DNA from: Rhizobium sp. C4
Lineage (GTDB): Bacteria > Pseudomonadota > Alphaproteobacteria > Rhizobiales > Rhizobiaceae
Reading direction: 5' to 3'
DNA length: 64,000 nucleotides
Assembly (NCBI RefSeq): GCF_021026315.1
Contig: NZ_JAJNCX010000001.1
Coordinates: forward strand, 620,001-684,000
The position numbers and the translations under genes were made by a program. Under the pieces are notes generated by a model. It did no database searches. It had not been told where the DNA came from and worked only from the letters and a program-made list of their open reading frames with translations. Every line of letters starts with the position of its first letter. The first letter of the stretch is position 1. Positions 1 through 64,000 of this stretch are shown here, in pieces.

Positions 1-547
1 TGAAGAGCTTGATCGGGAAATGGTCGATGGCAAAGCGCTTGTCGTCGAGCTCGCGCGTCTCGGCCCCCGGGTCGGCCACGTCATGCAGGCCGGAATTCAT
101 CCGCCCGCCGATATAGAAGCAGCGCGCTACGCCAATCGCGCCGATCGCATCCAGCCGGTCGGCATCCTGCAGGATCTTCGCCTCGATGCTCTCCGGCGTG
201 ATGCCGGCGGAGAAGGAATGCGTGGTGATCGCGTGCGCCACGGCGGCGATCTCGTCCGCCTGCCAGCTCAGGTCCGCCAGAAGGCCGGAGGCCTTTTCGG
301 CCGCCAGCCGCGAGGCCTGGCTGCGCAGCGGCGAGTTCTTTTCCACCGACACGCAATCATGCAGCAGCACAGCCGCCGCCAGCACGGCGCCGTTGCCGCC
401 CTCTTCCGCATGGATGCGCATGGCATTGCGGAAGACGCGCAGGATATGGGCGATATCGTGCGAACCATCATCGGATTCGCATGCATATGGAATCAGTTGG
501 GCCGCAAGGCTCTCATGCGGCTTGAAGGCATCGGCAAGGCTGGACAT
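1..547 (-). CDS. HD-domain phosphohydrolase (YedJ-like), 3' end cut off
   Basis: The reading frame is open from ATG at 547 to the window edge, giving 182 codons with the C-terminus missing. The product shows an HD metal-binding pattern: HDIAHILRVFRNA near residues 28-40, then a second HD in VLLHDCVSVEKNSP, then DADRLDAIGAIGVARCF, typical of YedJ-type HD proteins that probably hydrolyse phosphate esters or nucleotides with a divalent metal. A good ribosome site (AGGAGA) precedes the ATG. It starts 18 bases after the DUF2339 stop on the same strand, so the two are probably cotranscribed. The family call is fairly sure; the substrate is unknown. Confidence 0.82.
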   Translation of the reverse strand, partial: MSSLADAFKPHESLAAQLIPYACESDDGSHDIAHILRVFRNAMRIHAEEGGNGAVLAAAVLLHDCVSVEKNSPLRSQASRLAAEKASGLLADLSWQADEIAAVAHAITTHSFSAGITPESIEAKILQDADRLDAIGAIGVARCFYIGGRMNSGLHDVADPGAETRELDDKRFAIDHFPIKLF

Positions 548-565
548 GGTCTCTCCTGAGGGGTG

Positions 566-3472
566 TCAGGAAGAGGTATCGCCCGGCGCCTCCGCTGACA
601 ACCCGGTTTCTTGGCCGATTTCTGGGCCGCCTTCCTGGCCGGTCTCCGGCCCGTTTCCGACAGCCGGCTTTTCCATGGTCCGCAGCACCTTCTGATAGAA
701 GAGCCCGATGCCGATCAGCACCGCGCCGAGCCCGATGAATGAGGCTGCACGGAAGATGCCTTCGAGGTTCGACATGTCGATGAGGAAGACCTTGAGCACC
801 GAGGCGAAGACCAGCACGGCAGACGCCAGACGCAGGCTCTTCGCCTGGAAGCGCGAGCCGGCGACCAGCAGCCCGACACCAAGGATCAGCCAGACGACGG
901 AATAGGCATACATTTCGCCCTGTTCGAAGCCCTTCCAGTCAGCAAGCCCGGGCCCCTGCCACAGCCGGCGGACGGAAAGCGTCACCCAGGCAAAGGCCAT
1001 GACCGCGCCCCCGGCAGCAAGGCCGTAGACATAAGGCTCCGGCCGCTTGCCGCGCGCATAGTAAGCCAGCCCGAAATAACCGAGCGCCGGCAGGAGATAG
1101 CCGAGCAGCAGCAGGTTGAAGAAGGGCCATTCGCCGGTGAGCTCGCCGGTAAAGTAAGGGTTCAGCGTCATCAGATGCGCGAAGAGTGCCGACAGAAGCG
1201 AGATCGTGCCGACGATCATCGAGCCTGCCCTGAAGACCGGCGACGGGCTCTTCATGTCGAGCGTCATCAGCACGGCCGAACCGCCAACGGCGATCAGCGT
1301 ATAGATCGACTGTTCGCCGAGCGTCGGATCGTTGCCGGCCAGCGACCCGCCATTCAGCGCATGGCGCGTCAGGATCGCCACCGTCATCAGGCCGAGAAGG
1401 CTGGCGAGCGCCTGCAGGAAATTGCGCGCCCGGATCGAAGGTCCGTCCTTGATCATATAGGCGCCGAGACCGGCCAGCAGGGCCGGAATGCCATAGCCCG
1501 GCAGAAGCTGGTTGAAGAAGGGCGTCTTCGACAGCGTCATGTCGCCGACAAGGCTTGGTTGCCAGGCGATGCGGGCGAGCACGACAACGCCGGCAAGGCC
1601 CATCATCCAGGTGAGCGCCGGCCAGGGCTTGATGCGCGACGCCATGAGATAGGCGAAGCCGGCAACGGCGACGAGGATCGTTGTGACGACCGAATGCACC
1701 AGCGTGTGCAGCACCAGCACGACGCTCAGATAGGAGCCTGTGACGAGGCCGCCGATGACGGCATCGCGCCAGCGCATCCCGTCCATGCGCTTTTCCACCC
1801 AGACGGCGAGCGCGAGGAACAGAGCCGCATAGCCGATGCCGGTGCCGCCATGTTTCAGGTCGAATGTGAAATTGCCGAATTCGAGGAAGCTCAGCATGGC
1901 GAGCGTCAACGGCACGAACCACATGAGATGCGACCACATGACCGCATAGGCAGGCTGGCTACGACCATGGCGGTGAAGCGCCAGCACGCCAAGCGCGGCA
2001 AACGCGAGGCCCAGCCCGAGAAGCGGGCCGACAAGGCTGTCGCCGAGAATCGCAACCGGCGGCATCTCGCCGCTTGCCAGCAGGCCCATGCCGCTGAAGG
2101 CATCGCCCGTTGCGGCATTGAGGCTGCCGATGAGGGCAGCGACAAGCCCGCCCAGGGCAAAGAGAAGGCCGGAGGAGCGCCATGCGCCGACAGCCGCGAT
2201 CGACACGCACAGCACGCCAAATTCGATCATCTCCATGGTCGAAATGCCGTCGAGACCGCCAAAGACCATGAGCCCCGCTGCTGCGGCAAGCGCGGCCAAA
2301 ACGCCGGTGAAGCGCACCCAGCGATGCGGGACGCGCGGCAGCGCTTCCTCCCGCCAGACGCGGAAGGTCGAGGGCCTTGCCTGCGGGGCGCCAGCCGGAT
2401 CGGCGGGTGCCTGCTCGGCAAGGTCTTCTTCCGTCACTTGCGTCTCGCCATCGCCTGCGGGCCAGAGCAGCGCCAGACCCGCCATCATCGCGGCAACGGA
2501 AAGCACCATGGCCCAGACGCCGAAGGGCGGGACATGCGCCATGAAGAGGACGTACCAGAATAGCATTGCCGTATTCGCGAGCGCCGGCACGGCGTTCCAG
2601 CGGCGGATTCGCGCGGTCGCAATCGTCGCGAACCAGGCGATCGTCAGGTAGGCGAAGAGGCTCCAGGCATTGGGGTCATCGCTGCCGATCAGGGCCGGCG
2701 TGATCATGGCAGCAAGCAGGCCAAGGCCCGCCAGCGCCTGACCATGCAGGAGCGAAAGTCCGACCGTCACCAGTGCCACGATGGCCAGCAGAATGAAGGC
2801 CGTCGTCGGGCCGAGATAGTCATAGAACCCATAGGCCGCGTAGATCGCGCCGAAGAGCGTGACCGAGCCGGCCGCCGTCAGGGCACCGGGCACGAGAGCG
2901 TGCTTCAGCGCCGGCAGGTCGAGCGGGCTCTCGCGACGGCGCACCCATTCGCCAAGCGTCATCAGAACGAGGCCGAAAAGGGCTGCCATGGTGAGGCGCA
3001 CGGCGGGGCTGATCAGCCCCTGCTCGATCGAATATTTGACCATGAAAATGCCGCCGAGCGCCAGCGCCAGACCACCGACCCAGACGGGCCAGCGCGCGCC
3101 GATCATGCTTTCGAGGCTCTGCTGCGGCTTGGGCGCGGCGGGGATTGCTTTGGCGGCTGCGGCAGCGGCAGCGATAACGGCCGGCTCTTCGGAGACGGCA
3201 TCCTGCGGCGCATGAACGGCCATTTCGACCGGCTCGAAGGGCTTTTCCACATGCACCGGAGGGGCATCGACCGTGTAGGGCTCGGCGGGCATGTCCAGCG
3301 TTTCCAGGGGCCGCGGCATCTCTGGCTCGGCGACGACCGGAGTTGCAACGGCCGCCAGCGGACGAGCCTCAAGATCCCGCACCCGATTTTCCAGCTTGGA
3401 AATCCGCGTCTCCGCGCGCCGGAGCAGGACGATGGCGCCAAGCGCCAGAACGAGCGACAAAAATTCGAACAT
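566..3472 (-). CDS. DUF2339 polytopic membrane protein
   Basis: 968 residues. It opens with one hydrophobic segment (residues about 3-17), followed by a short heptad-like charged stretch (ETRISKLENRVRDLEA) and an Ala/Pro/Glu-rich linker to about residue 120. The rest is a long series of hydrophobic helices with short loops, roughly two dozen. This architecture is characteristic of DUF2339 inner-membrane proteins, whose role is not established. A soluble charged insert lies around residues 340-385. The stop lies just upstream of the HD-domain gene, suggesting a two-gene unit. No catalytic motif is visible. Confidence 0.85.
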   Translation of the reverse strand: MFEFLSLVLALGAIVLLRRAETRISKLENRVRDLEARPLAAVATPVVAEPEMPRPLETLDMPAEPYTVDAPPVHVEKPFEPVEMAVHAPQDAVSEEPAVIAAAAAAAKAIPAAPKPQQSLESMIGARWPVWVGGLALALGGIFMVKYSIEQGLISPAVRLTMAALFGLVLMTLGEWVRRRESPLDLPALKHALVPGALTAAGSVTLFGAIYAAYGFYDYLGPTTAFILLAIVALVTVGLSLLHGQALAGLGLLAAMITPALIGSDDPNAWSLFAYLTIAWFATIATARIRRWNAVPALANTAMLFWYVLFMAHVPPFGVWAMVLSVAAMMAGLALLWPAGDGETQVTEEDLAEQAPADPAGAPQARPSTFRVWREEALPRVPHRWVRFTGVLAALAAAAGLMVFGGLDGISTMEMIEFGVLCVSIAAVGAWRSSGLLFALGGLVAALIGSLNAATGDAFSGMGLLASGEMPPVAILGDSLVGPLLGLGLAFAALGVLALHRHGRSQPAYAVMWSHLMWFVPLTLAMLSFLEFGNFTFDLKHGGTGIGYAALFLALAVWVEKRMDGMRWRDAVIGGLVTGSYLSVVLVLHTLVHSVVTTILVAVAGFAYLMASRIKPWPALTWMMGLAGVVVLARIAWQPSLVGDMTLSKTPFFNQLLPGYGIPALLAGLGAYMIKDGPSIRARNFLQALASLLGLMTVAILTRHALNGGSLAGNDPTLGEQSIYTLIAVGGSAVLMTLDMKSPSPVFRAGSMIVGTISLLSALFAHLMTLNPYFTGELTGEWPFFNLLLLGYLLPALGYFGLAYYARGKRPEPYVYGLAAGGAVMAFAWVTLSVRRLWQGPGLADWKGFEQGEMYAYSVVWLILGVGLLVAGSRFQAKSLRLASAVLVFASVLKVFLIDMSNLEGIFRAASFIGLGAVLIGIGLFYQKVLRTMEKPAVGNGPETGQEGGPEIGQETGLSAEAPGDTSS

Positions 3473-3533
3473 CGGTATCCTCCGGGCGTCATGCCCGTTG
3501 CCGCCATCCTTTGGGGATGGGCCTGTTGCCTTC

Positions 3534-4025
3534 TTAGCGCATCAGGTTTGCGATTGGGAAGATGGCGCAGGTCTCCGTCCCATGCGCAAGCAATCTGCCA
3601 TTGCCGTCGCGGAGATAGCCTTCCGCCGTCGCCAGCGTCCGGCCACGGTGGAGAATGCGCGCCTCGCAGGCCACCTCGCCCATGCCGGCCGTCAGCGGGC
3701 GGACGATATTCACCTTGAATTCGGCGGTCGTGTAGCCCTCGCCGGGCTTCAGCATCGACATGACGACGCAGCCGAGCGCCGAATCAAGGATCGTCGCCGT
3801 CCAGCCGCCATGCACCGCGCCCATCGGGTTGAGGTGATCGGCGGTGGGCACGCCGCGAAACTCGATCTGCCCTTCCTCCACCGCCGACAGTCTGAAATTC
3901 AGCACCCGGGCTATGGGGGCTGCCGGAAACTCTCCGGAGAGAATTTTCTGCAGCGTCTCCAGTCCGCTCAGCTTTGCCACTTCGGCCATGAGCATGGGCG
4001 CGAAGGCGCGTTCAGGCTCGGTCAT
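3534..4025 (-). CDS. PaaI-type hotdog thioesterase
   Basis: 163 residues from the ATG that overlaps the recO stop by four bases (ATGA). The segment [22 protein letters not shown] matches the hotdog-fold acyl-CoA thioesterase signature (N-P-x-G-x-x-H-G-G plus a downstream acidic residue), and [10 protein letters not shown] and [18 protein letters not shown] fit later strands of the fold. The family hydrolyses acyl- or aryl-CoA thioesters; the substrate here cannot be read from sequence. An in-frame extension upstream is rejected because it runs through recO in another frame. The overlap implies translational coupling to recO. Confidence 0.85.
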
Positions 4026-4777
4026 GCGGAAACTTCCCTTTCGTGCGCGCGTCTCAGCGCCTTCAGCGCCGCCTCGCGCAGGCCATCGCGCGCCTCGGTC
4101 ATCTTCAGGCCACGGGGTTCGTAGACATGGCGTTCGAGGAAGTAGGCCGTGAGGCTGAAGGCATCGACCAGACTGTCCGCCGTCGCCGCCTTGCGGCTCT
4201 CTTCCCCGAGAAAGGTCGGCAGCCGCAACATCCGGTCGGCATAGGGCTCGCCCGCCACCCGGCTCACCGCCCGGCCCGATTTCGGCGAGACATAGGCGAG
4301 ATCGTGCCGCGCGCCGGTCGCCGCGCATTCCGTCAGATCGATGCCGAAGCCGAGATCGTTGAGCACGGCCAGCTCGAAGCGGATGTAGAGTTCGCAGGCG
4401 TCCAGCGGTTCGTCGAAATGATCGAGAATGACGTTCAGCGCCTCGAAGAGATGCGGATGCGGATCGCGCTCGGGCAACAGGCGAAGCAGCGCCGCCATCG
4501 CCTGCACGCCATAGATGGAGACAGCACTTTCCATCAGCGCCGCCGCGCGACTGCGGACCGGCTCCAGCCTGAATTCGCCGAGATGCTCTTCAAGCCGCGC
4601 CCGCCACGTCACCTCGACGAGGTTCCCTGGCTGCAGCACCGGCTGCATCATCTTCGACCGCCCGGAACGCACGATCCCCATATGCCGCCCCCGCGCGCGT
4701 GTCATCACCTCCGCAATCACGGAGCTCTCTCCATGCTTGCGGGTTCCCAAGATGACTGCTTCGTCGGTCCATTGCAT
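4022..4777 (-). CDS. recO: DNA repair protein RecO
   Basis: 251 residues starting [19 protein letters not shown], the usual RecO N-terminal OB-fold opening. RecO acts in the RecFOR pathway, loading RecA onto SSB-coated single strands at gaps. The central helical domain (for example [19 protein letters not shown]) and the length match alphaproteobacterial RecO. The start at 4777 is preferred over an upstream in-frame ATG because the conserved protein begins there and the 21-residue extension is Pro/His-rich and unconserved in character. In many rhizobia recO directly follows era; here 10 kb separates them. Confidence 0.93.
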
Positions 4778-4835
4778 GGGGTGGTTATAGCGGGGCGCGG
4801 TGGGGTGGGGAAGTGCTGGATGAGCGCGACGCACT

Positions 4836-5010
4836 CCCATCTCCCCCTTGGTGGGGGAGAAAGCGATTTCAACATTTAGCGCAGCTAAGTGTTAAAAATC
4901 GCAAGTGAGGGGGTCGACGGCGGGGACAAAAACGCCCCCTCGCCTGGAAAATCTAGCACTTAGCCTTTGGCTAAGATGCTGATTTTCCTTCCTCTCCCAC
5001 AAGGGGCGAG
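4836..5010. repeat. Palindromic intergenic repeat mosaic upstream of recO
   Basis: Several nested inverted repeats are visible. CTCCCCC and GGGGGAG face each other around 4850. A hairpin at about 4862-4902 has arms GCGATTT and AAATCGC enclosing TTAGC-GCA-GCTAA. A second hairpin at about 4953-4975 pairs CTTAGCC with GGCTAAG. The block ends in CCTCTCCCACAAGGGGCGAGG-type sequence around 4992-5010. The layout resembles the short mosaic repeats scattered between rhizobial genes. No reading frame of quality crosses it. Confidence 0.7.
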
Positions 5011-5171
5011 GATAACCCGGCTTTTCTGTTTTCCCCGCTCTCCTACATTTCCGTTATCCTACAGTTCTCCCGCCACCGGATGGACCAGCGACGACTGGCC
5101 CAGGCGGGAGGAGAGCTTGATGATGTTCTCCGTAACGTGCGGTGAATGTCATGAGGGGACGCGGGCGGCGG

Positions 5172-5284
5172 CAGGTGAAACAACACCTGACGAAACGTTT
5201 CCCCCGATGGGCCGCGAATGGCTCGGCGGCTTGGCTGCGCCAAAGAACCCGTCTGCCTCCGCAGACGGCTTAGCGAGGCGGCCC
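5172..5284. other. Cluster of four hairpins, possible structured RNA
   Basis: Four perfect stems lie within 113 bases: CAGGTG/CACCTG (5172-5189), an outer pair GGGCCGC (5209-5215) with GCGGCCC (5278-5284), TTGGC-TGC-GCCAA (5231-5243), and CCGTCTGC-CTCC-GCAGACGG (5249-5268). The last two sit inside the outer stem, giving a three-way-junction shape. The surrounding frame at 4967-5449 could be read as a 160-residue protein but has no family resemblance and crosses the stems. Strand and transcription are unknown; it could also be a repeat rather than an RNA gene. Confidence 0.35.
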
Positions 5285-5496
5285 GCGTTTGAGGATCAGG
5301 ATCGGATGAGGTCCTGCCTTGCAGATCTCGACGGGTCGCGCTGGCGCTCCGCCGTATTTTTAAACTACCCATCAGGGCGGCGCGTCGGCGTGGCTCTCCG
5401 GAAGCCGATGTCCAGAGACAAGGGCGGAGGCGACAAAACCGGAGGATAACTCGGGGAAGGTTTTTTCCGGGGCTTTTGGCGCGCCTAACAATGAGA

Positions 5497-5540
5497 CCTC
5501 ACCCTGAGGTGCCTGCGCAACGCGCAGGCCTCGAAGGGTC
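5497..5540. repeat. Palindromic repeat type A, copy 1
   Basis: This copy carries CCTCACCCTGAGGTGCC followed by a GC-rich palindrome (CTGCGCAACGCGCAG) and CCTCGAAGG. It is a diverged relative of the two copies at 5575 and 5705. Confidence 0.7.
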
Positions 5541-5574
5541 CGTGCCACACACTCAGGGGGCACCTGCCACAATC

Positions 5575-5693
5575 GCATCCTTCGAGGCCGCCCGGCGGGC
5601 GGCACCTCAGGATGAGGGTGGAGCAAGCGGCACGCCACCAATCTCCCCCCTTGCGGGGGAGATGTCACGAAGTGACAGAGGGGGGTGTGGCGA
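5575..5693. repeat. Composite repeat unit (type A + spacer + type B), copy 1
   Basis: Type A (5575-5620) contains CCTTCGAGGCCGCCC, a GGGCGGC return arm and CACCTCAGGATGAGGGTG. A 13-base spacer GAGCAAGCGGCAC follows, then type B (5639-5693) with the hairpin CTCCCCCCTTGCGGGGGAG and a second hairpin GTCACGAAGTGAC. The same order recurs about 130 bases further on. Confidence 0.8.
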
Positions 5694-5704
5694 GGCAGGA
5701 CGCT

Positions 5705-5822
5705 CGATCCTTCGAGGCCGCCCTGTGGGCGGCACCTCAGGATGAGGGTGGAGCAAGCGGCACGAGGCCAATCTCCCCCCTTGCGGGGGAGATGCCAGCG
5801 AAGCTGACAGAGGTGGGTGCCA
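5705..5822. repeat. Composite repeat unit (type A + spacer + type B), copy 2
   Basis: Nearly the same as the unit at 5575-5693: type A at 5705-5750, the same GAGCAAGCGGCAC spacer, then type B at 5769-5822. The second hairpin of type B is altered (CAGCGAAGCTG instead of GTCACGAAGTGAC), with compensating changes on both arms, so the structure is kept while the sequence changes. Confidence 0.8.
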
Positions 5823-5860
5823 CAGGCGAGAACGTAGATGGAAGCAGAATATGACGCACC

Positions 5861-5909
5861 ATACCCCCCTCTGCCCTGCCGGGCATCTCCCCCGCAAGGG
5901 GGGAGATTG
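5861..5909. repeat. Type B repeat in inverted orientation
   Basis: An inverted copy of type B (ATCTCCCCCGCAAGGGGGGAGAT core) ends 14 bases before the sthA stop codon, followed by the inverted spacer sequence GCAAGCGGCACCCTCA. With the copy at 5769 it forms a large inverted repeat that may act as a terminator for sthA. Confidence 0.7.
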
Positions 5910-5922
5910 GCAAGCGGCACCC

Positions 5923-7353
5923 TCACCCCACCGGCTGCGGAACGACGTCTGCGTCCTTCTTCAACTCACCCATGCGGTTCCAGGCGTCGAGGCCGGCGAT
6001 CTTGTAGGCCTCTGCCAGCGTCGGATAATTGAACGTGTTCTCGACGAAATATTCGACCGTGCCTTTGAGGTTCAGCACGGCCTGGCCGATATGGATGAGT
6101 TCGGTGGCGCCCTCGCCGACGATATGGGCGCCGAGCAGGCGGCGGGTCTTGAGGGAGAAGATCATCTTCAGCATGCCGGTGTCGAGGCCCATGATGTGGC
6201 CGCGCGAGGTCTCGCGGAAATGGGCGATGCCGCATTCGTAAGGGATGCCGCGTTGCTGGACTTCCTCTTCCGTCAGGCCGCAGGTGGAGATTTCCGGCAC
6301 GGCATAGATGCCATAGGGGAAATAGTGCGGCGGGTCGTTGGCGGGGGCGCCGACGGCGTGGCGGGCGGCGATGCGGCCCTGTTCCATCGAGGTCGAGGCA
6401 AGCGAGGGGAAGCCGACGACGTCGCCGGCGGCATAGATGCCGGGCACCGAGGTCTGGAACGTCTCCTGATCGACCTTGATGCGGCCGCGATTGTCCGGCT
6501 CGATGCCGATGGCGGCGAGGTTCAGCGTATCGGTCGCGCCCATGCGGCCGGCGGCGAAGAGGACCATGTCGGCGGTCAGCGTGCGGCCGGTCTTGAGCGT
6601 CACGCGACACTTGCCGCTGTCGTCCTTCTCGATCCTGTCGACCGGCTGGCCGAAGAGCAGCTTCATGTTGCGGTCACGCAGCTGATAGGTGAAGTCCTGC
6701 AGGATCTCCTTGTCGATGAAATCGAGCATGGTGTCGCGCGGCTCGATCAGCGTGACATTGGTGTCGAGCGCCGAAAAGATCGTCGCATATTCGACGCCGA
6801 TGACGCCCGCACCGATGACGATCATGGAACGCGGCACATGCTTGATCTCGAGGATTTCGTCGCTGTCGATGATGCTGTCGTGGTCGAAGGGGATGTAATC
6901 CGGCCGGAAGGGGCGCGTGCCGACGGCCAGCAGAACCGAGGCCGTGGTGACGCGCAACTGCTCGCCATCTTCCTTGACGACTTCCAGCGTGTTGCGGTCG
7001 ATGAAGCTCGCCTTGCCGCGCATCTGCTGGACGCGGTTGCGGGCGAACTGGTGTTCGAGCACGTCAACTTCATGATCGAGCGTGATCAGCAGGCGGCGGC
7101 GCAGGTCGTCCGCGCTGATCTCCTGCTTGACGCGGTAGGAGCGGCCATAGAAGCCGCGCTCGCGCCAGCCGCTGAGGTTCAGCGCCGTCTCGCGCATGGT
7201 CTTGGAGGGGATGGTGCCCGTGTGGACGGATACGCCGCCGACGCGGGTGCCCTTCTCGATGACGAGAACCCTCTTCTCGAGCTTGGCAGCCTGGATGGCG
7301 GCGCGGCGGCCCGCAGGCCCGCTGCCGACGACGACGAGATCATACTGAAACAT
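5923..7353 (-). CDS. sthA: Soluble pyridine nucleotide transhydrogenase (Si-specific)
   Basis: 476 residues. The FAD-binding N-terminus is YDLVVVGSGPAGRRAAIQAAKL; a second dinucleotide fold is at VIGAGVIGVEYATIF; the FAD-contacting YAAGDVVGFPSLAS and a C-terminal dimerisation domain (GIYAVPEISTCG onwards) complete a flavoprotein disulfide reductase fold. The redox-active disulfide of the lipoamide dehydrogenase branch is absent: the active segment reads VGGVSVHTGTIPSKTMRE, like SthA. The enzyme moves reducing equivalents between NADPH and NAD+ in the cytoplasm. ATG at 7353 follows AGGGGAA. It is divergent from the regulator at 7435. Confidence 0.92.
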   Translation of the reverse strand: MFQYDLVVVGSGPAGRRAAIQAAKLEKRVLVIEKGTRVGGVSVHTGTIPSKTMRETALNLSGWRERGFYGRSYRVKQEISADDLRRRLLITLDHEVDVLEHQFARNRVQQMRGKASFIDRNTLEVVKEDGEQLRVTTASVLLAVGTRPFRPDYIPFDHDSIIDSDEILEIKHVPRSMIVIGAGVIGVEYATIFSALDTNVTLIEPRDTMLDFIDKEILQDFTYQLRDRNMKLLFGQPVDRIEKDDSGKCRVTLKTGRTLTADMVLFAAGRMGATDTLNLAAIGIEPDNRGRIKVDQETFQTSVPGIYAAGDVVGFPSLASTSMEQGRIAARHAVGAPANDPPHYFPYGIYAVPEISTCGLTEEEVQQRGIPYECGIAHFRETSRGHIMGLDTGMLKMIFSLKTRRLLGAHIVGEGATELIHIGQAVLNLKGTVEYFVENTFNYPTLAEAYKIAGLDAWNRMGELKKDADVVPQPVG

Positions 7354-7434
7354 GCATTTTCCCCTGATGCTCGGGACTCGCATTCGATGGTGCAATGCAA
7401 CATGAAGAGAACCGAAGTTTCAACAGTGTGACAG

Positions 7435-8421
7435 ATGGAAATGTCAAATTTCTCTCCTCTTGAACAAAACGCCGCGATGATGCAGAGATTAAGGCGTCCA
7501 GCTCCAGTCTACAGGCTCTCGCAGCGCTATGAATTGCAACAGTTTTCAGCCCATACGTCCGGGTCGCGCCTCATGCTGACTACGGAAATTATCTCAGCAC
7601 ATCCCGATCGTCTGCCAATCCTGCGGCAGCAAGCCGTGTCCTTCCTGACCGTCGAGAGAAGCTCGCCCCGTGTGGCGGGCATTTTCGGCACGCAGCAGCG
7701 CTATCTTCTGGCGCAGCTGGCCTCTGCCATGCTATTTCGCAGCAAGGACGGGACGCTGCATCTCAGCCGCTTCCTCGAAGCCGTTGTTGCCCACCGCATC
7801 GCCAGCCGCAACACGGCGCATGACTTCATCCGCGAAATGGAGAAATACGGCGTCATTCGGCCCAATCTCGCCCGGGACGACAAGCGGTCGCGACCGCTGA
7901 AGCTCGTGGAGGAAACCGTCGGCCTGCTCGGCGTCTGGGTCGCCATCCATCTGAGAACGCTGGATGCCTTCGACAACGGCTCGCGGGCGGCGACCTTCGC
8001 CGAAACGCCCGGAATGCTGGCGCAGCTGCACCCCGCCATCGTCGAGCGCATCCTGCAATCGCAGCGCTCGACCAGCCCGGACGGGACATTCTCTCTGTTC
8101 ACCTGGATGAACGACGGGGGCCTGGTGATGGACAAGATGATCGCCACGATCACCGATTTCTCGCCGCAGGACGGTCGCATCGTCACCGGCATCGGCTCGC
8201 TCGACGAGATCGCCTCGGCGCTGCGCGTCACCAAAACCCACCTGTCGCGCAAGATGGCGGTGGCGGAACGCGAGGGCAGCCTTGGATGGACCGGCAAGCG
8301 CGGCACATCCTTGCTCTGGCTCTCTCCGGGCTTCCTCGAGGAATATGTGGCATATCAGGCTGACAAGCTCGGCCGGGTCGAAGAGGCCTATGCCTCGCTG
8401 ACGGTCGCCGTTCCCGCCTGA
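7435..8421 (+). CDS. Predicted winged-helix regulator, rhizobial family of unknown target
   Basis: 328 residues, no membrane segment. The region around residues 80-150 (LSRFLEAVVAHRIASRNTAHDFIREMEKYGVI) and the C-terminal region around 255-300 (GSLDEIASALRVTKTHLSRKMAVAEREGSLGW) both read like helix-turn-helix or winged-helix units, the second very like a MarR/GntR-type recognition helix. I do not recognise a named family. The start could also be the ATG at 7441; neither has a clear Shine-Dalgarno. It is divergent from sthA across 81 bases, so control of sthA or of itself is possible. Confidence 0.65.
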   Translation: MEMSNFSPLEQNAAMMQRLRRPAPVYRLSQRYELQQFSAHTSGSRLMLTTEIISAHPDRLPILRQQAVSFLTVERSSPRVAGIFGTQQRYLLAQLASAMLFRSKDGTLHLSRFLEAVVAHRIASRNTAHDFIREMEKYGVIRPNLARDDKRSRPLKLVEETVGLLGVWVAIHLRTLDAFDNGSRAATFAETPGMLAQLHPAIVERILQSQRSTSPDGTFSLFTWMNDGGLVMDKMIATITDFSPQDGRIVTGIGSLDEIASALRVTKTHLSRKMAVAEREGSLGWTGKRGTSLLWLSPGFLEEYVAYQADKLGRVEEAYASLTVAVPA

Positions 8422-8535
8422 GAATTTCGTGGATTATCCCAAAAATGATCCAACATGGCCTGCCCATCTTGTGGCAGAAAGTTGGCCGTGGGCGGCTGGA
8501 GTCTGGACAACTGGGCCGCTAGCGGAGCTGAGACG

Positions 8536-8877
8536 ATGAGGACGATCCTATGCGTTGCGGTCGCCGCACTGGCGGCTGCCACTACCCTGGCGCATGCCAG
8601 CAATTATGCATTTCGCCTGCACAACCGGGCTCAGAATTACACGATCAACGGGTTCTACACCTATCAGGAAGGGCAGTGGAGCGACAATTGGCTGAAGGAC
8701 GGCGCGCGCATCCGTCCTGGCGATATCGTCGAGATGGACTGGTTCAGCAACAAGGGTGACTGCGTCGTGCCGTTCCGCGTCAGCTGGGACAATTACGGCG
8801 CAGACGACTTCAAGGTCGACTGGTGCCAGCACCCGAAGAATATCTACATGGAAAACAAGGGTTTCAGCTGGGATTGA
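8536..8877 (+). CDS. Small secreted protein, unknown function
   Basis: 113 residues. It starts with a classical signal peptide (MRTILCVAVAALAAATTLAHA, cleavage after AHA) and continues as a mature domain of about 92 residues rich in Trp, Tyr, Asn and Asp, with two cysteines (DCVVPF and DWCQHP) that could form a disulfide in the periplasm. I recognise no family. GAGCTGAGACG before the ATG gives a moderate ribosome site; an upstream in-frame ATG at 8455 would bury the signal peptide and is not chosen. Confidence 0.7.
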   Translation: MRTILCVAVAALAAATTLAHASNYAFRLHNRAQNYTINGFYTYQEGQWSDNWLKDGARIRPGDIVEMDWFSNKGDCVVPFRVSWDNYGADDFKVDWCQHPKNIYMENKGFSWD

Positions 8878-8957
8878 TCCCAACCCATTGCGCGAAGACA
8901 TTTTCAGAACGTAACGTCACGGATGAAAATCCGTGCAATTTCAAAATGACTTTGGGA

Positions 8958-8993
8958 GCGCGCCGCAGACCTGGGGGACTGCGGCGCGCTTCT
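8958..8993. terminator. Bidirectional terminator
   Basis: A perfect 11-bp stem GCGCGCCGCAG / CTGCGGCGCGC (8958-8968 with 8979-8989), a 10-base loop and a short T-rich tail. It lies between the convergent secreted-protein gene and tex and may serve both. Confidence 0.7.
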
Positions 8994-9002
8994 GATTCAT
9001 GA

Positions 9003-11327
9003 CTACTTGCGGCGCATGGCCTCCGCGAGTTTGGCGGCCAGCGCGCCCTGCCCTTGCGCTTCCTGCTTCGGCGCGGCACTCATCGGGCGGTTGCCGGGGC
9101 GGGCATTGCGGTCGTCGCGCGGGGCGGGCCTGGCGTCACGCTCGCCGCCGCCATCCTTGCGCATGGTCAGCCCGATGCGCTTGCGCTTCACATCCACTTC
9201 CGTCACCCGCACCTTGACGACATCGCCGACCTTCACGACCTCGTTCGGGTCCTTCACGAAACGGTCGGCGAGCTGCGAGACATGGACGAGGCCGTCCTGA
9301 TGCACGCCGATATCGACGAAGGCGCCGAAGGCGGCGACATTCGTCACCGTGCCTTCGAGCAGCATGCCGACCTTGAGGTCGCTCATCTCCTCGACGCCAT
9401 CGGCGAAGGTCGCGGTCTTGAATTCCGGGCGCGGGTCGCGGCCGGGCTTCTCAAGCTCAGCAAGGATGTCCTTGACGGTGGGCAGGCCGAAACGCTCGTC
9501 GACGAAGAGCTTCGGATCGAGCTTCTTCAGCGCGGCACTGTCGCCCATCAGGGCGCGCAGGTCACGGCCGCAGGCGGCAACAATCTTCTTGGCGACGCCA
9601 TAGGCTTCAGGGTGAACGGACGAGGCATCCAACGGCTCGTCGGCACCGGGGATGCGCAGGAAGCCGGCGCATTGCTCGAAGGTGCGCTGGCCGAGACGGG
9701 AGACCTTCAGCAGCTCCTTGCGGCTTCTGAACGCGCCGACCTCGTTGCGATGAAGCACGATGGCTTCGGCAATCGACGGCCCGAGGCCCGACACGCGGGC
9801 AAGCAGCGGCACGGAGGCGGTGTTCAAGTCAACGCCGACGGCATTCACGGCGTCTTCAACGACAGCATCCAGCGAGCGGGCAAGCCGCGACTGGTCGACA
9901 TCGTGCTGATACTGCCCGACGCCGATGGACTTGGGCTCGATCTTGACGAGTTCGGCGAGCGGGTCCTGCAGGCGGCGGGCGATGGAGACGGCGCCGCGCA
10001 GCGACACGTCGAGTTCCGGGAATTCCTTCGCCGCCGTCTCGGAGGCCGAATAGACGGAGGCGCCGGCCTCCGAGACAACGACCTTCTGGGGCTTGGCGCC
10101 TTGCAACGTATTGATGACTTCGGCGGCGAGCTTCTCGGTCTCGCGGCTGGCCGTGCCGTTGCCGATGGCGATGAGCTCGATCTTGTGCTTGCGGATGAGG
10201 CTGGCCAGCGTCGCCATCGCGCCGGTAATGTCGTTCCTCGGCTGGAACGGATAGACGGTCGCGGTCTCCAGGAGCTTGCCGGTGGCGTCGACTGCGGCGA
10301 CCTTGACGCCGGTGCGGATGCCGGGATCGAGGCCGAGCGTTGCCTTGCCGCCGGCGGGGGCTGCGAGCAGCAGATCCTTGAGATTGCGGGCGAAGACGCG
10401 GATCGCCTCTTCCTCGGCGCGTTCGCGCAGGTCCCGCATCAGGTCGAGCGAGAGCGACGAGGAGAGCTTGACGCGCCAGCACCAGCCGGCAACCTCCATC
10501 AGCCATTGATCGGCGGGGCCGCTCGAACCGATGCCGAATTCGTTGGCGATCATGCGGTGGGCGGGCTTCACCGGCGACGTGTCGTCAGCATCGACATCGA
10601 TGGAAAGCGTCAGCACTTCCTCGTTCCAGCCGCGCAGCATGGCAAGCGCCCGGTGCGAGGGGACATTGGTCCAGCGCTCATCATGGGTGAAATAGTCGGA
10701 GAACTTGGCGCCCGCCTCTTCCTTGCCGGTGACGACACGGGCCCGCAGGAAGGACTTCTCCTTCATGTGATTGCGCAAACGCCCGACAAGGGCGGCATTC
10801 TCGCTCATCGTCTCGGCGACGATATCACGTGCGCCTTCGAGCGCCGCCTTCGCATCCGGCACGTCATCCTTGATGTAGCTGGCGGCGAGCGCCTGCGGGT
10901 CGGCGCGGCGGTCGGCCCAGATGGCATCGGCCAGCGGCTGGAGACCGCGTTCGCGGGCGATCTCGGCCTTGGTGCGGCGCTTGGGCTTGTAGGGGAGATA
11001 GATGTCTTCCAGCTCGGCCTTCGTCGTCGCCTTGGCGAGCGAGGCGGCCAGAGCATCCGTCATCTTGCCCTGCGAGGTGATCGAGTCGGCAATCGAGGCG
11101 CGGCGGGCTTCCATCTCGCGCAAGTAAGTCAGCCGTTCGGCAAGATTGCGCAGCTGGGTGTCATCGAGGCCGCCGGTCACTTCCTTGCGGTAGCGGGCGA
11201 TGAAGGGAACCGTTGCACCCTCATCCAGCAGACCGACGGCGGCCTTCACCTGATCCGGCCGGGCATTGATCTCGGCAGCGATGACGAGGGCGATACGGGC
11301 GGCAACCTGAGCTTCGACTTGCGACAT
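9003..11327 (-). CDS. tex: Tex family RNA-binding transcription accessory protein
   Basis: 774 residues, the usual size for Tex. N-terminal helical domain with the signature [23 protein letters not shown]; YqgF/RNase H-like core starting [16 protein letters not shown]; helix-hairpin-helix segments ([20 protein letters not shown]); a C-terminal S1 domain ([28 protein letters not shown]); then an Arg/Gly/Asp-rich tail. Tex binds nucleic acid through S1 and influences transcription. The start at 11327 follows AGGAAG. It is convergent with the gene at 8536. Confidence 0.95.
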
Positions 11328-11495
11328 GGGGGCACTTCCTTCGGCATGCAATACGAGGCCCTGATTTAGGCGTTGCCGCGCCGAAATGCCAATCCGGAAT
11401 GGGCCAATTCACAGGCGAGCACCGGCCACGGGCGGAACAAGTGGCCGCGTCCCGACGTTGGGAGGCTGTCTTGGAAAACCCGAAAGGATGAACCG

Positions 11496-11894
11496 ATGAA
11501 AAAGTCTCTGCTGATCTTCTGCACCATCGTGGCGCCGCTTGCAGCCGTGCCCGCTCTTGCCAATGAGAGCACCGTTACCGGCGCTGCCGGTGGTGCCGTG
11601 ACGGGCGCCATCGTCGGCGGCCCGGTGGGTGCCGCCGTGGGTGGCGTGGTCGGCGCCATTGCCGGCACGGCCCTCAATCCGCCGCCGCGCGAAGTCGTGA
11701 CCTATGTCCGCGAGCAGCCGGTGCGTGCAACGCCGGTGATCATCCGCGAGGAGGTCCGCGTGGGCAGCAGGCTGCCGCGTGAAGTGGTTCTCGCCCCCAT
11801 CCCGGACCGCCCGGAATATGCCTATGCGGTGGTGAACAAGGAACGCGTGATCGTTGACCCCGAGACCTACGTCGTAGTAGGCGTCGTCAACTAG
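11496..11894 (+). CDS. Secreted DUF1236 protein with glycine-zipper
   Basis: 132 residues. A signal peptide (MKKSLLIFCTIVAPLAAVPALA) is followed by a glycine-zipper-like hydrophobic stretch (GAAGGAVTGAIVGGPVGAAVGG) able to insert in a membrane, then a domain ending YAYAVVNKERVIVDPETYVVVGVV, the hallmark of DUF1236 proteins of alphaproteobacteria. The role is unknown; envelope association is inferred. ATG at 11496 has AAAGGA eight bases upstream. Confidence 0.85.
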   Translation: MKKSLLIFCTIVAPLAAVPALANESTVTGAAGGAVTGAIVGGPVGAAVGGVVGAIAGTALNPPPREVVTYVREQPVRATPVIIREEVRVGSRLPREVVLAPIPDRPEYAYAVVNKERVIVDPETYVVVGVVN

Positions 11895-11908
11895 TGGCTC
11901 GCGTTCCG

Positions 11909-11944
11909 GCGACGGCGGGCGAGGAGCAACGCCGTCGCTTTCTT
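11909..11944 (+). terminator. Rho-independent terminator after DUF1236 gene
   Basis: A perfect 9-bp stem GCGACGGCG / CGCCGTCGC with a 12-base loop, followed directly by TTTCTT. Confidence 0.8.
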
Positions 11945-11979
11945 CAATAGTCTGATCATCCGATTATCAACTATTACTG

Positions 11980-12285
11980 CTATTGATGCAGTTCCCAGGC
12001 GCGCTCCAGCGCCTCGCGCAGCTCCTCTTCCGTCACCGCAGCCAGAACCACCGTCGTCGCGCCCTTGTCGCCCCACTTGTTGGGCAGCGGAATGAAGGCA
12101 TCCGGCCGCGCCGCGCAAAACCGCGTCTGGTCGCTCGGTCCATACATGAGGTTCGCCGTCAGCCGATCGGGCGCCAGCGTCGCGTAGATCCGGCGAACGC
12201 GATAAGCCGTGCGATCGACATGCGGCCGCGCCTCCGTTCCGGGCAGAGACAATGCAATGCGTTCGAAATCCTTGTCCGTTGCCAT
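11980..12285 (-). CDS. MmcQ/YjbR family DNA-binding-fold protein
   Basis: 101 residues. The order LPGTEARPHVDRTAYRVRRIYATL, then FCAARPDAFIPLPNKWGDKGATTVVL, then a C-terminal helix matches the small MmcQ/YjbR (CyaY-like fold) family, where the conserved W-G-x-x-G segment is typical. The biochemical function is uncertain. The start at 12285 gives the canonical MATDKDFERIALSLPG opening; the longer frame upstream runs into the TetR control region and is rejected. It is divergent from the TetR gene. Confidence 0.82.
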   Translation of the reverse strand: MATDKDFERIALSLPGTEARPHVDRTAYRVRRIYATLAPDRLTANLMYGPSDQTRFCAARPDAFIPLPNKWGDKGATTVVLAAVTEEELREALERAWELHQ

Positions 12286-12365
12286 CCCGAATTCCTCCTC
12301 CAAGCCCGAAGGGTCGTTCGTGGTGCGCGCCAAGTCAAGCCGGTCCACGGCTGGGCTTGACACCA

Positions 12366-12407
12366 TAGGACAGTCGTCCTAATTGTCGATTTAGGACGAC
12401 TGTCCTA
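12366..12407. promoter_or_regulatory. Double operator in front of the TetR-type gene
   Basis: A perfect 17-bp inverted repeat TAGGACAGTCGTCCTAA (12366-12382) and its complement (12391-12407) are separated by eight bases. Each arm is itself a palindrome-like site (AGGAC-AGT-CGTCCT), so two dimers could bind. It ends 29 bases before the TetR start. Confidence 0.85.
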
Positions 12408-12436
12408 CTGATATTCAAAAACATCTGGACGCCGCC

Positions 12437-13021
12437 ATGCCTGAAGCCTCAACCCATGACCACATCGTGGCCGCCGCCGATGACCTCTTTTATCGCCGGG
12501 GTTTCGACGCGACGTCCTTTGCCGACATTGCCGCTGCCGTCTCTATCTCGCGCGGCAATTTCTATTATCATTTCAAGACGAAAGACGAGATTCTCGATGC
12601 GGTGATTCATCGCCGCCTCGGCAAGACGCGCGCCATGCTCGCCGCCTGGGAAGACGATGGCGCGGACCCGAAGGCGCGCATTATCAGCTTCATCGAAATC
12701 CTCATCCGCAACCGCGCCGACATCATGGCGCATGGCTGCCCGGTCGGCACGCTCTGCGCTGAGCTGGCCAAACTCGACCACGCAGCGAAGGCGGATGCGG
12801 CGAAGCTCTTCACCCTCTTCCGCGAATGGCTGGCCCGGCAATTCACCGCACTCGGCCACGCCGTCGAGGCAGACAGCCATGCGATGTATCTTCTGGCCAT
12901 GAGCCAGGGCGTGGCGTCGCTTGCCACTGCGTTTCGCGACGAAGCCTTCATCCGACAGGAAGTCAGCCGCATGCGCGACTGGCTCGAAACCCTCCCTACC
13001 CTTGAAACTGGAGTTCATTGA
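12437..13021 (+). CDS. TetR/AcrR family transcriptional regulator
   Basis: 194 residues. The N-terminal helix-turn-helix is clear: HIVAAADDLFYRRGFDATSFADIAAAVSISRGNFYYHFKTKDEIL, matching the TetR DNA-binding domain through the Y-Y-H-F recognition helix. The C-terminal ligand domain has the MAHGCPVGTLCAELAKLD pattern found in a common TetR subgroup. It almost certainly represses its own operon through the paired palindromes just upstream. The downstream YciI gene starts on its stop codon (TGATG), so the two are coupled. Confidence 0.93.
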   Translation: MPEASTHDHIVAAADDLFYRRGFDATSFADIAAAVSISRGNFYYHFKTKDEILDAVIHRRLGKTRAMLAAWEDDGADPKARIISFIEILIRNRADIMAHGCPVGTLCAELAKLDHAAKADAAKLFTLFREWLARQFTALGHAVEADSHAMYLLAMSQGVASLATAFRDEAFIRQEVSRMRDWLETLPTLETGVH

Positions 13022-13308
13022 TGTTCGTCGTCACGCTGAAATTCGCCGAAAACCGCGCCGCTGCCGCAGGTCTCATGCAGGCGCATAATGACTGGATCAG
13101 GCGCGGTTTCGAGGACGGCGTCTTCCTCACCGTGGGTAGCCTGCAACCCGGCCTTGGCGGCGCGGTGATCGCCCACGGCGTGGCGCGCGACGCGCTTGAG
13201 GCACGGATTGCGGAAGACCCGTTTGTCGCCGAGAAGGTCGTCAGCGCGGATATTCTCGAGATCTCCCCTGCCCGCACCGATGCGCGGCTGGCGTTTCTGA
13301 TGAACTGA
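13021..13308 (+). CDS. YciI family protein
   Basis: 95 residues beginning MFVVTLKFAENRAAAAGLMQAHNDWIRRGFEDGVFLTVGSL. The YciI fold is a ferredoxin-like dimer; the usual conserved H and D residues appear in the HNDW and EDGVF segments. A role in a small oxidation or dehalogenation step is possible but unproven. The ATG at 13021 overlaps the TetR stop by one base; a TTG three bases earlier is less likely. As the only gene coupled to the TetR regulator it is the likely regulated target. Confidence 0.85.
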   Translation: MFVVTLKFAENRAAAAGLMQAHNDWIRRGFEDGVFLTVGSLQPGLGGAVIAHGVARDALEARIAEDPFVAEKVVSADILEISPARTDARLAFLMN

Positions 13309-13389
13309 GAGGGCGAGCCAGGATGAGCGCTTGGAAGGGCCGGCGTCCTGAACTATGAGTTGGCCTTCGATCCAGACAAGGCCAACATC

Positions 13390-13857
13390 ATGATCCCCTG
13401 CCCCTGCGGCTCCGGCAAACTCACCCCCGCCTGCTGCGGCCCCATCCTGGCCGGCAAGCCGGCACCGACGGCCGAGGCGCTGATGCGCTCGCGCTACACG
13501 GCCTATGCGACCGGGCGGCTCGACTATATCGAGGCGACATGTGCGGGGCCTGCGGCCAAGGCCTTCGACCGCCAGGAAGCAGAACGCTCCGGGCTCGGCA
13601 CCGAATGGCTCGGCCTGACGATCACCGGGCGCGAGGCGGGACTGGAAAGCGACGAGACCGGCAAGGTCAGCTTCACCTTCCGCGTCCGCCAGAACGTTCA
13701 GGACGGTTCGGCCAGCGAAGTCTCCCTCTTCCGCAAGATCAGCGGGCGCTGGCTCTATTGGGATCGGGAAGACAAGGCAAAGCCCGGTCGCGTGGGGCGG
13801 AACGACCCGTGTCCGTGCGGTTCGGGGAAGAAGTTCAAGGCGTGCCACGGGGCTTGA
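13390..13857 (+). CDS. YchJ-like protein with two SEC-C zinc motifs
   Basis: 155 residues. It begins [18 protein letters not shown], a SEC-C-type zinc motif, has the YchJ/NTF2-like middle ([23 protein letters not shown]), and ends with a second SEC-C motif ([17 protein letters not shown]). SEC-C motifs bind zinc and contact ribosomes or proteins in SecA. The ATG at 13390 is chosen over a TTG ten codons upstream. The exact function of YchJ proteins is unknown. Confidence 0.87.
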
Positions 13858-13871
13858 ACAAGCCGATCGTA

Positions 13872-13900
13872 TTGACGATGTGTATACGAAGATCTATATT
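13872..13900 (+). promoter_or_regulatory. Strong sigma-70-type promoter of the DUF1778-GNAT operon
   Basis: TTGACG (13872-13877), exactly 17 bases, then TATATT (13895-13900). A transcript starting about seven bases later would begin at or beside the antitoxin ATG at 13907. A GTATAC palindrome lies in the spacer and could be bound by the antitoxin. Confidence 0.7.
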
Positions 13901-13906
13901 TCGCGC

Positions 13907-14221
13907 ATGAAGACGCTCTCTCTGACCCCTGATGCCGACGAGAACACTCCCCTTTCCAGCAACAAGGGGACAATCAATCTGCGCATCGAAAAACAGACCC
14001 GCGATCTTATCGATGAAGCGGCAGCGGCGCTCGGCAAGACGCGCACCGAGTTCATGGTCGATAGCGCACGTCGGGAAGCGATAGATGTTCTTCTTGATCA
14101 GCGCCTTTTCATTCTGAATGACGCAGATTTCGAAGTGTTTTCTGAAGCGCTCAACCAGCCTCGGGAGCCTGACCCGAAGCTTCGTGCGCTGATGAACCGA
14201 CGGCCCGCGTGGGACCGCTGA
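13907..14221 (+). CDS. DUF1778 ribbon-helix-helix antitoxin (TacA-like)
   Basis: 104 residues. The segment GTINLRIEKQTRDLIDEAAAALGKTRTEFMVDSARREA is the ribbon-helix-helix DNA-binding core of DUF1778 antitoxins. The C-terminal part (FEVFSEALNQPREPDPKLRALMNRRPAW) is the usual tail that wraps around the GNAT toxin. It abuts the toxin start with no gap. No Shine-Dalgarno is visible before ATG 13907, and the promoter position suggests a leaderless message. It should neutralise the toxin and repress the operon together with it. Confidence 0.9.
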   Translation: MKTLSLTPDADENTPLSSNKGTINLRIEKQTRDLIDEAAAALGKTRTEFMVDSARREAIDVLLDQRLFILNDADFEVFSEALNQPREPDPKLRALMNRRPAWDR

Positions 14222-14725
14222 ATGCGGCGTCTCTCAGCGCCTCAGCCTATTCGACCTGAACATGATTGCGATGATTTCGTGTGCGGCGAACCGGCTCTCG
14301 ATGACTGGCTTCGTTATCGTGCGCTGAAAAATGAAAGTCGTTTCTCGCGCACTTACGTCGTCCTCGATGGCGATATCGTTGTCGGCTACTACAGCCTTTC
14401 GTCAGGTGGCGTGGCAAGAGCGCTGGCGCCGGGGAAGCTGCGCCGGAATGCGCCGGACACGATCCCGGTCGCCATCATTGCGCGGCTGGCGATCGATCAG
14501 CGCCATGCCGGTCAAGGGCTTGGCTCGGATCTGCTAATGGATGCGCTTCGTCGCTGCACCCTTGCATCGAAGGCGATCGGGATAGCCGCCGTCATGATTC
14601 ACGCCAAAAGCGACGCAGCGCGCCGCTTTTACCTGAAGCAAGCCAGCTTCATCGAATATCCGGCAGATAGCCGGATATTATACCTGGAAATCGATACGGT
14701 GTTGGCGGCGCTCTCCGCCGGCTGA
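14222..14725 (+). CDS. GNAT-family toxin (TacT-like acetyltransferase)
   Basis: 167 residues. The pattern GYYSLSSGGVAR, then PVAIIARLAIDQRHAGQGLGSDLLMDAL (acetyl-CoA pyrophosphate loop R-x-x-G-x-G), then MIHAKSDAARRFYLKQASF is that of the DUF1778-linked GNAT toxins, which acetylate the amino group of charged tRNAs and so stop translation. The start codon follows the antitoxin stop directly. The stop lies nine bases from the convergent era stop. The operon looks intact and not degenerate. Confidence 0.9.
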   Translation: MRRLSAPQPIRPEHDCDDFVCGEPALDDWLRYRALKNESRFSRTYVVLDGDIVVGYYSLSSGGVARALAPGKLRRNAPDTIPVAIIARLAIDQRHAGQGLGSDLLMDALRRCTLASKAIGIAAVMIHAKSDAARRFYLKQASFIEYPADSRILYLEIDTVLAALSAG

Positions 14726-14734
14726 CACCCTGCC

Positions 14735-15655
14735 CTATTTCGAGAAATCCAGCCCCATTTCGCGGTAACGCTCCGGATCATCCGACCAGTTTTCGCGCAC
14801 CTTCACGAAGAGGAAGAGGTGGACGGGCTGTTCGAGGATGGCGGAGATTTCCTTGCGGGCGGCGGTGGAGATAGCCTTGATCGCGTCCCCGCCCTTGCCG
14901 AGCGTGATCTTCTTCTGGCTGTCGCGCTCGACATAGATGACCTGTTCGATGCGCACGGAGCCGTCCTTGCGCTCTTCCCACTTCTCGGTCTCGACGTGAG
15001 ACGAATAGGGAAGTTCCTGATGCAGGCGCAGGAAGAGCTTTTCGCGGGTGATTTCGGCGGCGAGCTGGCGCATCGGGAGATCGGAAATCTGGTCTTCCGG
15101 ATAGTACCAGGGGCCTGCCGGCAGTTCCTTGGCGAGATAGTCCAGCAGGTCGTCACAGCCGGAGCCGGTCGTGGCCGAGATCATGAAGGTGCGCTCGAAG
15201 CCGATCTTTTCGTTGGCGTCGGCGGCGAGCTTCAAGAGGTCTTCGTGCTTGACGCGGTCGATCTTGTTGAGCGCCAGAAGCTTCGGCTGGTGGACCTCTT
15301 TCAGGCCTTCCAGAATGGTTTCGACATCGCCCTTGAGGCCGCGTTCGCTGTCGATGATGAGGAGAATATAGTCGGCATCCTTGGCGCCGCCCCAGGCGGT
15401 TGTGACCATGGCTCGGTCGAGCCGGCGGCGCGGCTTGAAGATGCCGGGCGTGTCCATGAAGACGATCTGCGCATTGTCATGGATGGCGATGCCGCGCACG
15501 ATGGCGCGCGTCGTCTGCACCTTGTGGCTGACGATCGACACCTTGGCCCCGACAAGGCGGTTCACCAGGGTAGACTTGCCCGCATTGGTCGCGCCGATCA
15601 ACGCCACGAAGCCGGAATGGGTTTCGGCGGGTGCGGCCGCCTCAAGGTCAGTCAT
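14735..15655 (-). CDS. era: GTPase Era
   Basis: 306 residues. P-loop GATNAGKST at 21-29, G2/G3 around QTTRAIVRGI and FMDTPGIF, G4 NKID, and a C-terminal KH domain with IYVERDSQKKITLGKGGDAIKAI. Era is an essential GTPase that binds 16S rRNA and helps assemble the 30S subunit. It is the last gene of the lepB-rnc-era run, 36 bases after rnc. The toxin gene at 14222 ends nine bases from the era stop. Confidence 0.97.
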   Translation of the reverse strand: MTDLEAAAPAETHSGFVALIGATNAGKSTLVNRLVGAKVSIVSHKVQTTRAIVRGIAIHDNAQIVFMDTPGIFKPRRRLDRAMVTTAWGGAKDADYILLIIDSERGLKGDVETILEGLKEVHQPKLLALNKIDRVKHEDLLKLAADANEKIGFERTFMISATTGSGCDDLLDYLAKELPAGPWYYPEDQISDLPMRQLAAEITREKLFLRLHQELPYSSHVETEKWEERKDGSVRIEQVIYVERDSQKKITLGKGGDAIKAISTAARKEISAILEQPVHLFLFVKVRENWSDDPERYREMGLDFSK

Positions 15656-15691
15656 CAGATTTGTTCCAATTCAGAGAAATTCAAAAGAGTT

Positions 15692-16381
15692 CTACTTCCA
15701 GATGCCTTCGCGTTCCAGAAGTTTCGTCGCGGCGACCTGTTCGGCCGTGCGTTTGGAGCGTTCGACGCCGGTTTCGGGCGCAATGCCCTTCACTTCGACG
15801 ACGACGGTGAAGCGCGGATCGTGGTCGGGACCGGAGCGGTCGACCACCTTGTAGACAGGCGTCACCTGGAAACGGGCATGCGCCCATTCCTGCAGCTCGG
15901 TCTTGGCGTCGCGCTTGGCGGCTCCAGCCTTGGTGGCGCGCTCGGTCCAGTTGGCGAGCACGAAGCGGCGCGCGGCTTCCAGCCCGCCATCGAGATAGAG
16001 CGCGGCAATGAGGCTTTCCACGACATCGGCGCGCACATTCAGCATGCGGCTACCCGTCACCTTCTTCACGTCGGCGCCGGTGCGGATATATTTGTGCAGT
16101 TCGAGACTGTCAGCAACCTCGGCGCAGGTGGCGGCCGAAACCAGCTGGTTCAAGCGGACGGAGAGCTCGCCCTCGTCCGCATCGGTAAAGCTGGTGAACA
16201 GGAGTTCGGCAACGCAGAGGCCGAGAACGCGGTCGCCCAGGAATTCCAGCCGCTCGTAATTCGTGCCCTTGGAGGTGCGGGAGCTGGAATGCGTGACAGC
16301 GCGTTCCAGCCGTTCCTTGGCGCGGAATTCGTGGCCGATCAACTTTTCAAGCGCGGCGCGTTCGTCCGGCCTCAGCGACAT
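15692..16381 (-). CDS. rnc: Ribonuclease III
   Basis: 229 residues starting MSLRPDERAALEKLIGHEF. The RNase III signature ERLEFLGDRVLGL at about 43-55 carries the acidic metal ligands, and a double-stranded RNA-binding domain follows (LQEWAHARFQVTPVYKVVD to the end). It cuts double-stranded RNA in rRNA maturation and regulation. The ATG overlaps the lepB stop by one base (TGATG), so it is chosen over the longer frame that enters lepB. Confidence 0.96.
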   Translation of the reverse strand: MSLRPDERAALEKLIGHEFRAKERLERAVTHSSSRTSKGTNYERLEFLGDRVLGLCVAELLFTSFTDADEGELSVRLNQLVSAATCAEVADSLELHKYIRTGADVKKVTGSRMLNVRADVVESLIAALYLDGGLEAARRFVLANWTERATKAGAAKRDAKTELQEWAHARFQVTPVYKVVDRSGPDHDPRFTVVVEVKGIAPETGVERSKRTAEQVAATKLLEREGIWK

Positions 16382-17130
16382 CAATCGACGCCCTTGAACA
16401 GGCGGTTCCAGCGCATGTTCGTCGGCCATTTCCAGACTTCGGAGAAGGCGGTGTCATTGCCGAGCGAGAAGAAGATCAGCGAGGCCTTGCCGACAAGGTT
16501 CTCGGCCGGCACATAGCCGACGTCGAAGCGGCTGTCGGCGGAGTTGTCGCGGTTGTCGCCCATCATGAAATAGTGGCCGGCCGGCACGATGAATTCGCGC
16601 GTGTTGTCGCCGAGCGTATCGGGGCTTTCGTCCAGCGTGTCATAGGTCACGCCATTGGGCAGCGTTTCGCGGAAGACGGGGATGTTCTGGCCCGGGTCCT
16701 TCGAGTAGTCGGAATCGAACGAACCGTCGGCCACCTTCGGCACCGGCTGGCCGTTGACGTAAAGCACGCCGCCCTTCATCTGGATGCGGTCGCCCGGCAG
16801 GCCGACGCAGCGCTTGATGTAGTCGATGGAGGGGTTCGGCGGGAAGCGGAAGACGACGATGTCGCCGCGCTTGGGATCGGAGCCGAAGATGCGGCCGTTG
16901 AAGAGATCCGGAGAGAAGGGCAGCGAATATTTCGAATAGCCATACGAGAACTTGTTGACGAAGATATAGTCGCCCACGAGCAGGGTCGGCATCATCGAGC
17001 CTGAGGGAATGGTGAAAGGCTGGACGAGAACAGTGCGGATGAGGCCGGCAAGGATCAACGCCTGGATGACGACCTTGACCGTTTCCCAGAAGGAGTTCTC
17101 GGGTTTGACTTTCTCAGACACGTTGCTCAT
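16381..17130 (-). CDS. lepB: Signal peptidase I
   Basis: 249 residues. A single N-terminal membrane helix (VIQALILAGLIRTVLV) is followed by the catalytic serine motif PSGSMMPTL (Ser45) and the lysine region DIVVFRFPPNPSIDYIKRCVGLPGD, with the later MGDNRDNSADSRFDVGYV box. It removes signal peptides at the outer face of the inner membrane. Start at 17130 after AAGGAA. A longer upstream frame is not needed. It is coupled to rnc. Confidence 0.96.
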   Translation of the reverse strand: MSNVSEKVKPENSFWETVKVVIQALILAGLIRTVLVQPFTIPSGSMMPTLLVGDYIFVNKFSYGYSKYSLPFSPDLFNGRIFGSDPKRGDIVVFRFPPNPSIDYIKRCVGLPGDRIQMKGGVLYVNGQPVPKVADGSFDSDYSKDPGQNIPVFRETLPNGVTYDTLDESPDTLGDNTREFIVPAGHYFMMGDNRDNSADSRFDVGYVPAENLVGKASLIFFSLGNDTAFSEVWKWPTNMRWNRLFKGVD

Positions 17131-17274
17131 TTCCTTATAGCGCCTCTCTCTGGCGATGCCGTGCAGCCACTGAGGCCGGATTGATCCGGCCATTCGGCGT
17201 GTCGGATTGTCTAACCGCTTCTGATCCGGGCGGCAAGCGTCTTCAAAGTCGCGTGTTTGCGGGGTTCAAGCCTG

Positions 17275-17691
17275 TCAGATTTCCGAGGATTGCGGCAAAG
17301 GCAGGGCTTCCAGGATTACAAATGCCTGAGCCAGCGGAAAATCGTCCGTGATGGTGAGATGAACGACCGCATAATGCCCCGCCGGCGTCATCGCCGCCAG
17401 CCTTTCGGCGGCTCCATTGGTCAGTGCCATGGTGGGCTTGCCGCTCGGCAGGTTGACGACGCCCATGTCGCGCCAGAAGACGCCCTGCGCAAGCCCCGTG
17501 CCGAGCGCCTTGGAACAGGCCTCCTTGGCGGCGAAGCGCTTGGCGTAAGACGCAGCGCGCTCCTTGCGGCGGTCTGATTTGGCGCGCTCCACCTCGGTGA
17601 AGCAGCGATGGGTGAAGCGGTCGCCGAAGCGCTCGATGGATTTCTCGACGCGGCGTATGTCGATGAGGTCGCTGCCAATGCCGATGATCAT
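17275..17691 (-). CDS. acpS: Holo-acyl-carrier-protein synthase
   Basis: 138 residues beginning [26 protein letters not shown], the canonical AcpS opening with the metal-binding Asp, and containing the [14 protein letters not shown] motif. It transfers phosphopantetheine from CoA to acyl carrier protein. It starts 16 bases after the DUF2062 stop, and 144 bases separate it from lepB. Confidence 0.95.
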
Positions 17692-17707
17692 GCGCCTGTC
17701 CTACGTA

Positions 17708-18244
17708 TCAACGTGCCATGAGCCGCGACTGTCGCCGCGCCCGGATGATGGTCACGGCCTGGACCATGACGAAATAGCCGACAAGACCACCAGCGATGCC
17801 CAGCGGAATGGAACCGAGCAGCAGCGGCTTGAGGATCGGCGCCCAAAGCTCGCTCAAGGACAGCTTGTGAATCAGTTCGTGCAGATGGATCGTTCCCATC
17901 GACTTGGCCTTGGAGCCGAGGATCATCTGCCCGGTCTCCCAGGCAGCCGCCCAGATGAACGGATAGGTGAACGGGTTGCCGACGAGAATCGTGCTGGCAA
18001 CGCCTGCAATCATGTTGCCGCCCAATGCCCAGGCGAGCGCTGCAGCCAGCGCCATGTGAACACCGACCAGCGGCAGGAAGGCCGAGAAGATGCCCACCGC
18101 GACACCGATTCCGATGGCATGCGGCGTTGCGCGAATACGCACGAACTTCAGAAGCTGATAGCGCATCGAGCGACTGAAAGTCATGCGCTTGCGCGGATGG
18201 CTTTCGCTCGGTTCAAGCGTCAGTTCGGAAATCTTATGTTTCAT
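17708..18244 (-). CDS. DUF2062 membrane protein
   Basis: 178 residues with three or four hydrophobic segments (IGIGVAVGIFSAFLPLVGVHM, ALAWALGGNMIAGVASTILVG, LLGSIPLGIAGGLVGYFVMV). The N-P-x-T-Y-P (GNPFTYPFIW) box is diagnostic of DUF2062. The family lies in or beside the rsh-acpS cluster in many alphaproteobacteria; its role is unknown. The ATG at 18244 gives MKHKISELTLEPS; longer frames run into non-coding sequence. Confidence 0.87.
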   Translation of the reverse strand: MKHKISELTLEPSESHPRKRMTFSRSMRYQLLKFVRIRATPHAIGIGVAVGIFSAFLPLVGVHMALAAALAWALGGNMIAGVASTILVGNPFTYPFIWAAAWETGQMILGSKAKSMGTIHLHELIHKLSLSELWAPILKPLLLGSIPLGIAGGLVGYFVMVQAVTIIRARRQSRLMAR

Positions 18245-18449
18245 GGCACCGGATATATGACTTGGTGATTTCAAGCACAATGGCAAAGGCAATCGACACC
18301 GGGAAGAGACTGCGCCGCATGCCTCACGGCTGAGCCGGATGCATGGCCGAGGCGCCCTGCCCGGAGGAGCCGCCGCAATCTTGCGCAACAGGCGCGCATT
18401 CGCAACGGGTCTTTCAGACGAACTCGAAGATGTCGCACCCCGGACCAAC
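18245..18449. other. Gap between DUF2062 and the DUF3563 terminator
   Basis: No reading frame of quality and no strong repeat. It presumably holds the promoter of the DUF2062-acpS run, but I cannot place its boxes. Confidence 0.4.
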
Positions 18450-18474
18450 AAAAAAGGGCGCGGAACCCGCACCC
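18450..18474 (-). terminator. Terminator of the DUF3563 micro-gene
   Basis: On the minus strand GGGTGCGG-GTT-CCGCGCCC (8 pairs, one G-U) is followed by a run of six T. It lies 82 bases after the DUF3563 stop. Confidence 0.8.
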
Positions 18475-18556
18475 TGCATCTTCAATCTTTCCCGAATGGT
18501 GAGCCTCACGCGCAAGACATGCGCCGGAGGCCTGCCTTCAAGGCGTGTCTCAGGCC

Positions 18557-18712
18557 TCAGAACTGACCACGGCGGAAGTCGCCACGATCGATCTGGCGCA
18601 TGCGAAACTCGAGATCATAACGATCCTTCGCGCCATTGAGATATGCCATTTCGCGTTCCTGCTCCGTGGGAATGCGGAGCGCACGAGCCACTTTCTTCAG
18701 CGAACCGAACAT
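18557..18712 (-). CDS. DUF3563 micro-protein
   Basis: 51 residues read directly from the minus strand: MFGSLKKVARALRIPTEQ at the start, then EMAYLNGAKDRYDLEFRMRQI and a short Arg-rich tail. This matches the small DUF3563 family, in which the E-x-x-Y-L-N and D-L-E-x-R-x-R-x-I elements are conserved. The function is unknown. It has its own terminator, so it is a separate transcription unit inside the rsh-era run. Confidence 0.8.
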   Translation of the reverse strand: MFGSLKKVARALRIPTEQEREMAYLNGAKDRYDLEFRMRQIDRGDFRRGQF

Positions 18713-18860
18713 TTTTCCAAGTCCTTCTTGATCAACTTCTGTTTACGAGGCTGAAGATAATGCTGCATCGCAACATCAACAAGCGCAAGCTTGCCCTAGC
18801 TGCCATGCGCTGAATGCATGCCGTGATTTTAACCTTTTGTTTTCAAATTGTTGGAGGCGG

Positions 18861-21065
18861 TTATTCGAACAACCGCTTCACTGTTGCAACGCAACTCAGC
18901 TCTTTCAGCTGCGTAATCAGCTGGTTGAGCTGGCGCAGGTCCCAGACCTCGAGCTCCACCTGCATCTCTGTGAAATCGGCCGCCACGCGCGTCATGGTGA
19001 GCGTGGCGATATTCACGTCGGTCGTGGCGATGTTCTGCGCGATCGTCGCCAGCGTTCCCGGCTCGTTGATGGCGCTGATCATGACACGGGCGTTGAAGCG
19101 CGACTTGTTGGCGAGGTCGAGATCCCAGCGCACGTCGATCCAGCGCTCCGGCTCGTCTTCGAACTGCTGCAGGCCCGGCGACTGGATCGGATAGATGGCG
19201 AGGCTCTTCTCGCCGTCGAGAATGCCGACGATGCGGTCGCCCGGAACGGCGCCGCCGGTGGCGAAATGCACCTGGATGTCGTTGGAGAGGCCGCGGAACG
19301 GCAGGATTTCGCCGCTCGGCGATTTCTGCTGGCCCGGCACCTTGAAGATCATGCCCGAGGCCGAGTTCATGGCGAACCAGCCGTCATCGACATTCTGCTT
19401 CACGGTGACGCGTTCGTCCTGGTAATCCGGATAGACGGCGCGCAGCACGTCGAGCGACGACAGCTCCCCTCGCCCGACGGCGGCGATCGCATCTTCCGCT
19501 TCCTTGTGGCCGAGGCGGAAAAGCGAAGCCTTCAGCACATCGCGGGAGAAGACCTTGCCGGCGCGATCGAAGGTGCGTTCGAGAATGCGGTAGCCGAGGC
19601 CGGCATATTGCTTGCGGATGGCAAGCCTCGTGGCGCGGCGGATGGCCGAACGGGCCTTGCCGGTGACGACGATCTCTTCCCAGGCGGCCGGCGGCACCTG
19701 CACGCCGGAGCGGATGATCTCGACCTCGTCGCCATTGGCGAGACGGGTGACGACCGGCATGATGCGGCCATTGATCTTGGCGCCGACGCAGGTATCGCCG
19801 ACATTGGTGTGGACGGCATAGGCGAAGTCGATGGGCGTCGCGCCGCGCGGCAGCGCGATCAGCTTGCCCTTGGGCGTGAAGCAGAAGACCTGGTCCTGGA
19901 AGAGTTCGAGCTTGGTGTGCTCCAGAAACTCTTCCGGATTGTCGCCTTCCGACAGCGCCTCGATGGTCTGGCGCAGCCACGAATAGGCGTTGGATTCGCG
20001 CGCCAGCGTGTCTTCTGCCTGCGCGCTCTGGCCGTCCTTGTAGATCGAATGGGCGGCGATGCCGTATTCGGCGATCTCGTTCATGCGCAGCGTGCGGATC
20101 TGCAGCTCGATACGCTGGCGGGACGGGCCGACGATGGTCGTGTGGATGGAACGATAGTCGTTCTGCTTCGGCGTCGAGATATAGTCCTTGAAGCGGCCGG
20201 GCACGACGCGCCAGCGCGTGTGGACGATGCCGAGCGCGCGGTAGCAGGACGGGATGTCCTCGACGAGGATACGGAAGCCGTAGACGTCGGAGAGCTGCTC
20301 GAAGGAGAGCGACTTCGACTGCATCTTGCGGAAGACCGAATAGGGCTTCTTCTGGCGACCCTTGACGATCGCCTTGGTGAGGCCGTTCTGGTTGAGCAGT
20401 TCGGTCAGTTCCCGCTCGATGTTCTCGATCAGGCCTTCGTTGCTGGCAGACAGTCCGGCCAGACGCTTCGTGACGGTATCCCAGGCTTCCGGGTTGAGAT
20501 GGCGGAAGGCCAGCTCTTCCAGCTCGTCGCGCACGCCCTGCATACCCATGCGGCCGGCGAGCGGCGCATAGATTTCCATCGTCTCTTCGGAGATGCGGCG
20601 GCGCTTTTCGTCGCGCATGACGTCGAGCGTGCGCATGTTGTGCAGGCGGTCGGCGAGCTTGACGAGGAGAACGCGCAGGTCGTCGGAAATCGCCAGCAGC
20701 AGCTTGCGCAGGTTTTCCGCCTGCTTGGCCTTCTGGGAGACGAGTTCGAGCTTCTTGATCTTGGTCAGGCCCTCGACGAGACGGCCGATATCCTTGCCGA
20801 AGAGTTCGTCGATCTCGGCGCGCGTCGCCGTCGTGTCCTCGATCGTGTCATGCAGGAGCGCAACCGCGATGGTCGACTCGTCCAGATGCATGTCGGTGAG
20901 GATGGCGGCGACTTCGAGCGGATGCGAGAAATAGGGATCGCCGCTGGCACGTTTCTGCATGCCATGCTTCTGCATGGCGTAAACGTAAGCCTTGTTCAGG
21001 AGCGCTTCGTTGACATCGGGCTTGTATTGCTGAACGCGCTCAACAAGCTCGTATTGTCGCATCAT
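18861..21065 (-). CDS. rsh: Bifunctional (p)ppGpp synthetase/hydrolase (RSH)
   Basis: 734 residues. The N-terminal HD hydrolase domain (YFSHPLEVAAILTDMHLDE and ALLHDTIEDT) is followed by the synthetase domain (YRSIHTTIVGPSRQRIELQIRT), a TGS domain (TPIDFAYAVHTNVGDTCVGAKINGR), and a C-terminal ACT domain (ARVMISAINEPGTLATIAQNI). Rhizobia usually have one such enzyme making and degrading the starvation alarmone. Start MMRQYELVE with GGGGAG upstream. It follows rpoZ by about 105 bases, the classic gene pair. Confidence 0.96.
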   Translation of the reverse strand: MMRQYELVERVQQYKPDVNEALLNKAYVYAMQKHGMQKRASGDPYFSHPLEVAAILTDMHLDESTIAVALLHDTIEDTTATRAEIDELFGKDIGRLVEGLTKIKKLELVSQKAKQAENLRKLLLAISDDLRVLLVKLADRLHNMRTLDVMRDEKRRRISEETMEIYAPLAGRMGMQGVRDELEELAFRHLNPEAWDTVTKRLAGLSASNEGLIENIERELTELLNQNGLTKAIVKGRQKKPYSVFRKMQSKSLSFEQLSDVYGFRILVEDIPSCYRALGIVHTRWRVVPGRFKDYISTPKQNDYRSIHTTIVGPSRQRIELQIRTLRMNEIAEYGIAAHSIYKDGQSAQAEDTLARESNAYSWLRQTIEALSEGDNPEEFLEHTKLELFQDQVFCFTPKGKLIALPRGATPIDFAYAVHTNVGDTCVGAKINGRIMPVVTRLANGDEVEIIRSGVQVPPAAWEEIVVTGKARSAIRRATRLAIRKQYAGLGYRILERTFDRAGKVFSRDVLKASLFRLGHKEAEDAIAAVGRGELSSLDVLRAVYPDYQDERVTVKQNVDDGWFAMNSASGMIFKVPGQQKSPSGEILPFRGLSNDIQVHFATGGAVPGDRIVGILDGEKSLAIYPIQSPGLQQFEDEPERWIDVRWDLDLANKSRFNARVMISAINEPGTLATIAQNIATTDVNIATLTMTRVAADFTEMQVELEVWDLRQLNQLITQLKELSCVATVKRLFE

Positions 21066-21169
21066 GAAGCACGTCTCCCCGGAATCGCAAATGCGCCGTG
21101 CCCAAGGCCCGGCGCATCCAAATGTCGCATGGCAGTCATAGACCTGTCAGCGACGAAAATGTGGCAAAA

Positions 21170-21568
21170 TCAATAATCGTCGCTTTTTTCCGGCGGCACA
21201 AGACCTTCGATGCCGGCCAGCAGTTCTTCTTCCGACATGCGGTCGAAGGTCAGCGTATCCGGCAGGTCTTCCTCTTCCAGATCGTTGCCGGCAGCCGAAG
21301 CACCAGCCAGCGAAGCCGGATCGGGCTCGGGCTCGTCCACTTCGACATGCTTCTGCAGCGAATGGATGAGGTCTTCCTTGAGGTCTTCCGGAGACAGCGT
21401 TTCGTCAGCGATTTCGCGCAGCGCTACCACCGGGTTCTTGTCGTTGTCGCGGTCGATCGTGATGCCGGCGCCCTGGGAGATCTGGCGAGCGCGATGGCTG
21501 GCGAGCAGAACAAGCTCGAACCGGTTGTCGACTTTATCAATGCAATCTTCTACTGTGACGCGGGCCAT
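21170..21568 (-). CDS. rpoZ: RNA polymerase omega subunit
   Basis: 132 residues. [31 protein letters not shown] is the canonical omega core; the acidic C-terminal extension ([26 protein letters not shown]) is normal for rhizobial omega subunits. It helps assemble RNA polymerase and is one site of ppGpp action in other bacteria, which fits its place before rsh. The start at 21568 is fixed by the core. Confidence 0.95.
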
Positions 21569-21866
21569 TGCCTGTCCTTCGTGAATTCGTTTCCGTACGG
21601 GATTGCGGCCTCGATACAGGCAAAGCCGGTCTAATTCAAGTTTTTCCTGACGGCGACCCGCCTCCCGGTCTGGCGCCTTGAGAAGGCATTGGTTCAATTA
21701 TAGCCTATTTTGGTTGCAATTCATTGGTAAATCTATGGATATGCGGTTGCTTGTTCCCTGATACACCACCAGATAATAAGGGTGAGAAACCGAAATGGCC
21801 TGTTGACGGAGAGCCGGTACAACTTTAGCCGTTACTAAAAAAATGACATCTAGCAGGGATGGATCA

Positions 21867-22445
21867 ATGTTCGACCCCAGAGAAAAAATTGCACTTTTCA
21901 TTGACGGCGCAAACCTTTACGCCGCGTCGAAATCGCTGGGGTTCGATGTCGACTATCGCAAGCTATTAAAGGCCTTCCAGAAGCGCGGTTATCTGCTGCG
22001 CGCCTATTACTACACCGCGCTGATCGAGGATCAGGAATATTCCTCGATCCGGCCTTTGATCGACTGGCTCGATTACAACGGCTACCGCGTGGTGACGAAG
22101 CCGGCGAAGGAATTCACTGATTCGCTCGGCCGCCGGAAGATCAAGGGCAACATGGATATCGAGCTGGCCATCGACGCGATGGAACAGTGCGAAACCGTCG
22201 ACCATCTCGTCATCTTCTCCGGCGACGGCGACTTCACGACACTGGTTGAAGCGCTGCAGCGCCGCGGCCGCAAGGTCTCGGTCGTCTCCACGATGGCCAC
22301 GCAGCCGCCGATGATTGCCGACGACCTGCGCCGCCAGGCAGACCATTTCATCGATCTTAACTCCCTGAAGGCTGAAGTCGGACGTGATCCCTCCGAACGG
22401 CAGGCCCGTGTTCACGAGCCGGTAGCCGAAGAGATCGAAACCTAA
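21867..22445 (+). CDS. NYN domain (LabA/DUF88) protein
   Basis: 192 residues. KIALFIDGANLYAASKSLGFDVDY is the NYN/PIN-like acidic active-site opening; GNMDIELAIDAM and FSGDGDFTTLVEALQRRGRKVSVV carry the remaining conserved Asp residues. The family is predicted to be a metal-dependent ribonuclease. The start at 21867 has AGGGATGG upstream; the ATG at 21843 lacks a site. It is divergent from rpoZ across 298 bases, as commonly seen in alphaproteobacteria. Confidence 0.9.
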   Translation: MFDPREKIALFIDGANLYAASKSLGFDVDYRKLLKAFQKRGYLLRAYYYTALIEDQEYSSIRPLIDWLDYNGYRVVTKPAKEFTDSLGRRKIKGNMDIELAIDAMEQCETVDHLVIFSGDGDFTTLVEALQRRGRKVSVVSTMATQPPMIADDLRRQADHFIDLNSLKAEVGRDPSERQARVHEPVAEEIET

Positions 22446-22469
22446 GGCTACGGTTTCTTAACCTTGAGA

Positions 22470-22500
22470 CTTGGCAGTTTCGCAAGATCGATCTGCCAAG
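22470..22500. other. Inverted repeat between NYN gene and small gene
   Basis: CTTGGCAG (22470-22477) faces CTGCCAAG (22493-22500) around a 15-base loop. There is no T-run, so it may be an attenuator or protein site rather than a terminator. Confidence 0.4.
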
Positions 22501-22532
22501 CTCAGGTGATCAAGATCGCTCCGGTTAAGCCC

Positions 22533-22811
22533 ATGTCAGACGCCAAATCCTATCACCCGCCCCTCCCCGAGCTGCTGAAGCAGACGGTGGAACAGTTCGA
22601 CATTTCCACGGACGTGACGAATGTTGACATGCTGCTTGCGGGCGAAGCATCGCGTCATTTCCCCGAACCGCGCAACCGCCGCAGGGAAGACGCCGAAATC
22701 CGGCGCCTTCGGGCGCTGCGCGATGTCATGAAATCGCACACGGGTCTCCCGGACCAGGCGCCCGAGCATGACAACGCGCCGGTTCACTCGCAATTCTACA
22801 AGCAGTTCTGA
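22533..22811 (+). CDS. Small hypothetical protein
   Basis: 92 residues, hydrophilic, with the stretch RNRRREDAEIRRLRALRDVM likely a charged helix. No signal peptide, membrane segment or known motif. The codon usage is like its neighbours. It lies downstream of the NYN gene by 87 bases and converges on smpB with 58 bases between. The ATG at 22533 is chosen because the longer frame runs back through the inverted repeat. Confidence 0.6.
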   Translation: MSDAKSYHPPLPELLKQTVEQFDISTDVTNVDMLLAGEASRHFPEPRNRRREDAEIRRLRALRDVMKSHTGLPDQAPEHDNAPVHSQFYKQF

Positions 22812-22869
22812 AAAGAGCAGCCCTGAGGCTGGCAATGCCGCCACTGACCGGGCTTGCGGCCGGCGCGGA

Positions 22870-23349
22870 TCAGCCGCGATCCTTGAGCAGGCGGCCCTTC
22901 TGGCGGTTCCAGTCGCGCTCTTTCTCGGTCTCGCGCTTGTCGTGCAGCTTCTTGCCCTTGGCCAGCGCCAGCTCCATCTTCGCCCTGCCCTTTTCGTTGA
23001 AGTAGATCTTCAACGGAACGAGCGTCATGCCTTCGCGGTTGACGCCGATGCGCAGGCGATGGATTTCGCGCTTTGACAGCAGCAGCTTGCGACGGCGGCG
23101 GGTGTCGTGGTTGAAGCGGTTGCCCTGCAGATATTCCGGCAGATAGGAATTGATGAGCCAGATTTCGCCGTCCTCGTCGGAGGCGTAGGATTCGGCGATG
23201 TTGGCCTTGCCATCACGCAACGACTTGACCTCCGTCCCCGTGAGCACGAGGCCGGCTTCATAGGTATCGAGAATCTCATAGTTGAAGCGGGCCTTGCGGT
23301 TTTCCGCAACGACCTTCTTCACTACGCGTTCGCTACCCTTGGGTGCCAT
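22870..23349 (-). CDS. smpB: SsrA-binding protein SmpB
   Basis: 159 residues. [43 protein letters not shown] is the SmpB core, and the basic tail [22 protein letters not shown] folds on the ribosome. It delivers tmRNA to stalled ribosomes. Its ATG overlaps the dapA stop by one base. No ssrA gene was seen in the window. Confidence 0.97.
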
Positions 23350-24230
23350 CAGTTCAACAATCCTGCATGTTTCAGGGCGGCGTCCAGCGCTGCCTTGGTT
23401 GACGGTTCGATCCCGACCAGCGGAGAGCGAACCGTTTCACCCATGCGACCGAGACGCGACAGTGCATATTTAGAGCCTGCGACGCCGGGTTCAAGGAAGA
23501 TGGCCTTGTGAAGCGGCATGAGACGGTCCTGATATTCGAGCGCTGCGGCATAATCGCCCTTCAGCGTCAGGGCCTGGAACTCGGCGCAGAGGCGCGGCGC
23601 AACGTTGGCCGTCACCGAAATGCAGCCAACGCCGCCATGTGCGTTGAAGCCGAGTGCGGTCGCGTCTTCACCCGACAGCTGGATGAAATCCCTGCCGCAG
23701 GCCATGCGCTGTTCGGAGACGCGCTCGATCTTGCCGGTGGCATCCTTGACGCCGACAATGTTCTTGTGGGCCCTGGCGAGTGCCGCCATGGTGTCCACGC
23801 TCATGTCGATGACCGAGCGGCCGGGAATGTTGTAGATGATGATCGGCAGGGTGATCGCTTCGGCAATCGCCGAATAATGCGCGATCAGGCCCTTCTGCGT
23901 CGGCTTGTTGTAATAGGGTGTTACGACAAGCACGGCGTCGGCGCCGGCCTTTTCGGCATGACGCGCGAGATCGATCGCCTCGACCGTGTTGTTGGAGCCG
24001 GCACCGGCAATGATCGGCACGCGCTTGGCGGCCACCTCGATGCAGAGCTCGACGACGCGCTTGTGTTCGGCATGGGAAAGGGTCGGCGACTCGCCGGTCG
24101 TGCCGACGGGCACGAGCGCGCTGGAGCCTTCCTTGATCTGCCAGTCCACATGTTCAGCAAAGGCTTTTTCGTCGATCTTCCCGTCGGGCGTGAACGGGGT
24201 GACGAGCGCGGGCATTGATCCCTTGAACAT
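23349..24230 (-). CDS. dapA: 4-hydroxy-tetrahydrodipicolinate synthase
   Basis: 293 residues. [47 protein letters not shown] (catalytic Tyr) and [13 protein letters not shown] (Schiff-base Lys) are all in place. It condenses pyruvate with aspartate semialdehyde on the way to lysine and diaminopimelate. It is coupled to smpB, the normal rhizobial pair, and is divergent from the lytic transglycosylase. Confidence 0.97.
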
Positions 24231-24444
24231 GTGATGCTTACCTCACTGAGCGGCCACACAAGCTTTAGCCGCATTCCTGATTATTCTTCTTGGTCAGGCG
24301 CCTTCTGCTTCGAGCTTCAGACCTTGTTCCCGATCGCGTTTCTTAGAGGAGTTTGTGACGCCTTGGAAGAACGAAAATCGTAACCGGGACAAGCTTTATG
24401 CAACGTGCCATCCCTATATAATGATGGAACACCCATCGAGACCC

Positions 24445-26505
24445 ATGACGAAAGTGACCGCACCCATCGCCATAGTCCTGGCCGTCCTCGCACCCATTGC
24501 CGGGTGGGAGGCGATGGGTCCCGTGCTGCTCTACAGCGTGGCGACGCCGGCGCTGGTCGGCGCGGGCAAGGATGCGGGCACGCTCTCCGACAAGACGCCG
24601 CAGAAGGCGATCATTGCCGCATCGCAGGGCGCCTTCGCCACCGGAATCGAGGCGCTGAAGCGCAACGACGTGCAGGCAGCCCTCAACGCCCGCGACGATC
24701 TCGTGCCGCGCGACGGGATCGAGCGCAAGGCGCTGACCTATGCGATCGTCACCTCGGGCCTTTCCGGCATTTCGAGCGCGGAATATCTCTCGGCGCGCGA
24801 AGAGCTGAACGGCTGGCCGGGCCTGGCCGACCTCGACCGTCACTACGAGCGCGCGCTCTATCGCGAGCGGCCCAGCGACGACGCGATCTTTGCCGCCTTC
24901 CGGCTGCGTGCACCGCAGACGCCGGAGGGAAGCCTGCTCTATGCCCGGGCGCTGAAGACTGTCGGCGAGGCCGACCGGGCAAAGGGGATCATTGCCGGGC
25001 TCTGGGCCACGAACGCGCTGAACACCTGGCTGGAAGGCGAGGTTCTGAACCGCTTCCCCGACATGCTGACCCCGGCCGATCACCGGGCGCGCATGGACTA
25101 TCTGCTGTATCGCGACCGCGTGAAACAGGCCGCCCGCTTTGCCAAGCTTGGCAACGCGCAGCCGCTTTACGACGCCTGGACCGCCGTCATGAAGCAGAGC
25201 CCGAAGGCGCCGCAGCTCCTGAAGGCGGCCGAGACGGGCTTCAAGGGCGACAGCGCGCTGCTCTTTGCCAATATCCTGCAGAAAGAACAGAAGAACGACT
25301 TCGACGGCGCGGCAGCGCTTCTGCAGAACCTGCCCGCGGCGGCGTCCGATCGCGTCAATTCGGACGAATGGTGGCATGAGCAGCGCATCGTCAGCCGTGG
25401 CCTGTTCGAGGAGAGCAAGTTCAAGGCGGCCTTCGATCTTGCCGCCGGGCATGTCGCCGCCTCGCCTGCCGCCGTGGCCGACGCCGAGTTTCATGCCGGC
25501 TGGTATGCACTTGTCGGGCTGAAGGACGGCAAGCTCGCCAAGGTGCATTTCGAGAAGCTGCTCGAGGGCGCAACCACGCCACAGACCGCGTCGCGCGCCC
25601 TCTACTGGCTCGGCCGCGCCGAGAAGGCGGCCGGCGGCGATGGCAAGACCTATTTCGCGGACGCCGCCGACTATGACCACTCGTTCTATGGGCTGGTCGC
25701 CGCCACCGAACTTTCCGGACCGGGAGCGGTGACAGAGAGCGCCAAGAGCCAGCCGACGCCGTCGGACCGGCTTCTCTTTGCCGGTCAGGAGAGCGTGCGG
25801 GCAATCGACCTCCTGCAGAAGGAAAACTATCCGGTGGCGGCCAAGCGGCTCTATCGCGGCCTTGCCGACCAGATCGACGATCCGGACGTGCTGACGATCC
25901 TGGCTGAGAAGGCGAAGCGCGACCAAGACAGCGCGCTGGCGCTCGACATCGGCAAGAAGGCCTATGCCAAGGGCGGTGACGATGCAGCGCTTGCCTATCC
26001 GCTGGGCGCCATCCCCGACACGGCTGGCCTTTCGGGAAGACAGCTGGCGCTGGCCTATGCGATCGCCCGGCAGGAGAGCGGGTTCAATGCGAAGGCGGTT
26101 TCTGCGGCGCGCGCGGTCGGCCTGATGCAGATCCTGCCCGGCACGGCCAAGGACATGGCCTCGCAGCTGGGGCTGGCCTACGCGCCGGAGAAGCTGACCG
26201 CGGATACGGCCTACAATGCCATTCTCGGCACGCAATATCTGGACAACCAGATCAAGCGGCAGGCAGGATCCTACGTGCTGACCTTCGCGGCCTACAATGC
26301 CGGGCCGGGCAAGGTGCGCGAATGGCTCGCCCGCTTCGGCGACCCGCGCGGCAAGGACCTCGAATTCGTCCTCAACTGGATCGAATCCATCCCCTACCCT
26401 GAAACACGCGACTATGTGATGCGCGTCATGGAAAACTTCGAGGCCTACCAGCTGCAGCTGGGGCTCGGCGCAAACATCAAGGCGGACCTGACGGCGGGCG
26501 GGTGA
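24445..26505 (+). CDS. Soluble lytic murein transglycosylase
   Basis: 686 residues from ATG 24445 (MTKVTAPIAIVLAVLAPIAGW, an export signal). A long superhelical alpha domain (about 40-520) with repeated helices precedes the catalytic domain: AYAIARQESGFNAKAVS with Glu544, then GLMQILPGTA and FAAYNAGPGKV. It cleaves peptidoglycan to anhydromuropeptides in the periplasm. Earlier in-frame ATGs at 24421 and 24424 overlap a TATAAT-like box at 24415-24420 and are less likely. It ends four bases from the antitoxin stop. Confidence 0.92.
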   Translation: MTKVTAPIAIVLAVLAPIAGWEAMGPVLLYSVATPALVGAGKDAGTLSDKTPQKAIIAASQGAFATGIEALKRNDVQAALNARDDLVPRDGIERKALTYAIVTSGLSGISSAEYLSAREELNGWPGLADLDRHYERALYRERPSDDAIFAAFRLRAPQTPEGSLLYARALKTVGEADRAKGIIAGLWATNALNTWLEGEVLNRFPDMLTPADHRARMDYLLYRDRVKQAARFAKLGNAQPLYDAWTAVMKQSPKAPQLLKAAETGFKGDSALLFANILQKEQKNDFDGAAALLQNLPAAASDRVNSDEWWHEQRIVSRGLFEESKFKAAFDLAAGHVAASPAAVADAEFHAGWYALVGLKDGKLAKVHFEKLLEGATTPQTASRALYWLGRAEKAAGGDGKTYFADAADYDHSFYGLVAATELSGPGAVTESAKSQPTPSDRLLFAGQESVRAIDLLQKENYPVAAKRLYRGLADQIDDPDVLTILAEKAKRDQDSALALDIGKKAYAKGGDDAALAYPLGAIPDTAGLSGRQLALAYAIARQESGFNAKAVSAARAVGLMQILPGTAKDMASQLGLAYAPEKLTADTAYNAILGTQYLDNQIKRQAGSYVLTFAAYNAGPGKVREWLARFGDPRGKDLEFVLNWIESIPYPETRDYVMRVMENFEAYQLQLGLGANIKADLTAGG

Positions 26506-26509
26506 GGCG

Positions 26510-26809
26510 CTAGACTTCCGCGGGACGCTGGCGGATGGCCAGATCGTAACCCAGCGCCTTGATGACCTTCATCACCGTCGCGAATTCCGGGTGGCCCTCC
26601 GCAGACAGCGCGCGATAGAGATTTTCGCGCGAAACACCAGCATCACGGGCGACCTGGCTCATTCCCTTGGCCCGCGAGACGTCGCCCAGCGCTGCGGCAA
26701 TGACGGCCGCATCGCCATCCTCGAAGGCCGCATCGAGATAGAGCGCGATCTTCTCCTCGCTATCCAGATGCTCTGCCGGATCCCAGATTTTTGTTTCGAT
26801 CACCGTCAT
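26510..26809 (-). CDS. HigA-like antitoxin (HI1420-type addiction antidote)
   Basis: 99 residues. TKIWDPAEHLDSEEKIALYLDAAFEDGD at the start and the helix-turn-helix SQVARDAGVSRENLYRALSAEGHPEFATVMKVIKALGYDL match the small antidote family that pairs with HigB-like toxins. It binds DNA and should repress the pair. The gene comes after the toxin, the HigBA order. A 113-base gap to the toxin stop is longer than usual for such pairs. Confidence 0.88.
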   Translation of the reverse strand: MTVIETKIWDPAEHLDSEEKIALYLDAAFEDGDAAVIAAALGDVSRAKGMSQVARDAGVSRENLYRALSAEGHPEFATVMKVIKALGYDLAIRQRPAEV

Positions 26810-26922
26810 GAATGTCTCCGCAACCAGAACACCGTTCGATCCACCTGAAACGGATCCGGGCTCCGAACTTCTTGCTTTCAAACCTACGCCAAACGGCTTG
26901 GGTCACTGCTCACCGATGATGC

Positions 26923-27216
26923 TCAGTCGATTTGGCTTGCCATCTCCTGGGCCCTAGCGATATCGGCCCGCTGGCTGCCCTTGTCACCGCCGCACAGCAG
27001 AACCACGAGAACGCGGCCCCTCTGGGTGAAATACACCCGGTATCCGGGGCCATAGTCGACGCGGATCTCACTGACACCGCCGCCCACGGATTTGACGTCT
27101 CCAAAATTGCCCAAGGACACCCGCCGCAGCCGGATATCGATCCGGGCCTTCGCCCGATCATCTTTCAACCGGGCAAACCAATCCGCATATTCCTTGGTTT
27201 CCCTGATCTCGACCAT
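26923..27216 (-). CDS. HigB/RelE-type toxin
   Basis: 97 residues. MVEIRETKEYADWFARLKDDRAKARIDIRLRRVSLGNFGDVKSVGGGVSEIRVDYGPGYRV is the addiction-module killer pattern: basic helices followed by the E-I-R-x-x-x-G-P-G-Y-R-V strand pair and VLLCGGDKGSQRADI. Members are mRNA interferases of the RelE fold acting at the ribosome. No frameshift or missing core is seen. It is upstream of its antitoxin on the same strand. Confidence 0.88.
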   Translation of the reverse strand: MVEIRETKEYADWFARLKDDRAKARIDIRLRRVSLGNFGDVKSVGGGVSEIRVDYGPGYRVYFTQRGRVLVVLLCGGDKGSQRADIARAQEMASQID

Positions 27217-27255
27217 AACAATTTGTATCTCATAAGCTACAGTTTTGCAATGTTC
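27217..27255 (-). promoter_or_regulatory. Probable promoter of the HigBA-like pair
   Basis: Reading the minus strand, TTGCAA, 17 bases, then TACAAA lie just before the toxin ATG. The boxes are imperfect; the spacing is ideal. Confidence 0.4.
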
Positions 27256-27335
27256 ACCGTTATTGGGCGCTTGGTTCCCTTACGTCTTGAGATGATCTAA
27301 CGTGCCGAAAAAGGCCTGCAGGGAGGAAACCAACC

Positions 27336-28220
27336 ATGACCGCGCCATATCTCGAGCACCATATCCCCTCACCCGACGGGCTGACGCTTTATGCGCGGGA
27401 CTATGGCAGCAACGCACCCGGTGCAGGCGGGCGGCTGCCAGTGGTCTGCCTTGCAGGGCTGACGCGCAACAGCCGGGACTTTCATCCCCTGGCGGTCGCG
27501 CTTTCCACCGACACGGATGCGCCGCGCCGGGTGATCACCATCGACACGCGCGGACGCGGCGGTTCGGACAGGGATGGCGACCCGTCGCGTTACACCGTGC
27601 CGCATGAGGCCGGCGATGTGATCGCCGTGCTGACAGCACTCGGGATCAGTCGCGCCGCCTTCATCGGCACTTCGCGCGGCGGTCTGATCCTGCATGTGCT
27701 GGTCGCCGTTCAGCCGCAGCTTCTCGGACCGGCCATCCTCAACGATGTCGGCCCGGCGATCGGCATGGAGGGCTTGCGGCATATCCAGTCCTACCTCGGG
27801 CGCCGGCCGAGCTATGCCAGCCTTGCGGAGGCGGCGGACGCGCTGAAACGCGTGCATGGCCCCGCCTTTCCGAAACTCACGGATACCGATTGGCTGGAAT
27901 TTGCCGATGCGACGCTCCGGGAGACGGAGGGGCGATATGAACCCGACCATGATCCGGCGATTGCCGCGGGCATGGCGGCCGTCGATCTCAGCCAGCCGCT
28001 GCCCGAGCTCTGGGAACAGTTCGATCTTTTCCGCGCCCATCCGCTGATGACGATCCGGGGCGAAAATTCGGTTCTTCTGACGCCTGAAATCCTGAACCGG
28101 ATGAAAGAGCGCAACCCCGAGATGGACGTGCTTCTGGTCCACGATCAGGGCCATGCACCTTTGCTTCATCTCGACGGAACACCGGCCGCGATCAAGGCGT
28201 TCCTTGATCGGGCGCCATAA
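27336..28220 (+). CDS. Alpha/beta hydrolase
   Basis: 294 residues. DTRGRGGSD marks the strand before the nucleophile elbow GTSRGGLIL (catalytic Ser), and GHAPLLHLDG carries the likely catalytic His. MTIRGENSVLLTPEILNRM supplies the region of the acidic member. The subfamily looks like small-ester or lactone hydrolases of the alpha/beta fold; the substrate is unknown. A ribosome site (GGAGG) lies upstream. It precedes the mannose enzyme gene by 171 bases. Confidence 0.88.
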   Translation: MTAPYLEHHIPSPDGLTLYARDYGSNAPGAGGRLPVVCLAGLTRNSRDFHPLAVALSTDTDAPRRVITIDTRGRGGSDRDGDPSRYTVPHEAGDVIAVLTALGISRAAFIGTSRGGLILHVLVAVQPQLLGPAILNDVGPAIGMEGLRHIQSYLGRRPSYASLAEAADALKRVHGPAFPKLTDTDWLEFADATLRETEGRYEPDHDPAIAAGMAAVDLSQPLPELWEQFDLFRAHPLMTIRGENSVLLTPEILNRMKERNPEMDVLLVHDQGHAPLLHLDGTPAAIKAFLDRAP

Positions 28221-28391
28221 ACCAAGCGGCAAGGTTTCTCACAGCATCGGGTTTTCTGGACGCGGCCTGTCCTGTACGTTGCACTGCGATATGGGGCGGA
28301 CGCGGTTGCGTTGGTGATATGGCAGGCGAAGTCCTGTCGATGCCGGCACGATGCCTGCGCAAGCCCGACGACAAAGTGGAGACAGAGTTTG

Positions 28392-29813
28392 ATGAATTCG
28401 CAGAAGATCATCCCCATCCTTCTTGCCGGTGGCGCGGGCTCGCGGCTCTGGCCGGTATCGCGCGATGATCTGCCGAAGCAGTTCCAGCCGCTGACCGGGG
28501 AATTCTCCAGCTATCAGGAAACCCTGCGCCGCGTCGGTGACCCGAAGGTCTATGATGCGCCGATCGTCATCACCAATGACGCCTTCCGCTTCTTCTCGCG
28601 TCGTCAGGCGGAAGCCGCGGGCCATCCCGCAACAGTCGTCCTGGAGCCCGCACGCCGCGACAGTGCCGCAGCGGTCGCCGTAGCGGCCGTCATGGCCGAA
28701 CGCCGCGCCGCCGGTTCGCTGGTGCTGGCGCTTGCCGCCGACCACATGGTGCTGGACGAAGACCTCTTCACACAATCGGTGACGCTGGGTGCGACCGCTG
28801 CCCGCGACGGCAAGATCGTCGTCTTCGGCCTGAAGCCGACCGAGCCGCGCACAAGCTACGGCTATATTCGACCCGGTGTGGCCATCAATGGAAATGCGGA
28901 TCTCGCGCTGGTCGACGCCTTTGTCGAAAAGCCGAATGCCGAAACCGCGCTCGACTACCTGCGCAAGGGCTATCTCTGGAATTCCGGCAACTTCCTTTTC
29001 CGCTCCGACGTGATGATCGCCGAGTTCCGCAAATATGCGCCCGAGATCCTGGATGCCGCGGAAGCCTCGGTCGAGAAGGCCAGCCACGACCTCGGCTTCG
29101 TGCGGCTCGACCAGGAAAGCTTCGAGCGTTCACCGAAGAACTCGATCGACTATGCAGTGATCGAGAAGACCAGGGAAATGGCGGTTGTCACCGGGCATTT
29201 CCGCTGGTCGGATGTCGGCTCCTGGGATGCGATCTGGGAAGTGCTCGACCACGACGAGAGCGGCAACGTCGTCTATGGCGAGGGTCTGGCACTGAACTCC
29301 TCGGGCTGCCTTATCCATTCGGAAGGCATCTACACGACGCTGGTGGGTGTCGAGGACCTGATCGCGGTGTCGACGCGCGACGCGGTCATGGTCGTGCCGA
29401 AAAACAAGGTACAGGACGTCAAGAAGCTGGTCGACGAGATGAAGAGCCGCTCGATCCCGCAGGCCGATGGGCATCGTCTCAGCCATCGCCCCTGGGGCAC
29501 GGTCGACAGCGTCGTGGATGGCGCGCGCTATGCGGTCAAGCATATCACCGTGGATTGCGGCGGGGTGCTGTCGCTGCAGAAGCACATGCATCGCGCCGAG
29601 CACTGGGTTGTCGTCAGTGGTACCGCGACGATCACCATCGGCGATCACACGCGGCTGGTGACGGAAAACGAGTCGGTCTATGTGCCGGTCGGCGTGGTCC
29701 ACCGCATCGCCAACGAAGGCAAGGTGCCGCTGGAGCTCATCGAGGTGCGCACCGGCAGCTATATCGCCGAAGACGACATCCAGCGCATCGAGGATATCTA
29801 CGCCCGCGTCTGA
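28392..29813 (+). CDS. Mannose-1-phosphate guanylyltransferase / mannose-6-phosphate isomerase
   Basis: 473 residues. The nucleotidyltransferase domain begins [19 protein letters not shown] and includes [14 protein letters not shown] and [10 protein letters not shown]. The C-terminal cupin has [20 protein letters not shown] and [18 protein letters not shown] of type II mannose-6-phosphate isomerases. The pair makes GDP-mannose for surface polysaccharides. The ATG at 28392 has GGAGAC upstream. Its last 16 bases overlap the end of the convergent nadE gene. Confidence 0.93.
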
Positions 29814-31873
29814 GACACGGCGGGCGGCAGATTTGCTTCGAGCTCCGCCAGCCAGGCATTGGCGTTGCCGTCAGACGGCGCACGCCAGTCGCCGCGCGGC
29901 GAGAGCGACCCGCCGGACGACACCTTCGGCCCGTTCGGCACGGCCGAGCGCTTGAACTGGCTGGTCGCAAAAAAGCGGCGCAGGAAGACACGCAGCCATT
30001 TCGCAATCGTCTCAAGATCGTAGCCGACACGCTTGTTGTCCGGCGTCATCGGCGGCCAGACGCCCTTCGACACATCGCACCAGGCGTGATGCGCCATGAA
30101 CGCGATCTTGGACGGCGCGAAGCCGTAGCGCGTGGTGAAATAGAGGTTGAAGTCCTGAAGCGCATAGGGACCGACGAAATCCTCGGTCTTCTGCGCCGGC
30201 TCGCCCTTGTTGTCGTCGCCCGGAACCAGTTCCGGCGAGATCTCGGTAGCAAGGATCGCGTGCAGAACCGCCCTCGCCTCTTCCCCGAATGTGCCGGTAT
30301 CGGCGACCCAGCGAATCAGATGCTGGATGAGCGTCTTCGACACCGAGGCATTCACGTTGTAATGCGACATGTGATCGCCAACGCCATAGGTGCACCAGCC
30401 AAGGCCAAGCTCGGAGAGATCGCCGGTGCCGAGCACGATGCCGCCATGCATGTTGGCAAGGCGGAAGAGCACCGAGGTGCGCGCGCCGGCCTGCACGTTC
30501 TCGAACGTGATGTCATAGACCTTCTCGCCCTTGGCATAGGGGTGGCCGATATCGAGCAGCATCGCCATGCTGGCATCGGTGAGATCGATCTCCTCCGCCG
30601 TCACCCCAAGTGCCCGCATCAGCGCCCAGGCACTTTCCTTCGTCTTCGCGCTCGTGGCGAAGGAGGGCAGCGTGTAGGCGAGGATGTTGGTGCGCGGCAG
30701 GCCGAGCCTGTCGAAGGCATGGGCGGCGACCAACAGAGCCTGGGTCGAATCGAGCCCGCCGGAGACCCCGATGACGACCTTCTTGACCCCCGAAGCCTTC
30801 AGCCGCTGGACGAGACCATGGGACTGAATGTTGTAGGCCTCGTAGCAATGCTCGGCCAGACGCGCGGCATCGTCGGGTACGTAAGGGAAGCGTGGCACGG
30901 CGCGCATGAGCCCCAGATCGCTTTTCGTATCGGGCTGCTGCCGGAAGGTCACCTTGCGGAAGGAACGCGCCTTCATCGTCTGGTCCGTGCAGTCACCGAA
31001 CGTCACCTGCCGCTGCCGCTCCGTTTCGATGAGGCCGAGATCGATATCGGCGAAGATCGTCTGCGCGTTGGGCGCGAAGCGCTCGGCCTCGGCAAGCAGG
31101 CGGCCGCATTCATAGATCGCGCCCTGCCCGTCCCAAGCGAGGTCGGTAGTCGACTCGCCGGCACCGGCGGCGGAATAGAGATAGGCAGCAAGACAGCGTG
31201 ACGACTGAACGCGGCAGAGCGCATGACGCTCCTCCGCCTTGCCGATCGTGATGTTGCTGGCTGACAGATTGACGAGCACCGTGGCGCCGGCCATGGCGGC
31301 ATAGGTGCTGGGCGGCACCGGCGTCCAGACATCCTCGCAGATCTCGGCGTGAAGGACAAAGCCAGCCACGTCTTCCGCCTCGATGAGGATGTCCGTCCCG
31401 AAAGGCACGGATTCTCCGGCAATACGGATGTCCGCCGGCACTGCGCCGCTGCCGGAGGCAAAGTGGCGCTTCTCGTAGAACTCCCGGTAGTTTGGAAGGT
31501 AGGACTTTGGATAGGCGGCGAGGAAGCGCCCGCCCTGGATGGCGACAGCCGTATTGTAGAGCCTGCCGCCGGCATTGAGCGGCGCGCCGACGAAGACGAC
31601 ACAGCCGAAACTGCGACTCGCCTCGGCGATCGCAGCCAGTGCCTCGTGCACAGCGCGCTGGAGGGCCGACTGCTGCAGCAGGTCATCGATCGAATAGGCC
31701 GAAATTCCAAGCTCGGGGAAAAGAACAAGCGAGGCGCCACGTTCATCCGCTTCGCGGGCCATCGCGATCACGGACTGGGCATTGGCCGCAGGATCAGCCA
31801 GCGCTACCGGCGGCGTTGCCACCGCGACGCGGACGAAGCCATGGCGATGAAGATTGAAGAAGCCGCTGTTCAT
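29798..31873 (-). CDS. nadE: Glutamine-dependent NAD+ synthetase
   Basis: 691 residues, the long two-domain type. The N-terminal nitrilase-like glutaminase carries Glu ([12 protein letters not shown]), Lys ([14 protein letters not shown]) and Cys (HAEICEDVW). The C-terminal synthetase has the PP-loop [15 protein letters not shown] and [16 protein letters not shown]. It amidates nicotinate adenine dinucleotide with ammonia tunnelled from glutamine. The start at 31873 gives [19 protein letters not shown]; the frame continues much further upstream without conserved sequence. The 3' end overlaps the mannose enzyme gene by 16 bases. Confidence 0.94.
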
Positions 31874-32000
31874 GAGCCGATCCCGCTGATGCCTGCATCT
31901 GGAGATAATGGCCGCCAGCCGCAAAGGCAAGCATCTTGGCAGGAGGCGATCCACGAACCGACCGGCTTCTCCTGACGCCCATACCGTTCCGGGGGCCCGG

Positions 32001-32037
32001 AAAAAAACAAAGGGCCGAAGCGCAAAGCGCCCGGCCC
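32001..32037 (-). terminator. Terminator of porin 1
   Basis: On the minus strand a GC-rich hairpin (GGGCCGGGCGC-TTTG-CGCTTCGGCCC) is followed by TTTGTTTTTTT, 48 bases after the porin stop. Confidence 0.85.
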
Positions 32038-32084
32038 GATGATGGCAGCGCGGGACGACGGAGGCCCCGCGCATGTCTCTATGA

Positions 32085-33110
32085 TTAGAAATTGCGCTCA
32101 AAGCGGAGGAAACCGCCGGAAGACTTGTTCTTGTCGTAACGTGCTTCGAGAAGCACGTCGAAGCCCGTTGCGACGTTGTAACCAACGTTGCCAACAACGA
32201 GCCAGTACTTCGGCTTGAAGGCATAGGAGTAGTCAACAGCGGCGAAGAACTTCGGCGTGATGTTGACGCGGCCGGCAGCCGTCAGAACGAAGCCGTCGAG
32301 GCCAGCGCCGGCAAGCGTCGTCGGAGCATAGGCGCTCGTCGTCTTGCTGGTGTAGATGCCGAGCAACTTCAGCTGGACCGGGTCGATTGTTGCAGAAACA
32401 TAACCCTTAGCGCCCCACGACTTGTCAGCGATGTCGTAGTTGAAGCCGAGTGCGCCTTCGTAGTTGCCAAACGTGCCCTTGACGCCCGCATTCAGGCCAG
32501 CCGTCTTGCCTGCGGTGTTGGTCATGTCATCGACGGATGCCAGGTATGAGAAGCTTCCAACCTTGCCCTGAACTGCAGCATAGGATGCAGCACGGTAGTC
32601 ATAGAGACCGCCCCAATCCGTCAGACCGCCGTAGTTGAAGAAACGAACCCAAGCTGTTTCGTAGTTACCGACCTCGAAACCAACCGACCCAGCGTCAATG
32701 CCGGCATAAAAGAACGCAGTGTACTGATTACCGCCAGTAGCCTGGGTCGCAGCAAATCCACGCACCTGAAGCCAAGAATATACGGTACCGATTTCGGAAT
32801 TGTTCTTCGCATCCACAGTCAAGCGGAACTGGCTGCCAGCTGCGGCAGAGCTCGTCCACTTATATGCTGCATTGCTGGTGGTGCCAATCGCCGGATTATT
32901 ACCGTACGTCAGATCCCAGCGGACCATTCCACCGACCTTAAGGCAGGTCTCGGTGCCGGGGATATAAAAATAGCCGGTGCCGAATGCGTCGCAAACTTTG
33001 ACGTATTCCATCGGTTCCGGAGCAGCGGCAACGATTGCGTCAGCTGCGTTTGCGCCAGATACAGCTGCGAGAGCCGCAGCGGAGCCGAGAAGAAGGCCCT
33101 TAATTTTCAT
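32085..33110 (-). CDS. Porin, RopA/Omp2b-like (copy 1)
   Basis: 341 residues. A signal peptide ([22 protein letters not shown]) leads into [36 protein letters not shown] and then beta-rich sequence ending [22 protein letters not shown]. The terminal aromatic Phe, alternating strands and the two N-terminal cysteines are those of rhizobial 16-stranded porins, which form trimeric diffusion channels in the outer membrane. It has its own terminator. Copies 2 and 3 follow upstream on the same strand. Confidence 0.93.
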
Positions 33111-33236
33111 GATATCCCCTCTTAAGGTTGGTTGATGGTTATTGAATTAACTTATTCGAATAGGCGTTGCAACCTTGTCCAACTTCCAACGCAAAACTGT
33201 CACAAAATAAACGAAGCAGGTGCAACATTTATGCAA

Positions 33237-33262
33237 CTAGGGGCCGCTTGCGCGACCCCTAG
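33237..33262 (-). terminator. Terminator of porin 2
   Basis: Stem CTAGGGGTCGC / GCGGCCCCTAG (11 pairs, one G-U) with a GCAA tetraloop, 14 bases past the stop. The T-run after it is weak. Confidence 0.65.
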
Positions 33263-33276
33263 GTAGTCTCGTTCGA

Positions 33277-34284
33277 TTAGAACGAACGCTCGAAGCGAAG
33301 GAAGCCCGAAGACACCTTCGTGCTGGTGTAGCCACCTTCAACCAGGACCGCGAAGCCATTGGCAACGTTCCAGCCCAGATCGCCTACGACGTTCCAGGTC
33401 TTCGGCTTGAAGGAGTAGGAGTAGTCAACTGCCGCGAAGAGCTTCGGCGTGATGTCAACCTTGCCGCCAGCGATCAGCGTGAAGCCAGCCGCCGGTGCAT
33501 AAACGTTTCCAGCCTTGGCAGCATAGATGCCCATCAGCTTCAGGCTGACGATATCGAACTTGCCGGAGACATAGCCCTTCATGCCGTAGGACTTGGCAGC
33601 GATGTCGTAATCAGCGCCGAGAGCCGCTTCAATGTTGTCAAACGTGCCCTTGACGGCGGCGTTCAGACCAGCAGTCTTGCCTGCAACGTTCGTGAAATCG
33701 TCAACGCCGGCGGTATAGGAGATGTTGCCAACCTTGCCGTAGAACGCCGCGTAGGAATTGATGTTTTCAGCATAGGAGCCACCGTTGTCGGTGAAGCCGC
33801 CGAAGCCGAAGAAGCGGGTCCAGTAGTTGTCGTAGTAACCAACTTCGAAGCCATAGGCGCCGCCATCGATACCGGCATTGAAGTAGGCAACATTGCCAGC
33901 ATTGATACCGGTGCCCGCAGGCACGCCAGCATAACCGCGAATCTGAAGGAACGAGTAGACGGTACCAACTTCAGAATCGTTCTTTGCGTTGACGTTCAGG
34001 CGGTACTGAGAGCTCGAGTAGGACGACCACTTGTAGCCCGGATTGCCGCTTGCTGCGCCGAAGAGCGGAGCGTTGGAGTAGTTCAGCTGTCCACGAACGA
34101 GACCGCCGATCTTAAGGCAAGTTTCAGTGCCGGGAATGTAGAAATAGCCGGTACCGAATGCGTCGCAGACCTTGACATATTCCATTGGCTCAGGAGCAGC
34201 CGCTACAATCGCGTCAGCAGCTTGTGCGCCGGAAACAACCGCAAAAGCAGCAGCCGTCCCGAGGAGGAGACCCTTGATATTCAT
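33277..34284 (-). CDS. Porin, RopA/Omp2b-like (copy 2)
   Basis: 335 residues from ATG 34284 ([22 protein letters not shown], signal peptide). The first 60 or so residues are almost the same as the other two porins, and the closing strands ([23 protein letters not shown]) share the C-terminal pattern. Loops differ strongly, for example [20 protein letters not shown] against copy 1. An upstream ATG at 34323 would add 13 residues before the signal peptide and is not chosen. Confidence 0.93.
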
Positions 34285-34435
34285 CTGAATGACCCTATTC
34301 AAAAGAGTGTTAGGTAACATCAACGATCCGCAGCTAGGCGGCCTTCGTCAATGTTCTGGAGAGTGTGCCGCACGCATACAAAGTGCTGCGATCGTCTTTT
34401 TGCCGGCCAGCTTTGCGCCATCCCGGATATGAAAT

Positions 34436-34459
34436 GGAGGCCTGGCAAGCCAGACCTCC
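34436..34459 (-). terminator. Terminator of porin 3
   Basis: GGAGGTCTGG-CTTG-CCAGGCCTCC (10 pairs, one G-U) on the minus strand, 19 bases after the stop, followed by ATTTCATAT. Confidence 0.65.
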
Positions 34460-34478
34460 ACAGAAAAACCCTTGCGGA

Positions 34479-35462
34479 TTAGAAGCTGCGCTGGAAGCGA
34501 ACGTTGCCGAACACAGCCTTGTTGGAGCTGGTGTAGCCAACTTCAGGACGGACCATGAAGCCGTTAGCAACGTTCCATTCAACGCCACCTGCAACCTGGT
34601 AGGTCTTCGGCGTGAATTCGTAGCTGTAGCGGGCATAGGCAGCCAGATTCGAAGTCAGCTGAGCCTTAGCTGCCGTGTAGAGCGTAAAGCCCTTGGCCGG
34701 AGCATAAGCGTTGCTTGCGTTGGAAGCATAGATGCCCTGAACCTTGAGGGTGATCGGGTCAAACTTAGCTTCAACAAAACCCTTGGCGCCAAACGACTTG
34801 GCAGCGATGTCGTAGTTGATCGCAGCGCCGACACCAACGGTACCGAACGTAGCCTTCACACCACCGTTCAGGCCAGCCGTCTTGCCAGCCGTGTTGGTGA
34901 AGTCGTCAACGCTTGCAAAGTAGGATACATTGCCTGCCTTGCCGTAGAATGCGGCGTAGGAGCTGCCAACATAACCGTAGTCGCCGTTGTTGTTGCCGTA
35001 GCCGCCGAAGCCAGTCCACTGCGACCAGTAGCTATCGCCGTAGCCGACTTCAAAGCCAGCTGCACCAGCATCGATACCAGCCTTAAAGAGAGCCGAGTAG
35101 GTGCCGTTAGCCGAGCCGCGGATTTCGAGCCACGAATAGACAGTGCCGATTTCGGTGCTGTTCCTAGCTTCAGCATCGAGGAAGAGACGCGTGTCACCGT
35201 TGTAGGACGACCAACGATAAGCCGGGTTTGCGGTCGATACGCCACCGATCGAGCTGTACTGCAGCTGGTAACGAACGCCGCCCGAGATCTTCAGGCAGGT
35301 TTCGGTGCCGGGGATGTAGAAGTAGCCCGTGCCGAAAGCGTCGCAAACCTTGACGTATTCCATGGGTTCCGGAGCGGCGGCGACGATTGCGTCAGCGGCC
35401 TGTGCGCCGGATACAACTGCGAAGGCAGTTGCGGAGCCGAGAAGAAGGCTCTTGATGTTCAT
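34479..35462 (-). CDS. Porin, RopA/Omp2b-like (copy 3)
   Basis: 327 residues. Signal peptide [22 protein letters not shown], then the shared [19 protein letters not shown] segment and the final PEVGYTSSNKAVFGNVRFQRSF. It is the shortest and most diverged of the three in the surface loops (for example GFGGYGNNNGDYGYVG). Each porin has its own upstream region of about 170-200 bases and its own hairpin downstream, so they are probably expressed separately. Confidence 0.93.
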   Translation of the reverse strand: MNIKSLLLGSATAFAVVSGAQAADAIVAAAPEPMEYVKVCDAFGTGYFYIPGTETCLKISGGVRYQLQYSSIGGVSTANPAYRWSSYNGDTRLFLDAEARNSTEIGTVYSWLEIRGSANGTYSALFKAGIDAGAAGFEVGYGDSYWSQWTGFGGYGNNNGDYGYVGSSYAAFYGKAGNVSYFASVDDFTNTAGKTAGLNGGVKATFGTVGVGAAINYDIAAKSFGAKGFVEAKFDPITLKVQGIYASNASNAYAPAKGFTLYTAAKAQLTSNLAAYARYSYEFTPKTYQVAGGVEWNVANGFMVRPEVGYTSSNKAVFGNVRFQRSF

Positions 35463-36044
35463 TGTTGACCTCCAGTCAATTGTTCAAATTGGGACCGAGT
35501 TAACTGCAAGCAGTTTCCCTGCCCGATCCCAAACCAAAGAAGAGCGGCGACTTTCGCCTCGCTTCCGGATTTGAAAATACAAAACGGTTTACTCGGCGCA
35601 ATCATCATCTGCTTTCCGGGGCATCGTTTCCCCGCGCTTCATCAGTCGATGTTGCGGAAAAGACACGAATTGAGCAGACGCAACGGCAATTCGTTACCGT
35701 TGAATTAATGAAAACGCTTTTCGAACAAAGGCTTGGAGGGCGAAAATTAAGGTTTTATCAATCTTTGCGACCGGCGGGAATTGCGCTCAGCTCCCGTTTT
35801 GACACAGGTTTGCGGGCTGCGCGGCCATCGTACCGGCCTCGCCTTTGGGTGCACATTTTTGAGCCGATGCAATCCTGGGTGACGCAGACAACGGGGCAGA
35901 TCGCGACTCGCAGGCGAACGATTCCCTTGCCCATGGAATCGTTTCCCGATGTCATCTTCTGTGCACAGGAACCCGGCCGAGAGTTTTTGATGAAGTTTGC
36001 TGTTGATTCAACGCAGGCTTTTCTTTATCAGCCCGGTCGTGGTT
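35463..36044. other. Gap between porin 3 and tRNA-Ser
   Basis: 580 bases without a convincing gene. A frame at 35708-36100 runs into the tRNA and has no family features. The half nearer the porin should hold its promoter and 5' leader; the half nearer the tRNA should hold the tRNA promoter. No repeat or hairpin stands out. Confidence 0.4.
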
Positions 36045-36135
36045 GGAGAGGTGGCCGAGTGGTCGAAGGCGCTCCCCTGCTAAGGGAGTATACCTCATAA
36101 GGGTATCGAGGGTTCGAATCCCTTCCTCTCCGCCA
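36045..36135 (+). tRNA. tRNA-Ser(GCU)
   Basis: The acceptor GGAGAGG pairs with CCTCTCC, followed by the G discriminator and an encoded CCA. The anticodon loop reads CTGCTAA (anticodon GCT, reads AGC/AGU). The long variable arm (TATACCTCATAAGGGTATC) and GGTTCGAATCC T-loop are those of a class II serine tRNA. Length 91. Confidence 0.96.
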
Positions 36136-36257
36136 CTATCAAATCCCGAAAATTCAGCTTTCTTCGCAGCGGCCTCTGGCCCGTCCGGCCTTATCGCCTT
36201 GCCGCATGTAGGCGGGAGGGGCCGCGGGCAACAGCCGCAATGCCCCTCAGCGCCTCG

Positions 36258-37496
36258 TCACGTCAGAGACTTGAGATCCGTCGCCGGATCGGCGATGGCG
36301 TCGCGCACATGCGCAGGGTTGCCGCTGTCGAGAAGCTTCTTGCCGACCACATAGGCCTTGGCGTCGTTGACGGCGTCCACGGCGATCAGTTCGCGAGCGG
36401 CGAAATACCAGACCGAGGACGCGCCTTCCCGTGCGCCGGGGCGCGAGAGCGTCTCGTCGTAACCGACATTGAAGCCGGCGATCTGCAGCTTGACGTCATA
36501 CTGATCCGACCAGAACCAGGGCTTCGGGCGGTAGGGTTGATGTGCGCCGGTGAGGTTGAGGGCGACGTTTTCCGCCTGGTCCACGGCGTTCTGCACCGAC
36601 TCGAGCCGGATGCGCAGCCCCTTCCAGTCCTGCTCGGCGCAGTCGCCCATCGCATAGACATCCGGATCGGACGTGCGGCCAAATTCATCGACGGCAATGC
36701 CGTTGCCGCAGGCGATGCCGGCCGCGCGGGCAAGGCCGTCTTCGGCATAGGCGCCGATCCCCGCAATGACGAGGTCGACATCCAGGTGGCGACCGTCGGA
36801 CAACTCCGCGCCGGTCACCCTGCCCGCTACACCCGAAAGCGCCGTCAGGCCGACGCCCTCCAGCAGGTCGACGCCATGGGCCTGATGGATGTTGCGGAAA
36901 ATGTCAGCGGTGGCCGGCGACGCGACGCGGGCGAGAATCCGCTCGGCCGCCTCGATGACCGTCACCTCAAGGCCGAGATGGCGGGCAACGGAGGCCGCCT
37001 CCAGACCGATATAGCCGCCGCCCACGACGAGCAGCCGCTTGCCGGCTTCCATGTAGGGCCGCAGCCGGTCGGCATCGGCGAAGCAGCGGATGGTGAAGAT
37101 ACCGGCGAGGCCCTGCGTCAGGGAATCAGGCAGGTTGCGCGGGGTGGAGCCGGTCGCAAAGACCAGCTGGCCATAGTCGAGACTTTCGCCATTCGAGAGC
37201 GCAAGCGTCTTGGCCGCGCGATCCAGAGAAAGGGCCGTCACACCGGTCAGGACGTCGACGGCGTTCTCCGCATACCATTCGACCGGACGGAACATCAGCC
37301 GATCGAGCGACATCTCGCCCAGCAGATATTTCTTCGACAGCGGCGGCCGCTGATAGGGATAGGCATCTTCACGGGAAATGATCGTGACCGGGCGCATGTC
37401 ATTCAGTGCCCTGAGCTTCGCGGCGCAGGCGAATGCCGCCTGCCCACCACCAACAATCACCAGCCGTTCGGACACGTCCAATACTCCACGCTTCAC
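36258..37496 (-). CDS. FAD-dependent NAD(P)H:ferredoxin/rubredoxin reductase-like oxidoreductase
   Basis: 412 residues. RLVIVGGGQAAFACAAKL (FAD fold), YPYQRPPLSKKYLLGE, LVFATGSTPR, a second nucleotide fold LLVVGGGYIGLEAASVARHLG, and YAMGDCAEQD for flavin binding. The C-terminal WSDQYDVKLQIAGF marks the reductase component of oxygenase or P450 systems (BphA4/CamA type). No ferredoxin or oxygenase gene is nearby, so the partner is unknown. The start is the first ATG; a slightly later Met-like start is possible. Confidence 0.9.
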   Translation of the reverse strand: MKRGVLDVSERLVIVGGGQAAFACAAKLRALNDMRPVTIISREDAYPYQRPPLSKKYLLGEMSLDRLMFRPVEWYAENAVDVLTGVTALSLDRAAKTLALSNGESLDYGQLVFATGSTPRNLPDSLTQGLAGIFTIRCFADADRLRPYMEAGKRLLVVGGGYIGLEAASVARHLGLEVTVIEAAERILARVASPATADIFRNIHQAHGVDLLEGVGLTALSGVAGRVTGAELSDGRHLDVDLVIAGIGAYAEDGLARAAGIACGNGIAVDEFGRTSDPDVYAMGDCAEQDWKGLRIRLESVQNAVDQAENVALNLTGAHQPYRPKPWFWSDQYDVKLQIAGFNVGYDETLSRPGAREGASSVWYFAARELIAVDAVNDAKAYVVGKKLLDSGNPAHVRDAIADPATDLKSLT

Positions 37497-37544
37497 CCTG
37501 TTGCGGGCGAAACTAGCGGCAGTGCGCGGCGTTGAAAAGCCGTT

Positions 37545-37946
37545 TCAGTCCGATTCCGTGGCAAATTCAAAGCCCTCGTCCGCCCAGCCGGTCATGCCGC
37601 CGATCATGATCTTGACCGGACGGCCGAGCCGCGCGAGACGAAGTGCTGCACGATCTGCTCCGTTGCAATGCGGGCCGGCGCAATAGACGACGAAGAGCGT
37701 GCCTTCCGGCCATTCTCCCATGCGGTTCGCGGTCATCTTGCCGTGCGGCAGGCTCAATGCGCCCGGCACATGGGACTTGCGATAGAGATCTGGCGAACGG
37801 ACATCGAGGAGCACGAAGTCGAGCGCGCCAGCCTGCAGCGAGGCATGGACGTCCCAGCAATCGGCTTCGAACGTGAACTTGGCAGCGAAATGCCGCTCGG
37901 CGTCGGCGCTTGCGGCGGCGGGGATTTCGGCGACTGGGCTCGGCAT
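37545..37946 (-). CDS. Rhodanese-domain protein
   Basis: 133 residues. VLLDVRSPDLYRKSHVPGALSLPHG and the active-site loop YCAGPHCNGAD (Cys first in the loop) match single-domain rhodaneses, which move sulfane sulfur. There is no signal peptide. It is divergent from the FtrA-like regulator with 74 bases between, a pairing that suggests regulation of the rhodanese by that protein. Confidence 0.9.
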   Translation of the reverse strand: MPSPVAEIPAAASADAERHFAAKFTFEADCWDVHASLQAGALDFVLLDVRSPDLYRKSHVPGALSLPHGKMTANRMGEWPEGTLFVVYCAGPHCNGADRAALRLARLGRPVKIMIGGMTGWADEGFEFATESD

Positions 37947-38020
37947 GGCTGGGTTTCCTCATCTGCTTGCATGTTCATCGCCAGACTACCGGGGAGAGGT
38001 GCCGCTTGAAATTGGCGTGA

Positions 38021-39016
38021 ATGACAACTACCGTCAAAATCATGCCAGATCGTGTTTCACCGCCCCATGGACCCCTCGTCGCCGTGCTCGCCTATGACGG
38101 GCTCTGCACCTTCGAATTCGGCGTGGCCTACGAGGTATTCGGTCTGCCGCGTCCCGAAATGGGGCCGGGATGGTATCGCTATCAGGTCGTTGGGGTCGAA
38201 GACGGTCCCTTGCGCGCTGCAGGCGGATTGACGGTGACGGCCGATGGTGGGCTCGGTCATCTTGAGGCTGCGGATATCATTGTGGTTCCCGGCTGGCGGG
38301 CTATCGATGCGGGTGTTCCCGAGCCCCTGATACAGGCCCTGCAGGCGGCAAACCGGCGCGGGGCGCGCGTCATGTCGCTCTGCTCGGGAATCACCGTGCT
38401 GGCGCAGGCGGGACTTCTCAGCGGACTGAAGGCGACGACGCATTGGCGTTATGCTGACTCGATTGCGGCGCGCTTTCCGGACATCGCGCTCGATCCGTCG
38501 GTGCTTTATGTCGACAATGGCACGGTTCTGACGGCGGCCGGCAGTGCGGCGGGGATCGATCTCTGCCTGCATGTCGTGCGCCGCGACTTCGGCACGGAGG
38601 CGGCCAACAGCGTGGCGCGGCGGCTGGTCGTGCCGCCACATCGCGAGGGCGGGCAGGCGCAGTTCATTCCAGGGCCCGTGGCACGCGACCACGAGAAGGA
38701 ACGCTTGAGCCCCCTCTTCGACTGGATGCGAAAGAACATCGCGAACGACCTGCCGCTGACGATGCTGGCCGAGCGCGCGGGCATGAGCCTGCGAAGCTTC
38801 CAGCGCCGCTTCGAGGAGGCAACCGGCGTTTCGCCCGGCGAGTGGATCGCCATGACGCGGCTGCGTGAAGCACAACGGCTGCTGGAAACGGAGGCGCGGA
38901 GCGATCTGGAAGAGGTTGCCCGGCTTGCGGGCTATGGCAGCGCTGCCAATCTCCGCCATCACTTCCGCACCCGGCTCGGCGTCAGCCCTGCAGCCTACAG
39001 GCGGCAGTTCGGCTGA
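38021..39016 (+). CDS. ftrA: FtrA-like AraC regulator with DJ-1/GATase1-type sensor domain
   Basis: 331 residues. The N-terminal two thirds form a DJ-1/PfpI-like domain (VAVLAYDGLCTFEFGVAYEVFGL; VMSLCSGITVLAQAGLL with the nucleophile-position Cys). The C-terminal AraC domain shows LTMLAERAGMSLRSFQRRFEEATGVSPGEWI and VARLAGYGSAANLRHHFRTRLGVSPAAYRRQF. FtrA is the usual name for this type. The ligand is unknown. ATG 38021 or 38042 could start it. It is divergent from the rhodanese gene. Confidence 0.87.
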   Translation: MTTTVKIMPDRVSPPHGPLVAVLAYDGLCTFEFGVAYEVFGLPRPEMGPGWYRYQVVGVEDGPLRAAGGLTVTADGGLGHLEAADIIVVPGWRAIDAGVPEPLIQALQAANRRGARVMSLCSGITVLAQAGLLSGLKATTHWRYADSIAARFPDIALDPSVLYVDNGTVLTAAGSAAGIDLCLHVVRRDFGTEAANSVARRLVVPPHREGGQAQFIPGPVARDHEKERLSPLFDWMRKNIANDLPLTMLAERAGMSLRSFQRRFEEATGVSPGEWIAMTRLREAQRLLETEARSDLEEVARLAGYGSAANLRHHFRTRLGVSPAAYRRQFG

Positions 39017-39142
39017 CTTTGCGACTACAGGGCGCTCCCAAATCTGGAAACGTCTAAAACTTGACGGAACGCATTAAGCTTCCGGCGACAGGTGTTCAGC
39101 TATTGTGAGAACCAGGTTAAACAGTCGTCATGGAGGCCAGAC

Positions 39143-39499
39143 ATGGGCCTGCATTTTATCGGGACTGAACCGCACCGGCCGGGAGCCGAGTTCGACTACG
39201 AACGATTTCCGGTCAACCTGCCGACGCGGCTCATTATGATCGGCCATCACTTCAAGTCCAGCGAAGCGCTGTGCCTGATGATGGATGTGTCGGTGAGCGG
39301 CGCCAAGCTGAAGGTCGAACCCGACCTGATGGTGCCGAGCCATTTCTTCATCATCATCAACGGCCTTCACGACGAGATCGGCTGCACGCTGGTCAAGCGG
39401 ACGCTGGAGACCGTGTCGCTGAAGTTCAACATGCTGCTGGCGGATGATTTCATCGATCTGATCCTGCGCCGCAGCGCCGAGTTCGAGGCCAGCAACTGA
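39143..39499 (+). CDS. PilZ-like domain protein, paralogue 1
   Basis: 118 residues. The region FPVNLPTRLIMIGHHF then LMMDVSVSGAKLKVEP resembles the PilZ fold; the D-x-S-x-x-G motif is kept (DVSVSGA), but the R-x-x-x-R c-di-GMP arm is degenerate. The start at 39143 has GGAGG close upstream. It has the same length and layout as the gene at 39603. Confidence 0.75.
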   Translation: MGLHFIGTEPHRPGAEFDYERFPVNLPTRLIMIGHHFKSSEALCLMMDVSVSGAKLKVEPDLMVPSHFFIIINGLHDEIGCTLVKRTLETVSLKFNMLLADDFIDLILRRSAEFEASN

Positions 39500-39602
39500 G
39501 CCGTCAAATGTTTGGGCGATCGCTCAAGTCTTAACGATTTCCTTCAATCGAATGGAAGGGATCTGCGCCAGAGTGGGGGCAACCGAAAGACAGGCCCCCA
39601 CG

Positions 39603-39959
39603 ATGCTCGACAAATCCACCTACATGTCCGACGTCCAATCCGGCGTCTATGATCGGGCATTCGAGCATTACAAGGTCAGGCAGAACGCCCGGATCATCAC
39701 GATCGGTCGCGGGCTGACCGGGCTCTATGAGCGGCAGGCAAAGGTGGTGGACATTTCGATCGCCGGGGCCGGTCTGGAACTCAGCCATTGCATCGGCCTG
39801 CCCAAGCACTACTACCTGATGATCGAGGGCTTTCCCAACCGCATCGGCTGTGCGGAGATCTATCGCAAGGACCGTAAGGTGGGCGTCAAGTTCATCGCCC
39901 AGATCGACGAACACCTTATTCACAAGATGATCCGCGCCGATTATTTCAAGGGCAAGTAG
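39603..39959 (+). CDS. PilZ domain protein, paralogue 2
   Basis: 118 residues. The R-x-x-x-R arm is present (KVRQNARIITIG), followed by DISIAGAGLELSHCIGL with the D-x-S-x-x-G motif, so c-di-GMP binding is plausible. The strand order and closing helix (IAQIDEHLIHKMIRAD) parallel paralogue 1. The start at 39603 is preferred to an upstream ATG in frame at 39552. The pair probably arose by tandem duplication. Confidence 0.8.
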   Translation: MLDKSTYMSDVQSGVYDRAFEHYKVRQNARIITIGRGLTGLYERQAKVVDISIAGAGLELSHCIGLPKHYYLMIEGFPNRIGCAEIYRKDRKVGVKFIAQIDEHLIHKMIRADYFKGK

Positions 39960-40022
39960 CCCTTGCCGACATGGCTTTTCTCCCTATTGTAGCGCGACGC
40001 CTTCAGGGAGCTTCTTTATCGC

Positions 40023-41135
40023 ATGTCCAGTTTCGGCCGCTTCACGCCACTCATCCAGTCACTGCCCACCACCATTCCCTTCATCGGTCCCGAGGCGATC
40101 GAACGCAGCCGCGGACTGAAGGTGAAGGCACGCATCGGCGCGAACGAAAACGGCTTCGGCCCCTCGCCCAAAGCGATCATCGCGATGGAACAGGCCGCGC
40201 GCGAGACGTGGCAATATGCCGATCCGGAAAACTACGATCTGCGCGTTGCGCTGGCCGCGCATCTCGGCATCACGGCCAACAACATCAATGTCGGCGGCGG
40301 GATCGACGAACTGCTGGGCCTCATCGTCCGCATGATCGTTCTGCCGGATACGCCGGTCGTCACTTCGCTCGGCGGCTATCCGACCTTCAATTTCCAGGTC
40401 GCCGGCTTCGGCGGGCGGCTGGTGACGGTGCCCTACAAGGACGACCAGGAGGATCTGGGCGGGCTGCTCGATGCCGTCAAGCGCGAGAACGCGCCGCTCG
40501 TCTATGTGGCCAATCCCGACAATCCGATGGGCAGCTGGCACAAGGCGGAGGACATCGTCGCATTCGCCAAGGCGCTGCCGGAAACCACGCTTCTCATCCT
40601 GGACGAGGCCTATGGCGAAACGGCCCCCGCCGGCGTGATCCCGTCGATCGCAAGCCTCATCGACCTGCCGAACGTCATCCGCACCCGCACATTCTCCAAG
40701 GCCTATGGCATGGCGGGCTCGCGCGTCGGCTATGCGATCTCGACGCCGGAGAATGCCAACGCGTTCGACAAGATCCGCAACCATTTCGGCATGAACCGGA
40801 TTGCCATTGCGGCGGCGCTCGCGGCTCTGGACGATCACGCCTATCTCGAAGAGACGCTCGCCCGCATCAAGGCGGCCCGTGAACGCATCGCCGACATTGC
40901 CCGCGCCAACCAGCTGTCGCCGCTGCCGTCGGCCACGAATTTCGTCGCCATCGACACCGGCCGCGACGGGCCGTATTCCCGCGCCATCGTCGATGGACTG
41001 ATGGAAGAAGGCGTGTTCATCCGCCTGCCGGGCGTGGCGCCGCTCAACCGCTGCATCCGCGTCAGCGTCGGGCCGGAAGCCGATCTCGCCCTCTTCGAGG
41101 AGGCGCTGCCGAAGGTGTTGAGGCGGCTCGGCTAA
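40023..41135 (+). CDS. HisC-like aminotransferase (class I/II, PLP)
   Basis: 370 residues. ANENGFGPSPKAI, YADPENYDLRVALA and GGGIDELLGLIVR are those of histidinol-phosphate aminotransferase-type enzymes; TRTFSKAYGMAGSRVGYA carries the PLP lysine, and VFIRLPGVAPLNRCIRVSVG the carboxylate-binding Arg. It may not be the main HisC, since no his genes are near. ATG 40023 with AGGGAGC upstream. Cytoplasmic. Confidence 0.88.
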   Translation: MSSFGRFTPLIQSLPTTIPFIGPEAIERSRGLKVKARIGANENGFGPSPKAIIAMEQAARETWQYADPENYDLRVALAAHLGITANNINVGGGIDELLGLIVRMIVLPDTPVVTSLGGYPTFNFQVAGFGGRLVTVPYKDDQEDLGGLLDAVKRENAPLVYVANPDNPMGSWHKAEDIVAFAKALPETTLLILDEAYGETAPAGVIPSIASLIDLPNVIRTRTFSKAYGMAGSRVGYAISTPENANAFDKIRNHFGMNRIAIAAALAALDDHAYLEETLARIKAARERIADIARANQLSPLPSATNFVAIDTGRDGPYSRAIVDGLMEEGVFIRLPGVAPLNRCIRVSVGPEADLALFEEALPKVLRRLG

Positions 41136-41166
41136 GGGCTTCATGGCGGGCTCAAAAGGCCCGCCG

Positions 41167-41181
41167 TTAACCTTCGGTTTA
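41167..41181 (+). promoter_or_regulatory. Possible CtrA-type site before the L,D-transpeptidase
   Basis: TTAA-N7-TTTA differs from the TTAA-N7-TTAA cell-cycle regulator box by one base, 60 bases before the start codon. Chance occurrence is possible. Confidence 0.3.
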
Positions 41182-41240
41182 CCATAATTAAGGTAATTCT
41201 GCGGCATCGAATCCCCTCACTTCCCCCCGAAGGAACCTTC

Positions 41241-41858
41241 ATGCCGATTACCCGTCGCAGCCTTCTCCTCGGCCTTTCTGCAGCTCTTGCCGGCTGCACC
41301 ACGCAATATTCGCAGCAGGCTGCGAATTATGGTCCGAAGCCGCAGGAAGAGCATCCGCTGCCGGGCATGCCGCTCGACAAGATCAAGCCGGAACTGCGCC
41401 GCACGGAAGTCGACTATCCCTCGAGCGAGAAGCCCGGCACGGTGATCGTCGATACGCCGGCCCGCCGGCTCTACTACATCCTCGGCAACAACAAGGCGAT
41501 CCGCTACGCCGTCAGCGTCGGCCGCGAAGGCCTGCAGCTGCGCGGCAACGCCTATGTGGGCCGCAAGGCCGAATGGCCGAGCTGGACACCGACCGCCAAC
41601 ATGATCAAGCGCGATCCGGGCAAATATGCCAAGCTTGCGGGCGGCATGACGGGCGGCCCGAACAATCCGCTCGGCGCCCGCGCGCTCTATCTCTATCGCG
41701 GCGGCAACGACCTGCATTTCCGCATCCACGGCACGAACCAGCCGGAATCGATCGGTTACGCCATGTCGTCCGGCTGCATCCGCATGCTGAACTATGACGT
41801 CATCGACCTTTACGACCGCGTCCCGACCGGTACGAAGGTCATCGTTTTGCAGGCTTGA
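41241..41858 (+). CDS. L,D-transpeptidase (ErfK/YbiS type), exported
   Basis: 205 residues. Twin-arginine-like or lipoprotein start (MPITRRSLLLGLSAALAGC, with a lipobox-like LAGC). The YkuD domain contains FRIHGTNQPESIGYAMSSGCIRMLN with the catalytic Cys in S-G-C-I-R. It forms 3-3 cross-links in peptidoglycan or anchors proteins to it. The final codons read V-L-Q-A-stop. A second copy of the last 36 bases of the gene lies at 43112 with an alternative ending (V-L-Q-E-G-stop), so the original 3' end may have been displaced. Confidence 0.9.
   Translation: MPITRRSLLLGLSAALAGCTTQYSQQAANYGPKPQEEHPLPGMPLDKIKPELRRTEVDYPSSEKPGTVIVDTPARRLYYILGNNKAIRYAVSVGREGLQLRGNAYVGRKAEWPSWTPTANMIKRDPGKYAKLAGGMTGGPNNPLGARALYLYRGGNDLHFRIHGTNQPESIGYAMSSGCIRMLNYDVIDLYDRVPTGTKVIVLQA
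41818..41853 (+). repeat. Direct repeat, left copy, inside the L,D-transpeptidase end
   Basis: 36 bases coding V-P-T-G-T-K-V-I-V-L-Q. It matches 43112-43147 at 34 of 36 positions. Both differences are synonymous third-codon changes (GTC/GTG and GGT/GGC), and the copies lie 1294 bases apart. This fits attachment-site or target duplication. Confidence 0.9.
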
Positions 41859-41938
41859 ATTAACCCTCTTGCGTCGATGCCGCTCCAGAACTGCACCGCT
41901 TAACGTTATGTTTAGGTGCCACAGTCAAAACACAATTA

Positions 41939-43108
41939 ATGAGTGTATCTGTGGCGCTAGGCATGACGGGCAAATTTACGAACAGACTGCAGGCTGTCAT
42001 TCTCTATGACGGAGGGAATGACATATCCGCTTCAGCGATGTTGCGCTCATATTGCGATACAGCACAGAAAATGGGCCAGCCATTCCGGATTGCAAATCCA
42101 TCAATGATGATGGGGCCGAATGATCTGTCCGTATTGGTGAGTTACTCACCACATCAGGCCGATATGTCCAAGTTTGGAAATGCTTTGAAGTCCGTGTGGA
42201 ACTTTGAGCTATCCCACCAATTGGAAGCGCGCGTGCAGCGACATCGTAGCCACATGGTGATCGATGTTTTCCACGGTTTGCACGGCATCGTATCCGACAA
42301 ACCCGAGATAGCTGAATTTCTGACCAAGATAAATGTGGGGAAGCCCGGTCATTCGCTGCGCGACTTCCAACAACGCGCAGGGCTTCTCGCTCAAATTGCC
42401 ACACATTTCCAACATCTTCATCCCGGAAGCGCCATCCACTGGACGCAGAGTGATTCACTTCACGAGGCTGGAAAATTTTCAACGATATTGGCCGATGGAC
42501 AGCTTCTTCCCCTTACCGTGCAACCACTTATTTGTCGCGCGACGGGTACGCCCAAACACCGCGATGACTCAATTGCGGTGCTGACAAGAGGTGCCGCAGA
42601 TTACGTTGGACGAGAAATCTTTGTTCCGCCCGCGCCGATTCCTTGGTTAGAACGCTACTTTGCTGCTCTTGCCTTCGTTGACGTTGCGAACCTGCAGAAC
42701 GGCTACATTATTCCACACGAAAGCATGTTTTCGATAGCGGATGGAGAATTTTCTTATCTCGTTCAGCACCTCGACGGAGGCGTCTCCGCAGCGCCAACCG
42801 TTGCGCCGGTTTACAGTCTTGAACTCATCTTCCACAAAAAATATGGATATGTGAACCCGCGTAACAAAAACGTTGATATTGCCGCCGCCACGTTGGGGGA
42901 TGCGGTAGATCGGACAGATAGAAGTCAGGCAGAAAAGGAAGAATTTCCAGCAACGCAGGTGAAGCCGGAAAAGAGCTTGACTCGAAATGACGGAAAGCTG
43001 GAAGCCCGTTCCTCAAGCAACCACGAGCCCACAAGACAAAAACCAAGCTCAGTCCACCGCAATGTCGTTCCGTTCGGTCGTCGCACAACGCTCGAGAAAA
43101 AAGACTAA
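41939..43108 (+). CDS. Unrecognised islet protein
   Basis: 389 residues from ATG 41939, or 381 from ATG 41963; neither has a good ribosome site. I do not recognise the family. Visible are a hydrophobic opening strand (LQAVILYDGG), a middle region with HRSHMVIDVFHGLHG, a segment GAADYVGREIFVPPAP, and a charged, low-complexity C-terminus (about 300-389) rich in Lys, Arg and Ser. The ordered part vaguely recalls DUF4261-like proteins, which I cannot confirm. There is no signal peptide or membrane helix. Base composition is lower than its neighbours, suggesting transfer. Confidence 0.6.
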   Translation: MSVSVALGMTGKFTNRLQAVILYDGGNDISASAMLRSYCDTAQKMGQPFRIANPSMMMGPNDLSVLVSYSPHQADMSKFGNALKSVWNFELSHQLEARVQRHRSHMVIDVFHGLHGIVSDKPEIAEFLTKINVGKPGHSLRDFQQRAGLLAQIATHFQHLHPGSAIHWTQSDSLHEAGKFSTILADGQLLPLTVQPLICRATGTPKHRDDSIAVLTRGAADYVGREIFVPPAPIPWLERYFAALAFVDVANLQNGYIIPHESMFSIADGEFSYLVQHLDGGVSAAPTVAPVYSLELIFHKKYGYVNPRNKNVDIAAATLGDAVDRTDRSQAEKEEFPATQVKPEKSLTRNDGKLEARSSSNHEPTRQKPSSVHRNVVPFGRRTTLEKKD

Positions 43109-43111
43109 TAA

Positions 43112-43147
43112 GCGTGCCGACCGGCACGAAGGTCATCGTTTTGCAGG
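43112..43147 (+). repeat. Direct repeat, right copy
   Basis: The second copy of the transpeptidase 3' end, continuing GAAGGCTAA, which would close the original gene as Q-E-G-stop. It lies just after the islet gene. Confidence 0.9.
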
Positions 43148-43163
43148 AAGGCTAACCACCGTT

Positions 43164-44054
43164 TCAGGCTGAGGGCGCAGTCTTGACCGGGGCGCGCCCT
43201 CCCCGCTGACCGAGCAGGATGCTGGCAAAGATCAGCGCCATGCCGGCCCATTGGTAGGGCGTCAGCATTTCGTTGCGGAAGATCAGGCCGAGCGTGACGG
43301 CGGCAACGGGGCTCAGGAAGGCCAGTTGCGAGACGCGGTTGGGATCGAGCTTCGCGATCCCGCGGAACCAGAGCGCATAGGTCAGCCCCGCGCCGATGAA
43401 GCTCAGATAGGCGACCGCCGCGAGATTGGTCGCATTCAGCGCCAGCAGATCATGGACATGCAGGAAGACGACTGGCAGCAGAAGAATGCCGCCGGCGCTC
43501 AATTGCCATGCGGTGAAGGTGAGCAGCGGAACCGGCGGCTGCCAGCGGCGCGTCAGCACGGTGCCGAAGGCCATGGAGAGAGCGCCGAAGAGGCCAGCCG
43601 CGACACCGACCGGATCGAGTGCGGCTCCCGGCTTGAGAATCAGGATCGCCACGCCGAGAGCGCCGCCCAGGGCTGCGAGCACGGAGACGGTGCGGATCGG
43701 CGTGCCGACCAGCGCGCGGGCGAGGAAGACGATGATGAAGGGCTGGACCGCCCCGACGGTCGCCGCCACGCCGCCCGGCAGGCGATAGGCCGTCACGAAG
43801 AGCATCCACCAGAAGAATGAGAAGTTGAGCGCGCCGAGGATGAAGGCCCGGAGCCACCAGATGCCTGTCGGCAATTGCCGCGTCAGCGCCAGCAGCAGGA
43901 TGCCGGCCGGCAGTGCCCGCAGCGCCGAGACGAGGAGCGGATCGAGCCCCGGCAGGAAGGTTGTCGTGACGATATAGGTGCTGCCCCAGATGAGAGGTGC
44001 TAGCGCGGTCAGCAGGATATCGGAAAGGGCGACGGCGGGCATGGGAGCCTCCAT
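43164..44054 (-). CDS. EamA/DMT family exporter
   Basis: 296 residues with ten hydrophobic segments in two EamA halves (LAPLIWGSTYIVTT at the start of the first, AYLSFIGAGLTYALWFRG in the second). Members export small metabolites through the inner membrane. The start may be MEAP (44054) or MPAV (44042); if 44054, the ATG borders the operator. It is divergent from the MarR gene and very likely controlled by it. Confidence 0.88.
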   Translation of the reverse strand: MEAPMPAVALSDILLTALAPLIWGSTYIVTTTFLPGLDPLLVSALRALPAGILLLALTRQLPTGIWWLRAFILGALNFSFFWWMLFVTAYRLPGGVAATVGAVQPFIIVFLARALVGTPIRTVSVLAALGGALGVAILILKPGAALDPVGVAAGLFGALSMAFGTVLTRRWQPPVPLLTFTAWQLSAGGILLLPVVFLHVHDLLALNATNLAAVAYLSFIGAGLTYALWFRGIAKLDPNRVSQLAFLSPVAAVTLGLIFRNEMLTPYQWAGMALIFASILLGQRGGRAPVKTAPSA

Positions 44055-44100
44055 TTATCTTGACCTCAAGATAAATGGATAAATCTTGACGTCAAGATAA
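44055..44100. promoter_or_regulatory. Twin MarR operators between exporter and regulator genes
   Basis: Two palindromes: TTATCTTGACCTCAAGATAA (44055-44074, one central mismatch) and ATCTTGACGTCAAGAT (44083-44098, perfect). Both share the CTTGAC-TCAAG core. They fill the divergent promoter. Confidence 0.85.
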
Positions 44101-44120
44101 ATTCATGGTGACGTTTTGCC

Positions 44121-44639
44121 ATGAGCGATGCGCATGAAAACACGCCCGACGATGTCGACAGGATCGTCAAGCAATGGAACCGGGAGCGACCGGATCTGGA
44201 TGTCGGGCCCATGGGGCTGATCGGCAGGATCGGACGCTTGCGCGAGACGCTTTTCCGCGAACAGGAAAAGGTCTTCGCCCGCTTCGGCCTGAACTATTCC
44301 GGCTTCGATGTGCTGGCGACCTTGCGGCGGCACGGTGCGCCCTACACGCTTTCGCCCGGCGCCCTGATGGACAGCATGATGATCACCTCCGGCACGGTGA
44401 CGAACCGGATCGACCAGCTGGAAAAGGCCGGCCTCGTCTCGCGCGAGCCCAATCCCGACGACCGCCGCAGCATGCTGGTGGCGTTGACGCCGGCGGGGCT
44501 CAAGGTGATCGATGAAGCGGTTGCGGCGCATGTGGAGAACCAGCACCGGATCGTCGGTCCGCTGTCCCCGGACGAGCGCGTGGCTCTGGATGCGCTTCTT
44601 TCGCGCTTTCTCAGCCGACTCGCATCGGGCGACGACTGA
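44121..44639 (+). CDS. MarR family transcriptional regulator
   Basis: 172 residues. The winged helix LSPGALMDSMMITSGTVTNRIDQLEKAGLVSREPNPDDRRSMLVALTPAGL is a clear MarR DNA-binding domain with the D-x-R wing. It starts 20 bases after the second operator and should repress itself and the divergent exporter, responding to an unknown small molecule. Confidence 0.93.
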   Translation: MSDAHENTPDDVDRIVKQWNRERPDLDVGPMGLIGRIGRLRETLFREQEKVFARFGLNYSGFDVLATLRRHGAPYTLSPGALMDSMMITSGTVTNRIDQLEKAGLVSREPNPDDRRSMLVALTPAGLKVIDEAVAAHVENQHRIVGPLSPDERVALDALLSRFLSRLASGDD

Positions 44640-44655
44640 GGGGCCGCGCCATCAT

Positions 44656-45177
44656 CTATTGATCCGTCAAAAGCGCGCGATATCGCGAACGGTCCTCTTC
44701 GGTCATGAAGACATCATCGGCGCAGCGGTTGGCCTGGACCGCTTTCCAGCGGCCGTTCCGTTTTTCAAGCAGCGCCTCCAGCAGAGCCGTATCCGGGTCC
44801 TGCTCGCACTGGCCCCAAATTTCGGCGGCGACCGGACGGCCATCGGATTTGTTGCGGACCTTGCCGCGAAAATAGGCCATGTGACCGTCACTGCGCAGGA
44901 CCTCGACGACGAAGACAATGGGCACACGATCATTGAGATCGGCATTGGCCTCGCGCACGGCGTCGAGAATGGCCTTACGCTCGGGGTCGCCCTTGGAGAC
45001 ATTGTGCGCACGGGACCGTTCCGCAACAGGCGTCGCAAGCGGATGCGATTGATACTCACGGCGGGATTGCGAGATCCCGGTTCCGTGCATGGCGGCCTTT
45101 GCCGGCTCTACCATCATCAGGGCGGACAGCGCGGCGATGAGGCAGGCGGACAGACTATGCTTCGTTTCAAGTTTCAT
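44656..45177 (-). CDS. Secreted protein, unknown function
   Basis: 173 residues. A signal peptide (LSACLIAALSALMMVEPAKA) precedes a soluble domain with VEVLRSDGHMAYFRGKVRNKSDGRP and a Cys pair (GQCEQ, NRCADD). No family recognised. Its ATG overlaps the stop of the membrane-protein gene upstream by four bases, so the two are coupled and part of a short operon reading 46168 to 44656. Confidence 0.7.
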   Translation of the reverse strand: MKLETKHSLSACLIAALSALMMVEPAKAAMHGTGISQSRREYQSHPLATPVAERSRAHNVSKGDPERKAILDAVREANADLNDRVPIVFVVEVLRSDGHMAYFRGKVRNKSDGRPVAAEIWGQCEQDPDTALLEALLEKRNGRWKAVQANRCADDVFMTEEDRSRYRALLTDQ

Positions 45178-45590
45178 GGCATTTCGTTCCTTTCAGACGG
45201 CAACTTGCCCTGCGGGAAAAAGAGGCGCGTGAGGACCATGTTGAACCCGAGCGCGAGACCTGCAGACAGGCCGAGAGCAAACGGCATGAGTAGCGGCTCC
45301 GCACCGTGTATCCGGCCGGACACATAGAATGGCACGAGGAGCATCGCGCCGAACACGAAGGCCAGGGCTGCAAGGCTCGCCAGCCGGCTGCCTGCCCGCC
45401 ACCCGCGAGAGGCGAGCCTGACATCAAGCCGCCCCGCGACAAACGCCGGTGCGGCACCGATCACATAGGCAGGCGCCAGAATGCTGAAGACCAGCGGCGC
45501 GCCAATCGGCCAGGCACCGAAGGACACCAGGAGAAGCAGCCCCGCGAGCGGCGGCATCACCAGCGCCAACGTCAGCGCATGAAACGGCAT
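45174..45590 (-). CDS. Small polytopic membrane protein
   Basis: 138 residues from ATG 45590, with four hydrophobic stretches (LALVMPPLAGLLLLVSFGAW, LVFSILAPAYVIGAAPAFVAG, LASLAALAFVFGAMLLVPFYV, LMPFALGLSAGLALGFNMVL). A GTG at 45647 would overlap the upstream stop by four bases and add 19 residues; either is possible. It overlaps the next gene by four bases. No family recognised. Confidence 0.65.
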   Translation of the reverse strand: MPFHALTLALVMPPLAGLLLLVSFGAWPIGAPLVFSILAPAYVIGAAPAFVAGRLDVRLASRGWRAGSRLASLAALAFVFGAMLLVPFYVSGRIHGAEPLLMPFALGLSAGLALGFNMVLTRLFFPQGKLPSERNEMP

Positions 45591-45643
45591 CAGCGCCTTC
45601 GCGCCCGGGAGATCCGGCTGGCCTGAATTCCGGTCAGCCCCAC

Positions 45644-46168
45644 TCACGGGATCGGAGCGGCGACGCCCTCGTAGACGATCTTCATTTCCGTGCCCGCCTT
45701 CAGCATGGTCTCGGCGATCGGCAGACCGCTCTTGTCGTCGATGAAAACGGTCTTCTTCTCTCCGGGAACATTGCCGGACGCCGCGTTGGGCGAGATTTCG
45801 TAAGCCGTCACCGCGACGCCATCGAGCTGTTGAGCCCCGATCTTGCGGCAATCGGTGACCGTCTTGGGCGATGGCATCTTCTGTTTCATCAACGCGCGAA
45901 CCTGGGCACTCACGGGCATTTTGGACCATGGATCCGCTGCGCCGACGCGGCTATACATCGCGTCCTGGGTCAGGATGAACTCGACCAGATCCTTCATGCC
46001 CTGCGTCTTTATCGTCTTCTTCATGGCGGGCGCCTTAAACTGCGCTTCATAGGCATCGAAGACCGGCTGGCAGTCGGCGGCGGCTTGCGCGGTGGAATGG
46101 GCAGCCCAGAAGACGCCCAGGGCGAGGAGCATGGAAGAATATCTGCCTGTCACCATTGAGCGATACAT
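45644..46168 (-). CDS. Secreted protein, unknown function
   Basis: 174 residues from ATG 46168, with a signal sequence (MLLALGVFWAAHSTAQA) before a soluble domain with cysteines in ADCQPVF and TDCRKI. The domain ends DKSGLPIAETMLKAGTEMKIVYEGV, which suggests a beta-rich lipoprotein-like carrier, but I recognise no family. First gene of the three-gene unit. Confidence 0.7.
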   Translation of the reverse strand: MYRSMVTGRYSSMLLALGVFWAAHSTAQAAADCQPVFDAYEAQFKAPAMKKTIKTQGMKDLVEFILTQDAMYSRVGAADPWSKMPVSAQVRALMKQKMPSPKTVTDCRKIGAQQLDGVAVTAYEISPNAASGNVPGEKKTVFIDDKSGLPIAETMLKAGTEMKIVYEGVAAPIP

Positions 46169-46454
46169 GCCGGGGTTCCCATCTTTGTTCGCATGCAGGC
46201 GCCCTTCCCTGTCAGGCCAGGGCACGATGCGGGCATGCTGTTTCAAGAGCAGTGTCAGAATTGACCAACATCGGTTTCAGCACAAGCCGTAGAACAAGCG
46301 ACCGGCACTGCAACCTCTGGAGGCCGATGTCTTTGCTCCCGAAAGTAACCTCGCGAACGGGACATCTGCTATCAAGACGGACAGGCGGCCCGGGATATTC
46401 GGCTCAAATCGAAAATCATTGCAGGAAAAGGAGCGCCGGCTTTCTTGCTACCGC

Positions 46455-46982
46455 CTATCGCTCAAGGCCCCAGGCCTCATACGCCGCGTCGATTGCCGCG
46501 GCCGACTGCAGACAGATCTTCGGCAGGGCGATATCGGCGAAGGTCTTGTGGTTTCGCTCGCGATTCCTCGGCGTCACCACCGTGATGTGACGGATCATCA
46601 TCCATTTGATGCTGTCCTCCCCGCCGTGCAGGCTTCCGATGCGGTTCTTCTGGAAGAGCGTGCGGCGGACATAGCGAAACAGGCTGAGTGCGGTGGGGAT
46701 CTCGAGGAGGATGACGCCGGTGACCCGTGCGAAGCGCTGCGGCATGCAGACCGAATAATTGCCATCGATCACCCAACGCTCGCCGGTGAGCGCCTGATCG
46801 TGGAGCGCGACGAAGTCCTCGCGCGGGCGCGGCACCCAGTCGGTGCCGGGCAGATGATAGAGCTGATCGAGATGGATTGGCGTCAGGCCGCGTTTTCGGG
46901 CAATCGCATCGGCAAGCGTCGACTTGCCGCTGTTGGACGGACCGAGGATGCAGATGCGGTTGCCAAGGGCGGCAAGCTCCAT
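46455..46982 (-). CDS. P-loop kinase-like protein (FlaR/adenylate-kinase-like)
   Basis: 175 residues. Walker A CILGPSNSGKSTLADAIA at about 10-27, then THLDQLYHLPGTDWVPRPREDF-type sequence, WVIDGNYSVCMPQRFARV and VILLEIPTAL, the pattern of FlaR/topology-modulation kinase-like proteins related to adenylate kinases. Substrate unknown. It is downstream of amn with 27 bases between, so possibly cotranscribed. Confidence 0.82.
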   Translation of the reverse strand: MELAALGNRICILGPSNSGKSTLADAIARKRGLTPIHLDQLYHLPGTDWVPRPREDFVALHDQALTGERWVIDGNYSVCMPQRFARVTGVILLEIPTALSLFRYVRRTLFQKNRIGSLHGGEDSIKWMMIRHITVVTPRNRERNHKTFADIALPKICLQSAAAIDAAYEAWGLER

Positions 46983-47009
46983 CGTGACATCCCCTGCCCG
47001 TCGCTCAAC

Positions 47010-48509
47010 TCACTGGAACGCCGTTTCGAAGAAGCTTCTGAGCTTGCGCGAATGAAGCTTTTCCGATGGCATTTCGGCCATCTTCTGGACGGCGCGGATG
47101 CCGATCTGGAGATGCTGGTTGACCTGCGTGCGATAGAAGGCCGTCGCCATGCCGGGCAGTTTCAGCTCGCCATGCAGCGGCTTGTCGGAGATGCAGAGCA
47201 GCGTCCCATACGGTACGCGGAAGCGGAAGCCGTTGGCGGCGATGGTGGCCGATTCCATGTCGAGCGCGATGGCGCGCGCCTGGCTCAGCCGCTTCACCGG
47301 GCCGCGCTGGTCGCGCAGTTCCCAGTTGCGGTTGTCGATGGTGGCGACGGTGCCGGTGCGCATGATGCGCTTCAGCTCATAGCCATTGTAGCCGGTGACT
47401 TCCTCGACCGCCTCTTCGAGAGCAACCTGCACTTCGGAGAGCGCCGGGATCGGAACCCAGACCGGCAGGTCGTCGTCCAGCACATGGTCTTCGCGCATAT
47501 AGGCATGCGCCAGAACATAGTCGCCGAGGCGCTGCGAATTGCGCAGGCCGGCGCAGTGGCCCAGCATCAGCCAGGCATGCGGGCGCAGGACGGCGATATG
47601 GTCGGTGATCGTCTTGGCGTTGGACGGGCCGACGCCAATGTTCACCATGGTGATGCCGGCATGGCCCTTCTTCTTCAGGTGATAGGCCGGCATTTGCGGC
47701 AGACGCGGCGCGCCGCCTTCGCTGGGCTCGGTCTCGCCCGGATAGGTGATCATGTTGCCCGGTTCGACAAAAGCGCTGTAGCCATTGCCGCCGGCGGCCA
47801 TCTGCTCGCGCGCCCATTTGCAGAATTCGTCGATATAGAACTGGTAGTTCGTGAAGAGGACGAAGTTCTGAAAATGCGTCGCGCTGGTCGCGGTGTAGTG
47901 GCTCAGGCGGGCAAGCGAATAGTCGATGCGCTGGGCGGTAAAGGGTGCCAGCGGGCTCGGCTCGCCGGGCGCCGGCTCGTATTCGCCATTGGCGATCTCG
48001 TCGTCTGTCGTGTTGAGGTCCGGCGTGTCGAACAGGTCGCGCAGCTGCACTTCCGCGCCATCGACAAAATTCGCCTCGACATGCGCGCCCTCGCCGAAGG
48101 CAAAGTGCAGCGGGATGGGCGTCGCCGATTCCGACACAACGACGGGCACGCCGTGGTTCTTCATCAGAAGTTCGAGCTGTGTCTTCAGATAATGGCGGAA
48201 GAGTTCCGGGTGGGTGATGGTCGTCGTATAGACGCCGGGTGCCGTGACATGGCCATAGGAAAGGCGCGAGTCGACATGGCCGAAGCTGGAGGTCTCGATG
48301 GAGACCTGCGGATAGTAGGCCCGGAAGCGCGCCCCGGGCGTCACGCCGGTGGCGATCGCCTTGAAGGCGTCGCTGAGGAATGCCGTGTTGCGCTCGTAGA
48401 GCACTTTCAGGGCATCGACGGCTGCCGTGGCGTCATCGAAAACCTGCGGCTCGTACGGGTCTGGGGAAATGAACGGAAGGGGTCGGGTGGGGAAGATTCG
48501 CTTGTCCAT
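47010..48509 (-). CDS. amn: AMP nucleosidase
   Basis: 499 residues, the length of long bacterial AMP nucleosidases. The C-terminal phosphorylase-like domain shows VNIGVGPSNAKTITDHIAVLRPHAWLMLGHCAGLRNSQRLGDYVLA and ALDMESATIAANGFRFRVPYGTLLCISDKP (the catalytic acid region). It splits AMP into adenine and ribose 5-phosphate in the cytoplasm. Start MDKRIFPTRPLPFISP at 48509. Confidence 0.94.
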   Translation of the reverse strand: MDKRIFPTRPLPFISPDPYEPQVFDDATAAVDALKVLYERNTAFLSDAFKAIATGVTPGARFRAYYPQVSIETSSFGHVDSRLSYGHVTAPGVYTTTITHPELFRHYLKTQLELLMKNHGVPVVVSESATPIPLHFAFGEGAHVEANFVDGAEVQLRDLFDTPDLNTTDDEIANGEYEPAPGEPSPLAPFTAQRIDYSLARLSHYTATSATHFQNFVLFTNYQFYIDEFCKWAREQMAAGGNGYSAFVEPGNMITYPGETEPSEGGAPRLPQMPAYHLKKKGHAGITMVNIGVGPSNAKTITDHIAVLRPHAWLMLGHCAGLRNSQRLGDYVLAHAYMREDHVLDDDLPVWVPIPALSEVQVALEEAVEEVTGYNGYELKRIMRTGTVATIDNRNWELRDQRGPVKRLSQARAIALDMESATIAANGFRFRVPYGTLLCISDKPLHGELKLPGMATAFYRTQVNQHLQIGIRAVQKMAEMPSEKLHSRKLRSFFETAFQ

Positions 48510-48571
48510 GTCCCATTATAGACTGAACAGTGTAACAAGCAATCGACAGAGATTGCGGCTCGCATCGACGT

Positions 48572-48742
48572 TTACCGCGGCGACCCGCAGATCGGATCGT
48601 TTGTCAGGACGCAGGCGACTTCCGGGCCATGATAGAAGCGAAGGTTGGAGCCGGACGTCGAGGTGACGACCGCCGAGGTCGACAGGCCAAAGACCACTCC
48701 GACCAATGCTATGATCATCATCCGCCGAACCTGCTTGTCCAT
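48572..48742 (-). CDS. Secreted micro-protein
   Basis: 56 residues read from the minus strand: MDKQVRRMMIIALVGVVFGL forms a membrane or signal helix, followed by a short mature part containing two cysteines (EVACVLTNDPICGSPR). GGGGAG lies nine bases before the ATG. Too short for family assignment; composition and site suggest a real gene. Confidence 0.5.
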   Translation of the reverse strand: MDKQVRRMMIIALVGVVFGLSTSAVVTSTSGSNLRFYHGPEVACVLTNDPICGSPR

Positions 48743-48859
48743 GTTACGCAACTCCCCGATCCACTCTCATCGTGTGAAACGGTTCTAGCGCATCGGGACT
48801 GAACGGGTCCTGAGGCCCGCATTCAGCCGGCATTCAGAATGATGAACGGGTCCTCGAGG

Positions 48860-48890
48860 ACAAAGGAAAGGCCCGGCATTGCTGCCGGGC
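48860..48890 (-). terminator. Terminator of the DUF2147 gene
   Basis: Minus strand: GGCCCGGCA-GCAA-TGCCGGGCC, 9 perfect pairs, then TTTCCTTTG. Confidence 0.8.
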
Positions 48891-48918
48891 CCGGTCATGA
48901 CCACCAAGGGAGGGATGC

Positions 48919-49260
48919 TTACTGCTTGGTGAGCTTCTCGCTCTTGCAGATCAGTCCGCCGAGCGCGCAGCCGGAAAGCGTCAGCGTGCCGCCCTCGACA
49001 TGGGCCTTGCCCGAATAGGTCTTGCCTTCGTCCAGCTTGTTGACGGTGCCCTTGTAGTCGCCGCCCTTGCCGGACATGCAGCCGATGGACTTGCCCTTGT
49101 ATTCGTTGTTCAGCACGGTGCCGCAATATTTGTCGCCGGTACCGGAATACTGGATCAGCGTGCCGTTCGGACGCTTCCAGGTGCCTTCGATCGCCTCGGC
49201 CGCAAAGACCGGCGCGGCAAAAGCCGAAATTACAATCGCTGCAGAAACCAACTTCATCAT
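48919..49260 (-). CDS. Secreted DUF2147 protein
   Basis: 113 residues. Signal peptide MMKLVSAAIVISAFAAPVFA, then AIEGTWKRPNGTLIQYSGTGDKYCGTV and CMSGKGGDYKGTV; the E-G-x-W-x-R-x-x-G opening and closing SGCALGGLICKSEKL match DUF2147, a periplasmic lipocalin-like family. Several cysteines probably form disulfides. It has its own terminator. Confidence 0.88.
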   Translation of the reverse strand: MMKLVSAAIVISAFAAPVFAAEAIEGTWKRPNGTLIQYSGTGDKYCGTVLNNEYKGKSIGCMSGKGGDYKGTVNKLDEGKTYSGKAHVEGGTLTLSGCALGGLICKSEKLTKQ

Positions 49261-49795
49261 TCAGAGACCTCCTCCAGGGCGCCATCGCCATGCCTGCATC
49301 CTCTGACAGGCTGGCATCCGCCATGCTCCTATGAAAACCACTGCCTGCCAAGCCCCTCAGGCCGTGGCGACAGACGAACAATATCTTCCGCGCACGTAAA
49401 GGTAAATGGGATTTTTGCGGCGTTTTCGCGGTCCTTGCCGGGAACTCTGAAAAGGCCTTCGTTTCGCTTGGTTAGCGTTTCGTTGAAATCGCCGATTGAA
49501 TAATTCGTAAAATTTGCGCCAAAAGCCCGGCATCGCAAGGCTTCTGATGTTTAACAAAAAGCCAAGTTTACCAATCATTTGAACTTTGTTTTCGTCCAAT
49601 TAAGGATGCCTTTTAAGCGCCTGTTGAAGGGCTCGTGGGATAGTGAAGCCACAAGACGAGCACGGGAAACAACCCGGCCAGATGCACCAGGCAGGCCCCA
49701 GTCCGCAACAAGATGGGCGGGGCCAGCAAGGTGGCCCGAAAGGGAAAACAGGGATCGCATAAAACAAAAAGAAACCAGGCACAGGGATTAAGACA
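49261..49795. other. Gap between DUF2147 and Sel1 genes
   Basis: 535 bases with only weak overlapping frames on both strands (for example 49357-49599 and 49579-49791), none with family features. Promoters of both flanking genes must lie here. No repeats noted. Confidence 0.35.
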
Positions 49796-50056
49796 ATGGC
49801 ACGATTTGAAATGAACGAGACTTCCTCAATGGGTGGCGAAACCCGCGCGGACGTCTTCTGCGAAATGGGTCTGATGTATGCGGCCGGCCGCGGTTGCGCC
49901 GTCGACCTCGTCGCCGCCCACAAGTGGCTGAACATTGCCGCCATCAAGGGCTCCGACCGCGCCGCTTCGCTGCGCGCCGATCTGTCGAACGCCATGACGA
50001 AGATGCAGCTCGCCCAGGCGCTCCGCGAAGCCCGCGAATGGATGACCATGCATTAA
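49796..50056 (+). CDS. Small Sel1-repeat protein
   Basis: 86 residues. GLMYAAGRGCAVDLVAAHKWLNIAAIKGSDRAA is one Sel1-type helical repeat (L-x-Y-x-x-G-x-G-x-x-x-D-x-x-x-A-x-x-W-x-x-x-A-A), followed by a closing helix. Such single-repeat proteins are common in rhizobia; function unknown. Start AAGACAATGG. Confidence 0.85.
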   Translation: MARFEMNETSSMGGETRADVFCEMGLMYAAGRGCAVDLVAAHKWLNIAAIKGSDRAASLRADLSNAMTKMQLAQALREAREWMTMH

Positions 50057-50166
50057 TCCGAAGTAGATCGGATCGCGGCGTGATCGCCTCTGCAGTTTAT
50101 GACAAGAAGAAGAAGCCCGAAAAGGGACAGAATGCTTCGCGCAAGCAAGCTCTCGCATATTCCTGA

Positions 50167-50195
50167 CCGCGTCGGACACCCCGGCGCGGTTTTTG
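50167..50195 (+). terminator. Terminator after the Sel1 gene
   Basis: CCGCGTCGG-ACACC-CCGGCGCGG (9 pairs, one G-U) then TTTTT. Confidence 0.85.
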
Positions 50196-50438
50196 CATTT
50201 TGGTAATTCGACCCGGAGCAGGTAACCACACAGGATCCCGAACGGCCACTTCTGTTGACTCATGCCGTAAAAAGGCCAATAACGTCCTATCTTTAGGCGT
50301 TGCTTTAAGGCGTAGTTACAATTCAGAAGGCCTCGTAAACCATTTGGTTACCATAGTTTGTCACACTGGGCTCATCAGTTCCCCGCGAGGCTTTTTGCGC
50401 CTCAATGCGGGTCTGCGTAACGAGTGGAGCCGAGTTTA

Positions 50439-51626
50439 ATGGCAAATGTGGCAGATATCGCCGGCAGGTTCGGGGCGCAAGCCCGTCCGCACAAGGCGAA
50501 AGCGACGAAGGCTACCGGATTGAGCATGTCCCAGGGAGCGGCTATTGCAGCAACGGGCGCGACAGCGCTGTTGATCGCACTCGCCACCGTTACATCTACG
50601 CACCATGCGCCTGCTGAAACGAGCAAGATCAGGCTCACGCTGACCGATCCGCTGCCTCCGACCAAGGAGCAGTACGAAGCGCGCAATATCCGTGCCGAGA
50701 AGTCTTCGCGACTCTATCCGTTTGTTGCCGATGCGGTCGTGACCCACGCTGCCAAGTCCTTTACCGTTCCGCCGCGCGAAGCCGTGGCCTCGGTCGATGT
50801 GCCGGTTCTGCCGAAGAAGGCGGAAGTCTTTGCACAGGCCGACATGCAGAACATGCTGCGTCTTGCCAGCGTTCCGACGCCAACAGCCGCACCGCAGATC
50901 GAGGCCGAGCCGGCCGTCGCCACCGCTTCCATTCCGCAGAAGCCGCAAGCCGACCAGCAGGTGGCAAGCCTGGTTACGCCCGACAGCGCCGAAAGCCGCT
51001 TCAAGGTGGTGATGCAGGAACCCGACTTCGACGCGCCGCTGCCGATGGCCCGCCCCGAAGGCTGGCCGAAGCCGCCGGCGCCGCCGGTTGCTGCCAAGAA
51101 CGAAGCGCCCAAGCAGGTTCTCGCCTACGCCAACACGAAGACCGACAACGAAGACATCGGCCTGCCGCGCAAGGCGGTTGCGCCGAAGATGCAGGCTGGC
51201 GTTGCCATCTACGATATCACGGCCAAGACGGTCTACATGCCGGACGGCACGAAGTTCGAAGCGCATTCCGGTCTCGGCCAGTTCCGCGACAATCCGAAAT
51301 ACAAGACGATGAGGGGCAAGGGTCCGACCCCGCCCAATACGTACAAGCTCTCGATGCGCGAAACGCCGTTCCATGGCGTTCCGGCACTGCGCATGACGCC
51401 GCAGGACCGTACGCGCATGTATGGCCGCGACGGCATCCTGACACACTCTTATCTGCGCCGCCGCCCGGGCGACTCCGCCGGCTGCATCGCCTTCAAGGAC
51501 TATTACAGCTTCCTGAAGTACTACAAGCGCGGCGACCTCCACACGATCGTGGTCGTCGAAAGCCTCGGCAACGACGCCCCGACCGGCGGCAAGAAGAACT
51601 TCCTCGCCTCCCTCTTCGGCGGCTGA
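50439..51626 (+). CDS. DUF2778 (L,D-transpeptidase-like) protein
   Basis: 395 residues. An N-terminal membrane helix (GAAIAATGATALLIALATVTS) precedes a Pro/Ala-rich periplasmic linker (about 90-250). The C-terminal domain GVAIYDITAKTVYMPDGTKFEAHSGLG, THSYLRRRPGDSAGCIAF contains the catalytic-type Cys of DUF2778, related to L,D-transpeptidases. It probably works on peptidoglycan. ATG 50439 with GTGGAG upstream; an extra ATG at 50424 is less likely. Confidence 0.87.
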   Translation: MANVADIAGRFGAQARPHKAKATKATGLSMSQGAAIAATGATALLIALATVTSTHHAPAETSKIRLTLTDPLPPTKEQYEARNIRAEKSSRLYPFVADAVVTHAAKSFTVPPREAVASVDVPVLPKKAEVFAQADMQNMLRLASVPTPTAAPQIEAEPAVATASIPQKPQADQQVASLVTPDSAESRFKVVMQEPDFDAPLPMARPEGWPKPPAPPVAAKNEAPKQVLAYANTKTDNEDIGLPRKAVAPKMQAGVAIYDITAKTVYMPDGTKFEAHSGLGQFRDNPKYKTMRGKGPTPPNTYKLSMRETPFHGVPALRMTPQDRTRMYGRDGILTHSYLRRRPGDSAGCIAFKDYYSFLKYYKRGDLHTIVVVESLGNDAPTGGKKNFLASLFGG

Positions 51627-51650
51627 GGCAAACCAAAACTCGGTACTCCA

Positions 51651-51681
51651 AAACCGGCTTCCGCAAGGGGGCCGGTTTTTT
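51651..51681 (+). terminator. Rho-independent terminator after the DUF2778 gene
   Basis: AAACCGGC, a 12-base loop, GCCGGTTTTTT: stem of 8 with a six-T tail. Confidence 0.9.
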
Positions 51682-51761
51682 AACGTCCGAACGCCGCAAA
51701 GGTTCCCAAGTCAGCGCGCGACCACTATAGATTTGGGAGACTTTTAAGCAGGAGTGGAACG

Positions 51762-52466
51762 ATGACCGATCTGAAAGTGGCGCTGATTACGGCAGGCGGA
51801 AGCGGCATGGGTGCTGCGGCAGCCCGCAAGCTGGCGGCCGACGGCTACAAGGTCGCGATCCTCTCCTCCTCCGGCAAGGGCGAGGCGCTGGCCGCCGAAC
51901 TGGGCGGGCTCGGCGTCACCGGCTCCAACCTGTCCACCGATGACATCAAGCGTTTCGTCGATCTGTCGCTCGAGCGCTTCGGGCGCGTCGATGTGCTCGT
52001 CAACAGCGCCGGCCACGGGCCGAAGGGGCCGGTTCTCGATATTTCGGACGAGGACTGGCATCTCGGCATGGACTACTACCTGCTGAACGTGATCCGTCCG
52101 ACGCGGCTCGTCACGCCGCATATGCAGAAGCAGGGTCGCGGCGCGATCATCAACATTTCCACCGCCTGGGCCTTCGAACCAGATGCACAATTCCCGACCT
52201 CCGGCGTCTTCCGCGCAGGGCTCGCCGCCTTCACCAAGCTCTTTGCCGACAAATACGCGGGCGACAATATCCGCATGAACAATATCCTGCCCGGCTATAT
52301 CGACAGCCTGCCGGAGAAGGACGAACGGCGCGAGAAGATCCCCATGGGCCGCTACGGCTCGATGGAGGAAATTGCCGCGACCGTCGCCTTCCTCGCCTCG
52401 TCCGGCGGCGGCTATATCACCGGGCAGAATCTCCGCGTCGATGGCGGGATCATGCGCTCGATCTGA
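51762..52466 (+). CDS. SDR oxidoreductase with atypical active site
   Basis: 234 residues. The Rossmann opening ALITAGGSGMGAAAARKLA, VDVLVNSAGHG and the PG motif NILPGYIDSLPEKD are those of classical short-chain dehydrogenases. The expected Tyr-x-x-x-Lys is absent: the position 13 residues after the conserved Ser/Thr (ISTAWAF) holds Ser, and four further on Arg (TSGVFRAGLAAF). The protein may be an unusual reductase or a non-catalytic binding protein. Start after AGGAGTGG. Confidence 0.82.
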   Translation: MTDLKVALITAGGSGMGAAAARKLAADGYKVAILSSSGKGEALAAELGGLGVTGSNLSTDDIKRFVDLSLERFGRVDVLVNSAGHGPKGPVLDISDEDWHLGMDYYLLNVIRPTRLVTPHMQKQGRGAIINISTAWAFEPDAQFPTSGVFRAGLAAFTKLFADKYAGDNIRMNNILPGYIDSLPEKDERREKIPMGRYGSMEEIAATVAFLASSGGGYITGQNLRVDGGIMRSI

Positions 52467-52627
52467 GCGCCCCGGGAATTTGTTGCGACGCAATAATTGC
52501 TTTACCGGCTAGCGGGCATCTGTTACCCATAAGGCAATCGAACCAATTTGTCCGATTGCCGACACCTCACATCCCCCGTGTTTGACGCCGCGCTGCTGCG
52601 TGCCGCGTCCCTGTTGTTCCGAGAGTT

Positions 52628-53872
52628 TTGAACTTGAGCGATTCCGTCTGCAACGATTGCATGCCTGTGACCGAAGAGGCCGCACCCCGCGTCTATACCC
52701 CGTTTGAAGTGGCCCTCGTCATTTTAGCACTCGCCGTCGGCGGGTTCGGTATCGGGACGGGCGAGTTTGCCGTCATGGGCGTGCTTCCGGATATCGCCAC
52801 GACCTTCAACGTGACCGCGCCGCAGGCCGGCTATGTGATCAGCGCCTATGCGCTCGGCGTTGTCGTCGGCGCCCCGATCATTGCCATGCTGGCGGCGAAG
52901 GTTTCGCGGCGGAACCTGCTTCTCGGGCTGATGGGCGTCTTTGCACTCGGCAATATCCTGAGCGCCCTTGCCCCGACCTTCGGCAGCTTTGCCGTTCTGC
53001 GCTTTCTCACCGGCCTTCCGCATGGCGCCTATTTCGGCGTTGCGGCACTCGTCTCCGCCTCGCTCGTGCCCGTCAACATGCGGGCGCGCGCCGTCGGCTG
53101 GATGATGCTCGGTCTGACGGTTGCGACACTGGCCGGAACGCCGATCATGTCCTTCTTCGGCCAGCTGCTCAACTGGCGCGTCGTCTTCGGTGGCGTCGGC
53201 GTGATCGGGCTGGTGACCGTTGTGCTCTGCGCCATCTATCTGCCACGCGACACCGTGGCGGAAGGCGCCAGCATGAAGCGCGAACTCGTCGCCTTCACGC
53301 GCCCGCAGGTGTGGCTGACGCTGCTGATCGCCTCGACCGGCTTTGGCGGCATGTTTGCCGTGTTCAGCTATGTCGCGCCGACCGCGCTGGAAGTCGCGAT
53401 GATGTCGCCGGCCTGGATTCCCGTCATCATGGGCATCTTCGGCGTGGGGATGAATGTCGGAAACATCGTCGGCTCGCGGCTCGCCGACATCTCGATCATG
53501 GGCACGATCGGCGGCATGCTGATCTTCAACATGGCGATCATGCTGCTGTTCAGCCTGACAGCGGCCAACCCGTACATGCTCTGCCTCTGCGTCTTCCTCA
53601 CCGGCTGCACGTTCGCGCCCGGCCCGGCCGTGCAGACGCGCCTGATGGACGTCGCAGCCGAAGGCCAGGCGCTCGCCGCCGCCTCCATGCATTCCGCCTT
53701 CAACGTCGCCAATGCGCTCGGCGCCTGGCTCGGCGGCCTCGTCGTCACGCTCGGCTTCGGTTATCCCGCAACCGGCTATGTCGGCATGTTCCTGGGGCTG
53801 ATTGGTCTGGGGATCTTTGCGGTGTCGTGGCGGATGGAAAAGACCGCGCGGATGATGACCACGCGTAGATAA
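52628..53872 (+). CDS. MFS transporter (AraJ/NepI-like)
   Basis: 414 residues with twelve membrane helices; GTGEFAVMGVLPDI is the opening of the Bcr/AraJ drug or purine exporter branch, and SAYALGVVVGAPIIAMLAAKVSRRNLL has the cytoplasmic loop. The substrate is unknown. The start may be TTG 52628/52634 (GAGAG upstream) or ATG 52661; I keep the longest. Confidence 0.9.
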   Translation: MNLSDSVCNDCMPVTEEAAPRVYTPFEVALVILALAVGGFGIGTGEFAVMGVLPDIATTFNVTAPQAGYVISAYALGVVVGAPIIAMLAAKVSRRNLLLGLMGVFALGNILSALAPTFGSFAVLRFLTGLPHGAYFGVAALVSASLVPVNMRARAVGWMMLGLTVATLAGTPIMSFFGQLLNWRVVFGGVGVIGLVTVVLCAIYLPRDTVAEGASMKRELVAFTRPQVWLTLLIASTGFGGMFAVFSYVAPTALEVAMMSPAWIPVIMGIFGVGMNVGNIVGSRLADISIMGTIGGMLIFNMAIMLLFSLTAANPYMLCLCVFLTGCTFAPGPAVQTRLMDVAAEGQALAAASMHSAFNVANALGAWLGGLVVTLGFGYPATGYVGMFLGLIGLGIFAVSWRMEKTARMMTTRR

Positions 53873-53880
53873 CGCACCCT

Positions 53881-53901
53881 CCTCTCCCACAAGGGGAGAG
53901 G
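53881..53901. repeat. Short palindrome between convergent genes
   Basis: CCTCTCCC-ACAAG-GGGAGAGG, with the same core as the repeat around 4992-5010. It may end transcription of both the MFS gene and the ETF-ubiquinone reductase gene. Confidence 0.7.
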
Positions 53902-53910
53902 AGAGCCTCA

Positions 53911-55578
53911 TCACATATTCGGATAAACCGGCCCCTCACCACCCTGCGGCGGCACCCAGTTGATGTTCTGGTTGGGGTCCTTGATATCGCAGGTCTTGCA
54001 GTGGACGCAGTTCTGGGCGTTGATGACGTAGGTCTGCTCGCCATCCTTCTCCACCCATTCATAGACGCCCGCCGGACAGTAGCGCGAGGACGGGCCGGCG
54101 TAGATGCCGAGTTCCGATGACTTCTGCAGCGCCATGTCCTTGACCTTGAGATGGACCGGCTGGTCTTCCTCATGGTTGGTGTTGGACAGGAACACCGAGG
54201 ACAGGCGGTCGAAGGTCAGCACGCCGTCCGGCTTCGGATAGTCGATCGGCTTGTGCTGCGAGGCGGGTTCGAGCGAGGCCGCGTCCGTCTTGCCATGCTT
54301 CAGCGTGCCGAAGAAGGAGAAGCCGCCAGTGAGCTGATTGACCCACATGTCAAAACCACCCAGCGCGACGCCGATGGCGGTGCCGAACTTGGACCAGAGC
54401 GGCTTGACGTTGCGCACGCGCTTCAAGTCCTTGCCGATCGCTGTGTCGCGCCATTCGTTCTCGATCTCGACCGGCTCGTCATTGGCGCGGCCTGCCGCAA
54501 TGGCTGCGGCGATCTTGTCGCCGGCCAGGATGCCTGACAGCACCGCGTTATGGCTGCCCTTGATGCGCGGGACGTTGACGAAGCCCGCCGAGCAGCCGAT
54601 CAGCGCGCCGCCGGGGAAGGAGAGCTTCGGCACGGACTGATAGCCGCCTTCGGTAATCGCGCGCGCGCCATAGGAGATGCGCTTGCCGCCTTCGAACGTG
54701 CCGCGGATCGCCGGATGCGTCTTGAAGCGCTGGAACTCTTCGAACGGGAAGAGATACGGGTTCTTGTAATTGAGATGCACCACGAAGCCGACGGCGACGA
54801 GGTTGTCTTCGAGATGATAGAGAAACGAACCGCCGCCGGTCTTCATGCCGAGCGGCCAGCCGAAGGAGTGCTGCACGAGGCCCTGCTTGTGGTTCTCGAG
54901 CTTGACCTCCCAGAGTTCCTTGATGCCGATGCCGAATTTTTGCGGCTCGCGATCCTTGGAGAGATCGAACTTCGCGATCAGCTGCTTGGCGATGGAGCCG
55001 CGCACGCCTTCCGAAATCAGGACATACTTGCCGAGCAGTGCCATGCCACGGGCGAAATTCGGCCCCGGCTCGCCATTCTTCTCGATGCCCATGTCGCCGG
55101 TGGCGACGCCGATGACGGCGCCGGCATCGTTATAGAGTACTTCGGCAGCGGCAAAGCCCGGATAGATTTCGACGCCCAGCTCTTCAGCCTTCGTCGCCAG
55201 CCAGCGGCAGACATTGCCGAGCGAGACGATGTAGTTGCCGTGATTGTTCATCAGCGGCGGCATGAGAATGTTGGGCAGGCGCAGCGACCCGGCAGGGCCG
55301 AGCAGCAGGAAGTGGTCGTCCTTGACCTCGGTCTTGAAGGGATGCCCCTCCTCTTCGCGCCAGCCGGGAAGCAGCGCGTCGATGCCGATCGGATCGACGA
55401 CCGCGCCGGACAGGATATGCGCGCCGACTTCAGCGCCCTTTTCCAGCACAACGACGGAAAGCTCCGGATTGACCTGTTTCAGGCGGATCGCGGCGGAAAG
55501 ACCGGCCGGACCTGCGCCAACGATCACGACGTCGAATTCCATCGACTCGCGTTCCGGAAGTTCTGTCTCTCCGCTCAT
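53911..55578 (-). CDS. Electron transfer flavoprotein-ubiquinone oxidoreductase
   Basis: 555 residues. The FAD fold FDVVIVGAGPAGLSAAIRL at the start, the membrane-associated middle, and the C-terminal 4Fe-4S motif (CPAGVYEW..., NCVHCKTCDIKDPNQNINW) are exactly ETF-QO. It passes electrons from acyl-CoA and amine dehydrogenases (through ETF) to ubiquinone at the inner membrane. The start at 55578 follows AGGAGAG; the upstream frame is rejected. Confidence 0.96.
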   Translation of the reverse strand: MSGETELPERESMEFDVVIVGAGPAGLSAAIRLKQVNPELSVVVLEKGAEVGAHILSGAVVDPIGIDALLPGWREEEGHPFKTEVKDDHFLLLGPAGSLRLPNILMPPLMNNHGNYIVSLGNVCRWLATKAEELGVEIYPGFAAAEVLYNDAGAVIGVATGDMGIEKNGEPGPNFARGMALLGKYVLISEGVRGSIAKQLIAKFDLSKDREPQKFGIGIKELWEVKLENHKQGLVQHSFGWPLGMKTGGGSFLYHLEDNLVAVGFVVHLNYKNPYLFPFEEFQRFKTHPAIRGTFEGGKRISYGARAITEGGYQSVPKLSFPGGALIGCSAGFVNVPRIKGSHNAVLSGILAGDKIAAAIAAGRANDEPVEIENEWRDTAIGKDLKRVRNVKPLWSKFGTAIGVALGGFDMWVNQLTGGFSFFGTLKHGKTDAASLEPASQHKPIDYPKPDGVLTFDRLSSVFLSNTNHEEDQPVHLKVKDMALQKSSELGIYAGPSSRYCPAGVYEWVEKDGEQTYVINAQNCVHCKTCDIKDPNQNINWVPPQGGEGPVYPNM

Positions 55579-55874
55579 CGCTCTCTCCTCTAGCAAGCCG
55601 CAGATGCCCTGGTTCGCCCCACGCGCGGCCTGACGTTCAAATTTGGTCAGGCTTTTTGACAAAGGCTTTGAGCCTTGTCGAGCGTGGATGCGCCAAATCC
55701 TTTGCATTTCTTGCATGTGCGAAATTACAAACGATTTATCCTATTACGTTTACGTGAACGTCAATTAGTTGGCAAGAAAAAAGACGGTTTGTCCTGGGAT
55801 GCAAGAGACACAAAGGCGGCTTTGCGGATCGATTCGATGGGGTTATATGTCGAACCAACAACAGGAGAGACATC

Positions 55875-56666
55875 ATGGATCTGGGAATTTCCGGCAAGCG
55901 CGCTCTGGTGCTGGCGTCTTCGCGTGGGCTTGGGCTGGGGATTGCCGTTGCGCTGGCGCGCGAGGGTGCGGATGTCCTGCTGTGCGGGCGCAGCGCCGAC
56001 AGGCTTGCGGCCAATTGCGTGGCGATCAATGCGGAAGGCAAGGGCAAGGCGCAATTTGTGGCCGCCGACATTGCCGATGCCGGATTTCCGGCCTTCATTG
56101 CGGGAGAGGCAGAGCGGCTGCTTGGCGGCGTCGACATTCTCGTCAACAACACGGGCGGGCCGGTTCCGGGAACGGCGGAACAGGTGCTGACGGCTGACAA
56201 TCTCAACACCTATTTCCAGTCGATGGTGGTCAGCGTGATTACGCTCACCAACCTCATCGTGCCGCAGATGAGAGCGCGTGGCTGGGGGCGTGTGCTGACC
56301 GTCGCCTCTTCCGGTGTGTTCGAGCCGATTGCCAATCTGGCGCTTTCCAACACGCTGCGCTCGGCCCTCGTCGGCTGGAACAAGACGCTTTCGGCAGAGA
56401 TTGCGGGTGCCGGCGTGACGGCAAACCTGCTGCTGCCGGGCCGCATCCATACCGACCGGATCGACGAACTGGATGGCGCGAATGCCAAGCGGACGGGCAA
56501 GACGCTGGAGGAGGTGCGCGAGGCTTCGGTCAAGTCGATCCCTGCCGGGCGGCTTGGAACGGTGGAAGAATTTGCAAGCGTCGGCGCCTTCCTGTGCTCC
56601 GCGCCCGCCAGCTATGTCACCGGCACGCTGGTGCGCTGCGACGGCGGCGCGGCGAAATCGATCTGA
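55875..56666 (+). CDS. SDR oxidoreductase with Ser/Arg in place of Tyr/Lys
   Basis: 263 residues. ALVLASSRGLGLGIAVALA is the cofactor loop and VDILVNNTGGP the N-N-x-G motif. The catalytic segment reads LALSNTLRSALVGW, so Ser and Arg take the places of Tyr and Lys. The same alteration is found in the SDR at 51762. The fold is intact; the reaction is unclear. Start after AGGAGAG. It is in an operon with the micro-protein at 56697. Confidence 0.85.
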   Translation: MDLGISGKRALVLASSRGLGLGIAVALAREGADVLLCGRSADRLAANCVAINAEGKGKAQFVAADIADAGFPAFIAGEAERLLGGVDILVNNTGGPVPGTAEQVLTADNLNTYFQSMVVSVITLTNLIVPQMRARGWGRVLTVASSGVFEPIANLALSNTLRSALVGWNKTLSAEIAGAGVTANLLLPGRIHTDRIDELDGANAKRTGKTLEEVREASVKSIPAGRLGTVEEFASVGAFLCSAPASYVTGTLVRCDGGAAKSI

Positions 56667-56696
56667 CCTTTACGCCCCCTTGAACGGAGACCTGTC

Positions 56697-56888
56697 ATGA
56701 AGCGCATTGCAGTTGTTGGCGTCGGCATTCTCGCCGTTCTTTTCGGCCTTGTCTGGATCGGTCAGGGGAGCGGTTACTTCCCTTATCCTGCCTCCAGCTT
56801 CATGATCGCGCAGCCGCAATGGATGCTCTATGGCGCGATCGTTGCCCTTCTCGGTCTCGGCGCGGTCGTCGCCGGGCGCCGGATGTAA
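56697..56888 (+). CDS. Small membrane protein
   Basis: 63 residues with two hydrophobic helices (IAVVGVGILAVLFGLVWIG and MLYGAIVALLGLGAVVAG) and a short hydrophilic tail. No family recognised. It starts 30 bases after the SDR stop. Confidence 0.7.
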   Translation: MKRIAVVGVGILAVLFGLVWIGQGSGYFPYPASSFMIAQPQWMLYGAIVALLGLGAVVAGRRM

Positions 56889-57016
56889 TTTCGAAAAAAC
56901 TTCACGACAGCCGCCTTGATTTCGCTCGGTCGCCATGCGATCAGGCGCGCCCTGCCTTTTTCACACCCTTTTGAACGACAGGCTGCGCCCTCCCCGCGGC
57001 CGGACAAGGATTTGCC

Positions 57017-58303
57017 ATGACCGCCCTCGGCTTCGACTTCGGCACGACCAATACCGTGCTGGCCGCCAGGGCCGGCGATACGACCCAATCGCTGAGCTTC
57101 ACCAGCAATGCAGAGGTGACGGAAAGCCTGCGCACCTGCCTGTCCTTCATGAAGGACAAGGATCTGGGCGGGCTCGCACTCAAGGTGGAAGCCGGAGCGG
57201 CGGCCATCCGCAGCTTCATCGACAATCCGGGCGAATGCCGCTTCCTGCAGTCGATCAAGACCTTTGCGGCAAGCCCGCTCTTCCAGTCCACCATCGTTCA
57301 CGCGCGCCGGCACAGCTTCGAGGATCTCCTCGAAATCTTCACCCGCCGCATGATGGCCTATTCGGGCGACGGCTGGCCGTCGGATGTCACGCGGATCGTG
57401 GCCGGCCGCCCGGTGCGCTTTGCCGGCATGAATGCCAACGCGGAACTGGCCATGGAGCGCTACCGCACTGCGCTTGCCCGCTTCGGCTTTCCGGATGTGC
57501 AGTTCGTCATGGAGCCGGTGGCGGCCGCCTTCTACTTCGCCCAGAATCTCGAACGCGACACCAATGTCCTCGTCGCCGATTTCGGTGGTGGCACGACCGA
57601 CTATTCGATCATCCGCTTCGAGAAGGTGGCGGGCAAGGTCAAGGCACAGCCGATTGCCCATGGCGGCGTCGGCATTGCCGGCGACATGTTCGATTTCCGC
57701 ATCATCGACAATGTGGTGAGCCCGCAAATCGGCAAGGGCGGATATTTTCGCAATTTCGGCAAGCGGCTGGAAATCCCGTCGAACTATTACGCCAATTTCG
57801 GCCGCTGGAACCAGCTGTCAATCTTCAAGACACTGCGCGATTTCCAGGACCTGAAGTCGCTGGTTCGGCAGGCGGAAGACCCGGATCAGCTCGAACTCTT
57901 CGTCGATCTGATCGAGCATGACGAGGGCTATCCGCTTTATCAGGCGATTTCGAAGACGAAGTTTGCGCTGTCGTCGCAGGACGAGGCGGAGTTCCATTTC
58001 GAACCGCTGGGACGCTCGGGCGACCGCGTGGTGAAGCGCGCCGATTTCGAGACCTGGATCGCGCCGGATATCGCGCTGATGGAAAAGGCGCTGGACGAGA
58101 CGCTGGCGGAAGCGAACATGCCGGAAAGCGAGATCGGCGCGGTGTTCCTCACCGGCGGCACCTCCTTCGTGCCGGCCGTGCGCAACATGTTCGGCCGCCG
58201 CTTCGGCACCGAACGCATCGAGGGCGGTGGAGAACTGCTGTCGATTGCCCATGGTCTGGCGCTGATCGGCGAACGCGACGACATTGCCGACTGGGTGTCG
58301 TGA
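57017..58303 (+). CDS. YegD-like Hsp70 family protein
   Basis: 428 residues. LGFDFGTTNTVLA, VADFGGGTTDYSIIR and FLTGGTSFVPAVRNMFGRRF are the ATPase motifs of Hsp70/actin-like proteins. There is no substrate-binding domain or C-terminal lid, as in YegD. Probably a cytoplasmic ATPase of unknown partner. Confidence 0.9.
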   Translation: MTALGFDFGTTNTVLAARAGDTTQSLSFTSNAEVTESLRTCLSFMKDKDLGGLALKVEAGAAAIRSFIDNPGECRFLQSIKTFAASPLFQSTIVHARRHSFEDLLEIFTRRMMAYSGDGWPSDVTRIVAGRPVRFAGMNANAELAMERYRTALARFGFPDVQFVMEPVAAAFYFAQNLERDTNVLVADFGGGTTDYSIIRFEKVAGKVKAQPIAHGGVGIAGDMFDFRIIDNVVSPQIGKGGYFRNFGKRLEIPSNYYANFGRWNQLSIFKTLRDFQDLKSLVRQAEDPDQLELFVDLIEHDEGYPLYQAISKTKFALSSQDEAEFHFEPLGRSGDRVVKRADFETWIAPDIALMEKALDETLAEANMPESEIGAVFLTGGTSFVPAVRNMFGRRFGTERIEGGGELLSIAHGLALIGERDDIADWVS

Positions 58304-58367
58304 CGTTCGGCCTGTGGATGAGCGTTTGGCGGTTCCCTGCCCGGCACGCTTCCTTTAAAGTAGAGGC

Positions 58368-59216
58368 ATGATCGAAGCTTCGAACCTCAACGCCGGAGAA
58401 CTGGCCGCGCTTCTGCATTTTCATGCGGATGCGGGGGTGGAGTTCCTGCTGGAAGATGAGGGGGTCGATCGCTTCGCGGAATTTGCGGCGAGTGTGGCAA
58501 TGCGTGCCCCGGCACCAGCAGCCCCTGCACAGGAACGGGCGCAACGCCCGAGCCCGGCTGCGGCAAAGCCGGCCCCCCGCCCTGTCTCGGCAACGGCCGT
58601 GGCAATCCCCGGCGAGGAAGCCGTCGAGATGGCGCGTCGTGCGGCCGAAGCCGCGACAAGCCTTGCCGAGCTGAAGCAGGCGATCGACGCGTTCGAAGGC
58701 TGCAACCTCAAGGCCAGTGCCCGCAACAGCGTCTTCCCGACGGAGGTCGGCACGCTGCCGATCCTGATCTTTGGCGCAACACCATCCGCGGAGGACGACC
58801 GCGAAGGCGTCGCCTTCTCCGGTGCTCATGGGGAACTGCTGGCGAAGATGTTCGGCGCGATCGGCATCGACATCGCCGAGACGACTCTGGCGCACACCGT
58901 TCCCTGGCGCCCGCCGGGCGGGCGACCGCCGACACCGGCGGAAGCCGAGATCTGCAGGCCATTTGCGATGCGGCTGATTGCACTGACGAAGCCGCGTTTC
59001 ATCGTGATGCTCGGCAATTTCGCGACACGCTATTTCACCGGCTCGGCCGAGGCGATCCATGCCTTGCGCGGTCAGTGGTTCGAGATCGGATCGCCGCCGA
59101 CGGAGGCGATTGCCATGCTGCATCCACAGGATCTGATGACCGCGCCGCTCAGCAAGCGCCTCGCCTGGATGGACCTGCTTGCGCTCGAGCAGCGCATGAA
59201 ACAGGCAAACGCCTGA
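58368..59216 (+). CDS. Uracil-DNA-glycosylase-like protein with degenerate active site
   Basis: 282 residues. After a short helical start and an Ala/Pro-rich linker (about 45-90), the fold follows family 4 UDG: ILIFGATPSAEDDREGVAFSGAHGELLAKMF, a WRPPGGRPPTPAEAEICRPF block, FIVMLGNFATRYF, and MLHPQDL. Key differences: GEAPG reads GATPS, and of the four Fe-S cysteines only two positions keep Cys (GCNLK and AEICRP). Activity is doubtful. Downstream of the YegD gene by 64 bases. Confidence 0.78.
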   Translation: MIEASNLNAGELAALLHFHADAGVEFLLEDEGVDRFAEFAASVAMRAPAPAAPAQERAQRPSPAAAKPAPRPVSATAVAIPGEEAVEMARRAAEAATSLAELKQAIDAFEGCNLKASARNSVFPTEVGTLPILIFGATPSAEDDREGVAFSGAHGELLAKMFGAIGIDIAETTLAHTVPWRPPGGRPPTPAEAEICRPFAMRLIALTKPRFIVMLGNFATRYFTGSAEAIHALRGQWFEIGSPPTEAIAMLHPQDLMTAPLSKRLAWMDLLALEQRMKQANA

Positions 59217-59382
59217 TCTCCATTAAGATTTTGGGCAACCCCTGCCTTATTTGACAGCAATGTGTCGCAAGCCATGCGGCTCGCGCATGGCAGTTTCCCG
59301 TTTCTTCGCATTGCAAAATTTATGCTGCATTGCGATATTACCGACGTGTCTTGGGAGGAATCGAACTTTAGGAACCAAGGCC

Positions 59383-59562
59383 ATGCACGCTACTTTCCGC
59401 TCCACCCATTCAGGGTTTGAAACGCTCCGCAAGATGTCCCGCACACCGGGCCAGTCTGCCTATCGCCGTTTTCAGATCGCCACCAACGAACAGTTGACCG
59501 CACGCGGCTATGCGATCCCGGCGAAGCCGATGGCGCTGTTCAGCGACTTCATCCAGAAGTAA
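59383..59562 (+). CDS. Micro-protein, unknown
   Basis: 59 residues starting MHATFRSTHSGFETLRKMSR, hydrophilic and basic in the first half. TTAGGAACC before the ATG supplies a ribosome site. It is followed after ten bases by another small gene, with an AAGGAG site between them. Confidence 0.55.
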   Translation: MHATFRSTHSGFETLRKMSRTPGQSAYRRFQIATNEQLTARGYAIPAKPMALFSDFIQK

Positions 59563-59572
59563 GGAGCACACG

Positions 59573-59701
59573 ATGCGCTACAATCCCCTTCAGAACCTTG
59601 CCGGCACGATCAAGTCGGTGAAGCTTGCCGTTTCGGCTGCCAACGACTATCGCGAGCGCGCCGAGCGCCGCCGCATCCGGGTTTCCGGCCGCAGCCTCTG
59701 A
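59573..59701 (+). CDS. Micro-protein, unknown
   Basis: 42 residues, MRYNPLQNLAGTIKSVKLAV followed by a basic segment YRERAERRRIRVSGRSL. The AAGGAG site is strong. It may be a regulatory or membrane-proximal peptide; no family recognised. Confidence 0.5.
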   Translation: MRYNPLQNLAGTIKSVKLAVSAANDYRERAERRRIRVSGRSL

Positions 59702-59713
59702 GACTGTCGCACG

Positions 59714-60649
59714 TCAGCCCTGCGGCGTGACGTGCTTGCGCATGGCCTTGCGCTCGAGGCCGAGCTTGCTTTCCCGGTAGATGATGAAGACGCCAGCCGA
59801 AATCACGATGGCGGTTCCCAGCAGCATCATCGGCTCCGGCACATCTCCGAACAGGAAATAGGACACGATCAGCCCGAACACGATCGACGTGTATTCGAAG
59901 GGCGCGATCGTCGAAACCTCGGCATACCGATAGCTTTCCGTCATCAGGATCTGTGCGAGACCGCCGCAGAAGCCGGCGACCACCAGCGACAATTGCTGTT
60001 CCATGGTCATCGGTGGCCAGCCGAGCGGGATGGAGAAGAGCGAGAACACCGAGGCCGTCAGCGAGAAATAAAGCACGATCGTCGAGCTCTTCTCCGTCTG
60101 CACCAGGCGGCGGACGAGCAGCATGGCGATTGCGCCAAGGATCGCCGAACCAATCAGCGCCATGGCCCCGAGCGCTGCCTGCGAGGAGCCTGCGTGTTCG
60201 ATCAGCGACAGTTTCGGCCAGGAGATGATCAGCACGCCCGTCAGGCCGATGATGACTGCCGTGATGCGGTAGATGCGCAGCACTTCCTTGAGGAAGATCG
60301 CCGCGAAGATCACCGAGAACAGCGGCATTGCATAGTTGATGGCAATCGCATCGGGCAGCGGCAGGCGCACCAGCCCGTAGAAGCTGAAGGTCATCGAGAC
60401 GACGCCGACAAAGCCGCGGGTGATCTGCCCCAGGATGCTTTTGGTCTTGAACGCCGTCTTCAGCTCGCCGCGCCAGGCCAGATAGCCGAGAATCGGGAAG
60501 ATCGCGAAAAACGACCGGTAGAAGGTGATCTCGCCGGTCGCCATACCATCGCCTGCTAGCTTGATGCAGGTCGACATTGCAAGAAAGACGATCACGGACA
60601 GGATTTTGAGCACAATCCCCCTGACGGGGTTGGCGGCGGTGCTTTGCAT
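59714..60649 (-). CDS. EamA/DMT family transporter
   Basis: 311 residues, ten hydrophobic segments in two EamA repeats (VIVFLAMSTCIKLAGDGM at the start, GFCGGLAQILMTESYRYA in the second half). Inner-membrane exporter of unknown substrate. ATG 60649 (MQSTAANPVRG) is chosen; the longer frame runs into the divergent promoter. Confidence 0.88.
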   Translation of the reverse strand: MQSTAANPVRGIVLKILSVIVFLAMSTCIKLAGDGMATGEITFYRSFFAIFPILGYLAWRGELKTAFKTKSILGQITRGFVGVVSMTFSFYGLVRLPLPDAIAINYAMPLFSVIFAAIFLKEVLRIYRITAVIIGLTGVLIISWPKLSLIEHAGSSQAALGAMALIGSAILGAIAMLLVRRLVQTEKSSTIVLYFSLTASVFSLFSIPLGWPPMTMEQQLSLVVAGFCGGLAQILMTESYRYAEVSTIAPFEYTSIVFGLIVSYFLFGDVPEPMMLLGTAIVISAGVFIIYRESKLGLERKAMRKHVTPQG

Positions 60650-60838
60650 TTCAATTCCGGGAATTTTCAGCCAGCGGGCCGGCAACGTGCCATATTGGCA
60701 CAAGAATAATGACGATTGCCCGAATGTAGCAGGTTTTGGCAGGCTGCAATGCCAAAAACGCGGGGTAAATCGAAAGAATATGCTTGTATTTTGAACACTG
60801 AAAATAAGCGCCACCACAGTCCTCGGGAGGAATCATTG

Positions 60839-61849
60839 ATGAAGGCGCTCGGCTGGTTCAGTTTGGCACTGATTGCGGTGGCGTTCTTCGCGCTCTTCGT
60901 GGTTCAGAGCCTTGTTGCCATGAACAGACCCCGTGACCGCGCCGAATTGCGCGCCGCAGCAACCATCGGCATGCCGGTGCCGACCGCCGCAGAAAGTGCT
61001 GCAATCCCGCGGGTCGAAAACTTCGAGGCGCGCGACCGGTCGCTGCTCGGCTTCCGGCATTACCGCAGCAAGGAACAGACCCGCCTCAAGCTCTACCTTG
61101 TCCATGCTGAAACCTGGGACGATCTGCAGTTCACTGCGCTCGCAACCGGCCTCGCCTACCGCGCCGGCACCGCCGATGTCTTCACCTTCGACCTGCGCGG
61201 CCACGGCCAAAATCCGCTTCACCGCGGCGATGTCGATTACGTGGGTCAGCCGACGGATGATCTGGCCGACCTGATCCGGGCGACCTCTGCACCTGGAGAC
61301 GTGATCGTGATCGGCGGGCATTCGGCCGGGGCTGCCGTGGCGGCGCGCCTTGCGGTCGCACCGGGCCGGATCAAGCTCAATGGCCTGCTGCTGCTCGCAC
61401 CGATCCTGTCGCCGGATTTTTCAGCCAACAGGCCCGCTCTCGGCGGCTGGGCCCTCCCCCTCAAGGCAAGAGTGGCGGCGCTCGAATTGCAGAATGCGCT
61501 CGGGTTTCACTGGTCCGACCGGGAAATCGCCGTCCAGTATGCCATTCCGGAGGCCGTCTGGGAGGGACCGCTCGGCTATTCCGTCACCAGCGACTATACT
61601 TGGCGCTTCGTCCAATCGATGCAGCTTCCGTCCAACAACGGCGCGGAATTCGCGCGGATTCGTGCGCCCTATCTCGCTGTCGTCGGCAGCGACGATGAAG
61701 TCATCGATGCCGCGAAGCTGGAGCCGGCCATGAAGACGCTCAATAAACACGGCGAGTATGCGGTTCTGGCGCAAGAAACGCATTTCAGTTTGGTCAATTC
61801 GCAGCAAACTTTAGCAATCATTCAGAATTGGCTGTCAAAAATACGCTGA
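60839..61849 (+). CDS. Membrane-anchored alpha/beta hydrolase
   Basis: 336 residues. An N-terminal helix (LALIAVAFFALFVVQSLVAM) is followed by a hydrolase domain: DLRGHGQNP, IGGHSAGAAVAARLAV (nucleophile elbow Ser), and the late acid/His region DDEVIDAAKL and ETHFSLV. Substrate unknown, acting in the periplasm or at the membrane. GGAGG before ATG 60839. Confidence 0.85.
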   Translation: MKALGWFSLALIAVAFFALFVVQSLVAMNRPRDRAELRAAATIGMPVPTAAESAAIPRVENFEARDRSLLGFRHYRSKEQTRLKLYLVHAETWDDLQFTALATGLAYRAGTADVFTFDLRGHGQNPLHRGDVDYVGQPTDDLADLIRATSAPGDVIVIGGHSAGAAVAARLAVAPGRIKLNGLLLLAPILSPDFSANRPALGGWALPLKARVAALELQNALGFHWSDREIAVQYAIPEAVWEGPLGYSVTSDYTWRFVQSMQLPSNNGAEFARIRAPYLAVVGSDDEVIDAAKLEPAMKTLNKHGEYAVLAQETHFSLVNSQQTLAIIQNWLSKIR

Positions 61850-61952
61850 GGAACGTCTTTGCCGATTGCCGGAAAGACACGTTGCAGGCGTGGATCAGCG
61901 GATTTCCACGCATGTATGGGGACCGAAACATCCGCAGCACCCGGGACACTTC

Positions 61953-64000
61953 ATGCGCACTGAAACGGGCCAGGTTTTCAGCCTGGCGGACTACCAGCCC
62001 ACAGACTTCATCCTTGAGCGCATCGACCTGACATTCGAATTGCACCCACTGGAGACGAAGGTCACCGCGCGGTCGCTTTTCCATCGCCGCCCTGGTGCTG
62101 CGCTTGACGCTCCGCTGGTGCTGGACGGCGACGAGCTGATCATGACGTCGCTGTTGCTGGACGGCATTGATCTGCCGCGTGACCGCTATGACGAGACCGG
62201 CAAGCATCTGGTGATTGAGGGCCTGCCGGAAGAAATCGCCTTCGAGATCACCGTGGAAACGTTTCTGGCCCCGGCCAACAACACCCAGCTGATGGGCCTC
62301 TATCGGTCCAACGGCGTCTATTGCACGCAGTGCGAGGCCGAAGGCTTCCGCCGCATCACCTATGCCTATGACCGCCCCGACGCACTCGGCGTCTATACGG
62401 TTCATATTATCGCCGACAAGGCCTCCTGCCCGGTCATGCTGTCGAACGGCAATTGCATCGGCAAGGCGGGCTATGGCGAAGGCAAGCATTTCGCCTCGTG
62501 GTTCGACCCGCACCCGAAGCCGTCCTACCTCTTCGCGCTGGTCGCCGGCGATCTTGGCGTGGTCGAGGATACGTTCACGACCATGTCAGGCCGCGAAGTG
62601 GCGCTGAAGATCTATGTCGAGCACGGCAAGGAGCCGCGCGCGGCCTATGCGATGGATGCGCTGAAGCGTTCCATGCGCTGGGATGAAGAGGTATTCGGCC
62701 GCGAATACGATCTGGATATCTTCATGATCGTCGCCGTCTCCGACTTCAACATGGGGGCGATGGAGAACAAGGGCCTCAACATCTTCAACGACAAGTATGT
62801 TCTGGCCGATCCGGAAACGGCAACGGATGCCGATTTCGCCAATATCGAGGCGATCATCGCGCATGAATATTTCCACAACTGGACCGGCAACCGCATCACC
62901 TGCCGCGACTGGTTCCAGCTCTGCCTCAAGGAAGGCCTCACGGTCTATCGCGACCACGAATTCTCCGCCGACCAGCGTTCGCGCGCCGTCAAGCGCATTG
63001 CCGAAGTGCGGCATCTGAAGTCGGAGCAGTTTCCGGAGGATGCAGGTCCGCTTGCCCATCCCGTGCGCCCGACGCGCTACAAGGAAATCAACAACTTCTA
63101 CACGTCCACCGTCTACGAGAAGGGCTCGGAAGTCACCCGCATGATCGCGACCATCCTTGGCCGCGAGACGTTCAAGCAGGGCATGGACCTCTATTTCGAG
63201 CGTCACGACGGCCAGGCCGTCACGATCGAAGATTTCGTGAAATGCTTCGAGGATGTTTCGGATCGCGACCTGACGCAGTTTTCGCGGTGGTATCATCAGG
63301 CCGGCACGCCGCTCGTCAGCGTCTCGACCGAGTTCGATGCGGAACGCCAGGAATTCACCGTCTCGCTCGAACAGATGGTGCCGCCGACACCCGGCCAGGC
63401 GCGCAAGGAGCCGATGCATATCCCGCTGAAGTTCGGCCTGATCCTGCCGAACGGCAACGAGGCGGAACTGGATGGCGTCACCGGCGGCGACGTGACCGAA
63501 GATGTGCTGCATCTGACAGAGCGCAGCCAGACCTTCACCTTTACCAACATTCCCGCCCGGCCGGTCCTCTCGCTCAATCGCGGCTTCTCGGCGCCGATCA
63601 ATGTCGACTATGCTCTGACCTCGGAAGACCTCGCCCAGATCGCGGTGCATGATCGTGATCTCTTCGCCCGCTGGCAGGCGCTGAACAGTCTGGCGCTGCC
63701 GGAACTGACCGGCGCGGTGAAATCCCTGCGCCGCGGCGACGCACCGACCTTCAATCCCGCCTTCATTGCGGCGCTGCTGGCCGCCGCGGCTGACGAAGAC
63801 CTGGAACCCGCCTTCCGCGCGCAGGCGCTGGCACTGCCGAGCGAAAGCGACCTCGCCCGCGAGATCGGTTCGAACAACGATCCCGACGCCAATCTCGTCG
63901 CACGTCTGAGCCTCCTCAATGCGATCGGCCTGACGGGGCGGAAGATCTTCGCAAACCTGTTTGAAACGATGTCGTCGAAGGCACCGTTCACGCCGGATGC
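61953..64000 (+). CDS. pepN: Aminopeptidase N, 3' end cut off
   Basis: 682 codons in frame from ATG 61953 to the window edge. MRTETGQVFSLADYQPTDFILERIDLTFEL is the usual start of PepN; GAMEN is at 268-272 and the zinc motif HEYFHNW begins at residue 304, as in gamma- and alphaproteobacterial PepN. It removes N-terminal residues from peptides in the cytoplasm. The remaining C-terminal domain lies beyond the window. Confidence 0.95.
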   Translation, partial: MRTETGQVFSLADYQPTDFILERIDLTFELHPLETKVTARSLFHRRPGAALDAPLVLDGDELIMTSLLLDGIDLPRDRYDETGKHLVIEGLPEEIAFEITVETFLAPANNTQLMGLYRSNGVYCTQCEAEGFRRITYAYDRPDALGVYTVHIIADKASCPVMLSNGNCIGKAGYGEGKHFASWFDPHPKPSYLFALVAGDLGVVEDTFTTMSGREVALKIYVEHGKEPRAAYAMDALKRSMRWDEEVFGREYDLDIFMIVAVSDFNMGAMENKGLNIFNDKYVLADPETATDADFANIEAIIAHEYFHNWTGNRITCRDWFQLCLKEGLTVYRDHEFSADQRSRAVKRIAEVRHLKSEQFPEDAGPLAHPVRPTRYKEINNFYTSTVYEKGSEVTRMIATILGRETFKQGMDLYFERHDGQAVTIEDFVKCFEDVSDRDLTQFSRWYHQAGTPLVSVSTEFDAERQEFTVSLEQMVPPTPGQARKEPMHIPLKFGLILPNGNEAELDGVTGGDVTEDVLHLTERSQTFTFTNIPARPVLSLNRGFSAPINVDYALTSEDLAQIAVHDRDLFARWQALNSLALPELTGAVKSLRRGDAPTFNPAFIAALLAAAADEDLEPAFRAQALALPSESDLAREIGSNNDPDANLVARLSLLNAIGLTGRKIFANLFETMSSKAPFTPD

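Follow-up and report, generated by a model that had tools for sequence, protein, structure and literature searches.

Organization of the locus

The window, a stretch of 64,000 nucleotides from Rhizobium sp. C4 (contig NZ_JAJNCX010000001.1, positions 620,001 to 684,000), contains an L,D-transpeptidase (LDT) gene that is followed by a single gene, a second copy of the LDT gene end, and an exporter gene (Table 1). The 36-bp stretch at the LDT end recurs 1294 bp downstream with an identity of 34/36, and the two mismatches, GTC/GTG (Val) and GGT/GGC (Gly), are both synonymous in the LDT reading frame, which is preserved in both copies. The repeat is thus as an initial sequence-only reading had described it, with one correction: the left copy does lie at the LDT end, but it does not comprise quite the last 36 coding bases, as the repeat stops one base into the final sense codon and the gene runs on to GCT-TGA. 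Throughout the genome (5.2 Mb), a 34-base repeat pattern with up to three mismatches is found at these two places only. Comparison of one flank with the other gave a best repeat score of 28 at the islet as opposed to 13 or less in six shuffles, and the repeat pair is therefore not a product of chance.

Table 1. Features around the 3′ end of the LDT gene (positions in the window)
Feature	Position	Strand	Remarks
L,D-transpeptidase (LDT) gene, YkuD domain; putative insertion target	41241..41858	+	Pfam PF03734, E 4e-24; orthologue in 6/6 genus genomes
Left repeat copy, attL-like, within the LDT gene	41818..41853	+	34/36 match to right copy; two genome sites only
CTTGA, LDT end past the left repeat, giving Gln-Ala-stop	41854..41858	+	Identical five bases after CAGG in G002
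Unique insert, 1258 bp	41854..43111	.	Lowest G+C in the window among sampled same-length stretches; absent in 5/5 congeners
Islet gene, 381 aa, diverged DUF4261-like, with C-terminal linker and PFGRR tail	41963..43108	+	ATG at 41963; ORF from 41939 would encode 389 aa
Right repeat copy, attR-like	43112..43147	+	Three differences from G001 and G004, as against five for the left copy
AAGGCTAA, rest of the resident LDT end (Glu-Gly-stop) past the right copy	43148..43155	+	Aligns with GAA...GGCTAA of G003
EamA/DMT exporter gene, right neighbour in the islet-free arrangement	43164..44054	-	Pfam PF00892; directly after LDT in G003 and G002

A single intact gene without a Pfam match resides between the repeats, and neither ORF nor Pfam inspection of positions 41854–43111 revealed a recombinase or integrase remnant. 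The insert has a G+C content of 50.6% compared to 61.7% for the window, and no stretch of the same length, sampled at 50-base steps, is as low; third-position G+C amounts to 52% in the islet gene as against 81% in the LDT gene. These values agree with the original description of one gene of lower G+C and no recombinase. One extra TAA is all that separates the stop codon of the islet gene from the right repeat copy. A decayed tandem LDT gene was considered as the source of this second copy and rejected, since the bases preceding the right copy include no LDT sequence; the copy starts three bases past the islet stop. Within the right copy (43113–43128), a 6-pair inverted repeat, CGTGCC/GGCACG, is broken by the two differences of the left copy; it scored as a terminator-like site of the minus strand, at a level that chance alone would give. 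Promoter and terminator scans were unremarkable (2 and 1 sites versus 1.0 and 2.8 expected, respectively), the leader of the islet gene folded no better than shuffled sequences, and a search for RNA elements returned a single weak snoRNA match, below the cut-off and outside the insert. The 109-base leader gave two chance-level matches only (E 0.76 and 0.90) elsewhere in the six genus genomes.

Several other features of the window were recorded. Three tandem porin genes (Porin_2) with stretches 65–81% alike occupy 32085–35462 on the minus strand, and a 91-bp repeat, 93% identical, is found at 5577–5667 and 5707–5797, with starts 130 bases apart. ARAGORN reported a 93-base tRNA-Ala with anticodon AGC at 10551–10643, possibly a false prediction given its unusual length and anticodon. 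Palindromic, operator-like 20-base repeats lie between the DMT exporter gene and a MarR regulator gene (44053–44102); a matching stretch is present in all five congener loci, as expected for a MarR-controlled exporter.

Two ends of one gene

The right copy continues in the LDT frame as ...Val-Leu-Gln-Glu-Gly-stop (GAA-GGC-TAA), after which the DMT gene follows. In the four nearest congeners the LDT protein ends in Gln-Glu-Pro-Gln-..., and the gene of G003 terminates in GAA-CCG-CAG-GTC-GGC-TAA. Judged by this alignment with the resident clade, it is the right copy that retains the resident LDT gene end, as had been supposed from its natural Q-E-G-stop. The left copy continues to Gln-Ala-stop, an ending shared by G002, G008, and G021. 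Among five LDT genes outside the clade, three end in Gln-Ala-stop, G014 ends otherwise, and G033 was not read in frame. Because the left tail equals the Gln-Ala-stop of other LDT genes, the insert seems to have given the LDT gene another natural end, in keeping with the replacement end first proposed; by a rough estimate, a random tail would produce Gln-Ala-stop about once in a hundred cases. The left-copy end (CTTGA) was thus probably supplied by the insert.

Features of the repeat core speak against a foreign origin of this stretch. The copies differ from each other at two sites and from the congeners at three to eight, and both contain GTTTTG, which is missing in all five congeners. Given that each copy resembles the other more than it does any congener, the core may stem from a donor of the same lineage, may be constrained by recombination, or may be the species' own end in duplicate.

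Gain of a gene at the LDT 3′ junction

An LDT orthologue is present in all six genus genomes examined, while the islet gene occurs in the window genome alone: both the gene and the second repeat copy are missing from each of the five sampled congeners. Carriage of the gene by all relatives had been named as the observation that would speak against an insertion, and none of the five carries it. The DMT exporter gene directly follows the LDT gene in two congeners, with convergent ends overlapping by 4 bases in G003 and a 65-base gap in G002. These islet-free sites bear out the claim that a gene was gained at the LDT 3′ end. The expectation that relatives would have the LDT gene directly before the DMT gene holds for these two and fails for G001, G004, and G005, in which a SulP-type transporter gene (Pfam-confirmed for G001) comes after LDT. 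No second repeat copy was detected by blastn at the SulP junction of these three genomes. In the respective loci L007, L008, and L006, the SulP gene lies at 2158 to 3573 or 3576, with the LDT gene turned forward in L006 and L008. On the available sequences, the junction appears to have taken up a gene at least once, perhaps twice, with repeats in the window case only, and it could represent a minor hotspot at which genes are gained or lost. The locus tree of the genus is star-like, with low support (38–65%), so that the order of events is read from gene absence. Overall, the sequence comparison makes the islet look like a real, small, acquired insertion.

The islet gene and its protein family

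Position 41963 is the likelier start of the islet gene, since three aligned homologues open with M-[TI]-G-[KR]. The reading frame is open, and positions conserved in the family are kept. The protein has no match in Pfam, PADLOC, PHROGs, or NCBIfam. Profile searches found family members in at least 10 of 397 genomes of the order and at least 18 of 388 genomes of the family (the window's own included), these counts being lower bounds, since only a few candidates were scored in each genome. Among named genomes, which partly overlap with those sets, a scan yielded eight relatives with 29–35% identity in Aminobacter (three), Agrobacterium (three), and uncultured Erythrobacter (two). The nearest homologues found thus belong to other genera and are at most 35% identical, and the family, as sampled, appears patchy and alphaproteobacterial.

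A distant kinship with DUF4261 (PF14080) emerged from profile comparison. Weak matches to this domain, all in the same region, were obtained for three of 24 members (13.1–16.3 bits against a cut-off of 27); at Pfam's gathering cut-off of 27 bits, the islet protein itself gave no match. When the 24-member family (alignment A2, consisting of the window protein and 23 relatives, with L079 left out and L096 shortened by the chosen start) was compared with a profile of PF14080 matches from other genomes, the probability reached 98.3% (E 1.2e-14, 248 columns); the latter profile comprised four of five matches, the below-cut-off L113 being left out. Values of 96.5% and 85.5% were obtained with the best single PF14080 protein and with a 4-member profile, respectively, and a single negative control, the LDT protein, gave 0.5%. 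The islet protein would accordingly be best described, on these profiles, as a diverged relative of DUF4261 rather than a member by Pfam's criterion. PF14080 was found in none of the six genus genomes and in none of 14 control genomes. In the excerpts of the literature searched, DUF4261 appears as a bare mention in a table of predicted traits, with no functional evidence.

Profile and structure checks had been recommended from the outset; the former disclosed the kinship with DUF4261, whereas fold searches were uninformative. The predicted structure features a folded part of approximately 300 residues, with pLDDT below 50 from residue 303 onward and a whole-model mean of 61.6. Foldseek returned no match at E ≤ 0.001 against the PDB and one against viral proteins (E 9e-4), whose TM-score of about 0.1 makes it uninformative. 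No catalytic motif was seen in the islet protein. A short motif, FG[RK][RK] or WG[RK][RK], lies within the last 20 residues of 17 of the 24 members and is entirely absent from their other 8341 residues. This distribution suggests that the FG[RK][RK] end serves as a docking tail for a partner. In all likelihood, the cargo acts as an accessory protein in the cytosol and is composed of a DUF4261-like fold, a flexible linker, and a tail that docks on a partner.

Other roles for the cargo were considered and abandoned. A defence or immunity function, which had been entertained initially, found no support: searches of PADLOC, PHROG, and NCBIfam gave no match for the window protein, and the 24 members have none in NCBIfam or PADLOC. 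Phage or plasmid cargo was rejected, as no copy was found in phages or plasmids. A link to type VI secretion, suggested by the sizes of neighbouring genes, was dropped once these neighbours turned out to be cobalamin genes. Neighbour genes at the homologue loci were called by a crude ORF method, and the neighbourhoods vary between groups. CobO-like genes lie no more than five genes away in 10 of the 24 loci and CobN-like genes in eight, with CobN and CobO Pfam-confirmed in L072 only; one or the other occurs within five genes at 12 loci (L071–L073, L075, L077–L080, and L093–L096). This proximity may reflect a link to cobalamin or shared ancestry. No CobN-sized ORF is present within about 4 kb of the islet gene. 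In three Agrobacterium loci (L100–L102), the gene at +3, approximately 3 kb downstream of the family gene, encodes a large protein, which we take to resemble a HerA-type ATPase; the genes in between presumably resemble ilvH and ilvI.

Use of the site in other genomes

The sequence-only reading had proposed a search for other cargo between the same repeats; neither recurrent use of the site nor a matching site in viral contigs or plasmids was observed. A degenerate pattern of the LDT end matched 7 of 388 family genomes, of which the window genome alone had two copies; since its reach extended to just 2 of 109 genera, this negative result carries little weight outside the genus. A stricter pattern matched 5 of 394 genomes, two copies again being confined to the window genome. 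Viral contigs contained no exact att match, and blastn against plasmids revealed no att site. LDT genes are present in four phage records (38–45% identity) and are different from the insertion site. No functional attL/attR-type element of the same specificity and no relic of a recombination gene were found in the genome, the family genomes, viral contigs, or plasmids with these short-reach patterns. As paired repeats occur in no other searched genome, site-specific mobility is conjectural.

At the 24 homologue loci, flanking repeats were likewise not detected, with best scores of 8–14 at the level of the loci's own shuffles; the cargo family is therefore not itself mobile in a repeat-flanked manner. 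The genome harbors nine Phage_integrase (PF00589) matches, all outside the window's contig, so that a recombinase acting in trans is conceivable.

Origin of the islet

We favor, with a probability of about 0.5, a scenario in which a circle, or an end-matched fragment, carrying the cargo together with an LDT end recombined at the 3′ end of the resident LDT gene. The incoming DNA would have consisted of one DUF4261-like gene and the last ~41 bases of an LDT gene. One Campbell-type crossover inside the 36-bp match would then yield the LDT gene with its new end, the insert, and the old end, leaving the LDT protein whole with Gln-Ala-stop in place of Glu-Gly-stop. The agent would most likely be a tyrosine recombinase, either provided in trans or once encoded by a larger element of which it and the other parts have disappeared, and the product a CIME-like islet of attL, cargo, and attR. 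The circular intermediate, the recombinase, and the decay are presumed steps; that an integrase was the agent, by analogy to insertion at tRNA genes, is likewise a conjecture of the sequence-only reading that we retain as such.

A repeat–insert–repeat arrangement would equally result from a single crossover at 36-bp homology by RecA-type homologous or homology-facilitated recombination, in which the LDT end of a relative, along with the cargo, crossed over through the short shared end without any site-specific enzyme. The resemblance of the copies to each other rather than to any sampled congener is what a same-lineage donor would leave. However, 36 bp is a very short homology for RecA, and the donor arrangement was not seen, such repeats being found at 0/24 homologue loci; we consider this route unlikely, if a serious contender. 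Distinctly unlikely, in our view, is an insertional duplication, whereby a captured gene filled a staggered break, or entered by template switching, at the LDT end and 36 bp of the resident end were duplicated. Although the shared GTTTTG fits a copy of the species' own end, the left tail would then coincide with the natural Gln-Ala-stop of other LDT genes at the roughly 1-in-100 odds given above, and usual target-site duplications are shorter than 36 bp.

That the gene is ancestral and was lost in other species, the repeat being a relic, draws on the star-like locus tree, which leaves the order of events to gene absence. All five congeners lack both the gene and the second repeat copy, the insert is low in G+C, and no homologue above 35% identity was found, the nearest ones belonging to other genera, all of which makes such a history highly improbable. 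Recombination of a circle or end-matched fragment remains our preferred reading. Its extension to a one-gene mobile unit, which would use the LDT 3′ end as an attachment site, borrow a recombinase in trans, and carry a DUF4261-like protein acting through an FG[RK][RK] docking tail, seems improbable.

The islet illustrates that even a very small insertion at the end of a protein gene, with no integrase of its own, can restore a whole gene, and it points to a cell-wall enzyme gene as a possible insertion target. Through its cargo, a patchily distributed alphaproteobacterial family comes into view, whose strongly conserved C-terminal tail offers a handle for finding the partner.

Comparison with known systems

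The titles and abstract openings covered by a targeted literature search reported no LDT gene as an attachment site. A CIME (cis-mobilizable element) is described as an integrated element that has decayed but retains attL and attR (PMC5704250). Like a CIME, the islet is bordered on either side by direct repeats that include the target-gene end and, in line with that definition, encodes nothing for integration or transfer between them. Unlike a CIME, it comprises one gene in 1.3 kb, its mobility is presumed, and a search for a related ICE or IME sharing its core found none. As far as sequence goes, this arrangement is consistent with a very small CIME-like islet that lacks an integrase.

SGI1 and dusA-type islands encode their own integrase. 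The islet resembles them in targeting the 3′ end of a protein gene, and differs in having no integrase between its repeats and a cell-wall enzyme gene as its target. SGI1 is placed at the 3′ end of trmE and its relatives at dusA (PMC8409611), and for rhizobia, integration from core to core has been described at a tRNA gene (PMC8627217). With respect to DUF4261, the islet-protein family aligns by profile over 248 columns; in contrast to that family, the islet protein has no Pfam match, and its family adds a linker and the FG[RK][RK] tail. Taken together, the islet is ordinary in kind and unusual in size and target, and it carries a member of an interesting protein family.
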